Below, piece by piece: positions 1 to 64,000 of a DNA stretch of 64,000 nt; the first letter of the stretch is position 1; every line of letters starts with the position of its first letter. Origin of the DNA: Flavobacteriia bacterium (lineage in GTDB: Bacteria; Bacteroidota; Bacteroidia; Flavobacteriales; Weeksellaceae); contig JACFND010000007.1 in assembly GCA_019455045.1 (NCBI GenBank), positions 1-64,000 on the forward strand, in the 5' to 3' direction. The notes beneath the pieces were generated by a model that was not told the origin of the DNA, did not search any database, and saw only the letters and a program-made list of their open reading frames with translations. Made by a program: the position numbers and the translations under genes.

Positions 1-289
1 AGGTGTAAACCATAAAAATCGTTGCCACTTTCATATCTTCCACCGAATAAGGAAAGCTCAGATTCCCTCCTCCGAAATTCAGACTGTGGTTGAAATTAAA
101 TAAACCAGCCTGTATTACTCCATTCTTAGTAATAAGGTACGAATTTGGGCCGTAATCATGATACTGGCTTCCAGATACCGTTGTTGCATCGGTTTTATAC
201 CATAAATCCTCACCGGCGACACCTCCCGGCAGTTGTGCCGCAAGCGTTGAGAACAGGAGAACAGTAACTAAAGGCATGAGTTTTTTCAT
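1..289 (-). CDS. Secreted protein, N-terminal part (runs off left edge)
   Basis: An open frame starts at the ATG at 289 (minus strand) and runs without a stop off the left end, giving 96 residues. It begins MKKLMPLVTVLLFS, followed by a small-residue cleavage region (STLAAQ), so a Sec signal peptide is evident. The mature start, QLPGGVAGEDLWYKTD, has the style of flavobacterial exported surface proteins. No domain can be named from the part visible. The element at 577-616 lies about 290 bp upstream and resembles one upstream of the next secreted-protein gene. Function unknown; a real gene is likely because the frame, signal peptide and start context agree. Confidence 0.7.
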   Translation of the reverse strand, partial: MKKLMPLVTVLLFSTLAAQLPGGVAGEDLWYKTDATTVSGSQYHDYGPNSYLITKNGVIQAGLFNFNHSLNFGGGNLSFPYSVEDMKVATIFMVYT

Positions 290-293
290 AGCA

Positions 294-386
294 TTATTTT
301 TTGATAATCTTTCGGGTATGGGTGCCGTCCGGCATAATTATTTTCAGGATGTATATTCCTTTTGGCTGTGTTGAGATATCCAATAC
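294..386 (-). pseudogene. Remnant of a T9SS C-terminal sorting domain
   Basis: About 31 codons on the minus strand, bounded upstream by an in-frame TAG at 387-389 and ending with TAA at 294-296, read LDISTQPKGIYILKI and then GTHTRKIIKK. That is the typical end of a type A T9SS sorting domain (LDIS, PKGIYILK, final basic KIIKK). No start codon or cargo domain is attached. It looks like the tail of a lost gene. It ends 5 bp before the start of the secreted-protein gene at 289. Confidence 0.6.
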
Positions 387-576
387 CTATTGTCATTTAT
401 CTGGCAGTTATTAAACTGCAGGCAAAAACAGAGAACTAACATCAATTATATTTCAGATAGATAAAGAGGGCCATACACGTTATATTGAGGGTTTAATTAT
501 AAATAATTTAACAAACCTATTAAGCATTTAATTTAGTTATGGTTATTCTAATATGATAAATGTCATGTTTCCTAAA

Positions 577-616
577 AAAGGGTGAGAATCCCCAAAAAAT
601 TAGGGGTTTTCACCCC
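577..616. promoter_or_regulatory. Paired repeat element A, upstream of the 1-289 gene
   Basis: An imperfect inverted structure with AAAGGG at 577-582, CCCC at 590-593, GGGG at 603-606 and CACCCCTT at 611-618. The AAAGGG-to-CACC distance is exactly 34 bp, the same as in the element at 1975-2012. Both lie upstream of minus-strand secreted-protein genes. A regulator-binding site is inferred; the regulator is unknown. Confidence 0.4.
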
Positions 617-659
617 TTGTTTATTTCATTTATTATAACAAACAAAAATGCATAAAACT

Positions 660-678
660 AAATATTAGCGTAATATTT
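660..678. repeat. 19-bp perfect inverted repeat
   Basis: AAATATTA, spacer GCG, TAATATTT. It lies in the roughly 425-bp gap between the T9SS remnant and the next coding fragment. Apart from this and element A, I see nothing else in 390-810. It could be an operator; there is no supporting gene context. Confidence 0.3.
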
Positions 679-811
679 CTTATTGACAATATTCAATTTT
701 CGTTATACAAATTGCAAACTCAACAGAATGAAGAAATGAACTCTTCACTCTTTTCAGAATTAGCAGCCATCAAACATTCCATTTCTATTAATAGCTCACA
801 ACAAAACCACC

Positions 812-1015
812 TCACGGTTCATACACTATCGTAAAGGTCAGTGAGCCGGTGACGGTCAGTTTGCCGTTGCCGTCTGCGGCGACAACGATGTTGCTGGTGG
901 CTTCCGGCCATTTGGCATAGCCGGGTTTGGCCGGCGGATCAGGATAGATCAGTGTTATATCAAGCCGGTGCAGAAAGCAAAGGCTGCATTGCTCACCGTA
1001 GTAGGTTATGGCGAC
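812..1015 (-). pseudogene. Orphan C-terminal coding fragment
   Basis: A minus-strand frame is open from a TGA near 1025 to the TGA at 812-814 with no start codon. It is visibly GC-richer than the surrounding DNA. The convincing part reads LDITLIYPDPPAKPGYAKW and ends GKLTVTGSLTFTIVYEP, a regular alternating beta-strand pattern typical of a secreted or phage-like structural domain. The base composition and intact frame argue that it was coding. The 5' part (upstream of about 965) does not look like protein. It is probably the end of a gene truncated by rearrangement; family not recognised. Confidence 0.45.
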
Positions 1016-1126
1016 AAAAATAAATCAAGTAAAATGCTATATACCTTGTAAAGATTAAAAAAATGAGGATGTGTTACTGACAACAACATCCTCATATAAA
1101 AAACAAGGTTGGTTATTATATTACCT

Positions 1127-1810
1127 TTAATGCACCTGATGTATTGTAAAGAAGCTTTCCGGACCTCCCAGCAGTGTAAGATTGGCTATGGGGACTCTGC
1201 TGCCAAAAAATATCTTATCTCCTGCAGTCAGCGCTGCCAGAGTCTGAGTCTTTCGGACAGGAGGTGAAACTTCTATAGTTATCAATCCGAGGTTCACACC
1301 CACTTGAAGATAGCTTTCTTCTGCAATTAAAACCGGTGTCTCTTCGCCTGTCTGTCTGAAAATCCCAATGCCGAGGTTGCCGGCACTCAATAATGATGAG
1401 GTCCTGTACTGCGCATAGATCTGATAAATACCATCCCTGGGCGCAGTGAATTGGAAGGTGACATTGTCATAATCTCCGTTCGTGTCAAATTCGGTATTGT
1501 TGAAAGCAATGATCTTCCAGCCTGTCAGAATATCTGCATCCAAAACAATTGTTCCGCCGCCTGTACCTTTCACATAGGAAATCAGCTTACTTTGCATTAT
1601 ATCGGATATTGCAGCTTTGCTGACAATGTGCTGCTCATTCAATACCAAAACAGAATCGGCTGTGCCGGAAACAGTTTCCACTGTTCCAATCCTGAGGTCG
1701 CCCACAATATCCAGCATGGCCTGAGGAGATTCTGTTCCTATTCCTACCTGAGCCGATGAAATAATAAGTTTTAATAAAAATACCCATACGAAAATAAAAG
1801 TCTTTTTCAT
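1127..1810 (-). CDS. Secreted protein with C1q/TNF-like C-terminal domain
   Basis: 227 residues starting MKKTFIFVWVFLLKL with a Sec signal peptide ending near SSAQ. The mature start, QVGIGTESPQAMLDIVGDLR, is the GIGT-x-P-x-x-x-LD(I/V)-x-G motif common at the start of flavobacterial surface and tail-fibre-like proteins. The last 135 residues (from about 90) are strand-rich and resemble a C1q-like jelly roll (GWKIIAFNNTEFDTNGDYDN, FTAPRDGIYQIYAQY). The protein probably trimerises and sits on the cell surface, although no T9SS tail is present. The upstream region 1811-1970 has an imperfect inverted repeat (TGTAACAATTTA at 1835-1846 against TAAATTGTTATACA at 1879-1892) and then element B. Exact role unknown. 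Confidence 0.7.
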   Translation of the reverse strand: MKKTFIFVWVFLLKLIISSAQVGIGTESPQAMLDIVGDLRIGTVETVSGTADSVLVLNEQHIVSKAAISDIMQSKLISYVKGTGGGTIVLDADILTGWKIIAFNNTEFDTNGDYDNVTFQFTAPRDGIYQIYAQYRTSSLLSAGNLGIGIFRQTGEETPVLIAEESYLQVGVNLGLITIEVSPPVRKTQTLAALTAGDKIFFGSRVPIANLTLLGGPESFFTIHQVH

Positions 1811-1974
1811 GACAATTAATTTTTAAAATTTAGTTGTAACAATTTAAAATCAGTTTGGGTTGGTGGAGGTGATTGGGGTAAATTGTTATACAGTTCATCA
1901 AAACAGAACTGAATTCTCAGGACAAGAGTAGTAAATTTTCCAGTTCATGCTATCACGTAAAACATCCTAAAATA

Positions 1975-2016
1975 AAAGGGGAAAACCTCCTTTATGAATG
2001 AGGTGAAACACCTTTT
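1975..2016. promoter_or_regulatory. Paired repeat element B, upstream of the 1127-1810 gene
   Basis: AAAGGG at 1975-1980, CCTCC at 1986-1990, GAGG at 2000-2003 and CACCTTTT at 2009-2016. The order and the 34-bp spacing match element A at 577-616, and both are preceded by CCTAAA. It lies about 165 bp upstream of the minus-strand gene starting at 1810. Confidence 0.4.
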
Positions 2017-2182
2017 CAGGATGATGGGTTTGTATTCAACGAGGCAGATGGATCAGCAGTGAGAGAGGTTTTTTTGATTGTCGGATTTCTCAAAACAAGA
2101 GCCCACTCCGTTGTATATGCTTTTAAATATTTGGTGAGTGTATCGAGACCTCACTCTCGGGGTGTACAAGCACCCTGCAAAA

Positions 2183-2293
2183 TTAATTTTTATCCACTAT
2201 CAGTTCAATGCCCGCCTTTTCTGCCTTGTATCTTATTTTTGCTTCGAGTTCATAAAAGTTCCAGTTTTGAATACTCAATTCCTGATGTAACTT
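2183..2293 (-). pseudogene. TnpB (IS200/IS605 OrfB)-like transposase scrap
   Basis: A 36-codon minus-strand frame between stops, with no start codon. It contains NWNFYELEAKIRYKAEKAGI followed by ELIVD. The W-x-F-x-x-L-x-x-x-I-x-YKAE-x-x-GI-x-x-x-x-VD pattern is the segment just before the zinc ribbon in TnpB/OrfB proteins of IS200/IS605-type elements. Nothing else of such an element (zinc ribbon, TnpA, ends) is visible. It lies directly beyond the broken methyltransferase at 2439, which suggests that an old insertion damaged that gene. Assignment rests on motif resemblance only. Confidence 0.4.
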
Positions 2294-2438
2294 TTAAAGA
2301 AATTTGCAATTCAAGGAATATGAACTATCAGATTTCTTTAAGTTGGTTGAAGATTATAATTTCGGTATAAAATATTGTCCTGATTGCTAAAAACATAAAT
2401 CCAACCTTTGGGTAAGAATCCAAGCGGACAGTAAATCT

Positions 2439-2855
2439 TTAAGTATTTTTTCGGGAAATCCTTCCGGATTTTAGAAATTGAGATAGTTTTTGGTGATATC
2501 CTCTTCCGGATTCTTTCCGAAAATGCGCATAGATCAATGCCATTGCATAGTATTTGATTTCCGGTTCAAAATCTTCTAGCATACAAACCGAATAATTCAA
2601 TTGCACACAAGATTTTTCGGCGAGCAGCATCGTTTTCTTTTTGCCCGAAGTGCTCATATCAAAAGCATCGACCTTCCAGCCGATCGAAGCTGCATAAATT
2701 GAATTTCTGCCTCCGCCGTCACACGGAAAAGGTATGGTTCCCACTTTGAGTTCAGAAAGTTTTTCTTTCAGATATTCATTGGGCTGTTCACCGTAAATAT
2801 ATTTGTCACCTCCAAATCTTTTGTCCCAGAAATGGGGTTTTAATGAGCCCGCCAT
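2439..2855 (-). pseudogene. Truncated SAM-dependent methyltransferase (TehB-like)
   Basis: The first 130 residues match small class I SAM-dependent methyltransferases of Bacteroidota: FWDKRFGGDKYIYGEQPNEY at the N-terminus, a degraded motif I (PFPCDGGGRNSIYAA, where the family has PAEGEGRN), GWKVDAFDMS as motif II, and ALIYAHF. The family usually reaches about 190-210 residues, but this frame ends at 138. Where LKPGG-I-L-x-EGFS is expected it reads FLKSGRISRKNT and stops, which fits a short internal deletion plus a nonsense codon. Sequence beyond the stop, still in frame, gives PKVGF, reminiscent of the family's NPKVGG. Probably a decaying gene. Confidence 0.6.
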
Positions 2856-2896
2856 TTAGATTGATCCTTTTTAATTTTTTATAATTTTCTTCGAAA

Positions 2897-3418
2897 TTAT
2901 TTTTCCAAAATTTCTTTCAGATTTTCCAAACCTTTGTTAAAATCCTTGTCCATACTGTAAAACAGGCTCATCAGATTCCACGGATAAGGCGTTGTCCAGG
3001 AGACGCCCCATTTCACAAGGGTTTGGTTGGGTGATTGTTCTTCCAGTCTGAAATAAGCTTTGCTCGGCGTATCGTCAAAATCGTAAAAAAACATATCGGA
3101 TTCCATGCTTTTGCCTTCCTCAATTTTGGTGATTTGCTGCGCGCCTTTGCCCAGTTTTTCACTGTCCCAGCTGTATTTGAATCCAACAGTACCGTCCTCG
3201 CCCTCCGAAGTTGCTTTCATTTCAGGGTCTGAAAGCTGCCAAACTCCGAAATTGTCCTGATTTTTCACATACTTGATGTAATCAAAAACTTCCTGTCGGG
3301 GTTTGTTGACGACAATCTGACCCTCACTTGAAGATTCTCTTGGTACAAACAAAGCGACAATCAAAGGAATCGCAATGATGATCAGCAGGATGATTAAGAT
3401 TTTTTTGAATATTTTCAT
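2897..3418 (-). CDS. SRPBCC-family protein with N-terminal membrane anchor
   Basis: 173 residues. Residues 5-27 are a single hydrophobic segment (ILIILLIIIAIPLIVALFV). The remainder reads as an SRPBCC (polyketide cyclase/START-like) fold: VNKPRQEVFDYIKYVKNQDN near the start, a central GFKYSW region, and a C-terminal helix (DKDFNKGLENLKEILEK). Such domains bind hydrophobic small molecules, and the ligand cannot be deduced. It is the downstream-most intact gene of a minus-strand run of small enzymes and ligand-binding proteins (VOC, DUF1697, VOC, AHSA1-like). Confidence 0.75.
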   Translation of the reverse strand: MKIFKKILIILLIIIAIPLIVALFVPRESSSEGQIVVNKPRQEVFDYIKYVKNQDNFGVWQLSDPEMKATSEGEDGTVGFKYSWDSEKLGKGAQQITKIEEGKSMESDMFFYDFDDTPSKAYFRLEEQSPNQTLVKWGVSWTTPYPWNLMSLFYSMDKDFNKGLENLKEILEK

Positions 3419-3465
3419 TTTTTAATAATTTTAAGTGCAACGGGGTTCCCAGTATTATAATTTTA

Positions 3466-3852
3466 TTATTGTGAATGAAGCCCAAATATATTTCCTTCGG
3501 AATCCATGCACATTGAACAAAATCCGTGTTCTCCAAGCGACATTTTCGGTTGAACAACATTTCCGCCCGCTGATTCCACACGGCTTTCTTCAACCGAACA
3601 ATCATCGCACTGAAAATAAATCATGGTTCCGCCTGCTCCGGCCGGCATATCATTCATTTTTACCAAAGCACCGCCGGCATTGGGAGAAGCATCCACCCAA
3701 GGAAAAAACGCCATTTGCATATCAGGCATTCCTTCCATTTCCGGCGCATCCATGAGTTCCAGATTCAACACTCTGCCGTAAAATTTTTTGGCTCTTTCCA
3801 TGTCATTGACATAGATTTCAAACCAGCACACTAAATTTTGTTTTAATTCCAT
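3466..3852 (-). CDS. VOC-family (glyoxalase/bleomycin resistance-like) protein
   Basis: 128 residues comprising one complete VOC module pair. It begins NLVCWFEIYVNDMERAKKFY, the usual first beta-alpha unit, and ends HGFCSMCMDSEGNIFGLHSQ, the usual last strand with the DPDGN-like turn. VOC proteins place metal-binding His/Glu residues on the sheet; the terminal H near the C-end and E in LELMDAPEMEG are candidates, but the activity is not determined. It is followed after about 50 bp by the SRPBCC gene, probably in one transcription unit. Many paralogues have this annotation without a known substrate. Confidence 0.8.
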   Translation of the reverse strand: MELKQNLVCWFEIYVNDMERAKKFYGRVLNLELMDAPEMEGMPDMQMAFFPWVDASPNAGGALVKMNDMPAGAGGTMIYFQCDDCSVEESRVESAGGNVVQPKMSLGEHGFCSMCMDSEGNIFGLHSQ

Positions 3853-3899
3853 AATTATTTTGTTTCTAACGGTTTATCGTTTGTTTTTAATTTCAATAT

Positions 3900-4433
3900 T
3901 CATTTTTTGCTGCATTTGACGATGGTGTTCCAATTCCTCGTGGTCACATCTTTTCCGAAAAACGATTGCAGCACATCCATTCCATTGACGGTGCTTCCTT
4001 TTGAAAAATCCAGAATACTGAAAACCGTTTTGTCTTTTATTTCAATCATTCTAAAGGATTTATCTTCGGATAAGAATGGTAAATCAATTTTATTTTCGGG
4101 TTCATTTTTCAGGAAACTGACATAGTATTTGGTGTTATCATCCGTCTCAAATTGTTCAAAAGGGTTGTTTTGCACCATTTGTTGAATTTCATCAAATTTC
4201 CTGAGCATCACCGGAATCTCAAATCCAAAGGTCTGTTCGAGCCGGTGTTCAATTTCGGATTCCGACCCTTCATTTTCTTTCGCTTCAAAAATGATATTTC
4301 CTGAATTCAACAAAGTTGAAACTTTGGCAAAACCCATTTTTTCCATCGTCTGACGAAGTTCAGCCATCGGTACTTTATGATGCCCTCCGACATTGATTCC
4401 GCGAAGCAGGGCGATGAATCCGGTGTTTTTCAT
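3900..4433 (-). CDS. DUF1697 domain-containing protein
   Basis: 177 residues matching DUF1697 throughout: it starts FIALLRGINVGGHHKVPMAE, has LLNSGNIIFEA, and ends with NWNTIVKC. The length is standard (about 175-180). The family is widespread and uncharacterised; the tandem ferredoxin-like folds suggest ligand or nucleic-acid binding without proof. It belongs to the minus-strand cluster between the two VOC genes. Confidence 0.85.
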   Translation of the reverse strand: MKNTGFIALLRGINVGGHHKVPMAELRQTMEKMGFAKVSTLLNSGNIIFEAKENEGSESEIEHRLEQTFGFEIPVMLRKFDEIQQMVQNNPFEQFETDDNTKYYVSFLKNEPENKIDLPFLSEDKSFRMIEIKDKTVFSILDFSKGSTVNGMDVLQSFFGKDVTTRNWNTIVKCSKK

Positions 4434-4471
4434 ATTGATGAATTCATTTTTTTCAACTGACCCTCAGGCTT

Positions 4472-4840
4472 TCAGTCAACAGGTTCCCAAAGCTGGACTT
4501 TATTTCCTTCCCCATCCGGAATATGAACAAATTTGCCATAATCATAACTTTCAATTTCGTCCACCACTGTCACACCTTCCTTTTTTAATTCCTCAACGAG
4601 CGCTTCCGGATTTTCAACAAGATAATTGATCATATAATCCTTTTCAAAATATTTTGACGATTCGGCAAAAGGTGTCCACTGGGTTTGCGCCATGACCGAA
4701 CTGTCGGGTTTTTCATACCATTCAAATGTGGCTCCGTACAGATTTGTTTCCAGTCCGAGATGTTTATGATACCATTCCGTCATTTTTTCCGGATTCCTGC
4801 TTTTGAAGAATATTCCTCCGATTCCCGTTACTCTTTTCAT
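4472..4840 (-). CDS. VOC-family protein
   Basis: 122 residues from the chosen ATG at 4840 (MKRVTGIGGIFFKSRNPEKM), which is where this VOC family normally begins. The frame stays open to 4942, adding a hydrophobic 34-residue extension (MLIMKRRIGLILMFAGTFCL) that could be a membrane anchor, so the start is not certain. The C-terminus, HIPDGEGNKVQLWEP, is the canonical last VOC strand with a potential metal-ligand Glu. A glyoxalase-like or dioxygenase-like role cannot be told apart from sequence. Confidence 0.75.
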   Translation of the reverse strand: MKRVTGIGGIFFKSRNPEKMTEWYHKHLGLETNLYGATFEWYEKPDSSVMAQTQWTPFAESSKYFEKDYMINYLVENPEALVEELKKEGVTVVDEIESYDYGKFVHIPDGEGNKVQLWEPVD

Positions 4841-5011
4841 TTTATTTTGTTCTTTGTTTATGTAGGTTTTAAATGTGAAACAAAGACAAAATGTCCCGGC
4901 GAACATCAAAATTAACCCAATTCTTCTTTTCATAATGAGCAATTTTAAATCAGATTTTGAATGAAATTAAAAATTTAATCAACGTCGGGTGTTTTTCGGG
5001 TTTTCAAGAAA

Positions 5012-5449
5012 TTATTGCCTCATAAAATCAAAAGCACCTTTGCGAAGATTGATTCCGTATTCCAAACAGGCTTTCATACAATCGAGGAAATTTGTCCAAC
5101 CAAATGTATTGCTTAAACACCATTCAAGATTCTTTTCGTTGAGTTCCTTTTCGCCTTCGGTAATTTTTACCACTGTAATTTTGTCGGTTTGTTCTTCCAA
5201 AATTATCCTGACAATCGTTTCATCGTCCCAAACAAATGAAACAGAAGAATTGGGCCGGACTTCTGTTACCTTCACCGGAAATTTACCCGGAAAATCTCCA
5301 AATTCCCATAAAAGTTCTTTTCCGGATTCCATCCGTCCACTGCTTTCCGAAATAAAATATTTCGACATGATTTCAGGGTTTACAATGGCTTCAAAAACTT
5401 CTTCAACCGGCTTTTGGATTTGCAAACTTGCTTTGGCTGTGAGTTTCAT
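5012..5449 (-). CDS. SRPBCC-family protein (AHSA1-like)
   Basis: 145 residues. It begins MKLTAKASLQIQKPVEEVFE and has NPEIMSKYFISES and WEFGDFPGKFPVKVTEV, the pattern of the AHSA1 (activator of Hsp90 ATPase homologue) group within the SRPBCC superfamily. Bacterial members are single-domain proteins probably binding small molecules or lipids rather than activating Hsp90. It is first or second in the minus-strand cluster, with the Crp/Fnr regulator at 5529 immediately upstream. Confidence 0.8.
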   Translation of the reverse strand: MKLTAKASLQIQKPVEEVFEAIVNPEIMSKYFISESSGRMESGKELLWEFGDFPGKFPVKVTEVRPNSSVSFVWDDETIVRIILEEQTDKITVVKITEGEKELNEKNLEWCLSNTFGWTNFLDCMKACLEYGINLRKGAFDFMRQ

Positions 5450-5528
5450 TTCGTTTAATTTTGATTTGAATTGATCAAAACTATGACAACTGATTCAATT
5501 TCAACTTGCCATAGGACAAGAAATGAAT

Positions 5529-6098
5529 TTACAACTCTTTTCTGATTCTACTGAATGAAGTATCGGTCATTCCCAAATAGGTCGCAATGTATTTGAGCGG
5601 TGACTGCCGGACGACTTCCGGTTTTTCCCGAAGGAGTTTCAGGTACCGTTCTTTGGCGGAAACAGTGACCATTTCCACCGATCTTTGTTTGAAATGAAAC
5701 AGCCGGCCGGTCATCCACAAACGGCCCCATTCGGGAAATCCGGGAACGGTTTGAAAAAGCTCCTGAAAAATATCAAAATCTATTTTCCAGCAAACACAAT
5801 CAGTCAGAGTCTGTATGTTTTCTTTGGTCGGGAACCGGTTGAACAGAGACAAAACCTCAATCACCACATCCTGTGGACAGAAAAAGTCGGTGGTGATGTT
5901 ATTCCCCTTGTAATCAAGGGCAAACGAACGAATTAAACCGCTTTCCAAAATCAGATATTCATTGGCGATTTTACCTTCTTTCAGTACAAAATCTCCTTTC
6001 TTCAATTCGATTTTCTGATGGGCAGTAATGATTTTCTCAAGTCCTTCAGAATTGATTAGCGGATGTTGATAAACCCGGGAAAGCAATTCATTTTTCAT
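5529..6098 (-). CDS. Crp/Fnr-family transcriptional regulator
   Basis: 189 residues. Residues 25-115 form a cyclic-nucleotide-binding-like beta barrel (LKKGDFVLKEGKIANEYLIL, LESGLIRSFA), followed by the dimer helix (FPEWGRLWMTGRLFHFKQRS) and a short winged HTH at the C-terminus (YIATYLGMTDTSFSRIRKEL). The family in Bacteroidota usually ends right after this RIRKEL, so it is not truncated. No cNMP-binding Arg motif or Fe-S cysteine cluster is evident. It probably heads the minus-strand cluster; a -7 box lies at 6121-6128. Confidence 0.85.
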   Translation of the reverse strand: MKNELLSRVYQHPLINSEGLEKIITAHQKIELKKGDFVLKEGKIANEYLILESGLIRSFALDYKGNNITTDFFCPQDVVIEVLSLFNRFPTKENIQTLTDCVCWKIDFDIFQELFQTVPGFPEWGRLWMTGRLFHFKQRSVEMVTVSAKERYLKLLREKPEVVRQSPLKYIATYLGMTDTSFSRIRKEL

Positions 6099-6120
6099 TT
6101 TTCATTCAGAATTGGAGTAA

Positions 6121-6128
6121 CAAAAGTA
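6121..6128 (-). promoter_or_regulatory. -7 promoter box for the Crp/Fnr gene
   Basis: The minus strand reads TACTTTTG (TAnnTTTG), about 23 bp upstream of the ATG at 6098. No clear -33 TTG is present. The rest of 6129-6487, about 360 bp of AT-rich DNA, shows no gene. Confidence 0.45.
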
Positions 6129-6487
6129 AGAAAAATGAAAAGAAAATTCGTTGCCTGACCGGTGTTGCCAAAATCCTTATTAATCCCTCAACAAATACAG
6201 TTCGAAGCTGTGTCCTTATGCGCAATGCAGACTTATTTCTTTACAAAAAACATAAAAAGCCGTAAAATTCTTTAAATCAAAACTTAACCTACAAAATTTT
6301 TTCCAATCTTCCAATAGTGATGATTAAAAATGTTTTGTGTAACTCGCTCAAAATTTGAAGATAAGATTGATTGACCTGTCATTTTGAAACGTTTTTAATC
6401 TCATGAATAAATTTAACAAATCAAGGAACATAAACCATCCGAAACTTCAATTGATACATTCTGAAAAAATTGATAAAATCTTGTAAA

Positions 6488-7369
6488 ATGAAAAGAGCAC
6501 CAATCCATCACCCTGCATTTTTAATAATAATTTTATTATTTTCTTTCTTAATAACAGGCTGTAAAGAATCGAAAACAAAACACGAAGCCCAAGGCTCTCC
6601 CGGGATTGCGGTTACCATCAATCCCAATGCGCAAACCATCAAACAGCGAGTTTCTCCTCCAAAAGGTTATCAATGGATAACAGAACCACAAAATTCATTT
6701 GGAGAATATCTCCAAAACGCTCCGTTGAAAGAAGATGGCAGCCCGATACTGAGTTATACCGGACAACCGATTGCGAATCAGTCAAACCATATTGCGGTTC
6801 TGGATTATGACATTGGCAACAAAGATTTACAACAATGTGCGGATGCGGTTATCCGGCTCAATGCGGAATATTTGTACCAACAAAATAAGTTTGATGAAAT
6901 CAGTTATCAATTTACTAACGGTGACACTTTTAGCTGGAATCAGTACAAAAATGGAATTCGTCCGCAGTTGATTAATGACAATACAGTGAATTTTGTTCAA
7001 TCTGCCGGATTTAACGACAGTTATGAAGCTTTTAGAAAATACCTCGACATTATTTTTATGTATGCCGGAACGATTTCACTGAACAGAGAAACCATCCCGG
7101 TTCAAAGAAATGAAGACATCAAAGCAGGCGACATTCTTATTACACCGGGCAGTCCCGGACATGTTGTGGTGATTGTGGGACACGCAAAAAATTCGGCCGG
7201 AAAATCGGTTTATTTATTGGCGGAAGGTTATACACCCGCCCAATCGATTCATATCATCAATAACCCTGAAAATAAAACTTTAAATCCGTGGTATGAACTG
7301 GATGTCAACAAGCCCGAAACCCATACGGCGAGATATTATTTTTATACAAATATTCGGGCGTTTAGGTGA
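6488..7369 (+). CDS. DUF4846 domain lipoprotein
   Basis: 293 residues from the ATG at 6488 (MKRAPIHHPAFLIIILLFSF). The frame is open to a TTG at 6470, which is less likely. The signal peptide ends in FLITGC, a lipobox, so it is probably a lipoprotein. The body matches DUF4846: QPIANQSNHIAVLDYDIG, LQQCADAVIRLNAEYLY, and near the end DILITPGSPGHVVVIVGHA and YLLAEGYTPAQSIHIINNP. The GSPGHVV-D/G-x-A and E-G-Y-x-P-A motifs resemble an NlpC/P60-like papain-fold hydrolase without a clear Cys, so the catalytic role is uncertain. It stands alone between two intergenic regions. Confidence 0.8.
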   Translation: MKRAPIHHPAFLIIILLFSFLITGCKESKTKHEAQGSPGIAVTINPNAQTIKQRVSPPKGYQWITEPQNSFGEYLQNAPLKEDGSPILSYTGQPIANQSNHIAVLDYDIGNKDLQQCADAVIRLNAEYLYQQNKFDEISYQFTNGDTFSWNQYKNGIRPQLINDNTVNFVQSAGFNDSYEAFRKYLDIIFMYAGTISLNRETIPVQRNEDIKAGDILITPGSPGHVVVIVGHAKNSAGKSVYLLAEGYTPAQSIHIINNPENKTLNPWYELDVNKPETHTARYYFYTNIRAFR

Positions 7370-7750
7370 TGAGACACTTTGAATAATAATGAAAATTTAA
7401 ATCGACATTGATTTTGGACATTTTTATATGGATTACTTCAATTCAGAAAATTTGTTGAGAAATACCTGAATTACATCTGTTTTCAACCCATATTAAACCA
7501 AAAAGAAGCAGGGTATCCTCTGATAATGAGTTTTAGGCATTAAAATTTATTCTTATTACGAACCATAAAGCCTCACTTGCGAAAAACCCTCATACCAACT
7601 TCATCTGATTATCAGTCGCTTATTCCACAGTTTCTTCATCTTTGCCAAAACAAAATCTGACCAATATTTGTCCGGGCGGATTTTCAAGAAATGCTGAAAA
7701 ACGAGGCTTATTCTACATTTTCAAAAGAATCTCGTTTCCCTTACTAATCA
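7370..7750. other. Intergenic, no gene seen
   Basis: About 380 bp of AT-rich DNA between the convergent DUF4846 and DUF2892 genes. Only short, unconvincing open frames occur, and no hairpin terminator, tRNA or repeat stands out. Confidence 0.5.
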
Positions 7751-7960
7751 TCAAACAGAACAACTCGAACCCTCATCCTTCACGCCCAGTTTCTTTAAAA
7801 TCTGATGCAGCAAACACCAGTTAGTGATTGAGTTTTGCAATAAGTTGGTTCCGACAAAAGCGGCTATCCAAAGCCAGTTTTTGTTGTCTGTGAAGTAAGT
7901 CAAAAGCAGGCTGGTTAAGATTAAAGTTCCTGCAAATGCATGTGCGATTTTATTGTACAT
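7751..7960 (-). CDS. DUF2892 (YgaP-like) small membrane protein
   Basis: 69 residues. It begins MYNKIAHAFAGTLILTSLLL and then WIAAFVGTNLLQNSITNWCL, two membrane segments as in the DUF2892 family (C-terminal membrane part of YgaP rhodanese). The conserved pattern N-x-x-QNS-x-T-x-WC-x-x is typical. The tail GSSCSV is cysteine-containing. Members often occur with sulfur or metal handling genes. Here it is on the same strand as, and about 300 bp from, the efflux cluster. Role unknown. Confidence 0.8.
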   Translation of the reverse strand: MYNKIAHAFAGTLILTSLLLTYFTDNKNWLWIAAFVGTNLLQNSITNWCLLHQILKKLGVKDEGSSCSV

Positions 7961-8050
7961 AATTTGTTATTTTTTGATTTTTTACATTTGATTTTGTCAT
8001 GGTTTTTGTTCCAAAAACGCACGCCAAAATCTACTTACTTTATCTCTTTT

Positions 8051-8115
8051 CCCCGGGCTGCGGCTAAGCCTTGCCCGGGGTTATTTATATTGAACCCCTT
8101 CAGGGTTCTTTTTTT
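8051..8115. repeat. REP-like double hairpin
   Basis: Two neighbouring hairpins. The first is CCCCGGGC (8051-8058) pairing with GCCCGGGG (8073-8080). The second is GAACCC (8092-8097) pairing with GGGTTC (8103-8108), followed by seven T. The compact GC-rich design in AT-rich DNA resembles dispersed extragenic palindromes seen in Bacteroidota genomes. The second hairpin could also act as a plus-strand terminator. Confidence 0.5.
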
Positions 8116-8226
8116 AACGATCTACTCGATTCAATTAATTCTCATCTCTTTTATCACCTCGCTCCGTCTTTTCCGGGCATATCTATATTTAATTATTAAC
8201 CTAAAAGGTCAACCCTATTTAGAAAA

Positions 8227-8268
8227 GTTCATTGTACTTGGTACTTTGTACTTGGTACATTGTACAAT
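8227..8268. repeat. Heptad repeat (GTACTTG-type), six units
   Basis: Six consecutive 7-bp units each beginning GT: GTTCATT, then GTACTTG, GTACTTT, GTACTTG, GTACATT and GTACAAT. The array ends 5 bp from the stop codon of the minus-strand gene at 8274. Similar 7-bp-period arrays occur at 8612, 20574, 22050 and 57571. Confidence 0.65.
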
Positions 8269-8273
8269 TAAAC

Positions 8274-8570
8274 TCAAATCGAATGATTCACATCCAGACA
8301 GGCTACATGAATTTTTGTATTCACCGCCTGGTTATCGTTGAAATGATTAAACCTTTCAAATAACTCATCCATACACTGATTTTCAATAAAAACAGTAAAA
8401 AGCAGTGATTCAGTCGGAATTTCTTCTGAAATAAACCATGCGTTTTTATCTGATCCGTTGCTGTATCCTTTAACCGATTGCCATGAAAAGGATTTTACAC
8501 CGGCGTGTTTAAGGATATCTTTCACTTCTTTTTCGTATTCCTGAATGCAGGTAACCAATAGTAATTTCAT
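8274..8570 (-). CDS. Small PII/DUF3240-like protein next to efflux genes
   Basis: 98 residues: MKLLLVTCIQEYEKEVKDIL, SFSWQSVKGYSN, SLLFTVFIENQCMDELFERF, and a last strand IHVACLDVNHSI. The beta-alpha-beta-beta-alpha-beta order suggests a ferredoxin/PII-like fold. It is placed directly downstream of the RND pump gene (72 bp), as DUF3240-type small proteins are next to some metal-efflux RND systems. A regulatory or metal-binding role in efflux is inferred; no direct motif proves it. It contains cysteines at positions 8 and in NQCMDE and VACLD. Confidence 0.6.
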   Translation of the reverse strand: MKLLLVTCIQEYEKEVKDILKHAGVKSFSWQSVKGYSNGSDKNAWFISEEIPTESLLFTVFIENQCMDELFERFNHFNDNQAVNTKIHVACLDVNHSI

Positions 8571-8611
8571 TTTCTTTCGTTTTTGATTTTAATCCGACTT
8601 TTTTCACTTTT

Positions 8612-8644
8612 GTCTTGTGTCTAAAGTCTTTAGGTCTAATGTCT
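8612..8644. repeat. Heptad repeat (GTCT-type), five units
   Basis: GTCT recurs at 8612, 8619, 8626, 8634 and 8641 (steps of 7, 7, 8, 7). The last unit overlaps the stop codon of the RND gene on the minus strand. Confidence 0.55.
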
Positions 8645-11600
8645 ATTTCCTCCATTTCTTCCGCTCAGTCATATAATAAACCACCGGCACGACTAATAAA
8701 GTCAGGAAAGTCGAAGTTATCGCTCCAAATACAAGTGAAATCGCCAATCCCTGAAAAATCGGGTCGAATAATATAATGGCGGCACCGATTACCACTGCTC
8801 CCGTTGTCAACAGAATTGGTGTGGTACGAACTGCTCCTGCTTCGATAATCGCCTGTTTAATCGGTTCGCCCTGTCTCAGTCTGATTTCGATAAAGTCGAT
8901 TAACAATACCGAGTTCCGAACCATAATTCCGGCTAACGCAATCATTCCGATAAATGAAGTTGCGGTAAAATAGGCTCCCAGCATCCAGTGTCCGAGCACA
9001 ATTCCAATCAATGAAAGCGGAATCGCCACCATCATCACAAACGGCGTTTTGAAATCCTGGAACCAGCCGACAATCAGCATATAAATGATGACCATTACGA
9101 CCATAAATGCAATTCCCAAATCTCTGAACACTTCCAAAGTGATCTGCCATTCACCGTCCCATTTGACGGTGAAATTCTCTTCGCTTTCGGGCTGACCCAT
9201 ATAGAGTTCTTCCACTTTGTAACCGGTCGGAATCTGCATTTTCTGCAATTTTTCATCCATTCCCAAAATCGCATAAGCCGGACTTTCCAAATCGCCCGCC
9301 ATATCGGCAAGCACATAAACCACTCTCTGCTGGTCTTTTCTGTAAATCGATTTCTGGAGTTCATCCTGTCTGACTTTGACCAGATCGCTGACCGGAACCA
9401 TTCCCATCTGACCTTTCACCTTCATATTGGTGATGTCCTCAATCGAAGTTTTGTCTGCATCGCTGAGTTTCATCACGATATCAATCGGCTGATTTGAAGC
9501 TTCGTCATACAGATTCCCGATCGGATGTTCACCCATCAGATAAGTCAGATTTCCTGTGATTTGTGCGGGTGCAACACCGTTGAGCATTGCTTTTTCTTTG
9601 TCAAATTCAAGTTTGTATTCCAGCTGCGGATCTTCAATCCGAGTGTCGATATCCACCACATCATCTGTATCGTGCAGAATCTGTTCGACCTGTCTTGCAA
9701 TTTTGATCTGCTCATCATAATCCGGTCCGTAAACCTCTGCCACTATGGTTGACAGCACAGGCGGCCCGGGCGGAACTTCAACCACTTTTACATTTGCATT
9801 GTATTTTTCTGCAATCTCCTGAATTCCGGGACGAATCTTTTTCGCAATGTCATGACTCTGCATTTTTCGGTCATCCTTGCCCATCAGATTCACCTGAATA
9901 TCGGCAGTATTGCTCGCTCCTCTCATATCATAATGACGAACCAGACCGTTGAAAGTAATCGGCGCCGACGATCCGATATATGACTGATAATTCACCACTT
10001 CGGGAACGGTTTTCAGATACTGCGCTATGTCCTGAGTCACAGCAGCAGTTCTCTCCAAAGTGGTTCCTTCGGGCATGTCGATCACCACCTGAATTTCATT
10101 TTTATTGTCAAACGGAAGCATTTTTACAGCCACCCATTTGGTGAAAAATGCCATCACAGAAATCAAAAGTAAAACCGAAGTTACACCCAAAACCGTCCAT
10201 CTTTTTCCTTTGCTGTTCAAAAGCGGCAACTGGAGTTTTTTGTAAATTTTATAAATCGTTGTGGTCTCCAGTCCTTTTGATTCTTTGTCCTGCTGTTTGT
10301 CTTTTTCAATCAGCAGATGATAACCCAGATAAGGCGTCACGGTCAATGCGATAAACAATGAAAGCAGCATCGCAATCGAAGCGCCGATCGGCATCGGACT
10401 CATGTATGGTCCCATCATTCCCGAAACAAAAGCCATTGGAAGAATTGCAGCAATCACGGTGAAAGTTGCCAGAATCGTCGGGTTGCCGACTTCGTTGATT
10501 GCATAAATCGCAGCCTGACGGAACGGCAATTTTTTCATTTTGAAATGCCGGTGCATATTTTCGGCGATGATAATACTGTCATCCACCACAATTCCGACCA
10601 CAAAAACCAGTGCGAAAAGCGTGATCCGGTTCAGCGTATAACCCAAAATATAATAACTGAAAAGCGTCAGTGCAAAGGTCAGCGGAACCGAAAAGAATAC
10701 GACCAGACCGCCTCTCCAGCCCATTGCGAGCATCACAAGCAGCGTAACCGCAATGATTGCAATTCCCAAATGAAGCAGCAGTTCTGACACTTTGTGAGAA
10801 GCAGTTTCACCATAATTTCGGGTCACTTCAACTTTTACATCGTTTGGAATCAGATCGGTTTTCAGTTCGTCTGTTTTCTTAATGATTTTATCTGCAATAT
10901 GCATCGCATCTGCACCTTTCACTTTTGAAATTGAAAGCGTGACGGCATTGTATTCGGAATTGAAATTCTTTCCTTCTTCGGTTGCATTTCCAAATCCGAA
11001 GTTGACATAATTCCTCGGCGAAGAAGGTCCGTCCTCTACTGTTGCGACCTGTTTCAGATAGACCGGCATATTTTGGGAAGTTCCGATCACCAGATTTTCA
11101 ACATCTTCGGCAGTGCTCAGAAACTGGCCGGTGGTCAGCAGAAATTCTGTATCTCCTTTGTCAAAACTTCCGGATTGAGAACTGTTGTTGCTCGCCTGAA
11201 TCATTTGCATGATGCCCAATGCATCCACATTTGATTCTGCCATTTTATCTTTGTCGAGTATGACTTTCAGCTGTCTCGGCCGTCCGCCGGTAACATTGAT
11301 TGCAGAAACATCTGCTATTTTTTTAATTTCAGAAGAAACTTCCTCACCGATCTGTCTCAGCTGATAATCATCGTAATCATCACTCCACAGCGTGAGCGCC
11401 ATCATCGGCACATCGTCGATCGAACGGGTTTTTACAACCGGCGGATAAACTCCGAACGGAAACAAATCGGGATGTTTCATCAGTTCGTCGTACAATTTCA
11501 CATACGAACGTTCGGTATCTTCACCCACAAAAAATTGGACAATAATCATCGCCTGACCGTTCATCGCAACCGAATGAAGATGTTCGACACCTTTGATGTT

Positions 11601-11831
11601 TGACAATATTTTTTCAAGCGGTTTCACCACTCTGCTTTCAACTTCGGCAGGATTTGCACCCGGATAGCCGACCATGACGTCCGCCATCGGGATGATGATC
11701 TGGGGTTCTTCCTCTCTCGGAATCAGCGACGAACTGTAGACACCAATGATCATCAGACCCATCATCAATAAGATGGTGAGTTTTGAGTTGAGAAATAATT
11801 CCGCGATTCTTCCTGCTATTCCTTTTTCCAT
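8643..11831 (-). CDS. RND efflux transporter permease subunit
   Basis: 1062 residues, full length for an inner-membrane RND pump (about 1030-1060). TM1 begins near LTILLMMGLMIIGVYSSSLI, followed by a large periplasmic domain with PMADVMVGYPGANPAEVESR. TM4 carries the paired acidic proton-relay motif VVGIVVDDSIIIAENMHRHF, and a second periplasmic domain and TM7-12 follow (GIMVRNSVLLIDFIEIRLRQ). The sequence is closer to acriflavine/hydrophobe-type pumps than to CusA metal pumps; substrate unknown. It lies downstream of hlyD-like and tolC-like genes with 30-bp gaps, so the three form an operon for tripartite export across both membranes. Confidence 0.9.
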   Translation of the reverse strand: MEKGIAGRIAELFLNSKLTILLMMGLMIIGVYSSSLIPREEEPQIIIPMADVMVGYPGANPAEVESRVVKPLEKILSNIKGVEHLHSVAMNGQAMIIVQFFVGEDTERSYVKLYDELMKHPDLFPFGVYPPVVKTRSIDDVPMMALTLWSDDYDDYQLRQIGEEVSSEIKKIADVSAINVTGGRPRQLKVILDKDKMAESNVDALGIMQMIQASNNSSQSGSFDKGDTEFLLTTGQFLSTAEDVENLVIGTSQNMPVYLKQVATVEDGPSSPRNYVNFGFGNATEEGKNFNSEYNAVTLSISKVKGADAMHIADKIIKKTDELKTDLIPNDVKVEVTRNYGETASHKVSELLLHLGIAIIAVTLLVMLAMGWRGGLVVFFSVPLTFALTLFSYYILGYTLNRITLFALVFVVGIVVDDSIIIAENMHRHFKMKKLPFRQAAIYAINEVGNPTILATFTVIAAILPMAFVSGMMGPYMSPMPIGASIAMLLSLFIALTVTPYLGYHLLIEKDKQQDKESKGLETTTIYKIYKKLQLPLLNSKGKRWTVLGVTSVLLLISVMAFFTKWVAVKMLPFDNKNEIQVVIDMPEGTTLERTAAVTQDIAQYLKTVPEVVNYQSYIGSSAPITFNGLVRHYDMRGASNTADIQVNLMGKDDRKMQSHDIAKKIRPGIQEIAEKYNANVKVVEVPPGPPVLSTIVAEVYGPDYDEQIKIARQVEQILHDTDDVVDIDTRIEDPQLEYKLEFDKEKAMLNGVAPAQITGNLTYLMGEHPIGNLYDEASNQPIDIVMKLSDADKTSIEDITNMKVKGQMGMVPVSDLVKVRQDELQKSIYRKDQQRVVYVLADMAGDLESPAYAILGMDEKLQKMQIPTGYKVEELYMGQPESEENFTVKWDGEWQITLEVFRDLGIAFMVVMVIIYMLIVGWFQDFKTPFVMMVAIPLSLIGIVLGHWMLGAYFTATSFIGMIALAGIMVRNSVLLIDFIEIRLRQGEPIKQAIIEAGAVRTTPILLTTGAVVIGAAIILFDPIFQGLAISLVFGAITSTFLTLLVVPVVYYMTERKKWRK

Positions 11832-11861
11832 TTTCTTCTGATTTTTTGGCTGATCAAATAC

Positions 11862-12950
11862 TTATTTTACATTCAGCGATGCGCCGTTATACAATCTTCC
11901 TTCTGCCTTCAGCACATAGGTTTCACCCGCACTCAGACCCGAAAGCACTTCCACTTCATCGGCGGTTTCTTTACCTAATTTCAGCCATCTCAATACAGCC
12001 GTATTTTCTGAACTGACGGTATAAACTCCGGTCAGCTGTCCTTTTTTGACCAAAGCCGTTTTTGGAATCATAATGCTCATCGCCTCATCTGCAGAAGCTC
12101 CTTTGTTCTCAAACGGAAAACTCACATTGACAAACATTCCGGGCAACAGTTCCTTTGTATCGGGCACATTGATTTTGACCATATACTGACCGCCTGTATT
12201 TGCAGACGACTGGCTGATTTCAGCCACTTTTCCGCTGACTTCTTTTGATGAAGATTTGATCAAAACTTTTACATCCATTCCGGTTTTGATCTGAGCGATA
12301 TTGTTTTCGGAAACCAGAACCTGAGCCTGCAGTACCGACGGCGATTCTATGGTCAGCAGCGGCATACCCGGATTTGCAAGATCGCCCTGTTCTGCAAATT
12401 TCGCAGTCACCACACCCGAAACCGGCGCTGTGATATTGGTGTAACTGTATTGTGCATTGACTTCTCTTTTCATCTGTTTTGCAGCGTTCAGTCCGGCTGC
12501 AGCCATGTCGAAACGGGCTTTCATATCGTCGAGTTCTTTTTGGGATGCGCTCTGTGAATTGAACAGATTCAGGAATCTTTCATAATCTTTTTTTGCTGCA
12601 TCATAAGCCGCCTGTGCCTGCATGATTTGTGCATCCGCCTGACCTCCTTTTGCCTGAAGATCAGAGCTGTTGATCGTCACCAGCTGCTGTCCGGCTTTTA
12701 CATTTTGACCGACCTGAACGGGCATTGAAGTGATGTAACCCATCATTCGGGTCGAAACATTGACCGAATTTTTTGAAACCAGTTTTCCGCTTGCAGTTGC
12801 AGAAGAACCGCCCTGTGCTTCATCGGTTTTGGCGAGTGTAACGCTTACCGCTTCTCCGCTGAATTCCGCTTTTTTGTTTTCGGACGAAGAACAGTTCGAC
12901 AATAAAGTCAGTCCAAAAATAATTGCTGTGCCGGATAATATTTTTTTCAT
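11862..12950 (-). CDS. Efflux RND periplasmic adaptor (HlyD/MFP family) lipoprotein
   Basis: 362 residues. The signal peptide MKKILSGTAIIFGLTLLSNC ends in a lipobox cysteine, so the protein is anchored to a membrane as in AcrA. The lipoyl-like half motifs are present (SMPVQVGQNVKAGQQLVTIN and VSGVVTAKFAEQGDLANPGM), flanking an alpha-hairpin (AQAAYDAAKKDYERFLNLFN and following). The beta-barrel and membrane-proximal domains follow (GKVAEISQSSANTGGQYMVK). It bridges the RND pump and the outer membrane channel encoded on either side. Confidence 0.9.
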   Translation of the reverse strand: MKKILSGTAIIFGLTLLSNCSSSENKKAEFSGEAVSVTLAKTDEAQGGSSATASGKLVSKNSVNVSTRMMGYITSMPVQVGQNVKAGQQLVTINSSDLQAKGGQADAQIMQAQAAYDAAKKDYERFLNLFNSQSASQKELDDMKARFDMAAAGLNAAKQMKREVNAQYSYTNITAPVSGVVTAKFAEQGDLANPGMPLLTIESPSVLQAQVLVSENNIAQIKTGMDVKVLIKSSSKEVSGKVAEISQSSANTGGQYMVKINVPDTKELLPGMFVNVSFPFENKGASADEAMSIMIPKTALVKKGQLTGVYTVSSENTAVLRWLKLGKETADEVEVLSGLSAGETYVLKAEGRLYNGASLNVK

Positions 12951-12980
12951 CGCTGTTGTTTTTATGTGGTGTGTGTTTTT

Positions 12981-14285
12981 TTAATCTTTTAAAAATTTGA
13001 AATAGGCAACCGCCGTATTGTATTCAAAAATCGATTGCTGGTATTCGAGTTCTTTTTGTGCCATCAGGGTTTCGGCAGTCAGCAGATCTGCTGATTTTTC
13101 CAATCCCTGATCATATCTGTTTTTTCTGATTCGATAAGCCTCTTTGCTCTGATTCCATGCAGATTCGGTCAGTTCCACTTTTTTATCCGCATCCTGAATC
13201 TGACGATATGCCTTCTTCAGCTCCAAACTGCTTTGTTGGGTGTACTGGTCGATTTCTGCTTTTGCACGATTGTAATCTGCTTTGTATGCGATTTGTTCGC
13301 TTTTTGATTTCAGTCCGTCAAAGAAATTCCATGATAATTGAAGACCGATCAGATATCCTTTTCCGTCAAATTCGGTGAATTTATTGTCGTGCAGTTCAAA
13401 ACTTCCAAAAGCATTCAGTCTGGGAAGAAATTTTGATTTTGAAGATTTGATCATCCATTCGTAAGCTTCAAGCGATTTCTGATAAGCCTGAAGATCTTTA
13501 CGGTTTGGGTTGAGTTCAAAATTATTTTCCGAAATGATTTCACCATACGACAATTCTTCGGTCGGTTTGAAAATCTTTCCGTCGCTGTCTTCATTGAGCA
13601 GCAAAAACAGATAATCGGATGCATTTTGAATATTTGATTTTGCAAACTGAATCTGTGAATCAATCTCGCTGACCCGAACTTCCATATAAAGCACATCTGA
13701 TTTCTGAACCAGACCGTTAGCATAATAATTGTCGATCACCTTTTTGTTGGCGAGCGTTGTGCTTTTTGCATCTTCAAGCGTATTCAAAACTTTGTAAGCC
13801 AGCTGAAGCATATAATAGCCTTTGCTGAGTTCAAAACGCAGATATTCTTCGGTTCGCTGCTGTTTGATTTTGAGCACTTCGGTTGTTACGCTGCCCGCTT
13901 TTTTCTGATAAACCATATCCAGATTGACAATCGGCTGCTGAATTTCGATTTTTGGTCCGAAGTCGGTAATGCTTTTCGGATCGTTCAATATTTCCGGATT
14001 GAAATCTTCCATCGCAATCCGTGACTGATTGAGTTTAAACCCAAAAGCATTCAGCGGACTGTTGGTGTTCATCACGGTGTAGGAAGCGGTGATATCGGGC
14101 AGATACATGGCACGGGTGATCAGCAGTTCGGCTTCTGAAAGTTCAATTTCCTTTTGAGCCAGCTGAAGCTGAAGATTTTTGTCAAGCGATTTCCGGTCGA
14201 TTTCGGAACCTGAAATTCGGATGGTGTCCTGTGCAAAAACCGATGCTGCAAATATTGATAATAAAACAGTTAACGTCTTTTTCAT
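12981..14285 (-). CDS. TolC-family outer membrane efflux protein
   Basis: 434 residues from the ATG at 14285 (MKKTLTVLLSIFAASVFAQD), which begins a clean Sec signal peptide; an upstream in-frame ATG at 14312 would add nine residues without purpose. Two tandem TolC-like halves with long helices are visible (LQLQLAQKEIELSEAELLIT and SSLELKKAYRQIQDADKKVE). It is first gene of the efflux operon. The minus strand has TAATTTTG at 14310-14317, a possible -7 box, and the region up to the divergent gene at 14454 has no gene. Confidence 0.9.
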   Translation of the reverse strand: MKKTLTVLLSIFAASVFAQDTIRISGSEIDRKSLDKNLQLQLAQKEIELSEAELLITRAMYLPDITASYTVMNTNSPLNAFGFKLNQSRIAMEDFNPEILNDPKSITDFGPKIEIQQPIVNLDMVYQKKAGSVTTEVLKIKQQRTEEYLRFELSKGYYMLQLAYKVLNTLEDAKSTTLANKKVIDNYYANGLVQKSDVLYMEVRVSEIDSQIQFAKSNIQNASDYLFLLLNEDSDGKIFKPTEELSYGEIISENNFELNPNRKDLQAYQKSLEAYEWMIKSSKSKFLPRLNAFGSFELHDNKFTEFDGKGYLIGLQLSWNFFDGLKSKSEQIAYKADYNRAKAEIDQYTQQSSLELKKAYRQIQDADKKVELTESAWNQSKEAYRIRKNRYDQGLEKSADLLTAETLMAQKELEYQQSIFEYNTAVAYFKFLKD

Positions 14286-14453
14286 CTGATGATTATAATT
14301 TTTCAGATGCAAAATTAGCTCAGCAAAAAGTCATGGACAGTAATATATGTTACACAGCAAAGAAGCGCTTTCAATTCGATTAAAAAAATCAAATCATTTC
14401 CAACAAATAAATTGAAAATCATTAATTTTATACTCTCTTCCAAATTTATAATT

Positions 14454-15059
14454 ATGAAAACTTCTTTCAGTCTGCTGTTTATTTGTCTGATTTTCAATTT
14501 CGCAATCTGTCAAATCAATCCGGTTCAGAATCTGGAGTGGAGTCAGGGTTATTCGGAACCCTATAATATTTTTTCACTCTATTGGGACGAACCCGAACAG
14601 CCGCATGACGAACTGATCGGTTACAATATTTATCGGGAAGATGAATTGTATAAATTTCAGACCGAAACCGGTATGTTTTGCACTCCGGAATTTGGAGAAT
14701 ATGATGACTGTGATTTTATTGATGGTTATCTTGGTGAAGAATTCACCGGATATGTCGCAGCAGTTTATGAGGGCGGAGTTGAATCTGAATATGTTTCTTT
14801 TTATGTTTGGGGAGCTGCAATCGGAGTGAATGATATAGATTTTCAGCAGTTGAAAGTTTATCCGAATCCGGCACGGGATTTCCTTCAATTTGGCAAAAAG
14901 GTTTTTGAGATTTCAATTATTGATATGAACGGAAAAGTTATAAAATCAATTCCGGAAGCAGATGCAATCGATATCAGCAGACTGGCGGACGGAAATTATA
15001 TCGTCCGTTTTTCAGATCAGAACGGGAAATTATATTACAAACGATTTTTGAAAAATTGA
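14454..15059 (+). CDS. Secreted T9SS type A sorting-domain protein
   Basis: 201 residues from the ATG at 14454 (MKTSFSLLFICLIFNFAICQ); the frame is open 14 codons further upstream, but the signal peptide sets the start. The middle (NLEWSQGYSEPYNIFSLYWD, LIGYNIYREDELY) looks like a fibronectin type III-like domain. The last 70 residues are a T9SS type A tail: VYPNPARDFLQF, ISIIDMNGKVIKSI, DISRLADGNYIVRFSDQNGK, and a final basic KRFLKN. The protein is therefore exported through the outer membrane and probably attached to the cell surface. Cargo function unknown. It is divergent from the efflux operon. Confidence 0.8.
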   Translation: MKTSFSLLFICLIFNFAICQINPVQNLEWSQGYSEPYNIFSLYWDEPEQPHDELIGYNIYREDELYKFQTETGMFCTPEFGEYDDCDFIDGYLGEEFTGYVAAVYEGGVESEYVSFYVWGAAIGVNDIDFQQLKVYPNPARDFLQFGKKVFEISIIDMNGKVIKSIPEADAIDISRLADGNYIVRFSDQNGKLYYKRFLKN

Positions 15060-15153
15060 CCTGAACTGTAACTTTATTTCACTCTTATTGAAACTCACCC
15101 TGAGCACATAAAATTCCTTATACCGCAATCGCAATTATCTATGATTTAAATTA

Positions 15154-15183
15154 TTTGTATTTTGAATTAGCTTTGTATCTTTG
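15154..15183 (+). promoter_or_regulatory. Promoter of the 15329 gene and suf operon
   Basis: TTTG at 15154-15157, 18 bp, then TATCTTTG at 15176-15183, matching the Bacteroidota -33/-7 consensus. Transcription is expected to begin about 15188, giving a leader of about 140 nt to the TTG start at 15329. The leader contains a small hairpin (CTGCG at 15287-15291 with CGCAG at 15300-15304). Confidence 0.65.
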
Positions 15184-15186
15184 CAT

Positions 15187-15203
15187 TTTAGAATAAATCT
15201 AAA
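15187..15203. promoter_or_regulatory. 17-bp palindromic operator at the transcription start
   Basis: TTTAGA, spacer ATAAA, TCTAAA. It directly follows the -7 box and covers the expected start site, an ideal repressor position. The downstream suf genes suggest an iron or Fe-S-status regulator; the protein is not identified. Confidence 0.5.
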
Positions 15204-15328
15204 TAATCAGAGATTCAGACTGAATGAAGATGTCAGGAATTTGAAGGAGAAGAACGGCTTCCAAACCAGACTGAAAATCTGAACAGCTGCGGAAAGAAAC
15301 GCAGTCTTTCAATTAAAATTGAACTGAA

Positions 15329-16195
15329 TTGAACTGTATAAAATTTTTTGTGTTAATCCTTTCCGGCTGCCTGTTGGGACAGTCAAAGGTTGATGAGGCA
15401 AAACTCAAAGTGTTTTCGCCCGATGAAAATTCTGCAGTGTATAATCAAATCTATACCCAAAACTTTTTCTTCGGAAATTTTGGTCTGAAACAGCTGGTGA
15501 GTGCAGTTCCGATCAATTTGAAATCTGTAAAATCAATAAAAGTTTCGGCAACACCTTCGGACGGAAAAACAGTTCCGGTGATGGAACTTTATTATGACAA
15601 AGATGGAAAACTGACCCAAATGAAGGTGCTTGAATCATTTTTCGGGAAACCGATGACCGTCGATTACAAATACCGAGACGGACTGCTTGAAGAAGAGACG
15701 ATTTCAAAAACAGAGAAAGGAAAAGCAGTGAAAGAAGTCAATCAGTTTTATTATGCCGAAGGAAAAATGATCGTTCATGATTTTCGTGATATGCTGGATG
15801 TGTACAGTCTGAACGGAAAAGTGCTGTCCAAAAGAAGTTATATGAATGGAAGTCTGGTTTTGAATGACAGTTTTGACGGAAAATGCAGACTGACCACCTA
15901 CAAAGGAAAACAGATCAATAAAGTCTGTTTCAGCAATCTGAATCTTGAATTTCCGCTTTCGATCGACGAATACACAATGAATGAAGACAAAAACGGAAAA
16001 CTGATTCTGATGAAAGATCAGACACTTGAAATTAAGAAAAACAAAGAACAGGAATATTCGATACTGAACAACGGTAAAGAACAATATATTTTGAAACTCA
16101 ACAAGGACATGCGGATTCAGGAATTTAATTTTCTGGGAATCAGAGCTGAAAAGGTCGGTCCGGTTGATTTCAAATTTAATTATACAAACTATTAA
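15329..16195 (+). CDS. Secreted hypothetical protein upstream of sufB
   Basis: 288 residues with a signal-peptide-like start ([17 protein letters not shown]), which includes a possible lipobox LSGC. No ATG is available in this frame; the only plausible start is TTG at 15329, which lies in the second copy of a perfect 10-bp tandem duplication (15317-15336). A GTG at 15350 is the alternative. The body has repeated short hairpins of the form Y-x-D-G-x-L/K ([40 protein letters not shown]), like the MORN-style or YwqK-like repeats of exported proteins. It ends 1 bp before sufB, so it is probably cotranscribed. Function unknown. Confidence 0.6.
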
Positions 16196-16196
16196 A

Positions 16197-17657
16197 ATGA
16201 GCAAAGAGAAATATACGGAAGAAGATTTGAGACAAAATCTTGCTGCCAACAAAGAATACGAATTCGGTTTTACGACCGATATCGAATATGAGGATTTTCC
16301 GAAAGGATTGAACGAGGACATCGTCAGAATGATTTCTGAACGAAAAAACGAGCCCGATTGGATGACCCAATGGAGACTTGAAGCGTTCAAAATCTGGCAG
16401 GAAATGGGTGATGAACCCAGCTGGGCAAATGTGAAATACAAAAAACCTGATTTTCAGGATATCACTTATTATGCAGCGCCAAAGAAAAAACCTCAGCTGA
16501 ACAGTCTGGACGAGATCGATCCCGAATTGAAAAAAACATTTGACAAACTTGGAATTTCAATCGAAGAACAAAAACGTCTGTCGGGTGTGGCAATGGATGT
16601 GGTGATCGACAGTGTTTCGGTCAAAACCACTTTTCAGGACACGCTGTCTGATTTGGGCATCATCTTTATGTCAATCAGCGAAGCGATACAGAAGCATCCC
16701 GATCTGGTTAGAAAATACATCGGGAAAGTGGTTCCGAGAACAGATAATTTTTATGCAGCGCTGAATTCAGCCGTATTTTCGGACGGATCATTCTGCTACA
16801 TTCCAAAAGGAGTCCGCTGTCCGATGGAACTTTCGACTTATTTCAGAATGAATAAACAGGGTTCGGGTCAGTTTGAAAGAACTTTGCTGGTGGTTGACGA
16901 AGGCGGTTATGCTTCTTATCTGGAAGGCTGTACTGCACCGACAAGAGATGAAAACCAGCTGCATGCCGCTGTGGTCGAACTGATTGCGATGGAAGGAGCC
17001 GAAATCAAATATTCTACCGTTCAAAACTGGTATCCCGGTGATGCAAACGGTGTGGGCGGAGTTTTCAACTTTGTAACCAAAAGAGGGATTGCTGAGAAAA
17101 ATGCAAAAATCTCATGGACTCAGGTTGAAACCGGATCTGCAATCACATGGAAATATCCAAGCTGTATTTTGAAAGGAGACAATTCAATCGGTGAATTTTA
17201 TTCGGTTGCGGTTACCAACGGACATCAGCAGGCGGACACCGGAACCAAAATGACACATATTGGAAAAAACACACGTTCTACCATTATATCAAAAGGAATC
17301 TCTGCAGGAAAATCACAAAACTCATACAGAGGACTGGTGAAAGTCGGATCGAGAGCAGAAGGCGCAAGAAACTTTTCACAGTGCGATTCACTGCTGATGG
17401 GCAACGAATGCGGTGCACATACTTTCCCATACATCGATGTGAAAAATGTGACCGCACAGGTTGAACACGAAGCGACCGCATCAAAAATCGGTGAAGACCA
17501 GATGTTCTATTGCGCACAGAGAGGAATTCCGCCGGAAAAAGCAGTTGCGCTGATCGTAAACGGATTCAGCCGTGAAGTCTTGGACAAACTGCCGATGGAA
17601 TTTGCAGTTGAAGCCAAAAAACTTCTGGAAGTTTCACTCGAAGGATCGGTCGGATAA
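16197..17657 (+). CDS. sufB: Fe-S cluster assembly protein SufB
   Basis: 486 residues from the ATG at 16197. SufB is a scaffold subunit of the SufBC2D complex that assembles 4Fe-4S clusters in the cytoplasm. The family features are present: [29 protein letters not shown], and the C-terminal block [20 protein letters not shown] with the cysteine equivalent to the essential C405 of E. coli SufB, followed by [20 protein letters not shown]. It is first of sufB-sufC-sufD. The 79-bp gap to sufC holds a small stem-loop (GGGTTCT at 17686-17692 with AGAACCC at 17709-17715). Confidence 0.97.
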
Positions 17658-17685
17658 TTAAAATTAAAAAAATAAAACTCAAAAC

Positions 17686-17715
17686 GGGTTCTTCGAAAAT
17701 TAATCGTCAGAACCC
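17686..17715 (+). other. Stem-loop between sufB and sufC
   Basis: A 7-bp stem, GGGTTCT with AGAACCC, and a 16-nt loop. There is no T tract, so it is more likely an mRNA processing or stability element than a terminator. Confidence 0.35.
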
Positions 17716-17736
17716 AAAACCAAAAATAAATAAGAC

Positions 17737-18495
17737 ATGTTAAAAGTTAAAAACTTACACGCTCAGATAGAAGACGGAACAGAGATACTGAAAGGTGTGG
17801 ATTTGGAAATCAAACCGGGTGAGATTCATGCGATCATGGGTCCGAACGGTTCGGGCAAATCAACACTTTCTGCAGTGGTTGCCGGAAAAGAAGATTATGA
17901 AGTAACCGAAGGTGAAATCGAGTTTTACGGCGAGGATCTGCTCGATATGGAAGCTTATGAAAGAGCACAGAAAGGCATCTTTTTGTCATTCCAGTATCCG
18001 GTTGAAATTCCGGGTGTTTCGGTGACCAACTTTATCAGAAATGCAATCAACGAAGGCAGGAAGTCAAGAGGCGAAGACGAAATGAAAGGAGCAGAAATGC
18101 TGAAAAAAGTTCGTGAAAATGCAGACAAACTCAATATCAGAAAAGAATTTCTGAACCGTTCGCTCAACGAAGGTTTTTCGGGCGGTGAAAAGAAAAGAAA
18201 CGAAATCTTCCAGATGCTGATGCTGAATCCGAAACTCGCCATCCTTGACGAAACCGACTCGGGTCTTGACATTGACGCACTGAGAATCGTTGCGGATGGT
18301 GTGAACGAATTCAAAAGAGACGACAATGCAGTGCTGGTGATTACCCACTATCAGCGTCTTCTCGAATACATCGTTCCGGATTATGTGCATGTGCTTTATG
18401 ACGGTAAAATCATAAAATCGGGCGGAAAAGAACTGGCGCTCGAACTTGAAGAAAGAGGTTACGACTGGGTGATTGAAGAAGCAGCCGGTGTGTAA
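17737..18495 (+). CDS. sufC: Fe-S cluster assembly ATPase SufC
   Basis: 252 residues, full length. This is an ABC-type ATPase with Walker A (MGPNGSGKSTLSAVVAGKED), a Q-loop (SFQYPVEIPGV), the SufC-type signature (EGFSGGEKKRNEIFQMLML) and Walker B (LAILDETDSGLDIDALRIVA). It powers conformational change of the SufBCD scaffold. It lies between sufB and sufD, with 17 bp to sufD. Confidence 0.97.
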   Translation: MLKVKNLHAQIEDGTEILKGVDLEIKPGEIHAIMGPNGSGKSTLSAVVAGKEDYEVTEGEIEFYGEDLLDMEAYERAQKGIFLSFQYPVEIPGVSVTNFIRNAINEGRKSRGEDEMKGAEMLKKVRENADKLNIRKEFLNRSLNEGFSGGEKKRNEIFQMLMLNPKLAILDETDSGLDIDALRIVADGVNEFKRDDNAVLVITHYQRLLEYIVPDYVHVLYDGKIIKSGGKELALELEERGYDWVIEEAAGV

Positions 18496-18512
18496 TTTTT
18501 AAAATTTGAAAA

Positions 18513-19829
18513 ATGAATGAATTAAAAGATAATTTGGTGGCCAGACATCTGGTGCTGAAAGAAAAATATTCAAAAGTCAAATGGATGAACGGTGTGCGTG
18601 AGCAGGCGATTGAGACATTTGACAAAGTCGGATTTCCAAAGAGGAAAGACGAAGAATGGCGTTTTACCAATCTTGCACCGCTTTTGAAATCAGATTACAA
18701 ACTTTTTCCCGAACCTTCTGAAGCTCAGGTGGGTGCAAAAGAATTGGAAAAATACTTTGTAAACAATATCGATTCGTACAACATCGTGTTTATCAACGGA
18801 GTGTACAACAGCTTTCTGTCGTCGAGTACACACGAAGAAGCAGATATTTGTGTGCTATCCTGCGCGATGGAAAAAATGGTTCATCAGCCGGTGATTGAGA
18901 ATTTTTACAACAAAATCGCACCGAAAGATGAAAGTTTTACTGCGCTCAACACAGCGTTTTCAAACGACGGCGCCTATATCTATGTACCCGACAAAACCAT
19001 ACTTTCAAAACCGATACAGCTGATGTTCTTTTCGACCGCAAAGGAAGAAGAAGTGATGTATCATCCGAGAAATCTGATTGTGATCGGCAGCAATTCGCAT
19101 GCGCAGATCATTGAAAGACATCAGACGCTGAACAGCAAAGCGAATCTGACCAATTCGGTAACCGAAATTTCGGTTGGAAAAAATTCTGAATTGGATTATT
19201 ACAAAATCCAGAATGATACCACCGAAGCTTCGCTGATCGACAATACCTACATTTCGCAGGAAAGAGACAGTGTGGCTTCTGTTCATACTTTTTCGTTTGG
19301 CGGAAAGTTGACCCGAAACAATCTGAATTTTGTTCAAAACGCTGAAAACAGCAACTCGATTTTGAACGGAATCACCATTATTTCAGGTGATCAGCATGTG
19401 GATCATCACACGCTGGTCGAGCACAATGCACCGCATTGCGACAGTCACGAACTTTACAAGGGAATTTATGACGACAATGCGCACGGTGTTTTCAACGGAA
19501 AAATCTATGTGCACAAAGACGCTCAGAAACTGAATTCATTTCAGCAAAACAACAATGTGCTGCTGAGCGACAAAGCAGAGATCGACACCAAACCGCAGCT
19601 TGAAATTTTTGCGGACGATGTGAAATGTTCGCACGGCTGTACAGTCGGCCAGCTCGATAAAGATGCAATGTTTTATCTTCAGCAGAGAGGAATTCCGAAA
19701 GCAGAAGCAAAAGCACTGCTGCTGTATGCATTTGCTGCCGAAGTGCTTGAACATGTTCAGATTCCTCAGATCAAGGCAAGAATCACCGGTCTGATCGCTT
19801 CAAAACTGAATGTGAATATGGAGTTCTGA
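18513..19829 (+). CDS. sufD: Fe-S cluster assembly protein SufD
   Basis: 438 residues, paralogous to SufB and its partner in the SufBC2D scaffold. The C-terminal core has DDVKCSHGCTVGQLDKDAMF, containing the His equivalent to E. coli SufD H360, and FYLQQRGIPKAEAKALLLYA. The N-terminal domain (EEWRFTNLAPLLKSDYKLFP) is typical. It ends the suf run in this window; no sufS or sufE follows, and a terminator is present 32 bp downstream. Confidence 0.96.
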   Translation: MNELKDNLVARHLVLKEKYSKVKWMNGVREQAIETFDKVGFPKRKDEEWRFTNLAPLLKSDYKLFPEPSEAQVGAKELEKYFVNNIDSYNIVFINGVYNSFLSSSTHEEADICVLSCAMEKMVHQPVIENFYNKIAPKDESFTALNTAFSNDGAYIYVPDKTILSKPIQLMFFSTAKEEEVMYHPRNLIVIGSNSHAQIIERHQTLNSKANLTNSVTEISVGKNSELDYYKIQNDTTEASLIDNTYISQERDSVASVHTFSFGGKLTRNNLNFVQNAENSNSILNGITIISGDQHVDHHTLVEHNAPHCDSHELYKGIYDDNAHGVFNGKIYVHKDAQKLNSFQQNNNVLLSDKAEIDTKPQLEIFADDVKCSHGCTVGQLDKDAMFYLQQRGIPKAEAKALLLYAFAAEVLEHVQIPQIKARITGLIASKLNVNMEF

Positions 19830-19860
19830 TTTTAGAAAATCAGTTTTTTAAAATAAATTG

Positions 19861-19898
19861 AATGAGGGCTTTCTAAAACGGAGTCCTCATTTTTTTTG
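19861..19898 (+). terminator. Terminator after sufD
   Basis: AATGAGGGCT (19861-19870) pairs imperfectly with AGTCCTCATT (19882-19891), and eight T follow. Confidence 0.7.
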
Positions 19899-19929
19899 AA
19901 GCGAATATTTTGTATTTTTATTGATTGTA

Positions 19930-20571
19930 ATGATGATTATGGAATTGAAAAAAATGCTTTCTGAAGTTTACGGCGGTATATTTGAAAAAGAGCTGATCGA
20001 TGAAATCTCTGAGGCCGGACAGCTGATTGAATTTGAAGAGAATGATGTGCTGATTGATTTCGGCCGTTATATAAAAGGAATTCCGCTGCTGCTCAAAGGT
20101 GCGATCAAAATCATGAGAGAAGATTTTGACGAAGGTGAACTGCTGCTCTATTTTCTCGAAAAAGGAGATACCTGCGCGATGACAATGGCCTGCTGCGTGG
20201 ACGACAAACGAAGCGAGATTCGTGCAATTGCGGAAAACAAAGGAAGCGCAATCCTGATTCCGATCGGGAAAATGGAAGACTGGATGGGAAAATACAAAAG
20301 TTGGCGTGCATTTGTTCTTCAGTCTTACAACAGCCGTTTCAATGAGCTGCTTTCGACCATCGACAACATTGCATTCAAACACATGGACGAGCGGTTGGAA
20401 AATTATCTGAACGAAAAATCAAAAATCAACAAATCAAAAATCATCAACCAGACCCATCAGGAAATCGCTTATGAACTGAACAGTTCGCGGGTGGTGATTT
20501 CAAGACTGCTCAAAGTGATGGAAAACGAAGGCAAAATCAGACTGAACCGGAATAATATTGAGCTGCTTTGA
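19930..20571 (+). CDS. Crp/Fnr-family regulator with conserved cysteines
   Basis: 213 residues from the ATG at 19930 (the frame is open to a TTG at 19921; ATG at 19939 is also possible). It has an N-terminal sensor barrel (LIEFEENDVLIDFGRYIKGI, LLKGAIKIMRED) and a C-terminal HTH (HQEIAYELNSSRVVISRLLK). The segment GDTCAMTMACCVDDKR places Cys82, Cys88 and Cys89 in the barrel, a feature of a Bacteroidota Crp/Fnr subgroup. These could sense redox state, sulfur species or bind a cluster; this is inference. It follows the suf operon on the same strand beyond a terminator, so an independent promoter is expected. Confidence 0.85.
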   Translation: MMIMELKKMLSEVYGGIFEKELIDEISEAGQLIEFEENDVLIDFGRYIKGIPLLLKGAIKIMREDFDEGELLLYFLEKGDTCAMTMACCVDDKRSEIRAIAENKGSAILIPIGKMEDWMGKYKSWRAFVLQSYNSRFNELLSTIDNIAFKHMDERLENYLNEKSKINKSKIINQTHQEIAYELNSSRVVISRLLKVMENEGKIRLNRNNIELL

Positions 20572-20573
20572 TG

Positions 20574-20704
20574 TTGGATGTCGGACACGAAGTGTGGGAT
20601 GTTCATGCTGAATATGATGGAAGTGGATTTAGGATGTTTTTTTACATTATAAAATATACATTCAAAAAGTCTCACATCTCAAAGTATAATTTCTCACGTC
20701 TATT
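20574..20704. repeat. Two heptad-repeat patches after the Crp/Fnr gene
   Basis: Units of 7 bp follow the stop codon: TTGGATG, TCGGACA, CGAAGTG, TGGGATG and TTCATGC (20574-20608). A second patch at 20670-20704 starts TCTCACA, TCTCAAA. The rest of the 253-bp gap to 20825 has no gene. Confidence 0.5.
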
Positions 20705-20824
20705 GCGGGATGATGGAAGTCAAAAATGATCAACACTAATCAGGAAAGTTCATGTCTTTAAATTAATTTCTACATGACTCTTATCTGTGGATTTCTGTGT
20801 CATCTGTGAGAAAAAATCGTAAAA

Positions 20825-21058
20825 TCAATTCAAATTCACTTTCGAACTGATTGTCTTTTTAAATGTTTCAAGATCATCATCCAGTTCTTCAACCGTTTTT
20901 GGAAGGATGTATTCGGCAATGATTTTTTCGTCTTTGTCCAGAAACAACAGCTGTTTTTCATCTCCGTCAATCATATTTCTGAACAGATCCCACATGGAAA
21001 CACCGTTGTTTTTGAGCATTTCAAAAAACTGATCCGCCTTGATTTGGATGGTTTTCAT
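20825..21058 (-). CDS. Small acidic hypothetical protein downstream of trpS
   Basis: 77 residues: MKTIQIKADQFFEMLKNNGV, then NMIDGDEKQLLFLDKDEKII and a helical acidic tail. No signal peptide or membrane segment. It starts 3 bp after the trpS stop codon, so it is very likely in the same transcript. I do not recognise the family; a small cytosolic protein is all that can be said. Confidence 0.6.
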   Translation of the reverse strand: MKTIQIKADQFFEMLKNNGVSMWDLFRNMIDGDEKQLLFLDKDEKIIAEYILPKTVEELDDDLETFKKTISSKVNLN

Positions 21059-21061
21059 TTT

Positions 21062-22039
21062 CTATCTGGTTTTCAGACCCAGTTTTTTTCTGACTCTTTT
21101 GAGCACATCATTGCCCACATCTGCGGCGCGTTGCGCACCAATTTCGAGATAATTGTCCAAAACGGTTTTGTCGAGCAGCAGTTCGTCAAACTTTTTTCTT
21201 GCATCCGAATAATTCTCAAGCAGCACTTCAAACAGCGCAGTTTTTGCATGACCGTATCCGTAACCGCCTTTCAGATAATTCTTCCTCATTTCTTCAACCT
21301 GAGCCGGTTCTGCAACCAGTTTGTAAAGCGCAAACACATTGTCGGTTTCGGGATCTTTCGGGTCTTCAAGCGGTGTGCTGTCGGTCTGAATTGACATCAC
21401 CTGTTTTTTCAGCTCTTTTTCGGGCAGAAATATATTGATGAAATTATTTCTTGATTTGCTCATTTTATTTCCGTCCGTTCCGGGAACGATCATCACATCC
21501 TCGCTGATTTTTGCCTGCGGAAGCACAAAGGTCTCTCCCATCTGATGATTGAATTTATCGGCCACATCTCTGGTGATTTCCAGATGCTGCAACTGATCTT
21601 TTCCGACCGGAACAATCTCTGCATCGTACATCAATATATCTGCAGCCATCAAAATCGGATAAGTGAACAGTCCGGCGTTGACATCAGAAATGTATTCCTG
21701 TTTGTCTTTGAAAGAATGCGCAAGTGTCAGCCGCTGGAACGGAAAAAAGTTGAGCAGATACCAGGTCAGTTCGGTCACCTGAGGAACATCGGACTGACGG
21801 TAAAAAACCGCTTTGTTGGTATCCAGACCAAGCGAAATCCATGTGGCAGCCACTTCATAAGTATTTTGTTTCAGCAGTTCCGCATCCTTGATCTGTGTCA
21901 GCGCATGCAGATCTGCAATGAAAATAAATGATTTCTCATCCGACGAATTTGCAAGATCGATTGCAGGTGAAATCGCACCCAATATATTTCCCAAATGCGG
22001 TGTGCCGGTGGCCTGAACGCCTGTAAGTACTCTTGGCAT
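21062..22039 (-). CDS. trpS: Tryptophan--tRNA ligase
   Basis: 325 residues, the usual bacterial TrpRS length. This is a class I synthetase charging tRNA-Trp. The HIGH-type motif is TGTPHLGNILGA (residues 11-22), the KMSKS motif is GNKMSKSRNNFINIFL, and the specific region GKDQLQHLEITRDVADKFNH lies between. The C-terminal helical domain is complete (FDELLLDKTVLDNYLEIGAQ). It starts with MPRVLTGVQATG, as expected for the family. Confidence 0.97.
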   Translation of the reverse strand: MPRVLTGVQATGTPHLGNILGAISPAIDLANSSDEKSFIFIADLHALTQIKDAELLKQNTYEVAATWISLGLDTNKAVFYRQSDVPQVTELTWYLLNFFPFQRLTLAHSFKDKQEYISDVNAGLFTYPILMAADILMYDAEIVPVGKDQLQHLEITRDVADKFNHQMGETFVLPQAKISEDVMIVPGTDGNKMSKSRNNFINIFLPEKELKKQVMSIQTDSTPLEDPKDPETDNVFALYKLVAEPAQVEEMRKNYLKGGYGYGHAKTALFEVLLENYSDARKKFDELLLDKTVLDNYLEIGAQRAADVGNDVLKRVRKKLGLKTR

Positions 22040-22049
22040 AACTTTAAAA

Positions 22050-22084
22050 GTTAGAGGTTAGAAGTCAGAATTTAGAAGTCTGAA
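22050..22084. repeat. Heptad repeat (GTTAGAA-type), five perfect-length units
   Basis: GTTAGAG, GTTAGAA, GTCAGAA, TTTAGAA and GTCTGAA follow one another without gaps. They lie between the stop of the DUF3817 gene and the start of trpS. Confidence 0.65.
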
Positions 22085-22102
22085 TTACTAAATTAAGACC
22101 AA

Positions 22103-22417
22103 TTATTCTTCGTTCAATTTTTGTGCTTCAAAATTATTGATTTTCCTGTGAACAAACCAGGTGAAAAACGGAATTATCCCATAAAGTATGACGATTGAAA
22201 ATTCTTTTGCGTCCCATCTGTAATAATCTCTGACCTTAAAAGCAAGATACACATAGGCCATAAAGAAGACGCCGTGCAGCATTCCGAACGGTCTGATCAG
22301 CGAATCATTGCCAAAACCGTATTTCATCGGCATTGCAATTAAAAAAAGCAGTACACAGCCGATGATTTCCAGAATGCATACGATATCAAATATTTTGTTT
22401 AATTTTTCCTGATTCAT
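22103..22417 (-). CDS. DUF3817 domain membrane protein
   Basis: 104 residues with three membrane segments (IFDIVCILEIIGCVLLFLIA, FGMLHGVFFMAYVYLAF, FSIVILYGIIPFFTWFV). The motif P-x-x-x-LHG-x-x-F-x-x-Y and a C-terminal charged tail are typical of DUF3817. It is an inner-membrane protein of unknown function, standing between trpS and lspA on the same strand. Confidence 0.85.
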   Translation of the reverse strand: MNQEKLNKIFDIVCILEIIGCVLLFLIAMPMKYGFGNDSLIRPFGMLHGVFFMAYVYLAFKVRDYYRWDAKEFSIVILYGIIPFFTWFVHRKINNFEAQKLNEE

Positions 22418-22492
22418 TTTTGATTAATTTCGGCCAAAGATAAAGGGCTTTGGGTGAACCGGCAAATCGGAAACCCTTTAAAAATGTTAAAA

Positions 22493-22524
22493 AAATGCCG
22501 TTACTGACATCAGCACCGGCATTT
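22493..22524 (-). terminator. Terminator after lspA
   Basis: AAATGCCG (22493-22500) pairs with CGGCATTT (22517-22524). Read on the minus strand the hairpin is followed by a run of T, just downstream of the lspA stop. Confidence 0.7.
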
Positions 22525-22545
22525 ATTCCATATTGATTATTTAAA

Positions 22546-23151
22546 TTATCCGAAGATATTTTTTCTGAAGATTAAAATGGTGGCACCGCCGACAGTGATT
22601 GAAGCATCCGCCACATTGAAAATGTATGAGAAAAATTCCTTTCCGCCGATCAGCGGCACCCAGTCGGGCCAGTCAAACAACGGAAAATAGAACATATCGA
22701 CCACACAGCCTTTCAGAAAACCTGAATATCCATTGAAATCAGCTTTTGAAATTCCGTCATAACCGACCCAGCCCGATATTTCGGGATTCCAGGTCAGTCC
22801 GGTATCGAAAATCATTCCGTAGAAAAGACTGTCGATCAGATTTCCGATTGCACCGGCAAGTACCAGCGCCATTCCGATTTTGAAGTAATAATTGTTGTGT
22901 GCTTTGACATGTTTCCAGATGTACCAGATGATCCCTCCGATCAGAAAAATCCTGAGTACCGAAAGACCCATTTTTCCTGCCAGACCGCCAAATTCTGCAC
23001 CGTAGGCCATACCCGGGTTTTCAACAAATTTCAACTGAAACCAACTGAAAACTTCAACTCCTTCACCGAGATAGAAGTGTGTTTTGACATAAAATTTTAC
23101 AAGCTGATCCAAAATCAAAATCAGCAGTACGATCAATCCAATTTTTTTCAA
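22546..23151 (-). CDS. lspA: Lipoprotein signal peptidase (signal peptidase II)
   Basis: 201 residues, slightly longer than proteobacterial LspA because of an inserted loop, as usual in Bacteroidota. It cleaves prolipoprotein signal peptides in the inner membrane. The two catalytic Asp motifs are visible: LAGAIGNLIDSLFYG and FNVADASITVGGATI. Four membrane segments are apparent, beginning with the N-terminal IGLIVLLILILDQLVKFYV. The many lipobox proteins in this window are its substrates. It sits in the ileS-traR-lspA operon. Confidence 0.95.
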   Translation of the reverse strand: MKKIGLIVLLILILDQLVKFYVKTHFYLGEGVEVFSWFQLKFVENPGMAYGAEFGGLAGKMGLSVLRIFLIGGIIWYIWKHVKAHNNYYFKIGMALVLAGAIGNLIDSLFYGMIFDTGLTWNPEISGWVGYDGISKADFNGYSGFLKGCVVDMFYFPLFDWPDWVPLIGGKEFFSYIFNVADASITVGGATILIFRKNIFG

Positions 23152-23160
23152 AACGGCTGT

Positions 23161-23547
23161 TTATCGTTGCATGTTTTTGGCTTCGATGCTCAGTGTAGCG
23201 TGCGGAACAAGCTTCAGTCTTTCTTTGTCGATCAGCTTTCCGGTCACTCTGCAGATGCCGTAGGTTTTATTTTCGATTCGGATCAGTGCATTTTTCAGAT
23301 CCCGAATGAATTTCTCCTGACGGGCTGCCAATTGCGCATTCTGTTCTTTACTCATGGTTTCCGATCCTTCTTCAAACGCCTTGAAGGTCGGTGAAGTATC
23401 GTCGGTTCCATTGTCCAAACCGGCCATGAATGTTTCTTTGATCAATTCATAGTCTCTTTCTGCTTTGGCAAGTTTCTCAAGAATGATCTGTCTGAATTCC
23501 TCCAGCTCAGCATCGGTGTATCGTGTTTTTTCTTCTGTTGCTGCCAT
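23161..23547 (-). CDS. TraR/DksA-family protein with a degenerate zinc finger
   Basis: 128 residues. A helical coiled-coil N-terminus (TDAELEEFRQIILEKLAKAE) precedes the DksA-like C-terminal region TYGICRVTGKLIDKERLKLV and PHATLSIEAK. Canonical DksA/TraR has four cysteines; only one remains in this region, so zinc binding is probably lost, as is common for the homologues linked to ileS and lspA in Bacteroidota. It may bind the RNA polymerase secondary channel. The gene lies 4 bp from ileS and 9 bp from lspA. Confidence 0.85.
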   Translation of the reverse strand: MAATEEKTRYTDAELEEFRQIILEKLAKAERDYELIKETFMAGLDNGTDDTSPTFKAFEEGSETMSKEQNAQLAARQEKFIRDLKNALIRIENKTYGICRVTGKLIDKERLKLVPHATLSIEAKNMQR

Positions 23548-23551
23548 AGTT

Positions 23552-26500
23552 TCAAATTTTTGAAATCGAAATTTCGGTTATTAAATCATTTATCTCTATT
23601 TCCGTTCCGCCTGCCGGCTCGTCCTGAAAGACAATTTTATCGGCGAGCGTTTCAGAGCAAATATAATCTTTATTTTGATTAATTGCTATTTCGAGTTCTT
23701 TATCGTTTTTAACAATTAATTCAATACGGTCGGTGAGTTCAAAACCGCTGTCCTTTCTCAGATTCTGAATTCTGTTCACCAGTTCTCTTGCCAAACCTTC
23801 GGAAATCAGTTCGTCATTGAGCGTCATATCGAGCGCAACCGTCAAGCTTCCGTTCGATGCAACCGTCCAGCCGGGAATGTCTTTGATGGTGATTTCAAAA
23901 TCTTCAATTTCCAAATCCAAAGTTTTGTCACTCAGATCAAGACTGATCTTTCCTTCGGTCTCCAATCTGACAATATCGTCATTGGTCATTTTTGCAGTCG
24001 CCTGCGAAATTGATTTCATTTCGCTTCCGTATTTCGGACCGAGCGTTTTGAAATTCGGTTTGATGCTTTTCACCAGCAGATCGGCTGCCTGTTCGTTTGA
24101 AAGCAGTTCGATCTCTTTGACATTCACTTCCTGTTTAAGCAGTTCTGCCACCGATTCGAGTCTTGTCTTCATCTGATCATCCAAAACCGGAATGATTACC
24201 TTCTGCAACGGCTGACGGACTTTGATCGCAGCTCCTTTTCTCAGCGAAAGTATCATGCTGGTCGCGGTCTGTGCCAATTGGGTTCTGATTTCAAGTTCAG
24301 AATCGATCAGGCTTTCATTTGCCTTTGGATAATCAGCCAGATGAACCGATTCAAGCGAAGATTTCTGACTGACCGCGTTCAAATCCTTATAAAGTCTGTC
24401 CATAAAGAAAGGCGCGATCGGTGCAGAAATGATTGCAATTTTTTCAAGCACCGTATACAGCGTCTGATAAGCAGAAATTTTGTCAGTGGTATAATCTCCT
24501 TTCCAAAATCTTCTTCTGCTCAGTCTGACATGCCAGTTGCTCAGATTGTCGATTACAAACTCCTGGATTGCTCTTGCGGCACGGGTAGGTTCGTAATCGG
24601 TATAATATTCGTCAACTTTTTTGATCAGTGTATTTAATTCAGACAATATCCATCTGTCCAGCTCGGTTCGCTGTGCGTACGGAACTTCAGCTTCTTCATA
24701 TCTGAAATTGTCAACATTTGCATAGAGCGCAAAGAATGAATAGGTGTTGTACAAAGTTCCGAAAAATTTCTTCTGAACTTCAAATACGCCTTCCACATCA
24801 AATTTCAGATTTTCCCAGGGCTGAGCATTTGAAATCATGTACCAGCGGGTTGCATCCGGACCGTAGGCAGCAAGGGTTTCAAACGGATCAACCGCATTGC
24901 CCAAACGTTTTGACATCTTCTGTCCGTTTTTGTCGAGCACCAGACCGTTTGACACCACATTCTTATAAGCAACACTGTCAAAAACCAGCGTTCCGATTGC
25001 ATGCAGCGTATAGAACCAGCCTCTAGTCTGATCGACTCCTTCCGCTATAAAATCAGCCGGATATTTTGAACCCGAATCAATCCATTCTTTGTTTTCAAAC
25101 GGATAATGGAATTGGGCATAAGGCATAGAACCCGAATCAAACCAGACATCAATCAGATCAGATTCTCTTTTCATCGGTTTGCCGCTGTCTGAAACCAAAA
25201 TGATTTCATCGACTATATTTTTATGCAAATCAACTTTTGAATAATTTTCCTCTGACATATCGCCGGCAGAAAATCCTTCAAACGGATTGGTTTTCATCAG
25301 TCCGGCATTGATCGACTTGCTGATTTCGTTCATCAGTTCTTCGACCGAACCGATGATGATTTCTTCTGTTTTGTCTTCTGTTCTCCAGATCGGCAATGGA
25401 ATTCCCCAATATCTCGATCTCGAAAGATTCCAGTCGTTTGCATTTTCAAGCCAGTTTCCAAAACGGCCTTCACCGGTTGCTTTTGGTTTCCAGTTGATGG
25501 TTTTGTTCAGTTCGACCATACGGTCACGAACCGAAGTCATTTTGATAAACCATGAATCCAGCGGATAATAAAGGATCGGTTTGTCGGTCCTCCAGCAGTG
25601 CGGATAAGAGTGTCTGTATTTTTCAACCTTAAAGGCTTTGTTGTCTTCTTTCAGCTGAATTGCAATTTCGACATCGACCGAGCGTTCGGGTGCGGTGCCG
25701 TCGTCGTAATATTCATTTTTTACATATTTTCCGCCAAAACCGGCCGGCAGACTATTGATAAATTTCCCCTGCAGATTGACCAGCGGAATCGGATTTCCGT
25801 GTTTGTCCAAAACCAGCATCGGCGGTATTCCGTGATTTTTTGCAACACGCGCGTCATCGGCTCCAAAAGTCGGCGCACTGTGTACGATTCCGGTTCCGTC
25901 TTCTGTGGTTACAAAATCATCATCGACCACCTGAAAAGCTTTGTCAGCATCTTCATAAGGCAATGCCCATTTCAGCAGCTGTTCATATCTGATTCCGACC
26001 AGTTCTTTTCCGTTGATCGTTTTTAAAATTCTGTATGGAAACTTTTTGTCGCCTTCTTTAAAATTTTCAAAATCGGCAGCTTCTTCGGTTTCGAAATAAT
26101 TTTTTCCAAAAACTGAATTCAGCAGCGGTTTTCCGAGAATCACAGTTTGAGGTCTGAAAGTATATTGGTTAAATGTTTCAACAATCACATAATCGATTTT
26201 CGGACCGACGATCAAAGAAGTATTTGACGGCAGCGTCCAAGGTGTAGTCGTCCAGGCAAGGAAATAAACATCTCCTTCCAAATCTTTGAGCAGTTCGGAT
26301 GATTCTTTGACCGCTTTGAATTGAGCCACAACCGTGGTATCCGAAACTTCGCGATAAGTGCCGGGCATGTTCAGTTCGTGTGACGAAAGACCGGTTCCCG
26401 CTTTTGGCGAATACGGCTGAATGGTATAACCTTTATATAATAATCCTTTGTTGTAAATCTGTTTGAGCAGCCACCAGACCGACTCCATATATTTGGGTTC

Positions 26501-26959
26501 GTAAGTGATGTACGGATCTTTCAAATCCACCCAATAACCCATTTTTTCGGTCAGATTGTTCCAGATATCGGTATAGCGCATCACCGCCTGACGGCATGCC
26601 TGATTGTATTCTTCAACAGAAATTTTCTTTCCGATGTCTTCTTTTGTAATTCCGAGTTCTTTTTCAACACCGAGTTCAACCGGCAGTCCGTGGGTATCCC
26701 AGCCTGCCTTTCTGTGAACCTGTTTTCCTTTCAGTGTCTGATAACGGCAAAAGATATCTTTGATCGTCCTTGCCATTACGTGGTGGATGCCGGGCATTCC
26801 GTTTGCAGAAGGCGGTCCTTCATAAAAAACAAAATTCTGATGGCCTTCTCTAGTGCTTACACTTTTTTCAAATACACTGTTCTGTTTCCAGTCGGTCAAA
26901 ACTTCATCAGCCAGACCGACCAGATTTAAATTTTTATATTCTCTGAATTTACTGCTCAT
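23552..26959 (-). CDS. ileS: Isoleucine--tRNA ligase, type 2 (IleRS2-like)
   Basis: 1135 residues, longer than type 1 bacterial IleRS (about 930-940). This class I synthetase charges tRNA-Ile. The N-terminal signature reads GPPSANGMPGIHH, so the HIGH motif is replaced by G57-I-H-H60. The second motif is KMSKR (681-685; DKNGQKMSKRLGNAVDPFET). The CP1 editing domain region contains TTTPWTLPSNTSL. The C-terminal anticodon-binding part is of the eukaryote-like type. First gene of ileS-traR-lspA. The minus strand has TATCTTCG at 27029-27036, a possible -7 box. The GxHH form is known from mupirocin hyper-resistant IleRS2 enzymes. Confidence 0.96.
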   Translation of the reverse strand: MSSKFREYKNLNLVGLADEVLTDWKQNSVFEKSVSTREGHQNFVFYEGPPSANGMPGIHHVMARTIKDIFCRYQTLKGKQVHRKAGWDTHGLPVELGVEKELGITKEDIGKKISVEEYNQACRQAVMRYTDIWNNLTEKMGYWVDLKDPYITYEPKYMESVWWLLKQIYNKGLLYKGYTIQPYSPKAGTGLSSHELNMPGTYREVSDTTVVAQFKAVKESSELLKDLEGDVYFLAWTTTPWTLPSNTSLIVGPKIDYVIVETFNQYTFRPQTVILGKPLLNSVFGKNYFETEEAADFENFKEGDKKFPYRILKTINGKELVGIRYEQLLKWALPYEDADKAFQVVDDDFVTTEDGTGIVHSAPTFGADDARVAKNHGIPPMLVLDKHGNPIPLVNLQGKFINSLPAGFGGKYVKNEYYDDGTAPERSVDVEIAIQLKEDNKAFKVEKYRHSYPHCWRTDKPILYYPLDSWFIKMTSVRDRMVELNKTINWKPKATGEGRFGNWLENANDWNLSRSRYWGIPLPIWRTEDKTEEIIIGSVEELMNEISKSINAGLMKTNPFEGFSAGDMSEENYSKVDLHKNIVDEIILVSDSGKPMKRESDLIDVWFDSGSMPYAQFHYPFENKEWIDSGSKYPADFIAEGVDQTRGWFYTLHAIGTLVFDSVAYKNVVSNGLVLDKNGQKMSKRLGNAVDPFETLAAYGPDATRWYMISNAQPWENLKFDVEGVFEVQKKFFGTLYNTYSFFALYANVDNFRYEEAEVPYAQRTELDRWILSELNTLIKKVDEYYTDYEPTRAARAIQEFVIDNLSNWHVRLSRRRFWKGDYTTDKISAYQTLYTVLEKIAIISAPIAPFFMDRLYKDLNAVSQKSSLESVHLADYPKANESLIDSELEIRTQLAQTATSMILSLRKGAAIKVRQPLQKVIIPVLDDQMKTRLESVAELLKQEVNVKEIELLSNEQAADLLVKSIKPNFKTLGPKYGSEMKSISQATAKMTNDDIVRLETEGKISLDLSDKTLDLEIEDFEITIKDIPGWTVASNGSLTVALDMTLNDELISEGLARELVNRIQNLRKDSGFELTDRIELIVKNDKELEIAINQNKDYICSETLADKIVFQDEPAGGTEIEINDLITEISISKI

Positions 26960-27111
26960 AATTCAAACTCGATTGCAGCCAAATTAAAAACCGATAATCG
27001 GCTGCGTTTTATTTTTTTTAAAGATTTGCGAAGATACGAATTTTTGAGATTCCAAGGTTTTGAATATAAAAAAATTGATCGGTTTTCAAATGATTTTTTG
27101 ACGAACTGATG

Positions 27112-27149
27112 CTGATAAAATTCATACCAACCGACTGATATTATTCATA
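27112..27149. promoter_or_regulatory. Two direct repeats upstream of nirK (FNR-like half matches)
   Basis: CTGATAAAATTCATA (27112-27126) and CTGATATTATTCATA (27135-27149), 13 of 15 identical and 23 bp apart. Each contains TGAT-N4-TTCA, close to the FNR/DNR core TGAT-N4-ATCA. They probably bind a Crp/Fnr regulator. Confidence 0.4.
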
Positions 27150-27178
27150 GTAAATTAAAAGATAGAAAAGTCTTTTAT

Positions 27179-27194
27179 TATGACCTTTGTATCA
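27179..27194. promoter_or_regulatory. Degenerate TATGAC operator upstream of nirK
   Basis: TATGACCTTTGTATCA: the left half is identical to the nos and FAS1 operators, the right half is degenerate. It is preceded by AAAAGTC and TTTTA as in the nos promoter. The CCTTTG here could also be part of a -7 box. Confidence 0.35.
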
Positions 27195-27228
27195 GAAATA
27201 AAACTAGAAAAATTAAAAACAATTGGAT

Positions 27229-28281
27229 ATGAAAACAATATTTCGCACATTGATTATTTCGGCACTGGTCACGATGGGTGGCTGCAAGCAGAACAATTCT
27301 CTTTATGCCGATTCGGGTGAAAACGGTGAAAACATCAAAACGGACGGAACCACCCAGGTGATGGATCTGGTTGCTCCTCCTTTTGTTCAGGCGGCAGTTG
27401 GCGACAGAAGCGCAAAGAAACTGGTGGTAACGCTTGAAATCCTTGAAAAAATCGGTGAACTTGCTGACGGTACACAGTATAACTTCTGGACTTTTAACGG
27501 AACCGTTCCCGGAACTTTTATCCGTGCAAGAGTCGGTGACGAAATTGAGCTTCACCTGAAAAACAATGAAAACAACAATCTTCCGCACAACATCGACCTT
27601 CATGCTGTGAACGGTCCCGGCGGAGGTGCTGAAGCATCTTTTGTAACGCCCGGAAAAGAAGGCAGTTTTACTTTCAAAGCGCTGAATCCCGGCCTGTATG
27701 TTTATCATTGTGCAACTGCTCCTGTGGGCATGCACATTGCAAACGGAATGTACGGTCTGATTCTGATCGAACCCGAAGGAGGTCTTCCAAAAGTTGACAA
27801 AGAATTCTACATTATGCAGGGAGATTTCTATACCAAAGGAAAATTTGGAGAAAAAGGTCTTCAGGAATTTGACATTGACAAAGCAATCGACGAACATCCG
27901 GAATATGTGGTATTCAACGGAAATACAGGTTCACTTTTGGGCGACAACGAACTGCTGGTAAAAACCGGTGAAACCGTCAGAATTTTCTTCGGAAACGGAG
28001 GTCCGAATCTTACTTCCTCACTTCACCTGATTGGTGAAATCTTTGACCGTGTGTATGTGGAAGGCGGAACAACCATTACAAAAAACATTCAGACCACAAG
28101 CGTTCCTGCGGGCGGTGCTGTGATTGCAGAATTCAAGGCAGATGCTCCGGGTGAATATGTATTGGTCGATCACGCAATTTTCAGAGCATTCCACAAAGGT
28201 GCTTTGGGTAAAATCAAAGTGACCGGCGAAGACAACCAAAATGTTTTCAAGAAAAACGAACCAATCAAAAACGCACTGTAA
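27229..28281 (+). CDS. nirK: Copper-containing nitrite reductase NirK
   Basis: 350 residues from the ATG at 27229 (a TTG lies at 27223). It reduces nitrite to nitric oxide in the periplasm. The signal peptide ends in VTMGGC, a lipobox, so the enzyme is probably membrane-anchored. Two cupredoxin domains are present. Visible ligands: H120, C161, H169 and M174 for type 1 copper ([24 protein letters not shown]), D123 as the catalytic Asp, and H125 and H160 for type 2 copper; the third type 2 His and the catalytic His lie in LHLIGEIFD and the region following it. It leads a four-gene plus-strand unit with nirV-like, SCO and cytochrome c genes. Confidence 0.95.
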
Positions 28282-28312
28282 TCAGATTCAATAATTTTCT
28301 TCAAACAAAAAG

Positions 28313-29149
28313 ATGAAAAGCCTACTGAAAATATCATTCGCAATCATTTCAATCGCGATACTGACTTCCTGCTACAATCGTGTAAGTGTGGCAGCGAAGG
28401 AAGCACCGGCGGTGACACCAAAAACGCTGAGTCCTGTTAAATCCGACAAAAAGATGATCAGCATCGAAGGCGGAACCTATATGGGTTTTCTCGGAAAGGA
28501 TTCAGGCAGGATTGTTCAGGTCAAATCTTTTCAAATTGATGAAAGCCCGGTTACAAATTCAGAATTTCTTGAATTCCTGAGAAAAAACCCGCAGTGGACA
28601 CGTTCACAGGTGACAAAACTGTATGCAGATGATGCCTATCTGCACAACTGGCAGGGAGATTATGAAATTCCGGCAGATGCAAAACCCGAATCACCGGTCA
28701 CCAATATTTCATGGTTTGCAGCAGAAGCCTATGCAAAAAGTGTCGGCAAAAGACTTCCGACCATAGACGAATGGGAATATGCGGCACTGGCTGATGGAAA
28801 TTCAAAAGATGCATCCGGAAAACCTGAATTCACCCAATACATACTGAATTCTTATCAGAAAAAGGGAATGTACAAAGAAGCAATCAAACAGCAGAAACCA
28901 AATTATTACGGACTGTATGACCTGTACGGAATGGTTTGGGAATGGACAGAAGATTTTAATTCGGTGATGATCAGCGGCGAATCAAGAAACGACAGTTCAA
29001 AAAACGAAAGTCTTTTCTGTTCGGGCGCCGCGGTGACCACCAGCGATTTGACCAATTACGCGGCGTTTATGCGCTATGCGATGAGGGGAAGTTTAAAAGC
29101 AGATTATTCGGTGAATAATCTTGGGTTCAGATGTGCAAAAGATTTATAA
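28313..29149 (+). CDS. nirV: NirV-like formylglycine-generating-enzyme-family lipoprotein
   Basis: 278 residues. The signal peptide MKSLLKISFAIISIAILTSC ends at a lipobox Cys. The body is an SUMF1/FGE-type domain: SIEGGTYMGFLGKDSG, FQIDESPVTNSEFLEFL, GKRLPTIDEWEYAALADG, GMVWEWTEDF, and the final NLGFRCAKDL. Domains of this family next to nirK are called NirV. The active-site cysteines of true FGE are not evident, so sulfatase activation is unlikely; a role in nirK maturation is inferred from association only. 31 bp after nirK. Confidence 0.85.
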   Translation: MKSLLKISFAIISIAILTSCYNRVSVAAKEAPAVTPKTLSPVKSDKKMISIEGGTYMGFLGKDSGRIVQVKSFQIDESPVTNSEFLEFLRKNPQWTRSQVTKLYADDAYLHNWQGDYEIPADAKPESPVTNISWFAAEAYAKSVGKRLPTIDEWEYAALADGNSKDASGKPEFTQYILNSYQKKGMYKEAIKQQKPNYYGLYDLYGMVWEWTEDFNSVMISGESRNDSSKNESLFCSGAAVTTSDLTNYAAFMRYAMRGSLKADYSVNNLGFRCAKDL

Positions 29150-29159
29150 ATTTGTAATT

Positions 29160-29741
29160 GTGAAAAATAGCATATTGATGTTGCTCCTGATGTTCGGTAT
29201 TGCGGGATGCAGTCAAAATGAAAAAGAATCAAATACCGAAATCGCACAAAATTCGGTTTTTCAGCTGAATTCAAACTGGGAAAACCAGGACGGACAGCAG
29301 ATGAAACTCGCCGATTTGAACGGAAAGACAGTGGTGATGGCAATGATTTACACAAGCTGTAAAACCGCATGCCCGAGACTGACCGCAGAGATGCGCGACA
29401 TTGAAAGAAGTTTGGGAAAATACGATCCGAAAAAAGTCAGACTGGTTTTGGTTTCGATCGATCCGGAAGTGGATACACCCGAAAAAATGAAGGAATATCT
29501 GAAACAAAATGATTTTGACGGAGAACAATGGCTGTTTCTGAGAGGTGACGAATCAAGTACAAGAGAATTTGCAAATGTACTTTCGGTCAAATACAAACAG
29601 ATTTCGCCGATTGATTTTTCACATTCAAACATCATCAGCGTATTTTCTGACCGGGGTGTGCTGACATTTCAGAAAGAAGGTTTGAACAGTGATGTGAACG
29701 AAATCGTAACCGAAGTAAAAAAACAATTAAAGAACTCATAA
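29160..29741 (+). CDS. SCO1/SenC-family copper chaperone lipoprotein
   Basis: 193 residues from a GTG start at 29160 (VKNSILMLLLMFGIAGCSQN), chosen because it begins the signal peptide and follows the nirV stop by 10 bp; upstream starts would run into nirV. Lipobox C17. Thioredoxin-like fold with the copper motif C67-x-x-x-C71 in IYTSCKTACPRL and a downstream His in DFSHSN, as in SCO proteins that deliver copper to CuA or act as thiol-disulfide reductases. In this position it probably supplies copper to NirK or NosZ. Confidence 0.88.
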   Translation: MKNSILMLLLMFGIAGCSQNEKESNTEIAQNSVFQLNSNWENQDGQQMKLADLNGKTVVMAMIYTSCKTACPRLTAEMRDIERSLGKYDPKKVRLVLVSIDPEVDTPEKMKEYLKQNDFDGEQWLFLRGDESSTREFANVLSVKYKQISPIDFSHSNIISVFSDRGVLTFQKEGLNSDVNEIVTEVKKQLKNS

Positions 29742-29756
29742 CAAAAATTAAATACA

Positions 29757-30176
29757 ATGAAGAAAATTATTTTAGCATTCGGCTTTTTGGCTTTTGTATT
29801 CTCCTGCTCATCAAAAGAACAACCAACCGGAGAGGATGTGACCATCGATTATGCAAATGCATCAAAAGATTATGTTGAACAGCCTGCAGCCGGTGATGCA
29901 ACTGCTGAAGCAGGTGCAGCAGGATCTGACGACGGACTGGCGATGATCGAAGCTTCTGACTGTCTAGCCTGTCACAAAGTTGACACAAAGGTGATCGGAC
30001 CGAGCTATCAGGAAGTGGCAGAAAAATATTCTGAGGCTGACATTGATATGCTGGCTCAGAAAATCATTGACGGCGGTTCGGGAAACTGGGGCCAGGTGCC
30101 GATGACTCCGCATCCGGATGTGAATATGGACAAAGCGAGAACAATGGTGAAATATATTCTTTCGCTGAAAAAATAA
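29757..30176 (+). CDS. Lipoprotein c-type cytochrome
   Basis: 139 residues. Signal peptide with lipobox (AFVFSC, C17), a 40-residue Ala/Gly/Asp-rich flexible linker, then a single haem c domain with C69-L-A-C-H73 (SDCLACHKVDTKVIGPSYQE). The likely distal ligand is the Met in GQVPMTPHPDV. It is an anchored electron carrier, a plausible donor to NirK. Last gene of the nirK unit, followed by a strong terminator. Confidence 0.9.
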   Translation: MKKIILAFGFLAFVFSCSSKEQPTGEDVTIDYANASKDYVEQPAAGDATAEAGAAGSDDGLAMIEASDCLACHKVDTKVIGPSYQEVAEKYSEADIDMLAQKIIDGGSGNWGQVPMTPHPDVNMDKARTMVKYILSLKK

Positions 30177-30202
30177 GCAGAAAGAAAATATTCAAAAAAA
30201 TG

Positions 30203-30233
30203 AATGGCAGTTCGAAAGAGCTGCCATTTTTTT
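30203..30233 (+). terminator. Terminator after the nirK unit
   Basis: AATGGCAG (30203-30210), a 10-nt loop, CTGCCATT (30221-30228) and a T tract. Confidence 0.8.
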
Positions 30234-30369
30234 ATGAAAACTGCAATGATTTGATAAATGTAGAGACGTACGGCCGTACGTCTCTACGGTATAAACCTGA
30301 ATATATTCTTTAATTTTATAGGGAATCCCGAACAGTTATTTAAGTTCGAAAGAGCTGCCATTTTTTTAT
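30209..30369. repeat. 27-bp direct repeat flanking a palindrome
   Basis: The right part of the terminator (30209-30235) is repeated exactly at 30343-30369, 134 bp away; the second copy overlaps the rluD stop codon and lacks the left terminator arm. The perfect palindrome at 30260-30287 lies between the copies. Confidence 0.75.
30260..30287. repeat. 28-bp perfect palindrome (REP-like)
   Basis: Starts GTAGAGACGTACGG and continues as its exact reverse complement. Similar GTAGAGACG...CGTCTCTAC palindromes are scattered in many bacterial genomes as mobile extragenic palindromes. Confidence 0.7.
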
Positions 30370-31403
30370 TCGGAAATTGAGTGTTTTGAGTAATTTCTCC
30401 ATTTTTCGATCAGTTCCGAAAGGTCTTCGGGAATCGGAGAATCAAAATTCATCCGTTTTCCTGTCTTTGGATGATCAAACCCGAGCGTCTTGGCATGCAG
30501 CGCCTGCCTTGGACAGATTTTGAAACAGTTTTCCACGAACTGTTTGTATTTTGTAAAAGTGGTTCCTTTCAGAATTTTATCGCCGCCGTATCTTTCATCA
30601 TTAAAAAGCGGATGACCGATGTGCCGGAAATGCACTCTGATCTGATGAGTCCTTCCGGTTTCGAGTTTGCATTCGACCAAAGTCACATACTGAAATCTTT
30701 CAATCACCCTGAAATGAGTCACCGCGTGTTTGCCGTGTTCGCCGTCCGGAAATACATCCATCAGCATACGGTCTTTGAAATGACGGCCGATGTTCCCTTC
30801 GATGGTTCCTTCATCTTCCTCAATGCTTCCCCACACCAGCGCATGATACAGCCGATCGGTGGTTCTCGCTTTGAATTGTGAAGTCAGACTCTGCATCGCC
30901 TGTTCAGTTTTTGCAATCACAAGAAGCCCGCTGGTGTCCTTGTCGATCCGATGAACCAATCCGGGTCTTTCAAGTTCAGCGGTCATCGACGGCAAATTGT
31001 CAAAATGATATTTCAATGCATTGACCAAAGTTCCCGAATAATTTCCGTGTCCGGGATGAACGACCATTCCTGCAGCTTTGTTGATTACTGCAACCGATTC
31101 GTCTTCATAGACGATATCGACCGGAATATCCTGTGCGATGATTTCAACTTCGCGCGGCGGTTCGGACAATACGACTTTGATTTCGTCTCCGGGTTTGACT
31201 TTGTAATTAGATTTGACAGGAAGTTCGTTTGCCCAAATCCTGCCTTCGTCTGCTGCTTTTTGAATTTTATTTCGGGTGGTGTCGGGAATAAAATTCATCA
31301 GAAATTTATCGACCCTGAGCGGTTCCTGACCTTTGTCTGCTTTGAACGAATACTGTTCAAACCAGTCTTCGTCAGATTCTTCCGTAAACATTGGTTTGGA
31401 CAT
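30366..31403 (-). CDS. rluD: RluA-family 23S rRNA pseudouridine synthase (RluD-like)
   Basis: 345 residues. An N-terminal S4 RNA-binding domain (LRVDKFLMNFIPDTTRNKIQ) is followed by the catalytic domain with the active-site Asp in GLVHRIDKDTSGLLVIAKTE and the conserved ETGRTHQIRVHF. RluD modifies helix 69 of 23S rRNA; the exact site specificity here is inferred from similarity. The gene starts 1 bp after the PASTA-protein stop codon, so the two are cotranscribed. Confidence 0.92.
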   Translation of the reverse strand: MSKPMFTEESDEDWFEQYSFKADKGQEPLRVDKFLMNFIPDTTRNKIQKAADEGRIWANELPVKSNYKVKPGDEIKVVLSEPPREVEIIAQDIPVDIVYEDESVAVINKAAGMVVHPGHGNYSGTLVNALKYHFDNLPSMTAELERPGLVHRIDKDTSGLLVIAKTEQAMQSLTSQFKARTTDRLYHALVWGSIEEDEGTIEGNIGRHFKDRMLMDVFPDGEHGKHAVTHFRVIERFQYVTLVECKLETGRTHQIRVHFRHIGHPLFNDERYGGDKILKGTTFTKYKQFVENCFKICPRQALHAKTLGFDHPKTGKRMNFDSPIPEDLSELIEKWRNYSKHSISE

Positions 31404-31404
31404 A

Positions 31405-32361
31405 TCAGTCTATTTTCATTCCGCTGGGCTGTTCGTCAGGGATTTCATGGGTTTGCACCTTCTTACTTTCTTTGCCGTTCTTTGGAACATCTTTTTCCTT
31501 TAATTTGAATTCTTCTTCAAATTTTGCAGCTGCGATTGAATCATTCGGTCCAAAATTCCTGAACTGCAGATCCAATTCTTTGATTTTTGATTTCAGGTCT
31601 CCCCTTTCTTTCTCGGACAGCCAGAGATCGATTGGCAATCCCTGATCATAATTGTCGTCGGGAAGCGGATACTGATAAAATACAACCAGTTTTGAACTGT
31701 CGCTCACACCGCCTTCCACATTGATCCGGCCGTTAGCAAATTGTTTTGAAAAAATGGCTGATCTTGCTTCTTCAAGCGGCAGACCGATCAGATTTGGCGT
31801 TTTGACTCCGTATTCGACGCCCCGACCGAGCACCAGATCAACTTTTGAAAATCTCGGCAGCTGGGTTCCCTGAGTAATCTGTTTGCCTCTGAAGATGACA
31901 TCCAGGACGGCATCTTTTGCAATATCGGGTCTGTAAATCGTGTCACCGACTTCCAAACCTGCGAGTTTGAGCTGGGTGTATGCAAGCCGTTTTGATTTCC
32001 CCACAATATCGGGCAGCGAAGTCGGCAGCCATCCTTTTGGATTTGCTTTGATGAAAATCTTTCTTCCTTCCTTAACCTTAAATCCCGTTTCAGGAAAGAA
32101 ATCGAGTATCGCGTGCGGTGCTTTTGAGGAGTCATATCTCACACTGTCGATCTCGTAGGTCAGTTTCAGACTGTCAAGTGTTTTCAGCGCCCGACTCAGA
32201 TTCATTGCCTTCAGATCGGGAATTTCAATTTCCTGATTGTGGTTGGTGTAGCTGTACAGCCAAACCCTGAATATAAAATGGTAGGCACCAAAACAAAACA
32301 GGCCCATCAAAAGCAGACTGGCCCAAAACTGCCATTTTGTAAATGTTTTAAAAAAATTCAC
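31405..32361 (-). CDS. PASTA-domain protein with N-terminal membrane anchor
   Basis: 318 residues. One membrane segment (FWASLLLMGLFCFGAYHFIF) then three PASTA-like repeats: EIEIPDLKAMNLSRALKTLD, LPDIVGKSKRLAYTQLKLAG and TPNLIGLPLEEARSAIFSKQ. The C-terminal 70 residues are charged and low-complexity. PASTA domains bind peptidoglycan-like ligands. Unlike PknB-type proteins, no kinase domain is attached, and unlike PBPs no transpeptidase is present. Position before rluD is common in Bacteroidota. A cell-envelope role is inferred. Confidence 0.85.
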   Translation of the reverse strand: MNFFKTFTKWQFWASLLLMGLFCFGAYHFIFRVWLYSYTNHNQEIEIPDLKAMNLSRALKTLDSLKLTYEIDSVRYDSSKAPHAILDFFPETGFKVKEGRKIFIKANPKGWLPTSLPDIVGKSKRLAYTQLKLAGLEVGDTIYRPDIAKDAVLDVIFRGKQITQGTQLPRFSKVDLVLGRGVEYGVKTPNLIGLPLEEARSAIFSKQFANGRINVEGGVSDSSKLVVFYQYPLPDDNYDQGLPIDLWLSEKERGDLKSKIKELDLQFRNFGPNDSIAAAKFEEEFKLKEKDVPKNGKESKKVQTHEIPDEQPSGMKID

Positions 32362-32496
32362 AAATTCGAATATTTAATCATCTTAAAATGCCGGATTTGA
32401 TTTTTCAATTTTTTCCGACAGATTGACAAACTTACACAAATTTCATTTCAATTATCGGGCCCGAATTCCAATTTCTTTTGAAACGGACCAATGAAT

Positions 32497-32868
32497 TTAT
32501 CTTTCTTTGTAAAACTGACCTTCTGAATCATTGGTAAACAGGCGTCCGCTTCTTCCGTCCACAAACATTTCCCAGCCATAGTTTCCGTCAGAAAAAACAG
32601 GATTTCCTTTGTCGCTGGTTCCTTTTGGATCCAATTCAACTTCCTGACCGTCAATTTTCAGTTTGATTGCAAATTCATCTCCTTTCGGAAAGAAGGTCAG
32701 TACAACGGTATCTCCTTTTTCGGTGGACATAATTTTGGTCACATTCATCGGATCGTCATTCTGAACATTTTCCGACTGTGTTTCGGCAGTAGTTTCTTCT
32801 TTGCTGCCGCAGGCTGTGAGTGAAAATGCCAGCATCATTAAAATTGAAATTTTGAACAGATTCTTCAT
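32497..32868 (-). CDS. Hypothetical lipoprotein
   Basis: 123 residues. The signal peptide MKNLFKISILMMLAFSLTAC ends with a lipobox Cys, followed by a Glu/Thr/Asn-rich linker and a small strand-rich domain (DTVVLTFFPKGDEFAIKLKI, GWEMFVDGRSGRLFTNDSE). I do not recognise the family. It is a monocistronic gene upstream of the PASTA-rluD pair. Confidence 0.7.
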   Translation of the reverse strand: MKNLFKISILMMLAFSLTACGSKEETTAETQSENVQNDDPMNVTKIMSTEKGDTVVLTFFPKGDEFAIKLKIDGQEVELDPKGTSDKGNPVFSDGNYGWEMFVDGRSGRLFTNDSEGQFYKER

Positions 32869-33266
32869 TTAAATTTTTTTGGCAAATATACAATTAAGCA
32901 GTTCAACATTTGACACTCACAGCCTGTTTAAATTTTCCGAAAAATAATATTTGAGCTGTTTCAACTCATCTTTGCAGTTTTTTTATGTTCCATTGGGCCT
33001 GTTTTTTCCTTTTCATTCTTGATTTATCCGGATAATTCTTGAAATTAAAGAACAAAAAATCCATCTCAAAATTCCTGTAAAAAAATTGCAATAAAATAAA
33101 AACAGGCTCTTAAAAACAAAGCTTTAAAAATTTATTTCGGCGTCATTGAATTTCAAATTAATATTTTCTGAAGACCTTATTTTCAACTGTTATTCAATTG
33201 TAAGATTAATTTGTTATATTCCAACTCATTAAATCAATAAAAACCTGCAAAAAATCACTAATAAAA
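32869..33266. other. Intergenic, no gene seen
   Basis: About 400 bp of AT-rich DNA between the lipoprotein gene and the nos promoter. No open frame with a start, tRNA or clear repeat was found. Confidence 0.5.
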
Positions 33267-33295
33267 GTCATATTTTAAGTATGACCTGCGTCATA
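33267..33295. promoter_or_regulatory. Operator of the nos operon (TATGAC-N4-GTCATA)
   Basis: A perfect inverted repeat TATGACCTGCGTCATA at 33280-33295, with an additional GTCATA half-site at 33267-33272. Its centre is about 41.5 bp upstream of the start site predicted from the -7 box at 33317, the typical position of a Crp/Fnr-type activator. Confidence 0.65.
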
Positions 33296-33316
33296 GAATG
33301 CAGCATCCAATAGACT

Positions 33317-33324
33317 TACCTTTG
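33317..33324 (+). promoter_or_regulatory. -7 promoter box of the nos operon
   Basis: TACCTTTG fits TAnnTTTG. No good -33 box is present, in keeping with activator dependence. The leader to the first ATG is about 165 nt. Confidence 0.6.
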
Positions 33325-33339
33325 TTTCATCAAAAAAAA

Positions 33340-33455
33340 GAGCCCGAGGTATTAAATAAAATTTATTTGGTCAAAAACTGAAAAAACTTTAATTTAACAT
33401 CAAATTGTAAACAGTTGAAAGGACGCTAACGGGCTCCACGGTCTTTCAGCTTAAC
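33340..33455 (+). other. Structured leader of the nos operon, possible pseudoknot
   Basis: TGAAAGGAC (starting at 33417) can pair with GTCTTTCA (ending near 33450) with one bulged G. The loop contains CGGGCTC (33430-33436), exactly complementary to GAGCCCG at 33340-33346 near the 5' end of the transcript. No known riboswitch consensus was recognised. Confidence 0.35.
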
Positions 33456-33493
33456 GGAATGAAACAAACAGGACCCACAAAAATGAAAAAATT

Positions 33494-33979
33494 ATGAAAA
33501 ATTTAAAACCTTTGTTCTTGAGTGCTTTTTCGGCAGCAGTTTTATTTTCATGCGGAGAAGGAAATAAAACAGCCGGAGAAGGAGGTGACAAAAAAGAAGT
33601 TGTAGTAGCAGATTCAAACCCCTCTGATTACGATCCGCAAAGAGGAATTGGAAAGTGGGACGAAACAAATGTTGATGTAAGCTCATTTGACCCTGCTTTG
33701 GCTGCGGAAGGCAAAAAGATTGCCGACACGAAGTGTACTTCATGCCACAAAATGACAGACGAGAGACTGGTTGGTCCGGGATGGAAAGGGGTGACCGAAA
33801 GACACAAACCTTATTGGATTATGAACTTTATTACCGAGCCCGACCCGATGATTGATGTGGACCCCAAACTTCAGGAACAGCTGGAACTCTGTTTGGTGAG
33901 AATGCCCAATCAGAATCTGACCGATCAGGACGCGCGTGCCATCGTGGAATTCATGCGTGAAAATGACGGTGCAAAATAA
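33494..33979 (+). CDS. Lipoprotein c-type cytochrome of the nos operon
   Basis: 161 residues. Lipobox at C20 (AAVLFSC), an acidic linker, and a haem c domain with C81-T-S-C-H85 (DTKCTSCHKMTDERLVGPGW) and probable Met ligand in CLVRMPNQNL. Clade II nos clusters usually contain one or more such cytochromes, which feed electrons to NosZ. First gene of the operon, 26 bp before nosZ. Confidence 0.9.
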   Translation: MKNLKPLFLSAFSAAVLFSCGEGNKTAGEGGDKKEVVVADSNPSDYDPQRGIGKWDETNVDVSSFDPALAAEGKKIADTKCTSCHKMTDERLVGPGWKGVTERHKPYWIMNFITEPDPMIDVDPKLQEQLELCLVRMPNQNLTDQDARAIVEFMRENDGAK

Positions 33980-34005
33980 CCGAATAACATCAAAAACTAT
34001 ATCAA

Positions 34006-35982
34006 ATGACAAGAGTAAAATTAATTGGATTATCTGCGTGCGCAGCTTTGTTGGCACTCAGCAGCTGTAAGCCAAAAGGTGCTCAAAGCGCCGTGACGGG
34101 CGATGCCGCACAGCGGGTTTATGTAGCTCCGGGACAGTATGACGAAGTTTATTCGTTTACTTCAGGAGGATTTAGCGGACAGGTTTCTGTGTACGGAATC
34201 CCGTCGGGAAGAATGCTTAAAGTTCTGCCTGTGTTCTCACAGGATCCCGAAACAGGATACGGATACAGTGAGGAAACCAAACCGATGCTGATGACTTCTC
34301 ACGGATTTGTGCCGTGGGGTGACCAGCACCACCTTGCAATTTCACAGACAAACGGTGAAAATGACGGAAGATGGCTTTTTGCAAACGAGAACAATACACC
34401 TCGTGTTGCAAGACTTGATCTGACAACTTTCACTACTGCTGAAATTATCGAAATTCCGAACTCGGCAGGTAACCACTCATCACCATTTATCACTGAGAAC
34501 ACAGAATACGTGGTTGCAGGTACGCGTTTCAGCGTTCCTTTTGACGATGAAAACGGAGATATTCCGATCGCTGATTATGCAGATAAATTCAGCGGCGCGA
34601 TTTCATTTATTAAAGTAAATCCGGAAAACGGAAGAATGAATATCGATTTCCAATTGAAAACTCCTCCTGTCAATTATGACTTGAGCCACACCGGAAAAGG
34701 TCCGAGCAGCGGATGGTTCTTCTTCTCTACCTACAACACTGAAAAGGCACACACACTTCTTGAAGTGAATGCTTCTCAGAGAGACAAAGACTTCATCCTG
34801 GCGGTTAACTGGAAAAAAGCAGCTGAACTTGCAAAAGCAGGAAAAGGCAGAACTGTGAAAACCAAATATGCACACAACGTTTATGACGAAGGAACCCATA
34901 CAGCAACCTCAGAATTACTTACTGACGTTACCGTACTGGATGTTAAAGATCTGATCGACGAAGGTTTTGCATATTATATTCCATGTCCTAAATCTCCTCA
35001 CGGAACAGACGTTGACCCGACAGGTGAATACTTTGTAGGTTCGGGTAAACTGGCTTCACTGCTTCCTGTATTCTCTTTCAGCAAAATGATGAAAGCGATT
35101 GAAGACAAAAATTACGAAGGTGATTTTGACGGAATTCCTGTATTGAAATATGATGCAGTTCTTCACGGTGAAGTACAAAAACCGGGATTGGGCCCATTGC
35201 ATACTGAATTTGACAACGAAGGAAATGCATACACTTCTTTCTTTGTATCTTCTGAAGTTGTAAAATGGAATGTGAAGACACTTGAAGTGATCGACAGACA
35301 GCCTACCTTCTACTCTACCGGTCACCTGACTGTAGTTGGAGGAGACACTGCAAAACCATACGGAAAATATCTGGTAGCATGGAACAAGATTACCAAAGAC
35401 CGTTATCTGCCAACCGGACCGGAGCTGGCTCAAAGTGCACAGTTGTTTGACATTACCGGAAACAAGATGGAACTCCTTCTTGACTTCCCGACCATTGGTG
35501 AACCTCACTATGCTCAGATGATTCCTGCAGATAAAATCAAAGACAATCAGAAGAGAATCTATGACATCAACGAGAACAATCACAAATATGTGACTAAGAG
35601 TGAAGATGCAACCAAAGTTGAAAGAAACGGAAACCGGGTTGACATATATATGACGCTGATCAGATCTCACATCACTCCTGACAACATTGAAGGAATCAAG
35701 ATGGGTGACGAGGTTTACTTCCACGTAACCAACCTTGAACAGGACTGGGATTTGCCACACGGATTTGCGATAATGGGCAATAACAATGCAGAGATCCTGG
35801 TATTGCCTGGTGAAACCAAAACGCTCAAATGGATTCCGACTCGTTCAGGTATCATTCCATTCTACTGTACCGACTTCTGTAGTGCACTGCACCAGGAAAT
35901 GCAGGGTTACGTAAGAGTTTCTCCCGCCGGAAGCAGCACTCCGATCAGATTCGGAACCGGAGACAAAGCTCCAACAAACTAA
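34006..35982 (+). CDS. nosZ: Nitrous-oxide reductase, Sec-dependent (clade II)
   Basis: 658 residues. It reduces N2O to N2 outside the cytoplasmic membrane. The N-terminus MTRVKLIGLSACAALLALSS leads to a Cys, a Sec lipoprotein-type signal, not the twin-arginine signal of clade I. The seven-bladed propeller with CuZ His ligands (WGDQHHLAIS, LSHTGKG, KSPHGTDVDPTGEYF, LGPLHTEFD, STGHLTVVGG, GEPHYAQ) precedes the cupredoxin domain with CuA ligands C621, C625, H629 and M632 (FYCTDFCSALHQEM) and LPHGF. Downstream genes nosLDFY provide copper and sulfur for maturation. Confidence 0.97.
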   Translation: MTRVKLIGLSACAALLALSSCKPKGAQSAVTGDAAQRVYVAPGQYDEVYSFTSGGFSGQVSVYGIPSGRMLKVLPVFSQDPETGYGYSEETKPMLMTSHGFVPWGDQHHLAISQTNGENDGRWLFANENNTPRVARLDLTTFTTAEIIEIPNSAGNHSSPFITENTEYVVAGTRFSVPFDDENGDIPIADYADKFSGAISFIKVNPENGRMNIDFQLKTPPVNYDLSHTGKGPSSGWFFFSTYNTEKAHTLLEVNASQRDKDFILAVNWKKAAELAKAGKGRTVKTKYAHNVYDEGTHTATSELLTDVTVLDVKDLIDEGFAYYIPCPKSPHGTDVDPTGEYFVGSGKLASLLPVFSFSKMMKAIEDKNYEGDFDGIPVLKYDAVLHGEVQKPGLGPLHTEFDNEGNAYTSFFVSSEVVKWNVKTLEVIDRQPTFYSTGHLTVVGGDTAKPYGKYLVAWNKITKDRYLPTGPELAQSAQLFDITGNKMELLLDFPTIGEPHYAQMIPADKIKDNQKRIYDINENNHKYVTKSEDATKVERNGNRVDIYMTLIRSHITPDNIEGIKMGDEVYFHVTNLEQDWDLPHGFAIMGNNNAEILVLPGETKTLKWIPTRSGIIPFYCTDFCSALHQEMQGYVRVSPAGSSTPIRFGTGDKAPTN

Positions 35983-36007
35983 AATTTTAACTGAAACGGT
36001 TAACCAA

Positions 36008-36043
36008 AAAGAGTTGTCTCAGCTAAAATTGAGACAACTCTTT
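36008..36043 (+). other. Strong stem-loop between nosZ and the accessory genes
   Basis: AAAGAGTTGTCTCA (36008-36021) and TGAGACAACTCTTT (36030-36043) form a perfect 14-bp stem with an 8-nt loop. Only TTTC follows, so it is either a weak terminator or an mRNA-stabilising structure that keeps nosZ more abundant than the accessory genes. Confidence 0.65.
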
Positions 36044-36057
36044 CAAAATCAAAAAAT

Positions 36058-36648
36058 ATGAACACAGCCAAAAACACCTCACTGAAAACCCTCACACGAA
36101 TTTTATCAGCTATTGCAGGTCTGGCGATGTTTAGCACACTAGTCCTTCCAATCTGGAAGATCGAACTGACTGCACCGCAATATCCTGAAGGTTTGGAAAT
36201 GTACATTTATGCAAACAAACTGGGTGGTGAAGTCGACATTATCAATGGTTTGAACCATTACATCGGTATGCACACGATTCACGAAGATGACTTTGCGGAA
36301 TTTGCAGTTTTACCGTACGTTCTCGGACTGCTTGCAGTCTTTGGACTCCTGACTGCGTTGGTAAACCGCAAATGGTTTTTCTATCTGTGGTGTGCGTTTT
36401 TTATAGCTTTCGTAGTTGTTTTGGGACTGGATTTCTATTTCTGGCTGTATAACTACGGTCACAACTTGGATCCTACTGCTCCAATTCAGGTACCGGGAAT
36501 GACCTATCAGCCGCCTTTGATCGGTTTTAAACAGCTTCTGAACTTTGGCGCATTCTCAATCCCTGCTTCAGGCGGTTGGGTGTTGGCAGCAGTCGGAACT
36601 GTTATGGCCGGACTGGTCGGATATGAAATCAAAAAAACAAAACAATGA
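36058..36648 (+). CDS. Small polytopic membrane protein of the nos operon (NosB-like position)
   Basis: 196 residues with four membrane segments (ILSAIAGLAMFSTLVLPIWK, AVLPYVLGLLAVFGLLTALV, WCAFFIAFVVVLGLDFYFWL, GGWVLAAVGTVMAGLVGYEI). Conserved His/Tyr-containing loops (NHYIGMHTIHEDDF) face the periplasm. A membrane protein at this place is a hallmark of clade II nos clusters and is called NosB in some organisms; its biochemical role is unknown. It overlaps nosL by 4 bp (ATGA), so translation is coupled. Confidence 0.8.
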   Translation: MNTAKNTSLKTLTRILSAIAGLAMFSTLVLPIWKIELTAPQYPEGLEMYIYANKLGGEVDIINGLNHYIGMHTIHEDDFAEFAVLPYVLGLLAVFGLLTALVNRKWFFYLWCAFFIAFVVVLGLDFYFWLYNYGHNLDPTAPIQVPGMTYQPPLIGFKQLLNFGAFSIPASGGWVLAAVGTVMAGLVGYEIKKTKQ

Positions 36649-37091
36649 GTTCATTTAAATTTTTTCCTATAATTTTAATTTCATTCTTTTCAATTTTGGT
36701 AATTTCGTGCAGTAAAGATCCAAAGCCGATCAACTTCGGAGCTGAGGACTGCGATTACTGCAAGATGACGATTAGCGACAACCGTTTTGGCGCGGAAATC
36801 GTTACCAAACAGGGCAGAATTTACAAATTTGACGATTTGCACTGTCTGAAAGGTTTTCTGGATGATGAAGTGATTCCAAAAGACAAGGTTCATTCGACCT
36901 GGCTGGTTGACTTCACCGGAAACGGAAAACTGATCAGTGCGGAAAAAAGCTTTCTGATTCGGAATGACGAGTTGAGAAGCCCGATGGGATCAAATATTGC
37001 AGCCTTTGAAAATGAAAATGATTTAAATAATTATCAATCCGGTTATTCGGGAACAGAATTAAAATGGGAAGATTTTTTAAATTCAAAATAA
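36645..37091 (+). CDS. nosL: Nitrous-oxide reductase accessory protein NosL
   Basis: 148 residues. Outer-face copper-binding lipoprotein: signal with lipobox at C22 (LVISC), then C36-D-Y-C39-K-M41, the NosL copper motif. NosL delivers Cu(I) to the NosDFY complex and NosZ. The start overlaps the preceding gene by 4 bp, and its end overlaps nosD by 28 bp. Confidence 0.92.
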   Translation: MSSFKFFPIILISFFSILVISCSKDPKPINFGAEDCDYCKMTISDNRFGAEIVTKQGRIYKFDDLHCLKGFLDDEVIPKDKVHSTWLVDFTGNGKLISAEKSFLIRNDELRSPMGSNIAAFENENDLNNYQSGYSGTELKWEDFLNSK

Positions 37092-38317
37092 CTGTTTTAA
37101 GCTTATTTTTAGGTCTTGGCGTTTTTGCCAACACCATTACGGTAGAACCGAACAATCCTCAGAAAACGATCAAAAAAGCGTTTGAAAAGGCAAAAGACGG
37201 AGATACCATATTGATTAAATCCGGAATTTACAGGGAAGGACCTCTCTATCTGGACAAATCGGTCACATTGACCGGAGAGGGTTTCCCTGTAATTGACGGA
37301 GAATTTGAACACGAAATACTGACGGTGGAAAGCGACGGAGTTACCATCAAAGGCATACTGTTCAAAAATTCGGGTGCATCAAACTTCAATGACATCGCTG
37401 CCCTGAAAATTCAAAATTCAAAGAATGTTTTGGTGGACGGATGCAAATTTGAAGACAATTTCTTCGGCATCCACACCATCAATTCATCCTACATCACCTA
37501 TACCAACAACGATCTCAAATCGAGAAAGATGGAAGGCAGACCTTCTGCCAACGGTATCCACTGCTGGAAGTCAAACCATCTGACCATCAAAAACAATCAG
37601 ATTCACGGCCACCGCGACGGAATCTATTTTGAATTCATCACCAATTCTGATATCGAAAACAATGAAAGTATAGGCAACAGCCGCTACGGACTTCATTTTA
37701 TGTTTTCGCACGACAATTTATTCAAAAACAATACTTTCCAAAACAACGGTGCCGGCGTTGCGGTCATGTACAGCAAAAGAGTAAAAATGTACAACAACCA
37801 TTTCAGATACAATTGGGGACTGGCTGCCTACGGACTGCTGCTCAAAGAGATTGACGACAGTGAGATTTATGACAATGAATTCAGTGAAAACACAATGGGA
37901 ATCTTTGCTGACGGTGCCAACCGAATCAAAGTGACCAACAATCAGTTTTACAGAAACGGCTGGGCATTTAAAATCAATGCCAGCAGTACAGATGCGCTGA
38001 TTTCTGGAAACAATTTTATCGGGAATACCTTTGATATGGCGACCAACGGGAATCTGAGGGTAAAATCTCTCGACGGTAATTATTGGGACAAATATGAAGG
38101 ATATGATTTGGACAGAGATGGAGTCGGCGATATTCCGTATCATCCGATCACATTCTATTCACTCATCATAGAACGGAATTCATCGGCACTGATGCTGTTC
38201 AGAAGTTTCTTTGTCAAACTGATGGACACTGCAGAAAGCATATTTCCGAGCCTGACACCCGAAAATGTCAAAGACAATGCGCCGATGACCAGAAAAATTA
38301 AAAAACAGATTACATGA
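37064..38317 (+). CDS. nosD: Periplasmic copper/sulfur assembly protein NosD
   Basis: 417 residues. Signal peptide MGRFFKFKITVLSLFLGLGV, then a right-handed beta-helix built from short repeats (NVLVDGCKFEDNFFGIHTIN, LTIKNNQIHGHRDGIYF, NSDIENNESIGNSRYGLHFM). NosD works with the NosFY ABC transporter in building the CuZ site of NosZ. The start codon is inside nosL and the stop overlaps nosF by 4 bp. Confidence 0.93.
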   Translation: MGRFFKFKITVLSLFLGLGVFANTITVEPNNPQKTIKKAFEKAKDGDTILIKSGIYREGPLYLDKSVTLTGEGFPVIDGEFEHEILTVESDGVTIKGILFKNSGASNFNDIAALKIQNSKNVLVDGCKFEDNFFGIHTINSSYITYTNNDLKSRKMEGRPSANGIHCWKSNHLTIKNNQIHGHRDGIYFEFITNSDIENNESIGNSRYGLHFMFSHDNLFKNNTFQNNGAGVAVMYSKRVKMYNNHFRYNWGLAAYGLLLKEIDDSEIYDNEFSENTMGIFADGANRIKVTNNQFYRNGWAFKINASSTDALISGNNFIGNTFDMATNGNLRVKSLDGNYWDKYEGYDLDRDGVGDIPYHPITFYSLIIERNSSALMLFRSFFVKLMDTAESIFPSLTPENVKDNAPMTRKIKKQIT

Positions 38318-39030
38318 TCAAGTTTTCAAAAGTCTATAAGAAATTTGACAAATATGAAGTTCTGAAAGACATCAATCTCGAATTTAAAGAAGGAAACATC
38401 ATCGGACTGATCGGTCCGAACGCTTCAGGAAAAACCACACTGATAAAGACACTGCTCGGAATGGTGGTTCCGACTTCGGGAGATATTCTTTTTATGGACA
38501 AATCAATCAAAAAAGACTGGGAATACAGAAACCATATCGGTTATATGCCCCAAATCGGAAGATATCCCGAAAATATGACCATCGGACAGGTTTTCGAAAT
38601 GATTGAAGACCTGAGAGACAAACATCAGGAGCCTGATAAGGATCTCTTCAACAGCTATAATTTGGGTACGCTGCTTCAGAAAAGAATGGGAACGCTCTCG
38701 GGCGGAACCCGTCAGAAAGTAAGCGCTTATCTTGCATTTTTGTTTGATCCGAAGGTGCTGGTACTCGACGAACCCACAGCCGGACTCGATCCTCTGTCAT
38801 CGCTCAAGCTCAAGGAAAAGATCATCAAAGAAAAAGAAAAGGGGAAACTGATCATCATCAGCTCGCACATACTGAGCGAACTCGACGATGTGGTCAACCA
38901 GATCGTGTATCTTGAAGAAGGAAAAGTGATCGTGAACCAGCCGATAGAAGAATTGAAAGCAGAAACCCAAAGATCCAAATTGTCAGAAGCAATCGCGGTA
39001 TTGATGGAAAAATCAAGCAAACAATATTAA
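38314..39030 (+). CDS. nosF: NosF ABC transporter ATPase
   Basis: 238 residues. Walker A in GLIGPNASGKTTLIKTLLGM, signature GTLSGGTRQKVSAYLAFL, Walker B VLVLDEPTAGLDPLSSLKLK, and the switch His in IIISSHILSELD. With NosY and NosD it forms the complex required for NosZ copper-site assembly. Stop/start overlap with nosD; one base before nosY. Confidence 0.93.
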   Translation: MIKFSKVYKKFDKYEVLKDINLEFKEGNIIGLIGPNASGKTTLIKTLLGMVVPTSGDILFMDKSIKKDWEYRNHIGYMPQIGRYPENMTIGQVFEMIEDLRDKHQEPDKDLFNSYNLGTLLQKRMGTLSGGTRQKVSAYLAFLFDPKVLVLDEPTAGLDPLSSLKLKEKIIKEKEKGKLIIISSHILSELDDVVNQIVYLEEGKVIVNQPIEELKAETQRSKLSEAIAVLMEKSSKQY

Positions 39031-39031
39031 G

Positions 39032-39799
39032 ATGAAGAAAATTATCAAATATGTAGTTTCGGACATTCTCAGAAACAAAATCATAATCGCATACACCATA
39101 TTTCTGCTGCTTATTTCATTCGGACTCTTTGTGATTGAAGACGTACCCGAAAAAAGTCTGATGAGCATGCTGACGATGAACCTGACACTGATTCCGCTAA
39201 TCAGTACCATGTTTTCTACAATTTATATTTACAATTCGGGTGAATTCATAGAACTGCTCGCGGCACAACCCATCAAAAGGAAGACGCTGTGGTTCAGTAT
39301 TTTTATAAGTCTTGCGCTTGCTTTGAGCATTGCATTTTTTATCGGATTCGGAATTCCGGTTCTGATTTTCTCTGCAAATTCAATTGGAATTACAATGATC
39401 ATCACCGGTATCATCCTTTCGGTCATCTTTGTTTCAATCTCGCTTTTCACAGCGGTTTACATCAAGGACAAAACCAAAGGAATCGGTGCCGCACTGCTTT
39501 TGTGGCTATTCTTTACAGTGGTTTTTGACGGACTGGTCCTATTTCTGCTGTTCCAGTTTTTGGATTATCCGCTTGAAAATCTGATTGTGGTGCTGAGCAT
39601 GCTGAATCCTGTGGATCTGGTCAGAATCGTTTCACTGATGCAGATGGACGTTTCGGCTCTGATGGGTGCAACAACGGCAGTTTTCAAAAAGACATTTACC
39701 GGAATGAGCGGTTCATTTATCACCTACGGAGTGCTTCTCTTATGGCTGATTATACCGCTGTATTTTTCAACCAGAAAATTTGACAAAAAAGACCTTTGA
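39032..39799 (+). CDS. nosY: NosY ABC transporter permease
   Basis: 255 residues with six hydrophobic segments, starting MKKIIKYVVSDILRNKIIIA and including ALALSIAFFIGFGIPVLIFS and ALLLWLFFTVVFDGLVLFLL. The MLNPVDLVRIVSLMQMDVSA region is characteristic of NosY. It is the membrane partner of NosF. Its stop codon lies in the loop of the terminator that closes the operon. Confidence 0.92.
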   Translation: MKKIIKYVVSDILRNKIIIAYTIFLLLISFGLFVIEDVPEKSLMSMLTMNLTLIPLISTMFSTIYIYNSGEFIELLAAQPIKRKTLWFSIFISLALALSIAFFIGFGIPVLIFSANSIGITMIITGIILSVIFVSISLFTAVYIKDKTKGIGAALLLWLFFTVVFDGLVLFLLFQFLDYPLENLIVVLSMLNPVDLVRIVSLMQMDVSALMGATTAVFKKTFTGMSGSFITYGVLLLWLIIPLYFSTRKFDKKDL

Positions 39800-39813
39800 T
39801 CAGGTCTTTTTTT
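39788..39813 (+). terminator. Terminator overlapping the nosY stop
   Basis: AAAGACCT (39788-39795), loop TTGATC, AGGTCTTT (39802-39809) and further T. The stop codon is in the loop. Confidence 0.75.
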
Positions 39814-39850
39814 ATGGCCTGACTTTTCATTTAATTTCTAATACAGAAAT

Positions 39851-39864
39851 GTGATAATTATCAC
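39851..39864. promoter_or_regulatory. FNR-like palindrome upstream of the FAS1 gene
   Basis: GTGATAATTATCAC, a perfect palindrome with core TGAT-N4-ATCA as in FNR/DNR sites. It lies 31 bp (start to start) upstream of the TATGAC operator. Confidence 0.5.
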
Positions 39865-39881
39865 TGAATCAATTTGTTGAT

Positions 39882-39927
39882 TATGACTCGAGTCATAAGT
39901 GCAACCGGTTGGATTGGCTTATTTTTA
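39882..39927 (+). promoter_or_regulatory. TATGAC operator and -7 box of the FAS1 gene
   Basis: TATGACTCGAGTCATA at 39882-39897 is a perfect inverted repeat (extendable to 18 bp). A TATTTTTA box (TAnnTTTG with one change) lies at 39920-39927, at nearly the same distance as in the nos promoter (38 versus 37 bp, start to start). Predicted start about 39931, 15 nt before the ATG. Confidence 0.6.
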
Positions 39928-39945
39928 TTGAAAATTCTAATCATT

Positions 39946-40509
39946 ATGAAAAAACTGGTATTAGCACTTTCAGTATCAATTTTGGCGCTTTATTCCTGCC
40001 AAAATACAGAAAATTCAGTTCAATCAGACAGCCCGGCAACGGCGCAGGCACAGTCAAGAGATGCATTGGGTCAGGAAGGAGTTGTTGACGATCAATCCAG
40101 CCCTGACATTGTAAAACTTGCGGTGGCTAACGATGATTTGACCACATTGGTTACAGCGGTTAAGGCAGCAGGTTTAACAACTTCATTGAGCAATGCGGGC
40201 CCTTTCACCGTATTCGCACCGCTTAATTCGGCATTCGACAAACTTCCGGCAGGAACTGTGGACAATCTGCTTAAAAAAGAAAACCTCGGACAGTTGGAAG
40301 ACATACTGGGTCATCACACCTATGTGGGCGTAATCAGAGAAAATCAATTTTCTGACGGTCAGAATTTGGGTATGGTGGACGGAAAAAATATAACCATCAA
40401 AATGGTGGACGGCAAACCGACAGTTAACGGAACGATTAATATCGTAGCCACTGTTCCGGCTTCAAACGGTATTATTCACGTCGTGGACGGCGTTATACTG
40501 CCGGAATAG
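39946..40509 (+). CDS. FAS1 (fasciclin)-domain lipoprotein
   Basis: 187 residues from the ATG at 39946 (MKKLVLALSVSILALYSC, lipobox); in-frame codons further upstream lie within the promoter. After a 45-residue polar linker comes one FAS1 domain: DDLTTLVTAVKAAGL, GPFTVFAPLNSAFDKLPAGT, LGHHTYVGVI and NGIIHVVDGVILPE. FAS1 domains mediate adhesion in many systems, but single-domain FAS1 lipoproteins recur near nitrogen-oxide genes in Bacteroidota. The H-H-x-Y pair could bind metal (inference). It carries the same operator as nos. Confidence 0.85.
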   Translation: MKKLVLALSVSILALYSCQNTENSVQSDSPATAQAQSRDALGQEGVVDDQSSPDIVKLAVANDDLTTLVTAVKAAGLTTSLSNAGPFTVFAPLNSAFDKLPAGTVDNLLKKENLGQLEDILGHHTYVGVIRENQFSDGQNLGMVDGKNITIKMVDGKPTVNGTINIVATVPASNGIIHVVDGVILPE

Positions 40510-40536
40510 TTTCATTCCATATTGTTTTATTTTTTG

Positions 40537-40570
40537 GCGGTTCATTGATTTCGGTCTTGAGCCGCTTTTT
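40537..40570 (+). terminator. Terminator after the FAS1 gene
   Basis: GCGGTTCA (40537-40544) pairs with TGAGCCGC (40558-40565), one G-T wobble, followed by five T. Confidence 0.65.
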
Positions 40571-40615
40571 CTTTTCTAAAAATTAAACAATCAAAAATTG
40601 AAACCGGAAATAAAT

Positions 40616-41842
40616 TCAGGCTTTCGCATTTTTCATGTTCAGGAAAATCATCAGTGTCGAAACAAATATCAGCACCGTGATTGCCAGCAGAATTTCGTGT
40701 GTGTACGGAATAAAAGTGTAGTTAAACGAAAACATACCAACGAAACCGAGCATCAGTTCGTTCAAGAACACACCGATCATAAACAGGACTATCCCAATTT
40801 TAAACGGCTTTGTGATTTTAAAATAATCGGTATCAATAATCCTGCTGAGCAGAAAAGATGAAATACACATCAGCAGAATCAGGTGCAGATAAGCAATTAC
40901 AATATTTCTAAATCCAAATGCAAAATGACTGATCGAAGGTATGGTGGAACCAAGCTGCAATGCAATTTTAATGGCAAAGGCAGCACCCGCATAGGTCAGC
41001 AGTGCACGTTCAATCGGCGATTGAATTTCCTTGATTTTTGTCCAAAGACCTTTGATCCAAAGATAAATTTTAACCGAACCTACGGTCTGCATAATCGCTG
41101 CAATCACAACCGGAATATAAATCCACAACGGCAGATTCATCCAAAGAACAGAAAGCCCGTAACCAAACAGACAGCCGACAAACATCAGCAGGAAGATGAT
41201 CCGATTCTGTTCTTTTGAAATCTGAATATCACGCTTTGAAAGCGAAAAAATGATCAGACCGATACATGAAAAAAGAAAGAAACCGTTGTACTGAAAATGA
41301 AGAAAGAAATAATGAGAAGCAAGAAAACTGTCAGGAGTTACCGTCCTGGTCATCAGCATATAACTGAGTGAAAAAGCGCCGATCGACGACAGCACTGCGA
41401 AAATCAATCCGGTCTGAAACCAGATTTTTGCTTTGCCGCTCACACCTTTCAATCCGGTAAAAAAAGTAAAACTGAATACCAGACTGACCAAAAGACCGAG
41501 TATGATAAAAGAGATCGAAGCCCACGAATAACCTGCAATAAGAAAAGAAACCAGCATTCCGTAGGCAGCCACAAAGTTGATCGTAATCAGATTTCGATAA
41601 AGACCTGTTTTCTTCAGATCAGGCTTCTTTTCCTGCAGATATTTGAGAATAAACATATAAATGCACGAAGTGATCCAGCCGTAAAAAGCAAAGTGGAAAT
41701 GGCTTTCCAGCATAAATTTTTGATCTGCAATCGGAAAAGAAAATGCGATTTTGTACCGCATGAGCAATCCCAAAAGGGCCACAATTACCAGGTTAAAAAC
41801 AGACAATTTCAGTCCGGAAGCGATAGTCCTTTTCATATTCAA
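40616..41842 (-). CDS. Polytopic His-rich membrane protein (NnrS/haem-copper oxidase-like?)
   Basis: 408 residues with about 12 membrane segments. Histidines cluster in membrane segments: H48 and H50 in MLESHFHFAFYGWITSCIYM, two in LASHYFFLHFQYNGFFLFS, one in SISHFAFGFRN, one in IVIAYLHLILL and one in PYTHEILLAI. This pattern is reminiscent of subunit I of haem-copper oxidases and of NnrS-type NO-related haem membrane proteins, but the classical motifs are not complete and I cannot assign it. It overlaps the upstream Crp/Fnr gene by 4 bp, so the two are translationally coupled, next to the nos cluster. Confidence 0.65.
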   Translation of the reverse strand: MNMKRTIASGLKLSVFNLVIVALLGLLMRYKIAFSFPIADQKFMLESHFHFAFYGWITSCIYMFILKYLQEKKPDLKKTGLYRNLITINFVAAYGMLVSFLIAGYSWASISFIILGLLVSLVFSFTFFTGLKGVSGKAKIWFQTGLIFAVLSSIGAFSLSYMLMTRTVTPDSFLASHYFFLHFQYNGFFLFSCIGLIIFSLSKRDIQISKEQNRIIFLLMFVGCLFGYGLSVLWMNLPLWIYIPVVIAAIMQTVGSVKIYLWIKGLWTKIKEIQSPIERALLTYAGAAFAIKIALQLGSTIPSISHFAFGFRNIVIAYLHLILLMCISSFLLSRIIDTDYFKITKPFKIGIVLFMIGVFLNELMLGFVGMFSFNYTFIPYTHEILLAITVLIFVSTLMIFLNMKNAKA

Positions 41843-42432
41843 TAATAAACTTTACCTTTTACAATACTCAACTTTTTTTCTCTTTCCATCTTTTTGATGG
41901 CTCTGATGACGGTTTCAATCCGCAGTCCCGTCATCTTTGAAACTTCGTTTCGGGTCAGCGGAATTTTTATTTTTTCTTTTGAATTTTTTTTGAATTTTTC
42001 AAATTGTCTGATGATCCGTTCTTCAGGATTCAGAAAGACAATGTCATTGAGCAGTTCGCTTTTTCGCCATGATTTCTCGGCCATCGATTTGATGAATTCA
42101 ATCGACCATTCGGGATGATTCTTCAGATATTCGATCAGTTTCTCACGTTTGATCATCAGAATCTCTGCTTTGCTGCTGATGACATTGACATAGCCCGGAA
42201 ATGGAATATCGAGAAAAACGCCGGGTTCTGCAAAAAAGTTTTTCTCCTGTACTTTGTGATGAAGAAAGACTTTGCCGTCCTCGGTCAGATTGTAAACACT
42301 GACTTCGCCCTTCAAAAGATAATAGAAATATGGCGATTTTGCACCTTCCTCAATAATCACTTCTCCCTTTCGGCAGGAAGTGAAAACCGCATCTGTTTGG
42401 GCTACAAAATTATCTTCCAGTTCTACAATCAT
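41839..42432 (-). CDS. Crp/Fnr-family regulator beside the denitrification genes
   Basis: 197 residues. The sensor barrel includes CRKGEVIIEEGAKSPYFYYL and LLKGEVSVYNLTEDGKVFLH; the dimer helix follows, then a winged HTH with recognition helix SKMTGLRIETVIRAIKKMER. The helix keeps the E and R typical of CRP/FNR DNA contacts. No four-cysteine N-terminal Fe-S motif is present (only C20), so it is not a classical FNR; a haem- or NO-sensing DNR-like role is possible. It is the nearest regulator to the nos, FAS1 and nirK operators and is the best local candidate to bind them. Confidence 0.85.
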   Translation of the reverse strand: MIVELEDNFVAQTDAVFTSCRKGEVIIEEGAKSPYFYYLLKGEVSVYNLTEDGKVFLHHKVQEKNFFAEPGVFLDIPFPGYVNVISSKAEILMIKREKLIEYLKNHPEWSIEFIKSMAEKSWRKSELLNDIVFLNPEERIIRQFEKFKKNSKEKIKIPLTRNEVSKMTGLRIETVIRAIKKMEREKKLSIVKGKVYY

Positions 42433-42477
42433 CCGATTCTAAATATGGTAAATTTAACAAAATAAATTTTCTGTCGC

Positions 42478-43482
42478 TCAGGATTCATCGTCACCGTGCA
42501 TCAATTCGACAAATTCGTCTTTCGGAACATCTCCGAAATAATCGGTGATATCCACATCTGCAAGCCGATTGACCAGATCTTCTCTTTCATATCTCAGACC
42601 GATCATCATCTCCTCCAATTCCGCAATCGGTTTTTTGCCAAAGAAATCTCCATAAACTTTAAACTCGGTGATATGTCCTTTTTCAACAAAAATCCTCAAA
42701 TCGATTTCTCCGACCGGAAATCTTTTCACCCTTTTGATATTGAATTTGGGCGAACGGCCAAAATTCCAATCCCAGGTATCATATTTTTCTTCAACCAGCT
42801 GATGAACACCTTTCCATTCATCCTCGGTCAGATGATAGGTTTCAAACGGTTCCTCATCCTGATAAAGACCTTCGAGCAGCAGTTTTCTGAATTCCTCAAT
42901 CGGCATTTTGTTATCCATAAATTCGGTAATGTTTGCCACACGGCTTCTCACCGATTTATGACCTTTTGATTCAATTTTGCTCATCTTCACATGAAGTGCA
43001 TTTGCAACTTCGCCCAAATTTGAATTGTAGAGCAGCGTACCGTGGCTGAGCATTCTTTTTCCGTTTGTAAACTGTGCAGTTCCCGAAATTTTTCTGCCGT
43101 CAACCAAAATATCGTTTCTTCCCTGCAGTTCGGCATTCAGACCGAGACTGTTCAGCACTTTGATAACCGGCGCAGTAAAGTTTTTAAAATTATTGATGCT
43201 TTTGATGTCGTGGTTGGTGTGAAAACTGAAATTCAGATTTCCCAAATCGTGATAGACCGCACCGCCGCCCGACAACCGACGAACCACACGGATGTCGTGC
43301 TCTTTTACATAATCATAATTGATTTCTTCAAGCGTATTCTGATAACTTCCGATGATGATGGACGGACGGTTGATGTAAAACAAAAGATAATCATTATCGG
43401 GACTGAAATTTCGGAGCATGTATTCCTCCAATGCTATATTGATATGAGGGTTTGTATTTCCCTCATTTTCTACAAACACCAT
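42478..43482 (-). CDS. lplA: Lipoate--protein ligase
   Basis: 334 residues. The catalytic domain shows the LplA motif RRLSGGGAVYHDLGNLNFSF, the lysine region GRNDILVDGRKISGTAQF, and the C-terminal accessory domain (SPKFNIKRVKRFPVGEIDLR). It attaches lipoate to E2 and GcvH proteins, connecting with the 2-oxoacid dehydrogenase E1 encoded at 55015. Divergent from the MscS gene. Confidence 0.93.
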   Translation of the reverse strand: MVFVENEGNTNPHINIALEEYMLRNFSPDNDYLLFYINRPSIIIGSYQNTLEEINYDYVKEHDIRVVRRLSGGGAVYHDLGNLNFSFHTNHDIKSINNFKNFTAPVIKVLNSLGLNAELQGRNDILVDGRKISGTAQFTNGKRMLSHGTLLYNSNLGEVANALHVKMSKIESKGHKSVRSRVANITEFMDNKMPIEEFRKLLLEGLYQDEEPFETYHLTEDEWKGVHQLVEEKYDTWDWNFGRSPKFNIKRVKRFPVGEIDLRIFVEKGHITEFKVYGDFFGKKPIAELEEMMIGLRYEREDLVNRLADVDITDYFGDVPKDEFVELMHGDDES

Positions 43483-43550
43483 AAGTCTTATTTTTTGTCA
43501 AAATTAATCAATTTAACATTGTTTTCCTACAGACCGCATTTTGAATTCAG

Positions 43551-43581
43551 TTTGCCGAATCTCCAAGTTTTTATACTTTTG
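43551..43581 (+). promoter_or_regulatory. Promoter of the MscS gene
   Basis: TTTG (43551-43554), 19 bp, TACTTTTG (43574-43581). The predicted start is a few bases before the ATG at 43590, so the leader is very short. Confidence 0.65.
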
Positions 43582-43589
43582 TTTTAATA

Positions 43590-44522
43590 ATGACACACAG
43601 GATTCACCATAACTCAACCTACTGGATACTGATTTTTTCGATTTCAGGTCTTGCGTTTTTGGGTTTGCATTATGCACTCAAGCTGAATTTTGTTTCCGGT
43701 ATTGAGGAAGCGGTTCCTGCACTGAAAAAAATTACTTTTTGCGGATTTCTGCTGATGATGGTGCTGCTGATCGGCAAACTGTTTCGAAAATTTATTATTT
43801 CACAGATACATTCCGAAGGCGACAAATATAATCTGCTGAGAGTAAACCGGCTGATGACGGGTGTATTCCTCGCTTTTGTCACTGCCTCGTTTATGTTTGA
43901 CAATCTGTACACTACGGTTGTCAGTCTTGGTCTGATCTCACTGATTCTCGGTTTTGCACTTCAGGCACCGATCACTTCATTTATCGCATGGCTGTATATC
44001 GTATTCAGACGGCCTTACAAAGTCGGTCACCGGATTCAGATCAACGGAATGCGCGGCGATGTGATCGAAATCGGCTACCTCGATACAAAAATACTTGAAG
44101 TCAGCGGCGATTATGTTCAGAATGACAGAAAGACCGGCAGAGTCGTATATTTTCCGAACAGTCTGATTCTGAAAGATCAGGTGATCAATTATTCTGGACC
44201 TCAAATTCCGTTTATTTGGAATGAAACCGCAATACAGATCGCCTATACCAGCGATTTAAAATTTGTCGAAAAATGTCTGATGGATGCCTGTTTGAATGAT
44301 TTTGAAAAGAGATATCCGAAAAGAGATGTGAAAACCCGCAAGAGATGGTATCCCGAAGTTTATTTCAGGGTCAATACTTTTGCTTGGCTTGAAGCAGTAA
44401 TTTCCTATCCGGTAGAGCCAAACGACACCACCGGCAGAAGAACCAGAATACTGACCGGTGCACTGCCGATGCTGAATGCAGAACCCGATAAAGTACAGTT
44501 CCCCGAAGGCAGCATGAGATAA
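43590..44522 (+). CDS. MscS-family mechanosensitive ion channel
   Basis: 310 residues. Membrane segments at the N-terminus (YWILIFSISGLAFLGLHYAL, ALKKITFCGFLLMMVLLIGK, LMTGVFLAFVTASFMF) lead to the pore-lining helix region TTVVSLGLISLILGFALQAP and the cytoplasmic beta domain (RRPYKVGHRIQINGMRGDVI, VYFPNSLILKDQVINYS). It lets ions escape under osmotic downshock. Monocistronic, with its own promoter. Confidence 0.9.
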   Translation: MTHRIHHNSTYWILIFSISGLAFLGLHYALKLNFVSGIEEAVPALKKITFCGFLLMMVLLIGKLFRKFIISQIHSEGDKYNLLRVNRLMTGVFLAFVTASFMFDNLYTTVVSLGLISLILGFALQAPITSFIAWLYIVFRRPYKVGHRIQINGMRGDVIEIGYLDTKILEVSGDYVQNDRKTGRVVYFPNSLILKDQVINYSGPQIPFIWNETAIQIAYTSDLKFVEKCLMDACLNDFEKRYPKRDVKTRKRWYPEVYFRVNTFAWLEAVISYPVEPNDTTGRRTRILTGALPMLNAEPDKVQFPEGSMR

Positions 44523-44537
44523 TTTTTGGTCAGTAGA

Positions 44538-45056
44538 TCAGTCTTCATCCGATCTGTGGTCATACTCGTTTTTGTATTCCCATTTGATCTTGTCAATTTT
44601 TTCAGCCACCGATTTTTTCAAACCTTCACGATAATATTCCAATCTTCCGGTTACGCCTGCATTTGAAGTTCCGATGATTCTTGCAGCCAAAATTCCAGCA
44701 TTTTTTGCAGCATTCAGCGCGACCGTTGCAACAGGAATCCCATTTGGCATCTGAAGAATTGAAAGGATCGAATCCCAGCCGTCGATTGAATTTGAAGATT
44801 TGATCGGTACGCCGATGACCGGAAGCGGCGTCAGGGAAGCCACCATGCCCGGAAGATGTGCTGCTCCTCCCGCGCCGGCAATGATAACCTTCACTCCTCT
44901 TTCTCTGGCAGTTTTTGCATAATCAAACATACGTTCGGGCGTTCTGTGTGCAGAAACGATCGTCAGTTCGTATTCGACGCCCAATTCCTCAAGCACTGTT
45001 GCAGCTTCTTTCATGATTTTAAGATCGCTGTCGCTGCCCATAATGATTCCTACCAT
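44538..45056 (-). CDS. purE: 5-(carboxyamino)imidazole ribonucleotide mutase
   Basis: 172 residues. Class I Pur[21 protein letters not shown] at the N-terminus, [20 protein letters not shown] with the catalytic His, [20 protein letters not shown] and [20 protein letters not shown]. It converts N5-CAIR from PurK into CAIR in purine synthesis. It starts 4 bp after the purK stop, so the two form an operon. The acidic tail beyond residue 160 is a small extension. Confidence 0.96.
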
Positions 45057-45060
45057 AATA

Positions 45061-46185
45061 TTATTTTTTTGAAATGATTCTTACTGTTTTGTTCACTTTG
45101 TCTATGTCCTGTTTTAATTTTTCAAGATTTGAATTCAAAAAAGTGACATGACCCATTTTTCTTCCCGGTCGGGTAAATTCCTTTGCATACCAATGGATGT
45201 ATGCTGCAGGAATATTCAATATTTCTTCAACGTTTTCAATCACCGCAGTTCCTTCTTCATCCTCAGCACCAATCAGATTAACCATTGCCGAAGTCGAATA
45301 TAATTTTGTACTGCCCAACGGCAATCCCATCAGCACTCTGAGCATCTGATCAAACTGAGAGCTGTGCGCAGCTTCTATGGTCGAATGGCCGCTGTTGTGA
45401 ACACGGCATGCAGTTTCATTTACCCAGATCGATCCGTCTTTGTTGTAAAACATTTCAACCGCAAAAACACCCGGCGAATTTAATTTTTCAACCGTTAGTC
45501 TTGCAATTCGTTCAGCTTCTTCTGCTGCTGCTTCGCTCAATGAAGAAGGCATCAGCAGATAATCGAGCAGATTGTATTCCATATTGAAAACCAGTTCAAC
45601 CACCGGATAATTTACAATATTTCCTTTTCCGTCAGCTACTGCAACCACCGAAATTTCTTTTTCAAGATCGGCGGGCGTTTCATAAATCGAAGGCACTTTC
45701 AGCTGTTTGTCCAAATCTTTTTCAGATTCCAAAAACTGAACGCCTCTGCCGTCATAACCGCCCTTATCTGCTTTTTGAAACAACGGATAATTCGGATTTC
45801 TTTTTGGCAAATCTTCCCAATTGTCGAGTTTGAAATACGGCGCTGTCGGAATTCCGTTGTCGGTATAAAACTTTTTTTGAATCGATTTGTCCTGAATGAT
45901 TGACAGCGTATCCGGATCGGGAACCACTGTTTTTCCAATCGATTTCAGATAGAGAAGCGCATCCGCATTGACATGTTCAATCTCAATTCCGATTGCATCC
46001 AGATCTTTCCCAAAGTCAACCACAGTCTGATAATCTGCAAAATCTCCCTGCACAAATCTGTGCGCATGTTTTGCACAGGGCGCATTGGCTGAAGGATCCA
46101 AAATATGGATTTCAACCGGATACTGAAGTGCATTCTGAAGAAACATATAGCCCAATTGGCCACCGCCTAAAATTCCTATTTTCAT
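45061..46185 (-). CDS. purK: 5-(carboxyamino)imidazole ribonucleotide synthase
   Basis: 374 residues from the ATG at 46185 ([20 protein letters not shown]), the normal PurK start; the frame is open 11 codons further upstream. ATP-grasp enzyme making N5-CAIR from AIR, ATP and bicarbonate. Conserved features: [50 protein letters not shown], and [20 protein letters not shown]. Upstream partner of purE. Confidence 0.96.
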
Positions 46186-46270
46186 ACACTGCGAAGTTAA
46201 TGAATTCGACGGTTTCAATATGAAACCTGATCGATTTAAAATCTAATTTCTCACTTCTGAATCGGATTTG

Positions 46271-46278
46271 TACCTTTG
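46271..46278 (+). promoter_or_regulatory. -7 promoter box of the ABC transporter gene
   Basis: TACCTTTG, 18 bp upstream of the ATG at 46297. No strong -33 box was found. Confidence 0.5.
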
Positions 46279-46296
46279 CTGAAATTAATTTGATTC

Positions 46297-48129
46297 ATGA
46301 ATCTGCTGAAAAGAGCGCTTTTGTATGTAAAGCCGTACCGTTCATCTTTTTCGGTCGCTATATTTTTCAACTTTTTCTATGCAATATTCAATGTGCTTGC
46401 GCTCGCATTCATGATGCCGATTCTTTCGATACTGTTTGATGAAAAAAGAGTTGCAATCACCGAAAAACCTGTTTTTTCGGGCAATCTGCTCAATGCAAAA
46501 GATTATCTGAGCCAGTTTTTTGGTTATCAGATGAATCAGATCAGCGCCGACAGCGGTCCGGTGCGTGTGCTGCTGATTTCATGTCTGCTGTTTATTTTTC
46601 TGTTTCTTTTGAGAAATATCTGCAGTTATTTTTCGGAATATTTTCTGATCGACCTCAGATCGGGCGTTTCAAGAGATTTCAGAGTTGATATACACGACAA
46701 GATTTTGGATCTGCCGGTTGCCTATTTTACAGAAAAGAAAAAAGGCGATATGCTGGTCAGGATTTCAAATGATGTGGCAGAAGTCGAATCAAATATACTC
46801 AACGGACTGGTCGAAACTTTGAGAAGTCCGATTCAGATCATTGTTTTTGTGACCGTCCTTTTTATTACAAATTATCAGCTGACTCTTTTTTCGATCATCG
46901 TTTTTCCGATCATGGGAAGTTTGATTTCGTGGATCGGCAAGAGTCTGAAAAGAGATGCGGACAAGGCACAGAACGAATTGGGAAACATATTGTCGTATGT
47001 GGACGAGAGTCTGAATGCGATCAAAGTCATTAAGATTTTTAATGCGGATTTTCAAATTCAAAAACGATTCAACCGATCGATCAACAAATACAGAAAACTG
47101 CTTCAACAGGTGATGAAAAAGAAAGCTTTGGCTTCACCGACCAGCGAATTTCTGGGTGCGATCACCATCGGCATGATCGTATTTTTTGGCGGAAAACTCA
47201 GTCTGGAAGGAAAAGGATTGAGCGGTTCTGAATTCATTTTTTATATCGCAACTTTTTATACACTGCTCGATCCGATCAAGAAATTCTCAAGAGCACTTTC
47301 TGACATTCAAAAAGGCCAGGTTTCGGCACAGCGGATTTTTGATGTGTTGGATACCGAAGTTTTGATTGAAGACAAAAAAGATGCAAGAGATTTTGATGAA
47401 TTCAAAGACCAAATCGAATTCAAAGATGTGTCATTCGGTTATTCAGACAAAGAGGTGATTCAGAATTTCAATCTTACGATCAAAAAAGGTGAAACTGTTG
47501 CATTGGTCGGTGCTTCGGGCAGCGGGAAATCAACTTTGGTAAATCTGGTCACCCGTTTTTATGATGTGGAAAGAGGTCAGATACTGATTGACGGAATCGA
47601 TATCAGAGACATCAAATTAAAAAAATACAGAAAACTTTTCGGTCTGGTCACCCAGGACAGCATTCTTTTTAATGATTCGGTGTTTAACAACATTTCGCTC
47701 GGTGACGAAAATCCGACTTTCGAAAAAGTCAGCGAAGCTGCAAAAATTGCAAATGCAGAAGAATTCATCGTGAAACTCGAAAACAAATATGACGAATCAA
47801 TCGGTGAAGGCGGCGGAAAACTCAGCGGCGGTCAAAAACAAAGACTGAGCATCGCAAGAGCGGTTTATAAAAATCCGCCGATCATGGTTTTGGACGAAGC
47901 TACTTCTGCCTTGGATTCACAATCCGAAAAACTGGTTCAGCAGGCATTGGACAAAATGATGGCAAACCGGACTTCAATCATCATCGCACACCGATTGTCA
48001 ACCATTACAAATGCAGACAAAATCCTGGTGATGGAAGACGGCCTGATCAAAGAATCCGGCACCCATTCGGAACTGATCGAAAAAGGCGGAATTTACAGCC
48101 GACTGATACAGCTTCAAAAACTGAGCTGA
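46297..48129 (+). CDS. ABC transporter, fused permease and ATPase (MsbA-like)
   Basis: 610 residues. A six-helix exporter domain (VAIFFNFFYAIFNVLALAFM, LISCLLFIFLFLLRNICSYF) precedes a nucleotide-binding domain with Walker A (ALVGASGSGKSTLVNLVTRF), signature GGKLSGGQKQRLSIARAVYK and Walker B (MVLDEATSALDSQSEKLVQQ). It works as a homodimer; lipid A-core flipping as in MsbA is possible, but other hydrophobic substrates cannot be excluded. Its stop codon directly abuts the stop codon of the convergent lipoprotein gene. Confidence 0.92.
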   Translation: MNLLKRALLYVKPYRSSFSVAIFFNFFYAIFNVLALAFMMPILSILFDEKRVAITEKPVFSGNLLNAKDYLSQFFGYQMNQISADSGPVRVLLISCLLFIFLFLLRNICSYFSEYFLIDLRSGVSRDFRVDIHDKILDLPVAYFTEKKKGDMLVRISNDVAEVESNILNGLVETLRSPIQIIVFVTVLFITNYQLTLFSIIVFPIMGSLISWIGKSLKRDADKAQNELGNILSYVDESLNAIKVIKIFNADFQIQKRFNRSINKYRKLLQQVMKKKALASPTSEFLGAITIGMIVFFGGKLSLEGKGLSGSEFIFYIATFYTLLDPIKKFSRALSDIQKGQVSAQRIFDVLDTEVLIEDKKDARDFDEFKDQIEFKDVSFGYSDKEVIQNFNLTIKKGETVALVGASGSGKSTLVNLVTRFYDVERGQILIDGIDIRDIKLKKYRKLFGLVTQDSILFNDSVFNNISLGDENPTFEKVSEAAKIANAEEFIVKLENKYDESIGEGGGKLSGGQKQRLSIARAVYKNPPIMVLDEATSALDSQSEKLVQQALDKMMANRTSIIIAHRLSTITNADKILVMEDGLIKESGTHSELIEKGGIYSRLIQLQKLS

Positions 48130-48570
48130 TTACTGTCTGGTCAGTTTGACCTTTGCAGATTCACCTTCAAATTCAATCATCAAAGTAAAATTGTTGTTGT
48201 CCAGAAATTCAACTTCAGAATGTGCGGTCTGACCTTCGGAGCTGACATAATAAGTCGATCCTTCTTTTGACCAGTTTCCGTTCTGAACTTCATCCGGAAC
48301 ACAACCATCGCCGCTGTCAGCCGCTACAAAGGTTTCCACCCTGACAGAAAAATCATTTTCAAAAATAAATTTAGTCTGAAGCGGACACGGATTTGTCATC
48401 TGAATGAGTGCATAGACACTCTGACCTCCCATCCAAACATCAGTAATCTTCCAGGTTCCGACGATCAGATCCACATTTTCTCCCTGGCCGGAATCGTCAT
48501 CACTGCTGCATGAAACACCAAAAATACCGATCAGGAACAGTGGCAGAATTAAAAATTTCAAACTCTTCAT
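48130..48570 (-). CDS. Lipocalin-like lipoprotein
   Basis: 146 residues. Signal peptide MKSLKFLILPLFLIGIFGVS then a lipobox Cys and an SSDDDSGQG acidic linker, common for Bacteroidota surface lipoproteins. The core LIVGTWKITDVWMGGQSVYA and later WSKEGSTYYVSSEGQT follow the lipocalin-like pattern (G-T-W near the first strand). Two cysteines (NPCPLQ, DGCVPD) may form a disulfide. Ligand unknown. The 190-bp gap to queG holds no gene. Confidence 0.75.
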   Translation of the reverse strand: MKSLKFLILPLFLIGIFGVSCSSDDDSGQGENVDLIVGTWKITDVWMGGQSVYALIQMTNPCPLQTKFIFENDFSVRVETFVAADSGDGCVPDEVQNGNWSKEGSTYYVSSEGQTAHSEVEFLDNNNFTLMIEFEGESAKVKLTRQ

Positions 48571-48760
48571 AAAATCAACTTTTTATTAAGCTAACGCAGA
48601 TTTTTGAATTATATTTTTTTGAGCCTGTTCCCGATCCGACCGATTGCTGACCGGATAAGGCTTTTCCGGCATTTATTGATCATAGAATAATTCTTAATTG
48701 TATCGGTTTTGGAACTCAGTCTCTTATTATTCCTAATTTAGTCGGCGGAATTAAATCAAA

Positions 48761-49714
48761 ATGGAAATCTTCAGCAAACCCGAAAAATCAAAATCTCTTT
48801 CGGCCCGAATCAAACAAAGGGCAAAGGAAATGGGATTTATGGGCTGCGGAATTTCAAAAGCCGAATTTCTTGAAGAAGAAGCACCACGATTGGAAGAATA
48901 TCTGAAACAGGGCAGACACGGTAAGCTGAAATATATGGAAAATCATTTTGATATGCGGCTTGATCCGAGATTGCTGGTCGATGGTGCAAAATCTGTGATT
49001 TCACTTTCTTACAATTATTTTCCGGAAGTCAAACAGCGCGAAGACAGTTATCATATCGCAAAATTTGCTTATGGAACCGATTATCATTTTGTGATTCGTG
49101 ACAAACTGAGAGAGCTTTTTGAATATATCATCGAAGAATCCGAAACCGAAGTCAACGGTCGGGTTTTCACGGATTCTGCGCCCATACTCGAAGATGCCTG
49201 GGCAAAGAAATCAGGTTTGGGCTGGGTCGGAAAACATACCTTGCTGCTGACAAAACCAAAAGGATCTTTCTTTCTTTTGTCTGAAATAATTTTGGATCTC
49301 GAACTGGATTATGATGAAGCTTTCAGAACCGATCACTGCGGCACCTGTACGCGCTGTATCGATTCCTGTCCGACCGAGGCGATTTTGCCCGATCGGAAAT
49401 TGGATGCGAGTAAATGCATTTCTTATTTCACCATCGAACTGAAAGATGAAATGATTCCGTCTGAGATGAACGGAAAGTTTGAAGACTGGATTTTTGGCTG
49501 CGACATCTGCCAGGATGTCTGTCCGTGGAATCGGTTTTCGCTGCCTCATCACGAAGAAAGATTTATGCCCAAACAGGAACTGCTCAATTATTCAAAATCG
49601 GATTGGGAAGAAATTACCGAAGAAATCTATCGTGAAATCTTCAGAAAATCATCGGTGAAAAGAGCAAAATTCCAGGGATTCAAAAGAAATATCAATTTCA
49701 TTTCCGGAAAATAA
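48761..49714 (+). CDS. queG: Epoxyqueuosine reductase QueG
   Basis: 317 residues. Cobalamin- and Fe-S-dependent enzyme for the last step of queuosine synthesis in tRNA. Seen: the N-terminal [10 protein letters not shown] region, [20 protein letters not shown], the first 4Fe-4S motif [17 protein letters not shown] and the second [15 protein letters not shown]. The C-terminal HEAT-like extension of some QueG proteins is absent, giving the short form. Preceded by TAATTTAG, a weak -7 candidate. Confidence 0.94.
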
Positions 49715-49776
49715 TTTTCAGCTAAATTCAGATTATTTTTTTTGATTAAATTTACTGAAACTAAAACGCTATTGCT

Positions 49777-50298
49777 ATGGAAAAAATATTTTCACTCCTT
49801 TTCGGGCTGTTGCTTCTTTCTGCACAGGCCCAAATTACAACCGGCAGAATAAATGATGTCAGACTCAACAAAACTTTGGATGAAATTGAGAAAACGCTTG
49901 ATCAGAAACTCAAACTGAAATCGGATGAATACGACTGGATGAGTTATGCCGAGATCAATCACAAAGGAATTCAGATGAAACTCGGTTTTGTAAAACAGAC
50001 CAACGAAGAGGGAACGTCAGAAAATTATATACTTTATGAAATCAGGACTTCTTCTCCCAATATAAAAACGCTGTCCGGAATCGGTGTCGGCAGCAGTCTT
50101 GATGAGCTGTGGAACACCTACAAAAAGGATTTTAACCTGTCTGTTTGGTTTCTTTGGGATGATGATATTCAGGACATATCAAAGAAAAAGAGAATGTTTG
50201 AACTGACCGGTCTGGAAGAATATACCGTCATCCGGTTTTATCTGGACAATGACAAAATCACAGAAATAGTTGTTGCTGTTTCTGAAGATGGCTGTTAA
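49777..50298 (+). CDS. Secreted hypothetical protein
   Basis: 173 residues. Signal peptide MEKIFSLLFGLLLLSAQAQI, then ITTGRINDVRLNKTLDEIEK and SGIGVGSSLDELWNTYKKDF, two segments that each look like the G-x-S-x-x-D/E-L/I motif of small periplasmic proteins. Several acidic turns (LDNDKITEIVVAVSEDG). I do not recognise a family. Probably monocistronic, 62 bp after queG. Confidence 0.7.
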   Translation: MEKIFSLLFGLLLLSAQAQITTGRINDVRLNKTLDEIEKTLDQKLKLKSDEYDWMSYAEINHKGIQMKLGFVKQTNEEGTSENYILYEIRTSSPNIKTLSGIGVGSSLDELWNTYKKDFNLSVWFLWDDDIQDISKKKRMFELTGLEEYTVIRFYLDNDKITEIVVAVSEDGC

Positions 50299-50325
50299 AA
50301 AAATTAAAATGAATTAAAAAAAGAA

Positions 50326-50676
50326 TTACTGTTTGATTAGTGTAACCACTTCATAAGAGTTGTCGCTGAACATTACTCTTACCAGGTATTTTCCTTTTTT
50401 CAGATTGCGTACATCCAATTCAACGGTATCGGAAGCAGTATTGTACTGTTTGCTGAATACTTCGTTGCCGATGATGCTGTAGATCGAAATTGAATTCAGG
50501 TTTGACTGTTTTCCTTCAATGCTGACTTTGATAATGGTTGTAGCGGGGTTTGGTGAAATGCTGACTTTTTTGATACTGACATTGCTGACAGCAGAAACGC
50601 CTTCACCTGATTGCTGTGCATAAACACCGCTCAGTGAAAAGCTCATAAACATCAAAACAAGTATAAATTTCTTCAT
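50326..50676 (-). CDS. Minimal T9SS sorting-domain protein
   Basis: 116 residues from the ATG at 50676 (MKKFILVLMFMSFSLSGVYA); an earlier in-frame ATG at 50709 lies in the promoter. After the signal peptide only about 20 residues precede a complete type A sorting domain: KKVSISPNPATTIIKVSIEG, SIYSIIGNEVFSKQY, ELDVRNLKKGKYLVRVMFSD, and EVVTLIKQ at the end. There is therefore almost no cargo. It may be a structural peptide, a decoy for the T9SS machinery, or a reduced gene. Confidence 0.75.
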   Translation of the reverse strand: MKKFILVLMFMSFSLSGVYAQQSGEGVSAVSNVSIKKVSISPNPATTIIKVSIEGKQSNLNSISIYSIIGNEVFSKQYNTASDTVELDVRNLKKGKYLVRVMFSDNSYEVVTLIKQ

Positions 50677-50687
50677 ATCCGTATCTG

Positions 50688-50717
50688 CAAATTTATTACA
50701 TATTTTCATATCTCCAA
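50688..50717 (-). promoter_or_regulatory. Promoter of the minimal T9SS gene
   Basis: Minus strand: TTG (50717-50715), 19 bp, TAAATTTG (50695-50688). The start is predicted about 7 nt before the ATG at 50676. Confidence 0.6.
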
Positions 50718-50750
50718 CACTTATGCCAAATTTTTTAAAATAAACAAAAA

Positions 50751-50775
50751 AATGCAGTCATTTTCAGACTGCATT
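50751..50775 (-). terminator. Terminator after tsf
   Basis: AATGCAGTC (50751-50759) and GACTGCATT (50767-50775), a 9-bp stem; on the minus strand a run of seven T follows. Confidence 0.8.
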
Positions 50776-50806
50776 TTCTATGATTACAAAATCTTTTTTT
50801 GATTGA

Positions 50807-51628
50807 TTACAGGCTGTATCGGATAAATCCAACAACTTCCAAATCAGGATTTACAGATTTCACATAGTCTGAAACTGAAGTTTTTCCGTCTTTGATAAAT
50901 GCCTGATGAACCAAAGTGTTTTCTTTGAAAAACTTGTTCAGCTTGCCTTTTGCAATATTTTCAACCATATTTTCAGGTTTTCCTTCCTGACGCAGCTGAT
51001 CTTTTGCAATTTCAAGTTCTTTTTCGATCACTGCAGAATCAACCTGATCTTCATTCAATGCGATCGGGTTCATCGCTGCCACCTGCATTGCAACTTCTTT
51101 TGCAACCTCTTCTGCTCCGTTTACGTTTGAAGAAAGAGCTGCAACCGCACCGATTTTGTTACCTGCGTGGATGTATGCGTTTACAAAAGGAGCTTCGATT
51201 TTCTGGAAATTTCCGATTTCAATTTTTTCACCGATCACACCGGTTTGTTCGGAAAGCTTCTCACCAACGGTAATTCCGTCGATCTGGGTATTCAGAAGTG
51301 CATCTTTGTCAGCGCTTTCCAATCCCATTTCAGCCAGTCTTTTTGCCAATGCAACAAAGTCTTCGTTTTTTGCAACAAAGTCTGTTTCGCAGTTCAGTGA
51401 AACGATCACACCTTTTGTATGGTCACCGTTTACCATTGCGATAACTGCACCTTCAACACTGTCTCTGTCCGCTCTTTTTGCAGCTACTTTTTGTCCTTTT
51501 TTACGAAGGATTTCGATTGCTTTTTCGAAATCGCCTTCCGCTTCTTCCAAAGCTTTTTTGGAGTCCATCATTCCGGCTCCTGTCGTATTTCTAAGTTTGC
51601 TTACCTCTGCAGCAGTTGCTTTATACAT
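50807..51628 (-). CDS. tsf: Translation elongation factor Ts
   Basis: 273 residues. Nucleotide exchange factor for EF-Tu. The N-terminal UBA-like domain and core motif are clear: VSKLRNTTGAGMMDSKKALE, AEGDFEKAIEILRKKG, and GVIVSLNCETDFVAKNEDFV, plus the C-terminal VHQAFIKDGKTSVSDYVKSV. Last gene of rplM-rpsI-rpsB-tsf. Confidence 0.97.
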   Translation of the reverse strand: MYKATAAEVSKLRNTTGAGMMDSKKALEEAEGDFEKAIEILRKKGQKVAAKRADRDSVEGAVIAMVNGDHTKGVIVSLNCETDFVAKNEDFVALAKRLAEMGLESADKDALLNTQIDGITVGEKLSEQTGVIGEKIEIGNFQKIEAPFVNAYIHAGNKIGAVAALSSNVNGAEEVAKEVAMQVAAMNPIALNEDQVDSAVIEKELEIAKDQLRQEGKPENMVENIAKGKLNKFFKENTLVHQAFIKDGKTSVSDYVKSVNPDLEVVGFIRYSL

Positions 51629-51673
51629 CGTTTTTAATTTTATAAGTTACTGAATTGATATTTTTAAACAAAA

Positions 51674-51701
51674 GTAGTTCTTCCCTTTGCGAAAGAACTA
51701 C
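51674..51701 (-). other. Stem-loop between rpsB and tsf
   Basis: GTAGTTCTT (51674-51682) pairs with AAGAACTAC (51693-51701). On the minus strand it is followed by TTTTGTTT, so it may attenuate transcription between rpsB and tsf. Confidence 0.5.
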
Positions 51702-51735
51702 CCTGATTTATTTCGATTTTAAAGATTCGATTTGA

Positions 51736-52515
51736 TTAATCCTGATCTTCTTTCGCTTCTTCAGCTGAAACAACATGATCTGATTCTTCAGCTTCAGAGT
51801 TGTCTTCTTTCTGCTTTTCTTTTTCTGCTTTTCTTGCCGAAAGACCTTCTTTGATTCTGTCGGTGATATGAGTCAGAATGATGTCGATTGATTTTGAAAC
51901 GTCGTCGTTTGACGGGATCGGATAATCAACTTCACGCGGATCGGCATTGGTGTCAACCATTGCAAAGATCGGAATACCGAGTTTCTTTGCTTCTGCCACT
52001 GCGATGTGTTCTCTGACGGTGTCAACGATAAAAATCGCAGACGGGATACGTGTCATTTCTGCAATTGAACCCAAATCTCTTTCCAGTTTTGCTCTCTGAC
52101 GGTCAACCTGAAGTCTTTCTTTTTTGGAAAGGGTTTCAAAGGTTCCGTCTTTCTTCATTCTGTCGATTGAGTTCATTTTTTTCACCGCCTTACGGATGGT
52201 TACAAAGTTGGTCAGCATACCACCCATCCATCTTTCGGTGATGTAAGGCATGTTCACCATTTCTGCATGTTTTGCCACCACTTCTTTTGCCTGTTTTTTG
52301 GTTGCAACAAAAAGGATTTTTCTTCCTGATGATGCGATTTTACCCAAAGATTCGGAAGCTTCTTCCAACTTCACAGCAGTTTTGTGAAGGTCGATGATGT
52401 GGATACCGCTTTTCTCCATGAAGATGTACGGAGCCATGTTCGGATTCCACTTTCTGGTCAGGTGTCCGAAGTGAACGCCTGCATTCAACAAATCTTTTAC
52501 GTTTGCTTTTGCCAT
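51736..52515 (-). CDS. rpsB: 30S ribosomal protein S2
   Basis: 259 residues. Conserved blocks LLNAGVHFGHLTRKWNPNMA, VATKKQAKEVVAKHAEMVNM, RWMGGMLTNFVTIRKAVKKM and FAMVDTNADPREVDYPIPSN. The C-terminal tail is acidic and Glu-rich, a usual lineage-specific extension. 150 bp separate it from rpsI; no independent TAnnTTTG box is obvious there. Confidence 0.98.
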   Translation of the reverse strand: MAKANVKDLLNAGVHFGHLTRKWNPNMAPYIFMEKSGIHIIDLHKTAVKLEEASESLGKIASSGRKILFVATKKQAKEVVAKHAEMVNMPYITERWMGGMLTNFVTIRKAVKKMNSIDRMKKDGTFETLSKKERLQVDRQRAKLERDLGSIAEMTRIPSAIFIVDTVREHIAVAEAKKLGIPIFAMVDTNADPREVDYPIPSNDDVSKSIDIILTHITDRIKEGLSARKAEKEKQKEDNSEAEESDHVVSAEEAKEDQD

Positions 52516-52665
52516 TTTCTTTCTTTTTTAGTTTACGTTCCGCCTAATCAGCAATCAATGTCCAAGTGGTTGAAATGATCTCGCCTTGAACATTTGGATG
52601 CTAAACCAACCGGAAAATGGTTAATGAATAATAATTGTATTTCGAAAAATTCCCGGTTCCAAAAA

Positions 52666-53052
52666 TTAACGCTTAGAGAACTGGAATTTCTTTCTCGCTT
52701 TTTTCTGTCCGAATTTCTTTCTTTCGACCATTCTTGAATCACGTGTTAAAAGTCCTTCGGGTTTAAGCTGCGCTCTGAATTCATTGTCGATTTCGCACAA
52801 TGCTCTTGAAATCGCAAGTCTGATCGCTTCTGCCTGTCCGGTTGTGCCGCCTCCGAATACTTTGATGTCAACATTGTATTTTCCGGTGTTGCCGGTCAGT
52901 GCAAAAGGCTGTTCCACCTTATACTGAAGTACTCCAGTGGTGAAATAATCTTTCAGTTCGCGACCGTTGATATAGATTTCGCCTTTTCCCTCCTGAAGAT
53001 ATACTCTTGCTACAGAAGTTTTTCTACGACCTATTTTATGAATTATTGCCAT
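52666..53052 (-). CDS. rpsI: 30S ribosomal protein S9
   Basis: 128 residues. GRRKTSVARVYLQEGKGEIY at the N-terminus, GGGTTGQAEAIRLAISRALC, and the basic tail KFGQKKARKKFQFSKR that reaches the P-site tRNA. It follows rplM by 2 bp. Confidence 0.98.
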   Translation of the reverse strand: MAIIHKIGRRKTSVARVYLQEGKGEIYINGRELKDYFTTGVLQYKVEQPFALTGNTGKYNVDIKVFGGGTTGQAEAIRLAISRALCEIDNEFRAQLKPEGLLTRDSRMVERKKFGQKKARKKFQFSKR

Positions 53053-53054
53053 AA

Positions 53055-53510
53055 TTAAATGTATGCTTTAATATCTGTTGATTTTGGTTTTTGTCCGACA
53101 TGCGGATGCTCCTCGCCTGAGTACACATATACGTTTGAAAGAATCTGTGCGCCAAGTCTGTTTTTTGGCAGCATTCCTTTTACCGCTTTTTCAATCAGTC
53201 TGATCGGATCTTTGTCAAACAGCTGCTGAGCAGTCAGACTTCTCTGTCCGCCCGGATAGCCGGTGTGACGCAGATAGATTTTGTCATTCCACTTATTGCC
53301 TGTCAATTCGATTTTATCAGCATTGACAACTATCACATAATCTCCACAGTCTGCATGAGGAGTAAAACTTGTTTTGTGTTTTCCTCTTGCCAGTTTGGCC
53401 ACTCCGGATGCCAGTCTTCCAAGACTCAATCCGCTTGCATCTACCTGAAGCCACTCTTTCTGAGCAGATTCCTTGTTTGCTGATAAGGTTTTATAACTTA
53501 AAGTATCCAC
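53055..53510 (-). CDS. rplM: 50S ribosomal protein L13
   Basis: 151 residues. Contains WLQVDASGLSLGRLASGVAK, HADCGDYVIVVNADKIELTG, YLRHTGYPGGQRSLTAQQLF and AVKGMLPKNRLGAQ, all conserved in L13. First gene of the ribosomal cluster, with a strong promoter upstream. Confidence 0.98.
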   Translation of the reverse strand: MDTLSYKTLSANKESAQKEWLQVDASGLSLGRLASGVAKLARGKHKTSFTPHADCGDYVIVVNADKIELTGNKWNDKIYLRHTGYPGGQRSLTAQQLFDKDPIRLIEKAVKGMLPKNRLGAQILSNVYVYSGEEHPHVGQKPKSTDIKAYI

Positions 53511-53554
53511 TTTTGTAATTTTAATTTCTATTTGGTGAATAAAATTTCGGGTTG

Positions 53555-53585
53555 CAAATGTAAGAATTCATTTCGGTTTTCCAAA
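53555..53585 (-). promoter_or_regulatory. Promoter of the rplM cluster
   Basis: Minus strand: TTTG (53585-53582), 19 bp, TACATTTG (53562-53555), a near-ideal Bacteroidota promoter. The start is about 40 nt before the rplM ATG. Confidence 0.75.
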
Positions 53586-53612
53586 ATGCTTTGAAATAAT
53601 TTATTACAAAAA

Positions 53613-53641
53613 ATAAATGCCCCCAAATCGGGAGCATTTAT
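53613..53641 (-). terminator. Terminator after the 53661 T9SS gene
   Basis: ATAAATGC and GCATTTAT arms with inner CCC/GGG pairs; a T-rich stretch follows on the minus strand. Confidence 0.65.
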
Positions 53642-53660
53642 ATTGATTGTTAATCGGTTA

Positions 53661-54593
53661 TTATTTAACCACGATTTTCTTGGTCATAACCTGTTTGCCT
53701 GACTGAATTTTCACCATATAAACGCCTGCAGGCATTGCAGAAACATTGAACTGTGCATTTGCTGAATTCGGGTTCAGTTTCAATACCTGCTGACCTGAAG
53801 TGTTGTAAACCGCAACATTGTCAATATTGGTTTTTGAAGCAATGTTAACCATGTCTTTTGCAACGGTAGGATAAACTGAAATTTCACTTACAGTCAAATC
53901 CTGAACACCCATAGTGAATTCTCCTTCGTAAAATCTGATATTGTCAATATACATAGAGTTTATTGAAGAAGCCGAGTAATAGTCAAAGCCATTAAGTTTT
54001 CCCTGAAAAGCTGGATCATCTCCAAAAGGAATGTCTACCCCAGGACCAAAAGTAATTTCAGTACCATTCATGAACAATTTCACAATGTCATCATCGATAT
54101 GATGTTCAACTGCAAAGTTAATCCATTCTTCTTCGTTGTATGGAAATGAATATGCAGTTCCTGCAGATGCAAAATAGAACGTTCCCGGAGCAGGAGGAGT
54201 ACCTGTTTGAGTCGGGTCGAGTCCAATATATGCCTGATATGCCCAATTACCGGTAGTTCCTAAAGAACCTAAATCATGTTGTGCGTTGAAATAACCTGAA
54301 CTACCAAAATCAATATAGAAATCCATGCTGTATGTCCAAATTCCACTTGATTTCAATCCCACATCAAGAATCGCATCCTGAACTTCATCTCCTCCAATAT
54401 AACCTGACTGGCTTCCTTCTGAAGCTTGGTCATCAACAACGAGAATATTCTCAGGACCATCCACCATACTCCAGTTTTTCCAATTTCCTCCGTAGTAAGA
54501 TCCCAATGGATACTCTTCAAAACCGTCTGTTAGCTGTGCATTGGCTGTAAGACCAAACACCAATGCTGTTGCCAATAAATAAATTTTCTTCAT
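53661..54593 (-). CDS. Secreted T9SS protein with a lectin/LamG-like domain
   Basis: 310 residues. Signal peptide MKKIYLLATALVFGLTANAQ. Residues 20-225 form a strand-rich domain beginning LTDGFEEYPLGSYYGGNW, with GIWTYSMDFYIDFGSSGYFN and SMYIDNIRFYEGEFTM, typical of concanavalin/LamG-like jelly rolls. The last 80 residues are a type A T9SS tail: SEISVYPTVAKDMVNIASKT, VAVYNTSGQQVLKLN, FNVSAMPAGVYMVKIQSGKQ and TKKIVVK. Exported to the surface or medium; the ligand is unknown. Confidence 0.82.
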   Translation of the reverse strand: MKKIYLLATALVFGLTANAQLTDGFEEYPLGSYYGGNWKNWSMVDGPENILVVDDQASEGSQSGYIGGDEVQDAILDVGLKSSGIWTYSMDFYIDFGSSGYFNAQHDLGSLGTTGNWAYQAYIGLDPTQTGTPPAPGTFYFASAGTAYSFPYNEEEWINFAVEHHIDDDIVKLFMNGTEITFGPGVDIPFGDDPAFQGKLNGFDYYSASSINSMYIDNIRFYEGEFTMGVQDLTVSEISVYPTVAKDMVNIASKTNIDNVAVYNTSGQQVLKLNPNSANAQFNVSAMPAGVYMVKIQSGKQVMTKKIVVK

Positions 54594-54623
54594 AACTTTA
54601 ACTTTTTATCAATTATTACCAGA

Positions 54624-54653
54624 CAAAGATATTAAATTTTTAAATAAAACAAA
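54624..54653 (-). promoter_or_regulatory. Promoter of the 53661 T9SS gene
   Basis: Minus strand: TTTG (54653-54650), 18 bp, TATCTTTG (54631-54624), a full consensus match. Confidence 0.7.
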
Positions 54654-54659
54654 GTTTTT

Positions 54660-54989
54660 TATTACCTTACACACTCAAAAGCATCAAAATTTCAGGATTT
54701 CGATTAAGACGAACAGAGAAGAAGGCAGCAATCTCTCTTAACCTCTTTACCCTATTGCACGATTCTACAGTTGATTAACTGCAAAAACTTCAAATGTAAA
54801 ATGAAGAGACTTTTCTCAAATTCTAATAACCATAAACCAACAAAAAACTTATCAATTATGAATTTCATTCTAATCCCCTTACATTTTCAATTATCACAAG
54901 ATATTCTGATTTGATGAATCAATTCAAAAAAACAATTATAACCGGTTTTTCAAAATGATTGTTTAAACTGCAATTCAATCTAAATTTTT
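54660..54989. other. Intergenic, no gene seen
   Basis: About 330 bp of AT-rich DNA. One short inverted repeat (CAGTT, GATT, AACTG) occurs near 54770; otherwise nothing is recognisable before the -7 box at 54990. Confidence 0.5.
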
Positions 54990-54997
54990 TAACTTTG
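54990..54997 (+). promoter_or_regulatory. -7 promoter box of the E1 gene
   Basis: TAACTTTG, fitting TAnnTTTG, 17 bp upstream of the ATG at 55015. No clear -33 box. Confidence 0.5.
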
Positions 54998-55014
54998 CTG
55001 AATAGTCAAATGTT

Positions 55015-57438
55015 ATGCAGACAGAAACAGAAAACAAATTATCATTCGAGCAGTTCAAACAAAGGATACTCAATGATTTCAGAACAGCAGTCATTTCTAG
55101 AGAAGCAAGTCTGACCGGAAGAAAAGAAGTGCTGACCGGAAAGGCGAAATTCGGAATTTTTGGAGACGGGAAAGAAATTCCGCAACTCGCAATGGCAAGA
55201 GTTTTCAAAAACGGAGATTTCAGATCGGGCTATTACCGCGATCAGACCTTTATGCTGGCCATCGGTCAGTTGAATGTCAAACAGTTTTTTGCACAGCTTT
55301 ATGCAAACACCGACCCGGGAAAGGATCCCGCATCCGGCGGAAGACAAATGAATTCGCACTTTGCCACCCGTTCGCTGAATGAAGACGGTTCGTGGAAAAA
55401 ATTGACCGAAATGAAAAATTCAAGCTCTGACATCTCTCCCACATCAGGTCAGATGCAGCGTCTGCTCGGACTGGCACAGGCTTCCAAATTTTATAGAGAG
55501 AATCCCAATGCGGATGCAGATCAAAATTTTTCGATAAACGGAAACGAAGTTGCATTTGGAACCATAGGTGATTCGAGTACTTCTGAAGGTCCGTTTTGGG
55601 AAACCATTAATGCAGCCGGCGTGCTTCAGGTACCGATGATTATTTCTATCTGGGACGACGGTTACGGAATTTCGGTTCCCAACAAATACCAAAGCACAAA
55701 ATCAAGTCTGAGCGAAATGCTTTCGGGTTTCCAAAGATCGGAAACAGAACGCGGTTTTGAGATTTTCACGGTCAAAGCCTGGGATTATCCGACTTTGATT
55801 TCGACTTATGAAAAAGCAGAAAAGATCGCACGCGAAGAACATATACCCTGTATTGTGCACGTACAGGAATGTACGCAGCCACAGGGACACTCGACTTCGG
55901 GTTCGCACGAAAGATACAAATCTGAAGAAAGACTCCAGTGGGAAAAAGATTTTGACGGAATCGCGAGATTTAAGGAATGGATACTGAAATTCGATACCGG
56001 CGAACAGATTCTGGCAACCGAAGAGGAAATCAGCAAAATAGAGGCAGAAGCAAAAAAAGAAGTCAAAACCCTTCAGAAAGAAGCCTGGGCAGATTATACC
56101 AATCCGCTGATTGAAATCAGAAACAAAGCGGTCGAACTGCTTGAGAATGTTGCCGCGCAAAGTCAGAACAAAGCTTTCTTTGAAAATGACATCAAGGCAT
56201 TGAAAACAAAAGAAATCCCATTTAAAAAAGATACTTATTCAACTGTCAGAAAAGTTTTCAGAATCACAAGAGGCGAAGATTCAGCCGCACTGACCGAACT
56301 GAAAAACTGGTGGCAGTCTCAATTGAAAAAGGAGAATGATGCCTATTCATCTCATCTGTACAGCCAGTCAAAATGGAGCGCACTGAATGTTGAAAAAATC
56401 GATCCTGCTTATGCCGAAAATCCTGAAATGGTGGACGGAAGAGTGGTGGTTCGTGATAATTTTGACAAAATTTTTGAAAAATACAACAACGTCCTCGTCT
56501 TTGGTGAAGACTCCGGAAATATCGGCGATGTAAACCAGGGACTGGAAGGTCTTCAGCTGAAATATGGTGAATCAAGGGTATCTGATACCGGCATTCGTGA
56601 ATCGACTATTGCAGGTCAGGGAATCGGAATGGCAATGCGAGGTTTGAGACCGATTGCTGAAATCCAGTACCTTGATTATATATTGTATTGTCTCCAAATC
56701 CTTTCCGACGACGCGGCAACCGTTCAATACCGTTCAAAAGGCGGACAGAAAGCACCGCTGATCATCAGAACACGAGGTCACAGACTGGAAGGAATCTGGC
56801 ATTCGGGTTCACCGATGGGCGGCATCCTGAATCTGGTGCGCGGTATGTGCGTTTTGGTTCCGAGAGATCTGACCAAAGCAGCAGGATTTTACAACACCAT
56901 GCTGAAAAGCGACGATTCTGCCATTATCATCGAAAGTCTGAACGGTTACAGACTGAAAGAAAAAGAGCCAAAAAATCTGGGAGAATTTACGGTTCCGGTC
57001 GGCGAAATCGAAGTAACAAAACAGGGAAGCGATGTAACGCTGGTTACTTACGGTTCTACCTGGCGAATCGTTACCGAAGCTGCAAACGAGCTTGAAAAAC
57101 TCGGCATCAGTGCAGAAGTAATCGACATACAGTCGCTTTTGCCGTTTGATGTAAAACACGATATTGTAAAAAGCATTGAAAAAACAAACCGTCTGGTGGT
57201 CATCGACGAAGATGTTCCCGGCGGTGCATCTGCTTATATTCTTCAGCAGATTCTTGAAGAACAAAACGGATATTTTCATCTCGACAGTCAGCCGCTGACC
57301 ATTACTGCAAAAGCTCACAGACCGGCATATGCAAGCGATGGTGATTATTTTTCAAAACCGTCTGAAGATGATATCATTGAAAAAGTGTATGAACTGATGA
57401 GAGAAGCAAAACCGGATGTTTATCCGAAGATGTTTTAA
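55015..57438 (+). CDS. Branched-chain 2-oxoacid dehydrogenase E1, fused alpha and beta subunits
   Basis: 807 residues. The alpha part (about 1-400) has the thiamine diphosphate region FGTIGDSSTSEGPFWETINA and ISIWDDGYGISVPNKYQST. The beta part (from about 470) starts DGRVVVRDNFDKIFEKYNNV and contains FGEDSGNIGDVNQGLEGLQL, RVSDTGIRESTIAGQGIGMA and RTRGHRLEGIWHSGSPMG. Such alpha-beta fusions are usual in Bacteroidota and act on branched-chain 2-oxoacids or pyruvate-like substrates; exact specificity is not certain. It needs lipoylated E2 (not in the window); lplA is at 42478. Monocistronic. Confidence 0.92.
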   Translation: MQTETENKLSFEQFKQRILNDFRTAVISREASLTGRKEVLTGKAKFGIFGDGKEIPQLAMARVFKNGDFRSGYYRDQTFMLAIGQLNVKQFFAQLYANTDPGKDPASGGRQMNSHFATRSLNEDGSWKKLTEMKNSSSDISPTSGQMQRLLGLAQASKFYRENPNADADQNFSINGNEVAFGTIGDSSTSEGPFWETINAAGVLQVPMIISIWDDGYGISVPNKYQSTKSSLSEMLSGFQRSETERGFEIFTVKAWDYPTLISTYEKAEKIAREEHIPCIVHVQECTQPQGHSTSGSHERYKSEERLQWEKDFDGIARFKEWILKFDTGEQILATEEEISKIEAEAKKEVKTLQKEAWADYTNPLIEIRNKAVELLENVAAQSQNKAFFENDIKALKTKEIPFKKDTYSTVRKVFRITRGEDSAALTELKNWWQSQLKKENDAYSSHLYSQSKWSALNVEKIDPAYAENPEMVDGRVVVRDNFDKIFEKYNNVLVFGEDSGNIGDVNQGLEGLQLKYGESRVSDTGIRESTIAGQGIGMAMRGLRPIAEIQYLDYILYCLQILSDDAATVQYRSKGGQKAPLIIRTRGHRLEGIWHSGSPMGGILNLVRGMCVLVPRDLTKAAGFYNTMLKSDDSAIIIESLNGYRLKEKEPKNLGEFTVPVGEIEVTKQGSDVTLVTYGSTWRIVTEAANELEKLGISAEVIDIQSLLPFDVKHDIVKSIEKTNRLVVIDEDVPGGASAYILQQILEEQNGYFHLDSQPLTITAKAHRPAYASDGDYFSKPSEDDIIEKVYELMREAKPDVYPKMF

Positions 57439-57462
57439 AGAAATTTAAGATTAAAAATTAAT

Positions 57463-57504
57463 AAGCTTTTCCAAAGTTTCGAACTTTGGAAAAGCTTTTT
57501 TTAA
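57463..57504 (+). terminator. Terminator after the E1 gene
   Basis: AAGCTTTTCCAAAGTT (57463-57478), loop TCGA, AACTTTGGAAAAGCTT (57483-57498): a perfect 16-bp stem followed by T. Confidence 0.9.
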
Positions 57505-57570
57505 ATATTTAGTTAATCAAATCAGGCCTAACTTGAAGTTGATTACAAATATGAGATTCAATCAATTATC

Positions 57571-57605
57571 CAATATACATTATACAATATACATTATACA
57601 ATTAT
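57571..57605. repeat. Heptad repeat (CAATATA/CATTATA)
   Basis: CAATATA, CATTATA, CAATATA, CATTATA and CAATTAT in a row, ending 4 bp from the stop codon of the minus-strand CDF gene. Confidence 0.65.
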
Positions 57606-57609
57606 ACAG

Positions 57610-58491
57610 CTAATTAGTCTCCAGCCGATCCGGTTCGGTATGCACCAGCACATCTGCAACTTCCGGCAGCTGCCGCTGGATTTCATCTTTGAGTTCGTGA
57701 GCAATCCTGTGACCCTCGATGACTGTGATATCTCCTCTGACGATCATGTGCAGATCCACATAAAAGACCATCCCCATTTTTCTGACATGACATTTTTCGG
57801 TGGCGATCACTCCCGGAACTTTTACTGCAATTTCTCTGATTTTTTCAATCAGATCATCATACAACTGCTCATCCGAAATTTCACCCCAGACCGGTCTGAA
57901 AATTTTATAGGCATTGAACGCAATAATAAAAGCTGCAACCAGCGCAGCCCAGTCGTCTGCATTTTCATAACCTTTCCCAAGAATCAAAGCCATTGAAATT
58001 CCGATAAAAGCAAGAATAGAGGTGATGGCATCGCTGCGGTGATGCCAGGCATCGGCCATCAGAGAAGCGCTGTTGGTTTCTATGCTTTTTCTTTTGACAT
58101 ATTGAAAAGAGAATTCCTTGAAAATGATTATTCCCGCAAGAACGTAGAGCGTAAAAGTTTTTGGCATTTCGTGCGGAGTCCTGATGTTCTGGATGCTTTC
58201 ATAGGCGATTACAGTTGCAGAAACCAGCAAAAAGCCGACAACCGAAAAAGTGGAAAGTGCTTCAATCCGGCCGTGACCATAGGGATGATTGGCATCGGGC
58301 GGTTTGGTGGAAGCTTTTAATCCGACCAAAACCAAAACCGATGAAAAAACATCAGCCGTCGATTCAATTGCATCTGCAATCAGCGCATAAGAATTCCCTA
58401 AAACACCTGCAATCCATTTGATTACAGCCATTGCAAGATTTAGAAATATACTGAAAACCGATGTTAATATAACTGATTTTGAATTATTCAT
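57610..58491 (-). CDS. Cation diffusion facilitator (CDF) transporter
   Basis: 293 residues. Six membrane segments, starting SVILTSVFSIFLNLAMAVIK. Metal-site motifs: ALIADAIESTADVFSS in TM2 and ADAWHHRSDAITSILAF in TM5 (H-x-x-x-D), and NHPYGHGRIEALSTF before TM3. A C-terminal ferredoxin-like cytoplasmic domain (HVRKMGMVFYVDLHMIVRGD) follows. It exports divalent cations such as Zn2+, Co2+ or Mn2+ in exchange for protons; selectivity cannot be fixed from sequence. Confidence 0.93.
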   Translation of the reverse strand: MNNSKSVILTSVFSIFLNLAMAVIKWIAGVLGNSYALIADAIESTADVFSSVLVLVGLKASTKPPDANHPYGHGRIEALSTFSVVGFLLVSATVIAYESIQNIRTPHEMPKTFTLYVLAGIIIFKEFSFQYVKRKSIETNSASLMADAWHHRSDAITSILAFIGISMALILGKGYENADDWAALVAAFIIAFNAYKIFRPVWGEISDEQLYDDLIEKIREIAVKVPGVIATEKCHVRKMGMVFYVDLHMIVRGDITVIEGHRIAHELKDEIQRQLPEVADVLVHTEPDRLETN

Positions 58492-58527
58492 TAGTGGAAA
58501 CCTTTATTTTTCCTCTGAAAAGTGAAA

Positions 58528-58535
58528 CAAAGGTA
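58528..58535 (-). promoter_or_regulatory. -7 promoter box of the CDF gene
   Basis: Minus strand TACCTTTG, about 37 bp upstream of the ATG at 58491. Confidence 0.5.
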
Positions 58536-58575
58536 GAATATTTAAACTCAACGAAAAATTCATCAAAGAATAAAA

Positions 58576-58605
58576 AAACCTGTCAATCACCAGACTGACA
58601 GGTTT
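58576..58605 (-). terminator. Terminator after the P5C dehydrogenase gene
   Basis: AAACCTGTCA (58576-58585) and TGACAGGTTT (58596-58605), 10-bp perfect stem; on the minus strand a run of T follows. Confidence 0.8.
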
Positions 58606-58629
58606 AATTATTTTAATCAAATGCCTTAT

Positions 58630-60258
58630 TTATTCGGCCATAAAAGGATATTTATAATCTTTTGGAGGAACAAAGTTTTCTTTGATGGTTCTGACAGAAA
58701 CCCATCTCAGCAGGTTCATGGCAGAACCGGCTTTGTCATTGGTTCCCGAAGCTCTTGCACCTCCAAACGGCTGCTGACCCACAACAGCACCGGTTGGTTT
58801 GTCGTTGATGTAGAAGTTACCGGCTGCATTTTCAAGCACTCTAGTTGCTTTGGTCACTTCGTAACGGTCTTTTCCGAAAACTGCACCGGTCAGCGCATAC
58901 TCGGAAGTCTGGTCAACCAGTTCAAGCGTTTTATCCCAGTCTTTGTCATCATAAACATAAAGCGTCAAAATTGGTCCGAAGATTTCTTCGACCATGCTTT
59001 CATATCTCGGATTGGTAGTTTTGATAACGGTCGGCTGTACAAAATAACCAACTTTGTTATCGCATTTTCCGCCAAAGACAACTTCAGCTTCTTTTGATTT
59101 ATTGGCTCTGTCGATGTATCCTTTGCATTTTTTGAATGAAGCTTCATCGATCACCGCATTGATAAAGTTGGTGAAATCATCTGGCGCACCCATTTTGATT
59201 TCAGCCAGCATTTTGCCCATTTCTTTTTCAACTTTCGGCCACAGGCTTTTTGGAATATAAGCTCTTGAAGCAGCAGAACATTTCTGACCCTGAAATTCAA
59301 AAGCACCTCTAACCAACGCTACTGCAACTTCTTTCGAATCTGCAGATTTGTGTGCAATTACAAAATCCTTACCGCCGGTTTCACCAACGATTCTCGGATA
59401 GGTTTTATGGGTTGTAATGTTGTCACCGATTTGTTTCCAGATTGATTTGAACACCGAAGTCGAACCTGTAAAGTGAACCCCTGCAAAATCAGGATGTTCG
59501 ATACAGATTTTCGCAGTTTCAGCACCGCCGGTCAGCACCATATTGATCACTCCGTCGGGAAGTCCGGCTTCTTTGAAGATTTCCATCAGCACTTCTGCAG
59601 AATAAATCTGAGTGGTCGAAGGTTTCCAAACCACCACGTTGCCCATCAATGCCATTGATGACGGAAGATTTCCGGCAATCGAAGTAAAGTTAAAAGGTGT
59701 AATTGCAAAAGTAAATCCTTCCAGCGGTCTGTATTCGACACGATTCCAAACGCCTTCTGAAGAACCCGGCTGATCTGCATAAATCTGGGTCATATATTCA
59801 ACATTGAATCTGAAAAAGTCAATCAGTTCGCAGGCTGAATCGATTTCTGCCTGAAAAGCATTTTTTGACTGACCGATCATGGTCGCTGCATTCAGTTTTG
59901 CTCTGTAAGGCCCGGCCAGCAGATCTGCAGCTTTCAAAAAGATAGAAGCTCTCTGTTCCCACGGCATTGCCGCCCAGTCTTTTCTTGCTTTGAGTGCCGC
60001 ATTGATGGCTGCTTTCACATCATCGCCGGTTCCTTTATGATAATAGGCAATCACATGCTGGTGATCGTGTGGCGGATAAATGGCAATTTTGTTACCGCTT
60101 TTCACGGCTTTGCTTCCGATATATTGAGGGATTTCAATCACCTGACTGTTCATCTTTTTATAAGTGGCGACCAGTTCCTCGCGTTCAGGCGAACCCGGCT
60201 CGTATGACAGCACCGGTTCATTCATTGCAAATGGTATCTGATAAATTCCTTTTGGCAT
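58630..60258 (-). CDS. pruA: L-glutamate gamma-semialdehyde (1-pyrroline-5-carboxylate) dehydrogenase
   Basis: 542 residues, the size of stand-alone P5C dehydrogenases. It oxidises glutamate semialdehyde to glutamate in proline breakdown. Aldehyde dehydrogenase features: FAITPFNFTSIAGNLPSSMA, catalytic Glu in IVGETGGKDFVIAHKSAD, catalytic Cys in GAFEFQGQKCSAASRAYIPK, and the C-terminal PTGAVVGQQPFGGARASGTN block specific to this group. No proline dehydrogenase gene is adjacent in the window. Confidence 0.95.
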   Translation of the reverse strand: MPKGIYQIPFAMNEPVLSYEPGSPEREELVATYKKMNSQVIEIPQYIGSKAVKSGNKIAIYPPHDHQHVIAYYHKGTGDDVKAAINAALKARKDWAAMPWEQRASIFLKAADLLAGPYRAKLNAATMIGQSKNAFQAEIDSACELIDFFRFNVEYMTQIYADQPGSSEGVWNRVEYRPLEGFTFAITPFNFTSIAGNLPSSMALMGNVVVWKPSTTQIYSAEVLMEIFKEAGLPDGVINMVLTGGAETAKICIEHPDFAGVHFTGSTSVFKSIWKQIGDNITTHKTYPRIVGETGGKDFVIAHKSADSKEVAVALVRGAFEFQGQKCSAASRAYIPKSLWPKVEKEMGKMLAEIKMGAPDDFTNFINAVIDEASFKKCKGYIDRANKSKEAEVVFGGKCDNKVGYFVQPTVIKTTNPRYESMVEEIFGPILTLYVYDDKDWDKTLELVDQTSEYALTGAVFGKDRYEVTKATRVLENAAGNFYINDKPTGAVVGQQPFGGARASGTNDKAGSAMNLLRWVSVRTIKENFVPPKDYKYPFMAE

Positions 60259-60294
60259 GATTATAAAATTTTTATTGTTTCTGTTTTAAGGTTG

Positions 60295-60302
60295 CAAAGA
60301 TA
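60295..60302 (-). promoter_or_regulatory. -7 promoter box of pruA
   Basis: Minus strand TATCTTTG, about 37 bp upstream of the ATG at 60258. No -33 TTG at the right distance. Confidence 0.55.
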
Positions 60303-60373
60303 CGAAATCCAGACTGTTTTTCTAAGAACAATTGTCATAATAATCGGATTCAAATTACTTGGAATCAGGAAAT

Positions 60374-61675
60374 TCATTTTGAAAGAAACTCACCCAACAT
60401 ATACAACGGCACATTGGTCATCCAACTTTCTTCTTTGTATTCGGAAAGTGAAGTACGGACAGCGGTTTGCGGCTTGTATTTCTCACAAAAAGACTTAAAA
60501 CTTTTTGCTCTCAGGCTTTCTCCTGATTTAACTTCAATGGGGATGATGTCGTCGTTTTCGTTTTGTATTAAAAAGTCAATTTCATATTTGCTTCGTTCAA
60601 ACGTATGATAATAAATGGAAAGCGTTTCATTTTGATTGAGTTGCTGAAATACAAATTGTTCTGTCAAAGCTCCTTTAAATTCACTAAATACAGAATCTCC
60701 CTGGGCTATGGTTTTAGCATTCAATCTTGTCACAGCTGCCAATAATCCCACATCGTTGTGAAATAATTTGAATGCCGATAACTCCTGATAGGCAACCAAA
60801 GGCAGGGCGGGTTTTGTTGTGTTATAGACTTTGTGCAACAGACCCGCATCTGTCAGCCACTGAATCGCTAATTCAAAATCTCTGGCTCTTGCTCCTTCTT
60901 TGATAACACCGTAAATAAACTTTTTATTTTCTTTTGTTAATTGAGCGGGAATACTGTCCCACACCATGTTAATCCTGGGTAAAATTTCTTTTGGGGCATG
61001 TTTTGAAAAATCGTTTCGATACGAAGTAATAATTTGGTTTTGAATTCGGCGAACACTTTGCCAATCACTATTTTCAGCAAAATCTTTCACTGCTTCGGGC
61101 ATACCGCCCACAAACAAGTAATAACGCAAATAATTGATTAACTTTTGATGAAAAAAGCGGAGGTTTTCCCAATCCTTTTTATCCATGAGTTCTGCTATTC
61201 CATTCTCGTTCATCGCCAATAAAAACTCGTGAAACGACATAGGAGATAATTTTAAGAAGTCCACTTTTCCAACAGGAAAAGATTCTTCCGGGTGAATATT
61301 TACACCCAAAAGTGAGCCCGCACCAATAACGTGATATTCGGGAGCATCTTCATAAAAATATTTTAATGCAGTTAGTCCTTTGGGCGCTGCCTGAATTTCA
61401 TCAAAGACAATCAGCGTGTCTTCAGCATTGATTTTAATATTGCAATATGCATTCAATACTGTTACAATTCTCTCTGCATCAAAATCCACCTCAAACAGAT
61501 TTTTAGGAGCATTCGGATGTTCAAAGTTGACGTATGCAAGTTGCTTGTATTCCGTTTCTCCAAACTTTTTCAAAAGAAAGGTCTTTCCAACCTGCCTCGC
61601 ACCCAGAAACAAAAGCGGTTTTCTATTTGGGTTTAACTTCCAGCTTATAAGGCTTTTAATCTTACTCCTATACAC
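60374..61675 (-). CDS. AAA-family ATPase with DUF4143 C-terminal domain
   Basis: 433 residues. The start is GTG at 61675 (VYRSKIKSLISWKLNPNRKP); the in-frame upstream stop leaves no other ATG, and the family's usual M-Y-x-R-x-I-x-x-x-L-x-x-W start fits. Walker A is LGARQVGKTFLLKKF (25-37 region), Walker B LIVFDEIQAAPKGLTALKYF, then GAGSLLGV. DUF4143 follows (ALTEQFVFQQLNQNETLSIY, YYHTFERSKYEIDFLIQNEN, IPIEVKSGESLRAKSFKSF), which has a PD-(D/E)xK-like nuclease pattern (E-IDFL...IEVKSG). The cellular role of this family is unknown. The GTG and a preceding GGAG lie in repeat 1 of the 32-bp array. Confidence 0.88.
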   Translation of the reverse strand: MYRSKIKSLISWKLNPNRKPLLFLGARQVGKTFLLKKFGETEYKQLAYVNFEHPNAPKNLFEVDFDAERIVTVLNAYCNIKINAEDTLIVFDEIQAAPKGLTALKYFYEDAPEYHVIGAGSLLGVNIHPEESFPVGKVDFLKLSPMSFHEFLLAMNENGIAELMDKKDWENLRFFHQKLINYLRYYLFVGGMPEAVKDFAENSDWQSVRRIQNQIITSYRNDFSKHAPKEILPRINMVWDSIPAQLTKENKKFIYGVIKEGARARDFELAIQWLTDAGLLHKVYNTTKPALPLVAYQELSAFKLFHNDVGLLAAVTRLNAKTIAQGDSVFSEFKGALTEQFVFQQLNQNETLSIYYHTFERSKYEIDFLIQNENDDIIPIEVKSGESLRAKSFKSFCEKYKPQTAVRTSLSEYKEESWMTNVPLYMLGEFLSK

Positions 61676-61864
61676 TTTTCTCCGTATTTATTCATACAAA
61701 TATACACTTTTCTCCATGTATAAGAAGTAAATATTGCACTTTTCTCCAGCTTTTAATCTTAAAATTTACACTTTTTTCCAAAAATTCAGCTCTAAAAACA
61801 CACTTTTCTCCAGAAGTTTCATTCAAAAAATACATTTTTCTCCACATTAAAAACTGTTGGAAAT
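61673..61864 (-). repeat. Six-copy array with an exact 32-bp period
   Basis: CACTTTTCTCC (minus strand GGAGAAAAGTG) begins at 61673, 61705, 61737, 61769, 61801 and 61833, always 32 bp apart. Copies 1, 2, 3 and 5 are identical over 11 bp; copy 4 has CACTTTTTTCC and copy 6 CATTTTTCTCC. The 21 bp between cores differ in each unit. The array fills the gap between the gene at 61916 and the AAA ATPase gene, whose GTG start lies in copy 1. Confidence 0.85.
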
Positions 61865-61915
61865 AAGAACCTGAAGAAATGTGATTCATTCTATTTCACT
61901 TCCATTCTACTTATC

Positions 61916-64000
61916 TCAATAATGAGTTGAATAATAATCAAAGTATTTGCAGTTTGATTTGACTTCTTTGTAAAAACCGGTGGATGAATATTTCTTTAAT
62001 TCCTTGAAATATTTGCGGTATTTACCGGTTTTGACGGTCAATACTTTTTGTTCATAAGCGCTTTGATTGTTCCAGTCAAAAGTCAGATTTTTCAGCACTG
62101 AATCAGTGTCCATGGCATTGTAAAAAGCACCCTGTTCACATTTGGAAAGTGTAAAAAGAATTCTGGCTTTCATTTCAGGCGAATCTGTATTGGCCAAAGC
62201 CGTTTCTAAATATGAAAACGGCAATTCAAAATGATTCTGATAATTGGACCGATAGCCGTATGCTTTGAAATAGAACACATTGACTTCGGGTGAATAATTA
62301 TAGTCATGAAATTTCGGACCGTTGGAATTGTTGACATCAAAAGTCAGTAATTCTCTGAAATATCCCAAAATAGTGGTGTTGAAGTAAAAATTTCCAAGCA
62401 AATAACCGGCTTTGGCTGCAGTTTCTCCTTTCTTTTTCGCAGCCTCATCCAGTTGAATCAAAGCTTCTGTGAGTTCTTTTTTGTTCATCTTCTTTTTGAT
62501 GAGCGGAAAATCTTCAGTGAATTCAGTATTCATCACCAGTTCCAGCGGACATTCAAAACATTCGATACGGTTGTAACCAAAAACTGCATCCGGAATATTT
62601 GAAAATCCGTTGTAAACCTCATTACTAAATGTCGGATTCCAATTCTCATCATAGGCAACAACTCCGCCACGCAATGAAAATTTGGGATTTACTTCCTTGA
62701 AAAAATTCAGTGCTTTCATGAAATCCCCTTCAGCCAAAGCCATTGTTCCTTCCATATTGGCCACCCAGGATTCAAAATCATAAACCACCCGGTTTTTCAT
62801 TTGACCCGAAACCTGAAATGATGCATCCACTTTTGATTTAAGCCACTGTTCAAATTCATTTTTATCCTTTTTATAATAAAAAGTTTTGATGTCTTTCAGC
62901 AGTGACATATCCGGATTAGCCTCCAGATCGCTCACATAATTTTGAAGCAAAAAAGATTTCGCATAGTCATTCTGAAGAAAATAACGGTTGGCCAAAATGT
63001 CGATTACAAAATCTTTGGTCGAATTTCCGGATTGATAATAAGTATCAACTTCAGAATTTTGTTCAAAAATCACTGAATATTTTTTCAACAATAGTTTTTC
63101 AAAATCAGCATCTATTTTTTGTTTTGTTGTAATTTCAAGCAACATTTCGAAAAGCGATTTTTCGTTTTTGTAAACCGGATTTGAGGCATTGACTTTAGCC
63201 AGAAATTCAGATGATTTCAAATAATCTTTTTTCAGAAAATACAGATAAGCTGCAGTCAGATTCCAAAAATCCTTTTCTTTAGCGTTTTTTGACTGTTGAA
63301 CCGCAATTTCAATGGATGAATTCAAACGGATATTCAGCTTCGGGTTCAGCGCCACCGGCAGTCTTTTGTCTTTCAAACCGTTCAGACAATCGTCGTGAGA
63401 CGAGGTTTCATAATTGTAATCACAATAATAATGAATCGGCAGATATTCTCTTTCCAAACTGTTGACTTCTCTCGCCATCAGTACTTTTGTCTGAACCGCA
63501 TCGGCCGAAATCGAGATGATTTTTTTCAATTCATTTATCGGATCATTAAATTTCCGATAACCCAAAAGCATATACAAATCAAATCGTTCATTGTCGGTTT
63601 TGACTGATTTCAGCATTTTTTCAAAATCGAGATCCTGAGTGATTTTCATCGAAGTATATGCATCGGTTTTCCGGTTTTTGGTATGTGTAAAAAATTGAAA
63701 AAAATCATAATTCGCCTGTAGATAATTGCCCAAAGCCCGCTCGGCGCCTCCCTTTTGATCCAATGCATAATAATACATGATGGTTTTGTAATTCAGGCTT
63801 TCAACATACTGATTGAACCAGCTGATTGCATGATCATACTTCTGATAATAATGCGCAAATCTCACCAGTTGATAACCGTATCTCAATTTCAAATCTTTGT
63901 CGGTCTCAGCATTCCAGCTTTTGGTCAGCACATCGGTCACTTTTGAATAATCAAGATCCGCAACCGTCTTTTCGGGCAGTTCGGTCCAATAATAATTATA
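61916..64000 (-). CDS. Large hypothetical protein, C-terminal part (runs off right edge)
   Basis: At least 694 codons, open to the window end; the start lies beyond 64000, and the in-frame GTG at 63940 is not its start. The visible part is helix-rich with repeated aromatic pairs (YGYQLVRFAHYYQKYDHAIS, LTAAYLYFLKKDYLKSSEFL, ADANRYFLQ-like NRYFLQNDYAKSFLLQNYV), suggesting TPR-like repeats. C-terminal region ends YKEVKSNCKYFDYYSTHY. Cysteines cluster in CDYNYETSSHDDC and ECFECPLEL. Similar large exported or membrane-associated TPR-like proteins occur in Flavobacteriia; the function is unknown. Confidence 0.7.
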   Translation of the reverse strand, partial: YNYYWTELPEKTVADLDYSKVTDVLTKSWNAETDKDLKLRYGYQLVRFAHYYQKYDHAISWFNQYVESLNYKTIMYYYALDQKGGAERALGNYLQANYDFFQFFTHTKNRKTDAYTSMKITQDLDFEKMLKSVKTDNERFDLYMLLGYRKFNDPINELKKIISISADAVQTKVLMAREVNSLEREYLPIHYYCDYNYETSSHDDCLNGLKDKRLPVALNPKLNIRLNSSIEIAVQQSKNAKEKDFWNLTAAYLYFLKKDYLKSSEFLAKVNASNPVYKNEKSLFEMLLEITTKQKIDADFEKLLLKKYSVIFEQNSEVDTYYQSGNSTKDFVIDILANRYFLQNDYAKSFLLQNYVSDLEANPDMSLLKDIKTFYYKKDKNEFEQWLKSKVDASFQVSGQMKNRVVYDFESWVANMEGTMALAEGDFMKALNFFKEVNPKFSLRGGVVAYDENWNPTFSNEVYNGFSNIPDAVFGYNRIECFECPLELVMNTEFTEDFPLIKKKMNKKELTEALIQLDEAAKKKGETAAKAGYLLGNFYFNTTILGYFRELLTFDVNNSNGPKFHDYNYSPEVNVFYFKAYGYRSNYQNHFELPFSYLETALANTDSPEMKARILFTLSKCEQGAFYNAMDTDSVLKNLTFDWNNQSAYEQKVLTVKTGKYRKYFKELKKYSSTGFYKEVKSNCKYFDYYSTHY

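What the first reader, a model, noticed from the sequence alone, without database searches (positions are those of the whole stretch)
61673..61864. Six gene-start-like motifs repeated at exactly 32 bp upstream of an AAA/DUF4143 gene
Seen: the minus strand carries GGAGAAAAGTG (with two one-base variants) six times, each 32 bp from the next, with unrelated 21-bp stretches between. The motif looks like a Shine-Dalgarno (GGAG), a 4-nt spacer and a GTG or ATG start, and copy 1 really contains the GTG start of the ATPase. Shine-Dalgarno sequences are otherwise rare in Bacteroidota. 32 bp is close to three helical turns, so a protein could bind all copies on one DNA face; because 32 is not a multiple of 3, the six starts fall in different frames. 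Inference: a cooperative binding array or autoregulatory operator for the ATPase or a partner, a translational buffer of decoy starts, or a recombination-driven array that swaps N-termini. Neither the array nor the function of this ATPase family is known to me.
Basis: partly seen in the sequence, partly recalled or inferred. Interest (0 to 1): 0.8.

Follow-up and report, generated by a model that had tools for sequence, protein, structure and literature searches.

The report
Private operator arrays of ATPase-nuclease genes
The six repeats form a promoter-overlapping DNA array that recurs, each time with a different repeated word but nearly always the same 32-33 bp spacing, in front of a very common but functionally unknown family of bacterial ATPase-nuclease genes, most likely letting each protein find and switch off only its own gene.

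Summary
In detail: six GGAGAAAARTG copies, exactly 32 bp apart, end at the start codon of an AAA_14/DUF4143 gene (PADLOC candidate defence family PDC-S01). It is not a local oddity. Homologs in Bacteroidota, Clostridia, Spirochaetota, Pseudomonadota, Actinomycetota and on plasmids and viral contigs carry upstream arrays with a different word but almost always 32/33 bp spacing (85 of 228 loci against 2 of 231 neighbouring promoters). One subclade uses 23 bp; an 8-gene subfamily sample has none. Words are shared only between close homologs and never between paralogs of one genome (0 of 200 comparisons), so a shared host regulator is unlikely. The conserved footprint is about 20 bp. Copies overlap the core promoter: the -7 TAnnTTTG box in Bacteroidota, the -35 box in Clostridia. 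The predicted protein is a STAND-like ATPase with a winged-helix region and an intact PD-(D/E)XK motif; the winged-helix region tracks word divergence best. Best explanation: a private operator array bound in regular register by its own ATPase, mainly for autorepression. Binding and repression are inferred. The Shine-Dalgarno/start resemblance is incidental: only the window's clade has the start codon inside the last copy. I found no published description in the searched library.

The parts
60374..61675 (-). AAA_14/DUF4143 ATPase gene (433 aa, GTG start; PADLOC PDC-S01 candidate)
   Evidence: Pfam PF13173 E 5.5e-26 and PF13635 E 3.5e-36; PDC-S01 E 3e-176; AF2 model pLDDT 88, pTM 0.89
61671..61684 (-). 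array copy 1, CGGAGAAAAGTGTA; contains the GTG start codon (61673-61675)
61703..61716 (-). array copy 2, TGGAGAAAAGTGTA; its TA begins the -7 box
61735..61748 (-). array copy 3, TGGAGAAAAGTGCA
61767..61780 (-). array copy 4, TGGAAAAAAGTGTA
61799..61812 (-). array copy 5, TGGAGAAAAGTGTG
61831..61844 (-). array copy 6, TGGAGAAAAATGTA
61697..61704 (-). predicted Bacteroidota -7 promoter element TATATTTG, fused to the end of copy 2
   Evidence: sequence; TGTAnnTTTG in 21 of 42 Bacteroidota homologs against 0.4 expected; transcription start not measured
61211..61675 (-). coding for the AAA ATPase domain, residues 1-155 (Walker A GARQVGKT, DEIQ)
60758..60988 (-). coding for the predicted winged-helix region, residues 230-306; best candidate DNA reader
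   Evidence: model; partial Mantel r 0.197, p 0.003
60377..60694 (-). coding for the PD-(D/E)XK-like domain, residues 328-433; D367, E381, K383 invariant in 68 homologs

Best explanation
The array is a private operator of the ATPase gene. The ATPase binds about 20 bp of each copy, probably through its winged-helix region. Neighbouring protomers sit at a fixed 32/33-bp distance, so that several copies are occupied together. Because copies lie on the core promoter (and here on the start codon), occupancy blocks transcription: negative autoregulation that keeps a potentially harmful ATPase-nuclease low. Each gene has its own word, so paralogs and newly arrived copies do not repress each other. 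Shown by sequence: the array, its conserved spacing across homologs, its promoter overlap, its gene-specific word, and the word's tracking with the protein. Inferred: that this protein is the binder, that binding is cooperative, and that the effect is repression rather than activation.
For: (1) Repeats at 32/33 bp upstream in 41/79 A-type loci, 12/72 diverse DUF4143 loci, 18/47 paralogs and 14/30 plasmid/viral and other loci, against 2/231 neighbouring-gene upstream regions (Fisher p 1e-6 to 1e-26). Downstream of the genes only 2 of 78 at 33. (2) A looser core chain finds 55 of 80 A-type arrays; of 106 spacings, 49 are 32 and 51 are 33; about 20 bp is conserved between copies while the linker is at background. 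(3) The word is gene-specific: matches between loci are at background below about 50% protein identity, 9% shared at 60-70%, 56% above 80%; 0 of 200 ordered same-genome paralog comparisons share it. (4) Copies sit on the promoter: TGTAnnTTTG in 21/42 Bacteroidota loci (0.4 expected); TTGNNN-17-TATAMT in 27/38 Clostridia loci (2.5 expected), in most of them with the -35 box inside the last copy. (5) Of the protein's regions, residues 230-306 best track word divergence after controlling for the rest (r 0.197, p 0.003). (6) The fold resembles archaeal STAND-type ATPases and, more weakly, NLR/CED-4 and Orc1/Cdc6.
Against: No binding or expression data. The window's promoter is a consensus match only. 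Covariation is modest (best single residue E298 r 0.31, permutation 95% 0.27), and other domains reach p 0.03-0.05. Weak -35 boxes would also fit an activator. Many family members show no detectable array (60 of 72 in the diverse set lack a 32/33 repeat, and 0/8 in the PRQSGK subfamily), so self-regulation this way is not needed by every family member. The 23-bp spacing of one clade is not an integer number of turns.
Confidence: 0.62

Rival explanations
1. The array is bound by the ATPase but activates its promoter, as MalT-like STAND activators do.
For: STAND-like fold; Clostridia -35 boxes are non-consensus and lie inside the last copy, as a class II activator site would; upstream in-register copies.
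Against: In Bacteroidota copies lie at the -7 box and on the start codon, downstream of where activators bind; the -10/-7 boxes look good enough for basal transcription.
Confidence: 0.15
2. The array is a target or end of a mobile unit: the ATPase-nuclease recognises it to cut, move or home, and regulation is secondary.
For: Invariant D/E/K of the nuclease motif; patchy presence within the genus, up to 34 DUF4143 hits per genome, plasmids and viral contigs.
Against: Arrays are on one side only (downstream 2/78 at 33 bp); no target-site duplication or empty site could be shown; the promoter overlap is systematic.
Confidence: 0.1
3. The array is an iteron-like replication or partition site read by an Orc1/Cdc6-like ATPase.
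For: Fold similarity to Orc1/Cdc6; initiator genes next to their own repeats are a known layout.
Against: Many copies per chromosome each with its own word; as few as two copies; promoter overlap; fused nuclease domain.
Confidence: 0.05
4. A separate host transcription factor binds the array.
For: Ordinary operators look like this (general knowledge); nothing or 95 excludes it for a single locus.
Against: Paralogs in one genome never share a word (0/200), while the word follows the protein across hosts and even phyla (window and L009, Fibrobacterota).
Confidence: 0.05
5. Translational decoy starts or an N-terminus swapping array.
For: In the window clade the last copy contains the start codon (15 of 55 loci).
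Against: Most words do not look like Shine-Dalgarno plus start; in Clostridia the copies lie upstream of the promoter's -10 box.
Confidence: 0.02

Closest known systems
PDC-S01 (PADLOC candidate phage defence gene; ATPase fused to PD-(D/E)XK; PMC12988326)
   Same: The window protein is a strong match (E 3e-176); same domain layout.
   Different: Passages read describe prevalence and candidate status only; no upstream array or regulation is mentioned in them, and validation is said to be pending for most PDCs.
RptR repressor of a phage-defence island (PMC12255303)
   Same: Represses its own defence promoter through three direct repeats overlapping the -10 box.
   Different: RptR is a small separate repressor, repeats are 9 bp, and its TAGCTA site is conserved across homologs; here the binder would be the ATPase itself, spacing is 32/33 bp, and the word changes from gene to gene.
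MalT and other STAND-ATPase regulators (own knowledge; PMC4381067 seen by abstract only)
   Same: STAND ATPase acting on repeated promoter boxes.
   Different: MalT is an activator with a LuxR-type DNA-binding domain and a conserved box; this protein has no such domain.
Phage immunity repressors with diverged private operators (own knowledge)
   Same: Each member recognises its own operators, so relatives do not cross-regulate.
   Different: Different protein fold; operators here are confined to one array before one gene.
Orc1/Cdc6 initiators with origin recognition boxes (own knowledge)
   Same: ATPase plus winged helix, gene next to repeated sites.
   Different: Fused nuclease domain, promoter overlap, many copies per chromosome.

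Membership tests
AAA_14/DUF4143 (Pfam) | matches to PF13173 and PF13635 above gathering score | tested here: met
   91.5 and 124.8 bits against cut-offs 27 and 28.1
PDC-S01 | PADLOC profile match | tested here: met
   PDLC04786, E 3.1e-176 over residues 1-429
PDC-S01 | anti-phage activity | not testable with these tools
   needs plaque assays; described as pending for most PDCs in PMC12988326
STAND/MNS-type ATPase | overall fold of ATPase, helical and winged-helix parts | tested here: met
   2qen Z 15.8 (rmsd 4.7, 265 aligned), 2fna Z 14.7, above other rows; no sequence match in PDB
STAND/MNS-type ATPase | nucleotide-driven oligomer switch | not testable with these tools
   none
PD-(D/E)XK nuclease | conserved D/E and ExK residues | tested here: met
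   E365, D367, P379, E381, K383 invariant in 68 sequences; cleavage untested; the fold search barely tested this part
Autorepressor operator | sites overlap the core promoter | tested here: met
   21/42 and 27/38 loci against 0.4 and 2.5 expected
Autorepressor operator | gene product binds the sites and lowers transcription | not testable with these tools
   indirect only:
RptR-type operator | conserved TAGCTA site | tested here: not met
   words differ between loci
CRISPR array | identical repeats with similar-length long unique spacers | tested here: not met
   about 20 bp conserved, about 12 bp linkers, imperfect copies on the promoter
Iteron origin | supports replication | not testable with these tools
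   none
MalT-like activator | separate LuxR-type HTH | tested here: not met
   no such Pfam match

The most novel reading that the evidence does not exclude
A large, horizontally spread family of STAND-like ATPase-nucleases reads DNA with fast-changing private specificity. Each gene carries its own in-register array as its only address in the genome; the ATPase assembles on it as a regular oligomer that both silences the gene and holds the nuclease in check. On entry into a cell without the matching protein the gene is unsilenced, and resident copies with the same word exclude newcomers, like heteroimmune phages.
Probability: 0.22. Interest if true: 0.88.

Novelty: new variant of a known kind. 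Interest (0 to 1): 0.77.

Why it matters
PDC-S01 is reported as the fourth most common defence-type gene across prokaryotes (PMC12988326), yet its target and control are unknown. The arrays give a direct, cheap prediction for each of many family members: a DNA word that its protein should bind. They also offer a natural set of many protein-operator pairs for learning how a winged-helix ATPase changes specificity, and orthogonal parts for building circuits.

Tried and rejected
Rfam at E up to 1 over 60-64 kb: nothing, so no known RNA element. Sequence search of PDB: no relative. PHROGs: no significant match. Sigma-70 style scan of the window: no enrichment over shuffles, as expected for a Bacteroidota promoter. 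Other exact core sites in the genome: an unrelated interspersed repeat. Empty-site comparison in the genus: the gene is missing from several relatives, but contig ends and divergence prevented mapping of insertion borders. Single-residue covariation: near the noise level. Literature: DUF4143, COG1373, PDC-S01, guilt-by-embedding and regulation terms gave no paper on these arrays; subscription papers and preprints are not in the library.

Full report
Observation. The minus strand carries six copies of GGAGAAAARTG (one with GGAAAAAAGTG) at exact 32-bp steps from 61843 down to 61673, the last one containing the GTG start of the ATPase gene 60374-61675. The 14-base word TGGAGAAAAGTGTA gives seven hits in the window against 0.61 expected, and close pairs of the core exist nowhere else in the 2.59-Mb genome. 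The finding is confirmed as described.

The gene. The 433-aa product matches AAA_14 and DUF4143 and the PADLOC candidate defence family PDC-S01 with E 3e-176. That family is described as the fourth most common across prokaryotes and as an ATPase fused to a PD-(D/E)XK domain, with validation pending for most such candidates (PMC12988326). The AlphaFold2 model (pLDDT 88, pTM 0.89) shows an AAA domain (1-155), a helical part, a winged-helix region (230-306; its residues 252-260 are low confidence) and a PD-(D/E)XK-like domain (328-433). Walker A, DEIQ and the nuclease residues D367, E381 and K383 are invariant or nearly so in 68 homologs. The closest solved folds are the archaeal ATPases 2qen (Z 15.8) and 2fna (Z 14.7), then NLR/CED-4 proteins and Orc1/Cdc6.

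Arrays in homologs. In 79 homologs plus the window, direct repeats upstream of the gene cluster sharply at 32 bp (25 loci) and 33 bp (23 loci), with 0 or 1 at every other period from 15 to 60; windows inside the genes give none. With a complexity filter and further sets the best period is 32/33 in 41/79 A-type loci, 12/72 diverse DUF4143 genes from the phylum, 18/47 paralogs from five multi-copy genomes and 14/30 plasmid, viral and other loci. That is 85 of 228, against 2 of 231 upstream regions of neighbouring genes. Downstream of the genes there are only 2 of 78 at 33 bp. Fisher p values run from 1e-6 to 1e-26, but loci are related, so they are indicative only. Plasmid arrays were found by eye or by period in Pseudomonadota (Glaesserella, Acinetobacter, Vibrio), Actinomycetota (Collinsella) and Bacteroidota. 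On the protein tree, 3-turn spacing (31-34 bp) covers 88 of 99 labelled rows, and 23-bp (or 22-bp) spacing marks one clade of seven. A small subfamily sample with GPRQSGK lacks arrays (0 of 8).

Anatomy. Among 55 A-type loci with chained cores, copy number is 2 to 7; of 106 spacings, 49 are 32, 51 are 33 and 6 are 31 or 34. Conservation between copies of one locus spans about positions -17 to +3 around the TG (about 20 bp), and falls to background in the linker. The half towards the gene (AAAA-RTGTA) is shared by the A-type clade, while the upstream six or seven bases vary between loci. Two related Vibrio plasmids differ by an exact 64-bp (two-unit) contraction, so copy number changes by recombination or slippage.

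Private words. I took each locus's 14-base repeat word and scored its best match upstream of every other locus. Below 50% protein identity the mean match is 9.4-9.7 of 14, close to the shuffled level of 9.4. At 60-70% identity 9% share the word, at 70-80% 17%, and above 80% 56%. Of 200 ordered comparisons between paralogs in the same genome none share it. For most identity bins the cross-genome rate is also near zero, so this does not prove selection for orthogonality; it does argue against a common host regulator. Across hosts the word follows the protein: the window and a Fibrobacterota locus (L009, 69% identical) share GGGAGAAAA-type words. A same-genus homolog in G355 has a different one, CACGAAAGTCCTTTGATAAATGTGAT, three times.

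Promoter overlap. In Bacteroidota homologs the word's TGTA is fused to the -7 box (TGTAnnTTTG) in 21 of 42 loci, against 0.4 expected in shuffled sequence. In the window this is TATATTTG at 61697-61704, between copies 1 and 2. In Clostridia, 27 of 38 loci have TTGNNN-17-TATAMT against 2.5 expected, and in most of them the -35 hexamer lies inside the last copy. The start codon lies inside the last copy in only 15 of 55 loci, all in the window's part of the family. So the Shine-Dalgarno/start look of the motif is a local coincidence of a word ending in RTGTA with a conserved MYR start.

Which part reads the DNA. Word divergence among 48 A-type loci was compared with divergence of each protein region, controlling for the rest. 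Residues 230-306 (winged helix) give the strongest partial correlation (0.197, p 0.003, the smallest p the 301 trials could give); the ATPase and nuclease regions give 0.08-0.10. Single residues are near noise; E298 is the best. This is supportive, not decisive.

Mechanism. Best explanation: a private operator array, bound by the ATPase in regular register and acting mainly as an autorepressor site. Occlusion of the -7 box, the -35 box or the start codon favours repression over activation. Activation, a nuclease or mobility target, an iteron role and a host regulator remain as rivals, with decreasing weight. The 23-bp clade argues that spacing is set by protein geometry rather than by strict helical phasing.

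Comparison with known systems. The nearest described parallel in the papers read is RptR, a small repressor that acts through three 9-bp direct repeats on its own defence promoter (PMC12255303). There the site is conserved; here it changes from gene to gene, and the regulator would be the ATPase itself. I found no description of these arrays in the searched library, which excludes preprints and most subscription journals.

Limits. Detection needs two nearly identical copies, so array frequency is a lower bound; start codons were assigned automatically; many loci come from metagenome bins (L005 is probably mis-binned); no binding or expression data exist here.

Noticed in passing
G000:C32 about 3690-3990 (L090, upstream of the open frame at 2989): CRISPR-like repeats CTCTTAATCGAACCATATTGGAATTGAAAC with unique spacers of about 36 bp just upstream of a diverged AAA_14/DUF4143-like gene.
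   Followed up: no
G000:C105 about 5490-5600 (L089:3991-4100): A second DUF4143 paralog of the same genome has its own repeat TTCGAGTA at about 39-bp steps, read inside its open frame.
   Followed up: partly
L348 and L354 upstream of position 1501: Two related Vibrio plasmids differ by an exact 64-bp (two-unit) contraction of the array.
   Followed up: yes
G000:C43:126-419 and C9:17140 (L356, L357): An interspersed repeat (GTCACATCGAGTGTTTTTCGGAGCGCAGAGGAGAAAAATGTATCGAG...) that contains the core word by chance.
   Followed up: partly
L284, L287, L288 and other loci: Some paralogs have inverted rather than direct repeats before the gene, suggesting a different arrangement of the binding protein.
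   Followed up: no
G353, G350, G351, G354: Some genomes hold 17 to 34 DUF4143 hits, several with broken or short frames.
   Followed up: partly
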